Shown here in pieces: positions 1 to 11,423 of a stretch of 11,423 bases of DNA. The DNA is from Acidobacteriota bacterium. Lineage in GTDB: Bacteria; Acidobacteriota; Terriglobia; Terriglobales; Acidobacteriaceae. The stretch covers positions 1 through 11,423 of the forward strand of contig JAJXXG010000085.1 in NCBI GenBank assembly GCA_021781255.1, in the 5' to 3' direction. Every line of letters starts with the position of its first letter. Position 1 is the first letter of the stretch. Below the pieces are notes generated by a model. It saw nothing but the letters and a program-made list of their open reading frames with translations. It did not search any database and was not told where the DNA came from. The position numbers were made by a program, and so were the translations under genes.

Positions 1-1
1 C

Positions 2-178
2 AAAGATCGCGAGTTCCAGGAGTTCCTTCGCACTCCCGAAGCACAGCGGATCACACCGACACTTCGCGTTCGCCGCGGCAATGGAAATGATGTGGCGGAG
101 CGGCCTGCACGCAAGCCGGTTTCCTCGGCATCATCGACACCACAAGCACCTGCTTCTGCGGCGGGATCGAAGGCATGA
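2..178 (+). CDS. C-terminal end of an unidentified protein (5' end off window)
   Basis: The frame is open from the left edge and ends in TGA at 176-178, giving the last 58 residues of a protein. The visible part starts as a charged segment (KDREFQEFLRTPEAQR) and ends in a low-complexity tail rich in Ala, Ser and Pro, as is common at the C-terminus of plasmid DNA-binding or maintenance proteins. I do not recognise the family. The call rests on codon composition in keeping with the genes to the right and on the intrinsic terminator 58 bp after the stop, on the same strand. The overlapping minus-strand frame (51-239) has no recognisable content and was left out. A replication, partition or other plasmid backbone gene is possible, but that is only position-based inference. 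Confidence 0.45.
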   Translation, partial: KDREFQEFLRTPEAQRITPTLRVRRGNGNDVAERPARKPVSSASSTPQAPASAAGSKA

Positions 179-235
179 TCCCGCTCCTACATCTGTGGCA
201 GAACCACAGCGGTGCTGCGCACCGGAAGAAGATTG

Positions 236-265
236 ACACTCCATCCCTCGGATGGGCGTGTTTTT
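236..265 (+). terminator. Intrinsic terminator after the upstream gene
   Basis: ACACTCCATCC pairs with GGATGGGCGTGT around a CTC loop, forming a core of six Watson-Crick pairs (241-246 with 250-255). A G-T wobble, a bulged C at 257 and four further pairs extend it. The hairpin runs into TTTTT at 261-265. This is a classical plus-strand Rho-independent terminator. It separates the upstream gene from the conjugation operon. Confidence 0.8.
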
Positions 266-275
266 AACAACGAGC

Positions 276-296
276 GTATGCAGTTGTCTACTGCCT
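276..296 (+). other. Candidate oriT nic region (R388-like TTGTCT/A)
   Basis: The degenerate palindrome copy contains GCGTATGCAGTTGTCTACTGCC. As I recall it, the R388 nic region reads GCGTATTGTCT/ATAGCCC, so both share GCGTAT, then TTGTCT followed by A, then GCC. By analogy the nick would fall between 289 and 290 on the plus strand. The location just upstream of a trwABC-like operon fits oriT. Two points weaken the call. No clear relaxase-binding hairpin lies directly 5' of TTGTCT, and a nick on this strand would send the trw genes into the recipient first, unlike the usual order. Confidence 0.35.
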
Positions 297-359
297 ATCG
301 CTCATTGCTTTAGCGCCAATGCGTATGCAACTGCATACCTGCCGTATGCAGTTGCATAC
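276..359. promoter_or_regulatory. Array of three 16-bp palindromes; operator and possible oriT accessory sites
   Basis: GTATGCAACTGCATAC (323-338) and GTATGCAGTTGCATAC (344-359) each have perfect 7-bp arms around a 2-bp centre and are reverse complements of each other. Their centres are 21 bp apart, two helical turns. A third copy at 276-291 (GTATGCAGTTGTCTAC) matches 14 of 16 positions. The last copy ends 7 bp before the Shine-Dalgarno of the ribbon-helix-helix gene, which is the natural candidate to bind here. In R388, TrwA binds repeated sites in oriT, stimulates nicking and represses the trwABC operon. The same double role is inferred here. I could not pick a convincing -35/-10 pair. Confidence 0.7.
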
Positions 360-376
360 GGCAACGGAGGTATCCC

Positions 377-793
377 ATGCGAACGCTTCACCCCATAGCC
401 ACCAGAACCCTAGAAGATCGTCTCTCGCGCTCTAAGAGCCGTCCCGCAAGATCGCATGTTGCTCAGGCGAGGGTCACGCGGCCTGAACAACTGGAATTGG
501 AAGCAGCAGCTCGCCACGAGGGTAAAGCCCTCAGCGAATGGGCGCGAGACGTTCTTTTGCGCGAAGCGCGTCGGCCTAGCGGCGATGCGGTCTTCACCGA
601 ACTCATCGCTACTCGGATGCTGCTTGTGAACCTGCTCAAGCCCCTCGCGCTTGGTGAAAAAGTTACTGCCGCTTGGATCACCGAAGCCATGACGATGGTG
701 CGGAAGGAGAAGCACAAAGCCGCGCAGGAGGTCATGCAGCAGTACACCCAGCAAGCCGGAAAGGAGACTTCCGATGGCAACCCAGTGGGGTAG
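377..793 (+). CDS. TrwA-like ribbon-helix-helix relaxosome accessory protein
   Basis: This 138-residue, mostly helical basic protein fits the accessory DNA-binding component that loads a relaxase at oriT and autoregulates the operon. Residues 1-27 form an Arg-rich tail. Residues about 28-66 look like a ribbon-helix-helix unit: a short strand (HVAQARVT), a helix (RPEQLELEAAARHEG), then ALSEWARDVLLREA. The C-terminal part (about 72-125) is hydrophobic helix followed by a Lys-rich helix, probably for oligomerisation. The start at 377 is fixed by GGAGG at 366-370, 6 bp upstream. The 3' end overlaps the coupling-protein gene by 20 bp. Gene order and size match R388 trwA (about 120 residues), but sequence identity is likely low, so no symbol is given. 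Confidence 0.75.
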   Translation: MRTLHPIATRTLEDRLSRSKSRPARSHVAQARVTRPEQLELEAAARHEGKALSEWARDVLLREARRPSGDAVFTELIATRMLLVNLLKPLALGEKVTAAWITEAMTMVRKEKHKAAQEVMQQYTQQAGKETSDGNPVG

Positions 794-2831
794 AAAAGAG
801 ACGATCATCTGGCCGCCGCACGTTCCGCTGATGAGTTATTGCGCCATCGCGGGGGCGTTTTTGCTGACGCTGTTCTTTGCCTGGGAGCGATATGCTTTCC
901 AACTCCCGCCGCTTCAGAAGGCGTACATGACGGACTATGCTCGGGCTGGTATTGGTAGAACCTTCCATGCCCACCAGAGCTACCGGCTCCTCTATCTCGG
1001 TGGCCCAAAAGCCAAGCCGCGTCTCGCCATGCCCATCGACTTCGCAGAGGGTGAGTTGACGCTGCCGAATGGCAAACGTATGCCGTTCTTCCTATCCGAA
1101 CTTGCTCGTGCCCAGGGCTATCGTTTCCCGTTTCGCGGCCCCGCACAGAAGCTGGCCGATGCCTCGATGTACCGCTGGCAGCATGATGTCGTTTACGGTG
1201 GTGCCAGCCCTTGGCGGCTATTCTCCGTCAGCATGATCGAGGGCGGACTATGCCTTGCACTCTTGCTTGCTTTGGCAGTTCCGAAAGACATTCGGCGCTT
1301 CAAAGAAATGAAGTATGGCCGCGTCCTTCGCGGCCCTCGAATGCTCGATCCGACCGAGTTCAACAAAGCTCAGAAGGGCGACGGCCTGGGCTTCAAGACG
1401 ACTGAATCCGGTCGCATGATGCGGATTCCGCTTCACAAGGAAGCGCAGCATCTTCAGCTCATGGGCGATACAGGAGTTGGCAAGACGCAGCTCATCATGC
1501 AGTGCCTTCGCCAGATCAGAGGCCGGGGTGATTCTGCCATCGTCTATGACCCGGCGTGTGAATATATTCAGCGATTCTACGACGCCAAGCGCGGGGACAT
1601 CGTGCTCAATCCGCTTGACGCCCGTTGCCCCTACTGGGGACCGGCGCAAGAGCTGGAATCGGAAGATGAAGCCTATGCGATTGCAACGTCTCTGTACGCA
1701 CCGAAGACCGATAAGGTCGATGAGTTCTTCCATGAAACGCCAGCACAAATATTCGCCCACCTATTGAAGCGCGGTCCGACCCCGCACCAGCTTGCCGCAT
1801 GGATGTCGAGCGATACAGAGCTGATGAAGATGGTGGATGGAACGGAGATGGCCTTCTACATAGACAGGAAGGCCGGCCCGCAGCGAGCGGGTGTTCTATC
1901 TTCGCTTGGATTGGTCGCCAAGTCGTTTCGTATGCTGCCAGAGCGTGATGAAAAACGTGCCGTCTGGAATGCGCGGACCTGGTCGAAGAAGCGTGAAGGA
2001 TGGATATTCATTACGTCCCGTCCACCGGAGCGGGACACGCTGCGTCCTCTGCATTCCCTCTGGATTGACCTGCTTGTGATGCGGCTGCTCACCGCTCCGC
2101 AGCCCGGCCAAAAGCCCGTATGGTTCGTCATCGATGAGCTGGCGAGTTTGCAGCGGTTGCCGCAGCTTCATACCGCCATTACGGAGAACAGGAAGTCCAA
2201 GAACCCGCTCATCCTTGGCTTTCAGGGCAAGGCCCAGCTTGAGGTCATCTATGGTCATCTCGCCGAGGTGATGCTGTCCCAGCCAGCCACCAAAATCTTC
2301 ATGAAGACCGCCGAGCCGAAGGCCGCCGAGTGGATATCCGAGGCCATCGGCAAAGTGGAGATCGAGCGGCTCAAGGAGACGAAATTCGACGGTACGCGCT
2401 CCGGTCACAATTTCACCGTCGAGCGTCAGATCGAACCGCTCGTCATGGGCTCCGAGATATCCGGCCTCGATGACAGGCACGCCTATCTCAAGCTGGGTAA
2501 CAGCGTGGCGCGGTTCGCTTTCGAATACATGGACCTGCCGACGCCAACTCCGGGCTTCCTGCCGCGCAAGACCGCTGGTGGACTACGCTTTGACCCGGAT
2601 ACGTTGGAGCGGAACCCGCCTGCGTCCACGCCCGAGCAAGAATCGCCAGAAAAGGAAGACATATCTCCGGCGACCGAGAGCGATGGCCCGCACGATAAGG
2701 AGCGTGCCCCGATTGCATGGCCTACGCCTGCCGCCCTGCAGCAGGCAGAAGTGTTATCACCTACTCTTTCAGAGGACGAAGAGCTGGAAGAAGAGCAGAC
2801 ATTAGGCCCCGCCCTGATACGGGAGACATAG
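774..2831 (+). CDS. TrwB/TraD/VirD4-like type IV coupling protein
   Basis: This 685-residue inner-membrane ATPase would connect the relaxosome to the type IV secretion channel and drive DNA transfer. Two hydrophobic segments (about 19-37 and 152-170) flank a periplasmic region. Walker A is GDTGVGKT at 231-238 and Walker B is WFVIDEL with Asp454-Glu455. Between and after them come the usual family blocks, such as YDPACEYIQRFYD after Walker A and LGFQGKAQLEVIYG after Walker B. It is longer than TrwB (about 507 residues) and closer to TraD in size. The extra length includes a C-terminal tail rich in Pro and Glu that ends in a very acidic run, a candidate for partner docking. The start at 774 has AAGGAG at 761-766. 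The stop lies 3 bp before the relaxase start, consistent with one transcript. Confidence 0.93.
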   Translation: MATQWGRKETIIWPPHVPLMSYCAIAGAFLLTLFFAWERYAFQLPPLQKAYMTDYARAGIGRTFHAHQSYRLLYLGGPKAKPRLAMPIDFAEGELTLPNGKRMPFFLSELARAQGYRFPFRGPAQKLADASMYRWQHDVVYGGASPWRLFSVSMIEGGLCLALLLALAVPKDIRRFKEMKYGRVLRGPRMLDPTEFNKAQKGDGLGFKTTESGRMMRIPLHKEAQHLQLMGDTGVGKTQLIMQCLRQIRGRGDSAIVYDPACEYIQRFYDAKRGDIVLNPLDARCPYWGPAQELESEDEAYAIATSLYAPKTDKVDEFFHETPAQIFAHLLKRGPTPHQLAAWMSSDTELMKMVDGTEMAFYIDRKAGPQRAGVLSSLGLVAKSFRMLPERDEKRAVWNARTWSKKREGWIFITSRPPERDTLRPLHSLWIDLLVMRLLTAPQPGQKPVWFVIDELASLQRLPQLHTAITENRKSKNPLILGFQGKAQLEVIYGHLAEVMLSQPATKIFMKTAEPKAAEWISEAIGKVEIERLKETKFDGTRSGHNFTVERQIEPLVMGSEISGLDDRHAYLKLGNSVARFAFEYMDLPTPTPGFLPRKTAGGLRFDPDTLERNPPASTPEQESPEKEDISPATESDGPHDKERAPIAWPTPAALQQAEVLSPTLSEDEELEEEQTLGPALIRET

Positions 2832-2834
2832 GCC

Positions 2835-5800
2835 ATGCTCGACATCTCCAAACCATTGAACGCGTCCCAGGCGCAGACGTATCACAAGCTCGATTACACC
2901 TCTCCGACGCAGAGCTACTATGCTCAAGGCGATCAGGTGAAGGGTGAATGGCAGGGCAAATTGGTCGAGTCGATGGGCGTCTCCGGAGAAGTATCCGCAC
3001 TGGAGTTCTCCCGTCTCACGGAAGGCCGACATCCTGTGACCGGCGAGCAGATGGTGCGCCATCGCATCGCTACTGAATACACCAACCCAGATCGCTCCAC
3101 GACGAAGGCCGTGGCTCACCGTGCCGGGTGGGATGCGATGTTTGCACCCGCGAAGTCTGTTTCGTTGACGGCGCTGGTGGGCGGCGATGATCGTATCCGC
3201 GAGGCCCATCGTGCGGCGGTCACAGTTGCGTTGGATGAGTTGGAGAAGTACACCCACGCGCGTCTTGGCGGAAATAAACCCGCCGAACAAACTGGCAGAT
3301 TCCTGGCCGCGAAATTCGAGCATGACACCGCCCGTCCGGTCGATGGCTACGCTGCTCCGCAACTCCACACACATGCCGTCATCTTCAACGTGACGCAACG
3401 CGCAGACGGGACGACGCGAGCCTTGCAGGAGCAACCGTTCTTTGAAAGCCAGAACTTCGTCACGGCGGTCTATCAGTCGGAGTTGATGTATCGGCTGCGC
3501 TCGCTGGGCTATGAGATCGAGCCAGGCGAAAGCGGCGCTCCCGAGATCAAGTCGTACTCCGCCGATTACCTGAAAGCCTCCAGCCAACGCCGCGAGAAGA
3601 TCAAGGAAGAGATGGAAAAGCGCGGCGTCTCCGGGCCCGAAGCGGCGGAGATCGCGGCGCGTTCCACTCGCGAGAAGAAGCATACGATGACGCCTGCCGA
3701 GGTCTTGGCGGCGCATCGGGAGCTTGCCGCCGAGTACGGCAACCAGCCGCAGCGCGTCGTGGTTGAAGCCCGCGAACGGGCGCAGACGATGGGCCATAAC
3801 CCCGACCGCGTCGCTCATGCGCGGGAGGCCGTGACCTACGCTCGCAGCAGCTTGTATGAGCGCGAGGCCGTACTGGATGAGCGTCTTTTACTCCGTGATG
3901 CATTGCGCCGTGGCATGGGAAATACCACCTATCCCCAGGTCCGCGCCGAATTCGAGGCACGGCATCAGCGTGGCGATTTCCTCTCGGTGGAATCCCACAA
4001 ACATGCCTCCAGTCCCCGCTTCACCACGCCGGAAACCATCGCCGCCGAACGCGCCAATATCGACTACGTTCGCGCCGCCAAGAACACCGTCCAGCCGATC
4101 ATGAGTGCCGAAGACGCACAGCGTCAGGCACAATCGCGCGACTTCCTGAATGACTCTCAAAAGCGCGTCATTGAAGAGGTGTTGAACTCGCCCGACCGTA
4201 TCCACGGGTTGCAGGGGCGGGCAGGATCAGGTAAGACCTCAGTGCTCTCTTCCATCCGCGAGGGCGCAGAAAAGAATGGATTCATCGTCGAGGGATTTGC
4301 GCCAACATCTCGCGCAGCGGCGCAACTCCGTGAGGCTGGTATCGACGCCTCCACATTGCAGAGCTTCCTTGCGCGGAAGACAGACCTGTCCCATGAGCAG
4401 CAGCCGCGCCACCTTTATATGCTCGATGAGTCGAGTCTTGCCAGCACCAAACAGATGCGCGACTTCCTGCAGAAATTGCAACCGCAGGACCGTGTGCTGG
4501 TCATCGGTGACACCGCGCAACATCAAGGTGTAGACGCCGGTCGCCCGTTCCAACAGATGCAGGAAGCCGGGATGCGGACCGCCCAGCTTGATCGCATCGT
4601 GAGACAGAAAGATCCTGCACTCCTGAAGGCCGTCGAGCACCTTGCAAAGAATGAAACCCAGCAAGGCATTACCTTGCTTCAGGAGCAGGGCCGCATCACC
4701 GAGCTGCCGGACCGGCGTGACCGCATCGCTGCTATCGCAAAGGATTATGCGGCCAGGCCGGAGAACACCCTCGTCGTCTCCCCAGACAACAAGAGTCGTC
4801 AGGAGATCAACGAGGCCATCCGCGCTGAGTTATTGCAGACCGGAAAGCTGAAAGATGATGGGAAAGTCTTTCGCACGCTGTCTCATCGTTCCGATATGAC
4901 AGGAGCGGATCGTACCTGGGCGGCACGGTACAACGTCGACGACGTGGTGCAGTACAACACTGGCAGCAAGGAGTTGGGCATCGAGCGCGGTAGCCTCACT
5001 ACGGTCAAGGCTGTCGATGCGAAGGCAAATCTACTGACGGTGGAGCGTGCCGATGGAGAAGTTATTGCCTACGATCCGCGACGCCTACGAGGTGTGAATG
5101 TCTTCTGCGAGCAGGAGCGCCAGTTCGCCACAGGCGACCGCATCCAGTTCACCGGGTCGCTGAAAGAGTTGAGCGTTGCCAACCGCGACCTTGCCACCAT
5201 CGAACGGATCGAAAACGGACGCATGACGGTACGGATGGACGGCAAGGAAAAGCGCACGCTCACTTTCGATACCGAAAAGGTCCGGCAGTACGACCATGGC
5301 TATGCCGTCACCTCGCATAGCTCGCAGGGCCTTACTTCAGAGCGTGTGCTGGCTCATTTCGATACCGAGGGGCCACGCGGGTTGGTGAACACGCGGCTTG
5401 CATATGTCGCCATTTCGCGAGCGTCGCACGACGCCCAAATCTATACCAACGATGCCGCGCGTTTAGGCAAGCGGCTCGCGACCGATATCTCGAAGACAGC
5501 AGCCATCGACCTCTCTGAATCCCCGAAGAAGAACGAGGTGGAGCGTGCCGTCTCCGCCTTCCGTGAGAGCGATCCCGCCACCGCTACGACCATCCTCCAG
5601 CAGGATGGTCGTGTCCACGAGTACGCCAGTGCGGAGCACCGCGTTGCCGCCGTTGCCCTCGCCTATGCTTCGCGCCAGGACCGCGCCATGGTCGTTGCGC
5701 CGGATGCGACAGAGCGCAAGGAACTGACATCGCTTATCCGCGATGAGCTTCGCCAGCAAGGACGCCTCTCTCCCGATAGTCATGCGCTGCCCGTCTGGGT

Positions 5801-6491
5801 CGAACAGCACTTCGGCAATCCACGCCTCGCCGCCAACTATGCTGTCGGCGACAAGATTCATTACAGAGCCGGAAGCCCAGAGCATGGCATCGTGGATAAC
5901 AGTACCGCGACAGTGTTGGCCGTCGATGCGAGAGCCAATCGCCTGACCATTGGGATGCGAGATGGCAATGAGGCCGGCTACAACCCGGCACTGCTGAAGA
6001 AGCTCACCATCCAAAGCCATGTCTTTCGCGAGGAGATGCGCGATATCTCTGAAGGGGAGCGCATCCGCTTGACGGCCAGCGCACGGGAGTTCCAGCTACA
6101 CAAGGGAGATTTCGCCACCGTCGAGCGTATCGGCGAAGATCGTTCATTAACCGTGCGCAGCGATCAGGGCAAGTCGGTTGCGCTCTCCGAAGAACAATCC
6201 CACAACATCGAGTATGGCTACGCTGCCGACCGGATGCCGCCGCGTGGCGTGGATCGCGTCATCGTGAGTGGCGAGACCCAGCAGCTTGCCACCATGCACA
6301 AGGACTTTGCAAGGCTCTCCGGGCAAACACGCGACCTCGCCATCTACACTTCGGATGGTCAAGGGCTGGCTCAGGAAAGGGCTATGAAGGGAGTCGAAGT
6401 CAGAACTCCGGGAAAACAGAGCGAGATGAACCTCAATGTCTCTATACCGGCACCGGAAATTGCGGTGGAAGGGTTCAGCCGTGGACGGTGA
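2835..6491 (+). CDS. MobF (TrwC/TraI-like) conjugative relaxase-helicase
   Basis: This 1218-residue protein would nick oriT, stay covalently bound to the 5' end and unwind the plasmid. Residues 1-about 300 form the TrwC relaxase domain. Candidate catalytic tyrosines are Y16, Y21, Y28 and Y29. The metal triad is H163 (HDTARPVDG) with H178 and H180 (LHTHAV). A coiled, charged linker (about 245-400) leads to a RecD-like superfamily 1 helicase: Walker A GRAGSGKT 461-468, Walker B LDES with D531-E532, motif III-like GDTAQHQGVD, GYAVTSHSSQG at 822-832 and AYVAISRASH. Residues about 900-1190 repeat the region 594-890 in degenerate form, with GYAADRMPPRG at 1128-1138 replacing the SHSSQG motif. The start ATG follows GGGAG at 2821-2825. 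A hairpin terminator lies 17 bp after the stop. Confidence 0.95.
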   Translation: MLDISKPLNASQAQTYHKLDYTSPTQSYYAQGDQVKGEWQGKLVESMGVSGEVSALEFSRLTEGRHPVTGEQMVRHRIATEYTNPDRSTTKAVAHRAGWDAMFAPAKSVSLTALVGGDDRIREAHRAAVTVALDELEKYTHARLGGNKPAEQTGRFLAAKFEHDTARPVDGYAAPQLHTHAVIFNVTQRADGTTRALQEQPFFESQNFVTAVYQSELMYRLRSLGYEIEPGESGAPEIKSYSADYLKASSQRREKIKEEMEKRGVSGPEAAEIAARSTREKKHTMTPAEVLAAHRELAAEYGNQPQRVVVEARERAQTMGHNPDRVAHAREAVTYARSSLYEREAVLDERLLLRDALRRGMGNTTYPQVRAEFEARHQRGDFLSVESHKHASSPRFTTPETIAAERANIDYVRAAKNTVQPIMSAEDAQRQAQSRDFLNDSQKRVIEEVLNSPDRIHGLQGRAGSGKTSVLSSIREGAEKNGFIVEGFAPTSRAAAQLREAGIDASTLQSFLARKTDLSHEQQPRHLYMLDESSLASTKQMRDFLQKLQPQDRVLVIGDTAQHQGVDAGRPFQQMQEAGMRTAQLDRIVRQKDPALLKAVEHLAKNETQQGITLLQEQGRITELPDRRDRIAAIAKDYAARPENTLVVSPDNKSRQEINEAIRAELLQTGKLKDDGKVFRTLSHRSDMTGADRTWAARYNVDDVVQYNTGSKELGIERGSLTTVKAVDAKANLLTVERADGEVIAYDPRRLRGVNVFCEQERQFATGDRIQFTGSLKELSVANRDLATIERIENGRMTVRMDGKEKRTLTFDTEKVRQYDHGYAVTSHSSQGLTSERVLAHFDTEGPRGLVNTRLAYVAISRASHDAQIYTNDAARLGKRLATDISKTAAIDLSESPKKNEVERAVSAFRESDPATATTILQQDGRVHEYASAEHRVAAVALAYASRQDRAMVVAPDATERKELTSLIRDELRQQGRLSPDSHALPVWVEQHFGNPRLAANYAVGDKIHYRAGSPEHGIVDNSTATVLAVDARANRLTIGMRDGNEAGYNPALLKKLTIQSHVFREEMRDISEGERIRLTASAREFQLHKGDFATVERIGEDRSLTVRSDQGKSVALSEEQSHNIEYGYAADRMPPRGVDRVIVSGETQQLATMHKDFARLSGQTRDLAIYTSDGQGLAQERAMKGVEVRTPGKQSEMNLNVSIPAPEIAVEGFSRGR
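4614..6370 (+). repeat. Internal tandem duplication within the relaxase helicase region
   Basis: Translated copy A spans about residues 594-890 and copy B about 900-1180. Matching landmarks appear in the same order: LLQEQGRITEL with ILQQDGRVHEY; TLVVSPDNKSRQEI with AMVVAPDATERKEL; KAVDAKANLLTVERADG with LAVDARANRLTIGMRDG; ANRDLATIERI with HKGDFATVERI; HGYAVTSHSSQG with YGYAADRMPPRG; DAQIYTND with DLAIYTSD. The offset is close to 306 residues throughout. Copy B has no Walker A or B and has lost the SHSSQG helicase motif, so it is probably structural or DNA-binding. Confidence 0.85.
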
Positions 6492-6507
6492 ACATTATGA
6501 GCACAAT

Positions 6508-6535
6508 AAAACGGGAGCCTCTCGGCCCCCGTTTT
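6508..6535. terminator. Bidirectional intrinsic terminator after the relaxase
   Basis: AAAACGGG (6508-6515) pairs with CCCGTTTT (6528-6535). An A/C mismatch and a further GCC/GGC pairing surround a TCTC loop. The outer A-T pairs give a T-tract on both strands. The hairpin begins 17 bp after the relaxase stop. It separates the transfer operon from the cargo genes. Confidence 0.85.
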
Positions 6536-6586
6536 CGTTCCGTTGCCCCGGCCATGTGCCTTTCGGCAGGGATGGTTCCGGCAGCG

Positions 6587-6625
6587 TTCTTAATAAGAAT
6601 ACCCCCTGTTGACGGAGCCGTCAAC
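6587..6625. promoter_or_regulatory. Two palindromes upstream of the Abi-like gene; candidate operator
   Basis: TTCTTAATAAGAA (6587-6599) has 6-bp arms around one A. GTTGACGGAGCCGTCAAC (6608-6625) has perfect 8-bp arms around AG and contains TTGACG, a possible -35 element. No good -10 follows at 17 bp (only GATGCT-like sequence near 6633), so the promoter is uncertain. The second palindrome ends 22 bp before the ATG of the Abi-like gene. It could be a repressor site or part of a structured leader RNA. Confidence 0.45.
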
Positions 6626-6647
6626 AAGACCGGATGCTGAATAAAAG

Positions 6648-7367
6648 ATGTCCTCAAAATCATACAGCGTCGAATTCCTGGCCGACTTGGATCGCACACT
6701 GACCCGTGCCCGAATCTTCCGCTACCTCGCTGCAGCCAATGGCGATCTCACGCGAGCGCTTGCGCTCTATGAAACCAATATCGCCGTCTCGGAAGCTCTT
6801 TTCGGCGTGCTTCACAACGTAGAAATTGCTATCCGAAATAGCCTGCATGATGCACTGAGCAATGGCACTGGGATGCAGGACTGGTACCGAAACAATCTTG
6901 CGCTGCCGTTTCCCACTGTGCCCAGGCTGATCTTCACCAGACCGATGCAGAAGATGATCGAAAAGGCGCGGCGTAACGTGGGCACTCCTGCTCCCGTCGG
7001 CAAGCTCATCGCGGAATTGACCTTTGGCTTCTGGCCATTTCTCATATCCGGTCAATATCACGATCTCTGGTCGGTCTGTTCGCATCACGCGTTTCCTCAT
7101 GCGCGCGTGCCGCGTTCCCGTGTGCATACTCGCTTGGAAACGATTCAGCGGCTCCGCAACAGAATCGCCCATCACGAACCCATCCTGACTAACCAGAACA
7201 TGCTCTCTACCGGTCATGTCGCGCAGCCGAAGATCACTTTGCCGGAGATACTGGAGTGCATCCGGTGGATTTCACCTGCAACCGCAGACTGGGTACGGGA
7301 TACGACTCGCTACGACCGCGCACAGGCACTGTTGGCAGAGCTGGCATCGAGTGGAGTCGTGCTCTAA
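6648..7367 (+). CDS. Abi-like (Abi_2/AbiF-type) HEPN family protein, probable abortive-infection RNase
   Basis: This 239-residue protein resembles the Abi family (AbiD/AbiF, Pfam Abi_2). Members are thought to cut RNA through a HEPN fold and arrest phage-infected cells. Visible features are an N-terminal helical part, NVEIAIRNSLHDAL at 57-70 (the E..R-N block of the family), GKLIAELTFGFWPFL at 118-132, and RLRNRIAHHEPI at 168-179. That last block contains the HEPN-type R-x4-H signature (R170, H175). The ATG at 6648 is the first start after an in-frame TAA at 6642 and has no good Shine-Dalgarno, so expression may be weak or depend on the leader. No protein antitoxin gene lies beside it. It stands alone between the transfer-operon terminator and a convergent gene. 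The family call is by motif recognition and RNase activity is inferred. Confidence 0.75.
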   Translation: MSSKSYSVEFLADLDRTLTRARIFRYLAAANGDLTRALALYETNIAVSEALFGVLHNVEIAIRNSLHDALSNGTGMQDWYRNNLALPFPTVPRLIFTRPMQKMIEKARRNVGTPAPVGKLIAELTFGFWPFLISGQYHDLWSVCSHHAFPHARVPRSRVHTRLETIQRLRNRIAHHEPILTNQNMLSTGHVAQPKITLPEILECIRWISPATADWVRDTTRYDRAQALLAELASSGVVL

Positions 7368-7410
7368 CTTGCAGCCGTTGACTCCCGAAGAGCGAGAATC
7401 AGAAATTCTG

Positions 7411-7456
7411 TTAGTCTCATTAGTCGCACCACTGGCGCGACTAATTAAACGCGTTT
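7411..7456. repeat. Nested inverted repeats between convergent genes
   Basis: ATTAGTCGC (7419-7427) pairs perfectly with GCGACTAAT (7437-7445) around a 9-bp loop. A further TTAGTC lies at 7411-7416, directly repeated with the left arm. The 10-bp palindrome AAACGCGTTT follows at 7447-7456. Neither strand shows a T-tract after the stem, so this is not a classical intrinsic terminator. It could still attenuate transcription from both sides or be a recombination or protein-binding site. Confidence 0.5.
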
Positions 7457-7506
7457 AGCTGCCGGGAAAGGGCACGACAGATAGCGGAGTCGAATCCTGG
7501 GAGATG

Positions 7507-8577
7507 TTATTTTTCCGGTGTCTCCGGTGACTTGCTCCATCGACCCAAAGCTTCTTTAGCCGCTCCTCTCGCTTCCTGTTCTTCGTACATCACGACCCGC
7601 CACTCGTCGCCATGCCGGATGAAGACAAGTCCACACTGCCCCATCCGTTCGCAGATAAGGTCATAGATCGGAGCGAAGACTTCGATGGAAGGCCAGGCAT
7701 ATTCCTGTAGCCAGAGTTCGTGCAGGACCCGTTCCAGCCGGTCCATCAGCGATCCCAGCTCCGGGTTCTTTCGCAGTATCTCGTCCAGCCGCGGTGTGCA
7801 ATCCTTCCGCCTCCGCTCGACCCCATGAACGTGACCGAGCAGGTAGCCGGCATGGATGAAGGTATCGCCGAAGATCTGCTGAATCTCGCGGAAAACATCG
7901 CCCACCGACCGGCCTTCGCGATGTGCCTGAATCTGCTCGATCGCCGCAACCGGACTCTCTTCGAGAGCGCGGCAGAGGATGCCTTCAAACTCTTCGATCG
8001 CTTCCGGGCGAAACATCGCGGAGGAGCGGCAGGCGGCGTATTCACTCCATACGTCCATCGCCTTAAGATAGGTTTGCCGGGAACGATCCCCACACTCCAG
8101 CGGTTTGCCATAGCTGTCAGGGAACATGCGGTAGAGATGGCTCTCGTGATCGACGTGCGCGGCTTCGTGAGCAATACACCCCCGCACCAGACGTTGCATG
8201 GTCGGATCGGGTGACATCGCCAACAACAGAAGTCCGGGCCGCACCACGATGTGAAACCGCAAATCTCCGTTGCGGCGCACTGCGGCTGTTCGGGCCATCT
8301 CCATCGCGTCAGGTTGTTCGCTCATCTCTAGAGGAATTTGGCCTGCAGGGAGGTTCTGAAGCGCACATGCCGCTGCATGGCAGTCCGGGGCAACAGTAAT
8401 CCCATCCAGTGCTTTCAGGTCGATTCCTGCGAAGGCTGCTACATAAAGGTTTTCTTCCAAAACCTGCATGACAGCTTCCTGAACCTCCGGCCCGGCGAGA
8501 CACGCTACATCCACCGTGCAGCGATCGGGCAAAGGAAGCCGTCCGGTTCCGTCCGCGCTGAAGATCAGCTCACGCAT
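7507..8577 (-). CDS. Uncharacterised HExxH protein, putative zinc metallopeptidase
   Basis: This 356-residue soluble protein has no signal peptide or membrane segment. The central motif CIAHEAAHVDHE contains HEAAH (H137, E138, H141), the zinc site and catalytic Glu of many metallopeptidases. E179 in MDVWSEYAAC, 38 residues on, is a possible third ligand of the gluzincin kind. The N-terminal part (1-about 125) and C-terminal part (about 200-356, helical and ending in a charged tail) are not recognised. The start at 8577 is supported by GGGAGA 7 bp upstream on the minus strand. It lies on the same strand as the Argonaute pair but 489 bp downstream, beyond a candidate terminator, so it is probably transcribed separately. 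The motif is seen; the protease function is inferred and no substrate can be named. Confidence 0.65.
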   Translation of the reverse strand: MRELIFSADGTGRLPLPDRCTVDVACLAGPEVQEAVMQVLEENLYVAAFAGIDLKALDGITVAPDCHAAACALQNLPAGQIPLEMSEQPDAMEMARTAAVRRNGDLRFHIVVRPGLLLLAMSPDPTMQRLVRGCIAHEAAHVDHESHLYRMFPDSYGKPLECGDRSRQTYLKAMDVWSEYAACRSSAMFRPEAIEEFEGILCRALEESPVAAIEQIQAHREGRSVGDVFREIQQIFGDTFIHAGYLLGHVHGVERRRKDCTPRLDEILRKNPELGSLMDRLERVLHELWLQEYAWPSIEVFAPIYDLICERMGQCGLVFIRHGDEWRVVMYEEQEARGAAKEALGRWSKSPETPEK

Positions 8578-8728
8578 AACTCAATCTCCCATAGGGGAAA
8601 ATGGCCCATACCGAGACAGGATCAAGATGTTGGACATACTACAGAGCTGTCGTTATGAGCGCCATGCAGAAGCGGCGGTAAGGACAGGGGCAGCATACTC
8701 CTCCAGTTCGAGGTTTTTTGGGAGAAAC

Positions 8729-8751
8729 ATTTGCGGTACGCCCCCGCAAAT
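8729..8751. repeat. Perfect 8-bp inverted repeat (hairpin)
   Basis: ATTTGCGG (8729-8736) pairs with CCGCAAAT (8744-8751) around a 7-nt loop TACGCCC. Read on the minus strand it is followed by GTTTCTCCC, a weak T-tract. It could be a second, weak terminator for the Argonaute operon or a hairpin in the leader of the HExxH gene. Confidence 0.4.
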
Positions 8752-8838
8752 AGCCCTGATAACCCTCGTCGGGGAGTTCGAAAACCGGCAGAAACACGCG
8801 GTTCCATAAACCTTTAGCCGCGAAGCCTGGACATACGT

Positions 8839-9024
8839 CTATGGCTCCCCGACGCTAAGGCGTTGGGAATTCGGCCCGTGACTGTTGCCAGCGCACGGTG
8901 TTTCTGCTTGGGTTTCGACACCCAGGACGGTGCGTACCCGTCCTCCTCCATCATCCACCAGGGCGTCGTAGTTGGGCAAACCGAAAAGCGCCTGGAGATC
9001 CCAGGCGCCCTGTGTGGGATTCAC
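8839..9024 (-). pseudogene. Possible N-terminal remnant of an ISL3-like transposase
   Basis: A 61-residue minus-strand frame includes LQALFGLPNYDALVDDGGG and then VLGVETQAETPCAG. The order LFGLP, a strand-rich VDDGGGRVRTVLGVET segment and a Cys is reminiscent of the N-terminal end of ISL3-family transposases, which continue into a CxxC zinc finger. Here the second Cys is missing and the frame stops soon after, with no recognisable remainder. The match is by impression only. A candidate terminator hairpin overlaps the fragment, so the frame may be chance. Confidence 0.22.
8984..9008 (-). terminator. Candidate intrinsic terminator of the Argonaute operon
   Basis: On the minus strand GCGCCTGG pairs with CCAGGCGC around a 5-nt loop (arms at 9001-9008 and 8988-8995 in plus coordinates). 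TTTT follows directly (8987-8984). The stem is GC-rich and perfect, and it begins about 58 bp after the Argonaute stop on the same strand. The T-run is short, so termination may be incomplete. Confidence 0.55.
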
Positions 9025-9066
9025 ATGGCACTGCGCAAAGCAGCCTTGCGGCGAATCCCCTGGCCG

Positions 9067-10479
9067 TTACATGTAAAAGCTGTATCTCGGCTCAATCCGC
9101 TGATTATCCGAACAGTGTTTCAGCACATTCCCCACACTGTGTGCTGCCGTCAACGTAAGAGGCATCCCACCGTCGAATTGGGTACTGTTCCAGTTCATCT
9201 TGGTAAGTGCAAGAACTTCGCGGGCGTGGCCAAGCGGCGTCTGGTCGCCCGCCGCAATCTTCAACGCCAGTGGTTTGGGAACGTACATTCCGGGGTAGGT
9301 CTCGAAGAACGGAACACTACCCTTCGTATAAAGCACTCCATTACGTCCACTCGTTTGCAGGAATGTCCCCCGCAGAGGTGGGTATACTCCGTCCCGATAC
9401 AGCCGAATGTCCGAATCGTTCGCGTGGAGCAAGTCGAAAATTTCGATACGGGCCTCCCGTATCGCACGCTTCGCGCCTTCTTCTTCTTCTTTCGAGAAGC
9501 CGGAACTTTTGTGAATGACCAACCGTGCAGGAAGAGTGCGATGCACTTCTCGGTAACGATTCAGCGCGTCCGTAATGAGTCGATAGCAATCTTCCCCGGA
9601 AAGATGGGGCTGGCGGTCATCCTTCGAGAGCGATGCAGCTCCACCGCGGACAACCACTCCTTCCCCCAGCTCGTTGAATACCTGCGCCATGCTCGTCGTG
9701 AGCCGGGAACGATCCAGGCTTTCATAAAAACTGATTCCAACGAAACAAGCAGAAAGTTGGGAGGAATCCCGAATGAGCCGCCAAGGTGTACCTCCAGCCT
9801 TGTAGTACAAGGCCGAGAAAATGTTCCATGCTCGTGTCGCCTCATCCTGTAATGGACGCGGCGTTCCTGCGCGCTTTTGCTTCTTCGCCTTGGACTCATC
9901 GTATGTTCCGGGCAGAATAAGTTGGATGGGGATTCGCCACTGCATGGTGCGTGCCTTGAGCAAGTGGTGAAGGTCTTTGCGTCCAGGACTCTTGCGCTCT
10001 TCCGCTAGAAGCTCAAGCAGTTCAAGCGGCAGTGCGCACATAATCACATTCGGATTGCTGTTCTCAGCAAGAAACTCTACCTCTCGGACAAAAAGATCCG
10101 CAGCCTTTTCGACACGCTCTGCAATCGTGGCTGCCTCAGACAGCCCCTCAATCGTCGTTCCGGTGAGGGTTCGATTGAGAGACGAATCAGTAGCGAAGTT
10201 GCAGCAGAACGAAGTGCTAGGTGTAACAGCCGGGAAAGCTGGAAACAGGTTAGGTTTTTTGGTCTCCTTTTGTGCGATCCCCTGGACGCATCGTTCGATC
10301 CAGCGTGTGACGCCTTCCACCGTTTCCCCCGTCCCAATCAGGCCAATCCGAACTTCCTTCGGCGCACGCGGCGACTGGAGATCAAAGGGGCCATAGTCCC
10401 TGATCCCGAAGCGGATATCAATGTGCCGTCCGCCGCCGCCAAACTCTAGTTCTGGTTCTTCCAAAATTGTGAGGTTCAT
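9067..10479 (-). CDS. Short prokaryotic Argonaute (MID-PIWI), catalytically degenerate
   Basis: This 470-residue protein has the length and layout of short pAgos, which lack N and PAZ domains, bind a guide, recognise complementary nucleic acid and activate a partner effector. Residues 1-40 carry the short-pAgo opening (PELEFGGG, IRDYGPFDL). The MID domain (about 41-215) includes RIGLIGTGETVEGV and HHLLKARTMQ with IPIQLILPGTY; K175 and Q186 are candidates for guide 5'-phosphate contact. The PIWI domain (about 240-470) shows SACFVGISFYES, RLVIHKSSGFSKEE, RLYRDGVYPPLRGTFL and a C-terminal LTKMNWNSTQFDGGMPLTLT. Active PIWIs have Asp where FVGIS has S250, so the slicer tetrad is broken, as expected for short pAgos. 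The ATG overlaps the stop of the upstream APAZ gene as ATGA, implying translational coupling and a 1:1 complex. The only poor fit is a close Shine-Dalgarno (GGAG, 2 bp). Confidence 0.88.
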   Translation of the reverse strand: MNLTILEEPELEFGGGGRHIDIRFGIRDYGPFDLQSPRAPKEVRIGLIGTGETVEGVTRWIERCVQGIAQKETKKPNLFPAFPAVTPSTSFCCNFATDSSLNRTLTGTTIEGLSEAATIAERVEKAADLFVREVEFLAENSNPNVIMCALPLELLELLAEERKSPGRKDLHHLLKARTMQWRIPIQLILPGTYDESKAKKQKRAGTPRPLQDEATRAWNIFSALYYKAGGTPWRLIRDSSQLSACFVGISFYESLDRSRLTTSMAQVFNELGEGVVVRGGAASLSKDDRQPHLSGEDCYRLITDALNRYREVHRTLPARLVIHKSSGFSKEEEEGAKRAIREARIEIFDLLHANDSDIRLYRDGVYPPLRGTFLQTSGRNGVLYTKGSVPFFETYPGMYVPKPLALKIAAGDQTPLGHAREVLALTKMNWNSTQFDGGMPLTLTAAHSVGNVLKHCSDNQRIEPRYSFYM

Positions 10480-11423
10480 AGCTCCAGTTCCGCCTGTTCA
10501 TCCTGGTCGCCTGCAAAGACCGTCTCTTGGCGATCCTTTTCCTCACGCTTGACCCAGTCCGTATCATCGAATCCGCTGTCTGCGGTGCACTGCATCAAGG
10601 GATAGAACTTGATGAGGTTATGTTGGCTGAAGAGCGTTTCCTTTTGAAGGAACTCTCCCCACATCACAACTTGACCATGGACGGCCTGATTGTTCTCCAT
10701 ACGCTTGATTCCGCTCAGTGCTTCTGCGCTGAAACGGCTATCGCGATAACCATCCTTGGTGAACCGATACGTCGGCGTGATCTGGAGAAACCAGTTGCCG
10801 TCCATTTCGACAAAGTGTCCGTAAAAAGCGGAGTGACGGAAGTAGGCAGTGTGTTCAGGATTCGCCTTCGTGCAATAGCGCTTAAATACCTCACGGCTGG
10901 CATCCTTGCGGCGACTTCGGTACTTCCTCGACTTATCCTCCAAGTCATCACTGGCACGATGGAAATAGTATTCGTGCATATTTGAAAAATGGATATCGTC
11001 TTCGCGCAACTGATCCTGAAGCGTCGCGTTGAGAAGTTCGACGAAAAGCCGCCTCCGGTCTGCATCCGCTTCCATCGACCACTCGAACGATAGGTCGTTT
11101 TCGACCGTTCCGGGTTCGGCAATATCTTTCCACTGCGATGCGGAAAGGTCATAGAAGGAATAGACCGTGCTGCCGTGGATGGTGAAGCCTCGCCAAACGT
11201 CTCTCTTTGTGGTCTTTGCCAACGTAAAAAGATGATCGAGGGCCTGTTTGCGGTTCTTAAAGGTCGTGTGGGCGTGATAGTAGCGCTCGGGAAAACTCGC
11301 AACCGGAAGGAGATCGGTAAAGATCGTCTCCTCTTTCGGCGTTGTGCCAAGGTACAGGCCGCCGTCATTGGGCAGTGCCAGACGCTTCAACGCCTCCTTT
11401 GCGGAGGCGTCGAAAGCATTTTG
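10476..11423 (-). CDS. APAZ-domain partner of the short Argonaute (5' end off window)
   Basis: The last 315 residues of a protein are visible, and the frame stays open to the right edge. The TTG at 11388-11390 is therefore probably internal (Leu), not the start. The visible part reads as an APAZ (analogue of PAZ) domain. An N-terminal block has FTDLLPVASFPERYYHAH, then VWRGFTIHGSTVYSFYDLS and RLFVELLNATL. A second block has HEYYFHRA, TAYFRHSAFYGHFVEM, WFLQITPTYRFTKDGY and LSGIKRMENNQAVHGQVVMW. The C-terminus is acidic. In known systems APAZ binds the short pAgo and is fused to an N-terminal effector (SIR2, TIR, DUF4365/DREN nuclease, HNH and others). Here the effector lies beyond the edge and its type cannot be told. 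The gene is upstream of, and 4 bp overlapping with, the Argonaute gene. Confidence 0.8.
   Translation of the reverse strand, partial: QNAFDASAKEALKRLALPNDGGLYLGTTPKEETIFTDLLPVASFPERYYHAHTTFKNRKQALDHLFTLAKTTKRDVWRGFTIHGSTVYSFYDLSASQWKDIAEPGTVENDLSFEWSMEADADRRRLFVELLNATLQDQLREDDIHFSNMHEYYFHRASDDLEDKSRKYRSRRKDASREVFKRYCTKANPEHTAYFRHSAFYGHFVEMDGNWFLQITPTYRFTKDGYRDSRFSAEALSGIKRMENNQAVHGQVVMWGEFLQKETLFSQHNLIKFYPLMQCTADSGFDDTDWVKREEKDRQETVFAGDQDEQAELEL

Follow-up and report, generated by a model that had tools for sequence, protein, structure and literature searches.

The two minus-strand genes at the end of the window (the whole analysed stretch of 11,423 nucleotides, from an Acidobacteriota bacterium) encode a short prokaryotic Argonaute (pAgo) and an APAZ-containing partner protein, and they very probably form a defence pair of the DREN (DUF4365) type, a SPARDA system, with the mechanism of its characterised relatives. 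What we observed of the pair is the family and the predicted fold of both proteins, the overlap of the two genes and the domains present in the nearest complete partner found. The subtype can be named because the Argonaute is closest to SPARDA Argonautes and the relatives of the partner carry DUF4365. An earlier sequence-only reading had proposed a short pAgo and APAZ defence pair of the guide-directed-sensor kind with a separate effector, which is supported by the family matches. The subtype, which that reading had left undetermined, can be determined from the relatives of both proteins as DREN/DUF4365 SPARDA.

According to the model, which is drawn from PMC12205087 and PMC10810196, the short Argonaute, itself inactive, would form a heterodimer with the DREN-APAZ protein, with a small guide RNA held in the MID pocket. 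When the guide pairs with the DNA of an invading plasmid or phage, the complexes would assemble, and assembly would bring the DREN domains together and switch on an indiscriminate nuclease, which would kill or arrest the cell. The RNA guide, the DNA target, the oligomer-driven activation of the nuclease and the abortive outcome are thus what we infer for the window by analogy. The pair is probably cargo, carried by a MobF conjugative plasmid or integrative element in a host of the Acidobacteriota.

Table 1. Features of the window, with the evidence on which each assignment is based.
Feature	Position	Strand	Basis
NikA-like relaxosome accessory protein	377..793	+	PF21983 1.6e-4, 22.2 bits, below cut-off 27; 51% to pACPOL1
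TrwB/TraD-type coupling protein	774..2831	+	PF10412 4.5e-76; 55% identity to pACPOL1 gene
TrwC/MobF relaxase-helicase	2835..6491	+	PF08751 1.6e-80; NF041492 MobF 213.8 bits vs cut-off 100; 59% to pACPOL1 mobF
Abi_2/AbiD-like protein	6648..7367	+	PF07751 32.1 bits vs cut-off 25.6; PADLOC AbiD 3.7e-9
Short prokaryotic Argonaute (MID-PIWI), 470 aa, ATG start; presumed guide-RNA-binding target-DNA sensor of SPARDA system	9067..10479	-	
S250 codon, presumed position of the first catalytic Asp in PIWI	9730..9732	-	sequence read and alignment
ATGA, effector stop overlapping pAgo start	10476..10479	-	sequence read
DREN-APAZ effector gene, 3' part (315 residues)	10476..11423	-	PADLOC 1.5e-80 and 94% identity to P0001
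APAZ domain of partner, visible residues 31-283 (= P0001 171-423)	10575..11333	-	

The profile search against pAgo that the sequence-only reading had suggested gave a full-length match of the Argonaute to the PADLOC model pAgo_I (residues 1-470, E 6.6e-170), and the PADLOC matches of both proteins are far above chance. At a threshold of E 1 no Pfam match was obtained for the Argonaute, nor for most of its close relatives, and at E 0.01 NCBIfam was matched neither by the two SPARDA genes nor by P0001, the nearest homologue found for the partner. The MID-PIWI-only architecture is seen in the matches, over the full length, to models of short pAgos and to the SPARDA Argonautes of solved structure. 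The latter are also the best matches among the PDB sequences (E 3e-103 to 5e-91), namely 9qbl, 9qbp and 9jsb, followed by SPARHA 9om4 (8.6e-73); farther away are the Argonautes of SPARTA, 1.1e-38 at best (TIR-APAZ; e.g. PDB 8fex, 8qlo), whose effector is in contrast a TIR NADase, and of SPARSA (7.2e-17). The structural match of 9067-10479 to MID-PIWI had been queried as well; in Foldseek the predicted fold found SPARDA chains at ranks 1-22 and SPARHA at rank 23. The nearest solved Argonaute is only ~37% identical, and ~37% sequence identity separates the pair from the SPARDA systems of Xanthobacter autotrophicus (XauSPARDA) and Enhydrobacter aerosaccus (PDB 9qcc, 9qbq, 9qbl, 9qbp), whose hosts belong to a phylum other than Acidobacteriota. 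Among the matches listed, two other clusters are 95-96% identical to the Argonaute over 100%, and the nearest SPARDA proteins bearing names are those of Acidisarcina, Terracidiphilus and Occallatibacter. No match to the Argonaute was found in phage records; on viral contigs there are five distant Argonaute loci (25-39% identity), and there the patterns of the partner and the relaxase were unmatched.

The 470-residue MID-PIWI protein with S250, as described by the sequence-only reading, was read in the ORF 9067-10479 (-). The serine lies inside the motif CFVGISFY, at the position that we take to be the first catalytic Asp according to the GI-[D] motif. It is invariant across 51 aligned Argonautes (the window's own and 50 chosen from 120 listed of 3952 found), as is R362, while D363 of the RDG motif falls below the 90%-conserved set. 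According to PMC12205087, the PIWI domain of short pAgos is catalytically inactive in the class as a whole. Since all 51 sequences carry the serine and the class is inactive, the PIWI defect can be regarded as the family norm; of the broken active site proposed earlier the serine at the presumed Asp position stands, but it appears to be the ordinary state of the family and no peculiarity of this locus. In a search with PF02171 for long Argonautes, 1 of 21 and 3 of 299 genomes were matched. The two long Argonautes retrieved (ORFs of 775 and 762 aa) show, by eye, GIG and GMG at the motif; thus both look inactive, and the assignment of S250 to the Asp position stays a presumed one.

The reading frame of the partner is open up to the window end, and ~140 of its 5' codons lie beyond it. 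The visible 315 residues correspond to residues 141-455 of P0001 and are 94% identical to it over their whole length. As the window ends within the gene, the nuclease domain, presumably DREN (DUF4365), is situated outside it, and we infer this domain from the relatives of the partner. The APAZ-like nature of the visible part, already noticed from the sequence alone, was confirmed by the PADLOC model Aga_REase-PNTD1-PNTD2, which describes an APAZ protein with a nuclease and was matched from profile position 129 of 429; the PADLOC SIR2 models reached 1.4e-26 or weaker, whereas this REase model reached 1.5e-80. P0001 carries DUF4365 (7.2e-26, residues 21-155) and no other Pfam domain over the cut-off, and the first visible residues of the partner (141-155 in P0001 numbering) overlap the end of this profile match. 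PF14280/DUF4365 was also found in 109 of the 120 listed partner homologues (of 174 found), among them the four best, which are 78-94% identical over the visible part; the other 11 have no Pfam domain. The new effector class that had been considered possible is therefore not indicated by the relatives, as far as the partner can be judged with its 5' end missing. The C-terminal tail of the partner (window 10479-10562 (-), P0001 428-455) is acidic and of low confidence, and it is similar in the closest relatives read.

NbaSPARDA from Novosphingopyxis baekryungensis (PDB 9jsb, 9jsp, 9jsz, 9jt2) likewise consists of a short pAgo, which the window's Argonaute matches with E 4.6e-91, and a DREN-APAZ protein. 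The latter (9jsb_D) is matched by P0001 over residues 10-412, that is DREN and APAZ, with E 3.5e-52. In contrast, P0001 aligns with SPARHA from Acidithiobacillus caldus (HNH-APAZ, 9om4_A), whose effector is HNH, only from residue 171, in the APAZ part. PMC12205087 names D41, Q60 and K62 as catalytic residues of the NbaSPARDA DREN domain, whose activity was lost when D41 or Q60 was replaced by alanine and impaired when K62 was. These residues are kept in P0001 as D48, Q68 and K70, at positions outside the window; in an alignment of 53 homologues taken from the 120 listed, the first two do not vary and K70 is conserved to 90% or more.

The Argonaute residues of NbaSPARDA named in PMC12205087 were mapped by the pairwise alignment from the PDB sequence search and counted in the 51 aligned Argonautes. 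The contacts to the guide 5'-phosphate, K187 and K240, are kept as K175 and K227, and the U2 contacts N232 and Q224 as N219 and Q211 (each 51/51); the guide contact R221 is kept as R208. R183 of the guide pocket is in contrast H171 here (His in 49, Arg in 2 of 51), by which His-Lys replaces Arg-Lys, and in the base pocket N181, F182 and W201 are replaced by D169, L170 and L189, while W159 falls in a gap. As N232 and Q224 are kept, the preference for U at the second position may persist, and the preference at the first position may differ. S447 is kept as S432, whereas N451 and R459 correspond to D436 and T444. As stated in PMC12205087, the joint change of six PIWI-PIWI residues of NbaSPARDA abolished filaments and defence. 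Only one of the six is identical here, E360 (E346), and K324 is replaced conservatively (R310); E253, F256, R285 and R287 correspond to S239, L242, L271 and E273. At position 273 all 51 sequences have an acidic residue (E in 46, D in 5), and at position 271 there are 35 with Arg and 16 with Leu. The MID-PIWI residues Q134, R295, R142 and D480 are E135, A281, N142 and R465 in the window. The changed interface residues suggest other contacts and not a loss of assembly. A filament is also named for Xanthobacter in the title of PDB 9qcc.

As a member of the SPARDA family the pair is ordinary, with modest sequence differences. Tentatively, these differences might nevertheless mark a SPARDA branch centred on Acidobacteriota, in which the guide pocket is His-Lys and the interface between Argonautes is rewired. 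If this is true, guides with other 5' ends could be preferred in the branch, and its complexes could assemble via a surface unlike the known filament. Such a well-populated branch, which adjoins conjugation genes and whose nearest solved Argonaute is as distant as given above, would make a reasonable test case for variation of the assembly surface, as it is without most of the named contact residues.

The SPARDA pair is located 2.6 kb beyond relaxosome genes that are colinear with those of the Acidisarcina polymorpha plasmid pACPOL1, which makes a conjugative carrier likely; the source is likely a conjugative plasmid or an integrative element of an Acidobacteriota (Terriglobia) host. The conjugative element proposed from the sequence alone thus gains from the relaxosome genes, but by Pfam and NCBIfam these were the only ones recognised in the window, and no mating-pair genes. 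In pACPOL1, VirB-type T4SS genes precede the colinear relaxosome genes, and the PLSDB type of this plasmid is non-mobilizable. Plasmid-borne relatives of the pair are not rare. For the Argonaute there are matches in 99 plasmid records (as raw counts, 50 typed conjugative, 4 mobilizable and 45 non-mobilizable), and P0001 matches 39 (20 conjugative, 12 mobilizable and 7 non-mobilizable, raw counts in which 7 of the 39 matches span only 15% of the query). At least 80% of P0001 is covered by 23 of the 39; 22 of these carry a DUF4365 annotation, and one is without annotation. The plasmid pBs5S5b of Bradyrhizobium septentrionale, which is typed conjugative, contains the same DUF4365-APAZ/pAgo pair with a 47% identical pAgo. 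The relaxases of such plasmids, MOBP and MOBQ, and the neighbouring genes differ however from those of the window.

It is conceivable, though we regard it as rather doubtful, that the pair serves the element itself and chiefly excludes competing plasmids rather than phages. This would fit its position next to the relaxosome genes and the conjugative and mobilizable types among the P0001 records counted above, and NbaSPARDA acts, according to PMC12205087, both in plasmid interference and against phage T5. On the other hand, two of the Argonautes close to the window's, with identities of 95% and 83%, are found on contigs that are 4.1 and 6.8 Mb long and presumably chromosomes. Plasmid exclusion is compatible with the SPARDA explanation, and the two are not mutually exclusive.

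The ATGA overlap of the two genes was correctly seen in the earlier reading (10479-10476), and it may couple their translation. In Rfam nothing was found in the window at gathering scores. Between 6400 and 11423 one promoter-like site was counted versus 2.1 expected, and 7 terminator-like sites versus 5.3 expected; we therefore propose neither a promoter nor a terminator for the operon. The gene at 7507-8577 (-) was considered as a third gene of the operon and rejected, since it lies 489 bp downstream and matches none of 25 related loci (L021-L024 repeat stretches of L001, L002, L004 and L008, and L019 and L025 are without an Argonaute match in this comparison). Its product of 356 residues is zincin-like by eye, with the motif HEAAH, and without a curated family match (Pfam M48 11.7 bits vs cut-off 20.3). 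Relatives of this protein occur on 22 plasmid records, of which ten, many of them rhizobial, are listed at 26-28% identity. The Abi_2/AbiD-like gene likewise matched none of the 25 loci. It sits between the relaxase and the SPARDA pair, contains by eye an RNxxxH-like stretch (RNRIAHH), and is a possible second abortive-infection gene.

In 19 of 24 related loci examined, a partner ORF ends near the start of the Argonaute match, from whose first aligned tblastn base the search began; a missed partner means little in L015, L016, L018, L029 and L030, which match only part of the Argonaute, and in L028, which starts at a contig edge. In 12 of these 19 loci the start and stop codons may overlap by 4 nt. 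With profiles built from the alignment of 53 partner homologues, APAZ was matched by 18 and DREN by 12 of the 19 partner ORFs. The seven without DREN are L001, L003, L005, L017, L026, L027 and L029. The contig of L003 starts within the partner gene, and L029 has a 113-residue ORF without APAZ. In L001 (5305-8004, an Armatimonadetes MAG) a DREN piece lies upstream, as the gene is split within its APAZ part, by eye, by an IS256-type transposase-like ORF. The survey indicates that the pair is a recurrent unit and that the effector differs among distant relatives.

The interrupted gene of L001, together with NZ_CP087720.1, where an IS5 transposase annotation lies under the Argonaute and partner matches, each in two pieces, raises the question whether the pair in the window is a decayed remnant, no longer functional, of a defence pair on a mobile element. 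This is very unlikely, because both visible frames are open and co-extensive with their relatives, and because of the near identity of the Argonaute to two clusters and of the partner to P0001. That the APAZ protein carries another effector, such as HNH (as in SPARHA), SMEK, TIR, SIR2 or a new domain, is hardly credible: the effector domain lies beyond the window, L005, L017, L026 and L027 match APAZ without DREN and some plasmid relatives are annotated SMEK, but the closest partner homologues and most of those listed carry DUF4365, the first visible residues already overlap its profile match in P0001, and the Argonaute is nearest to SPARDA Argonautes by sequence.

Some relatives have an unusual composition. 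By eye, the APAZ partner without a DREN match in L005 (6514-8004) resembles a SMEK-APAZ protein, and the start of that in L017 (6622-8004) resembles a DUF4062 domain. In the metagenomic protein P0206 (461 residues) a DUF4365 start is joined to a later part of the Argonaute, with the beginning of MID and the greater part of APAZ skipped, which is either a deletion or an assembly chimera.
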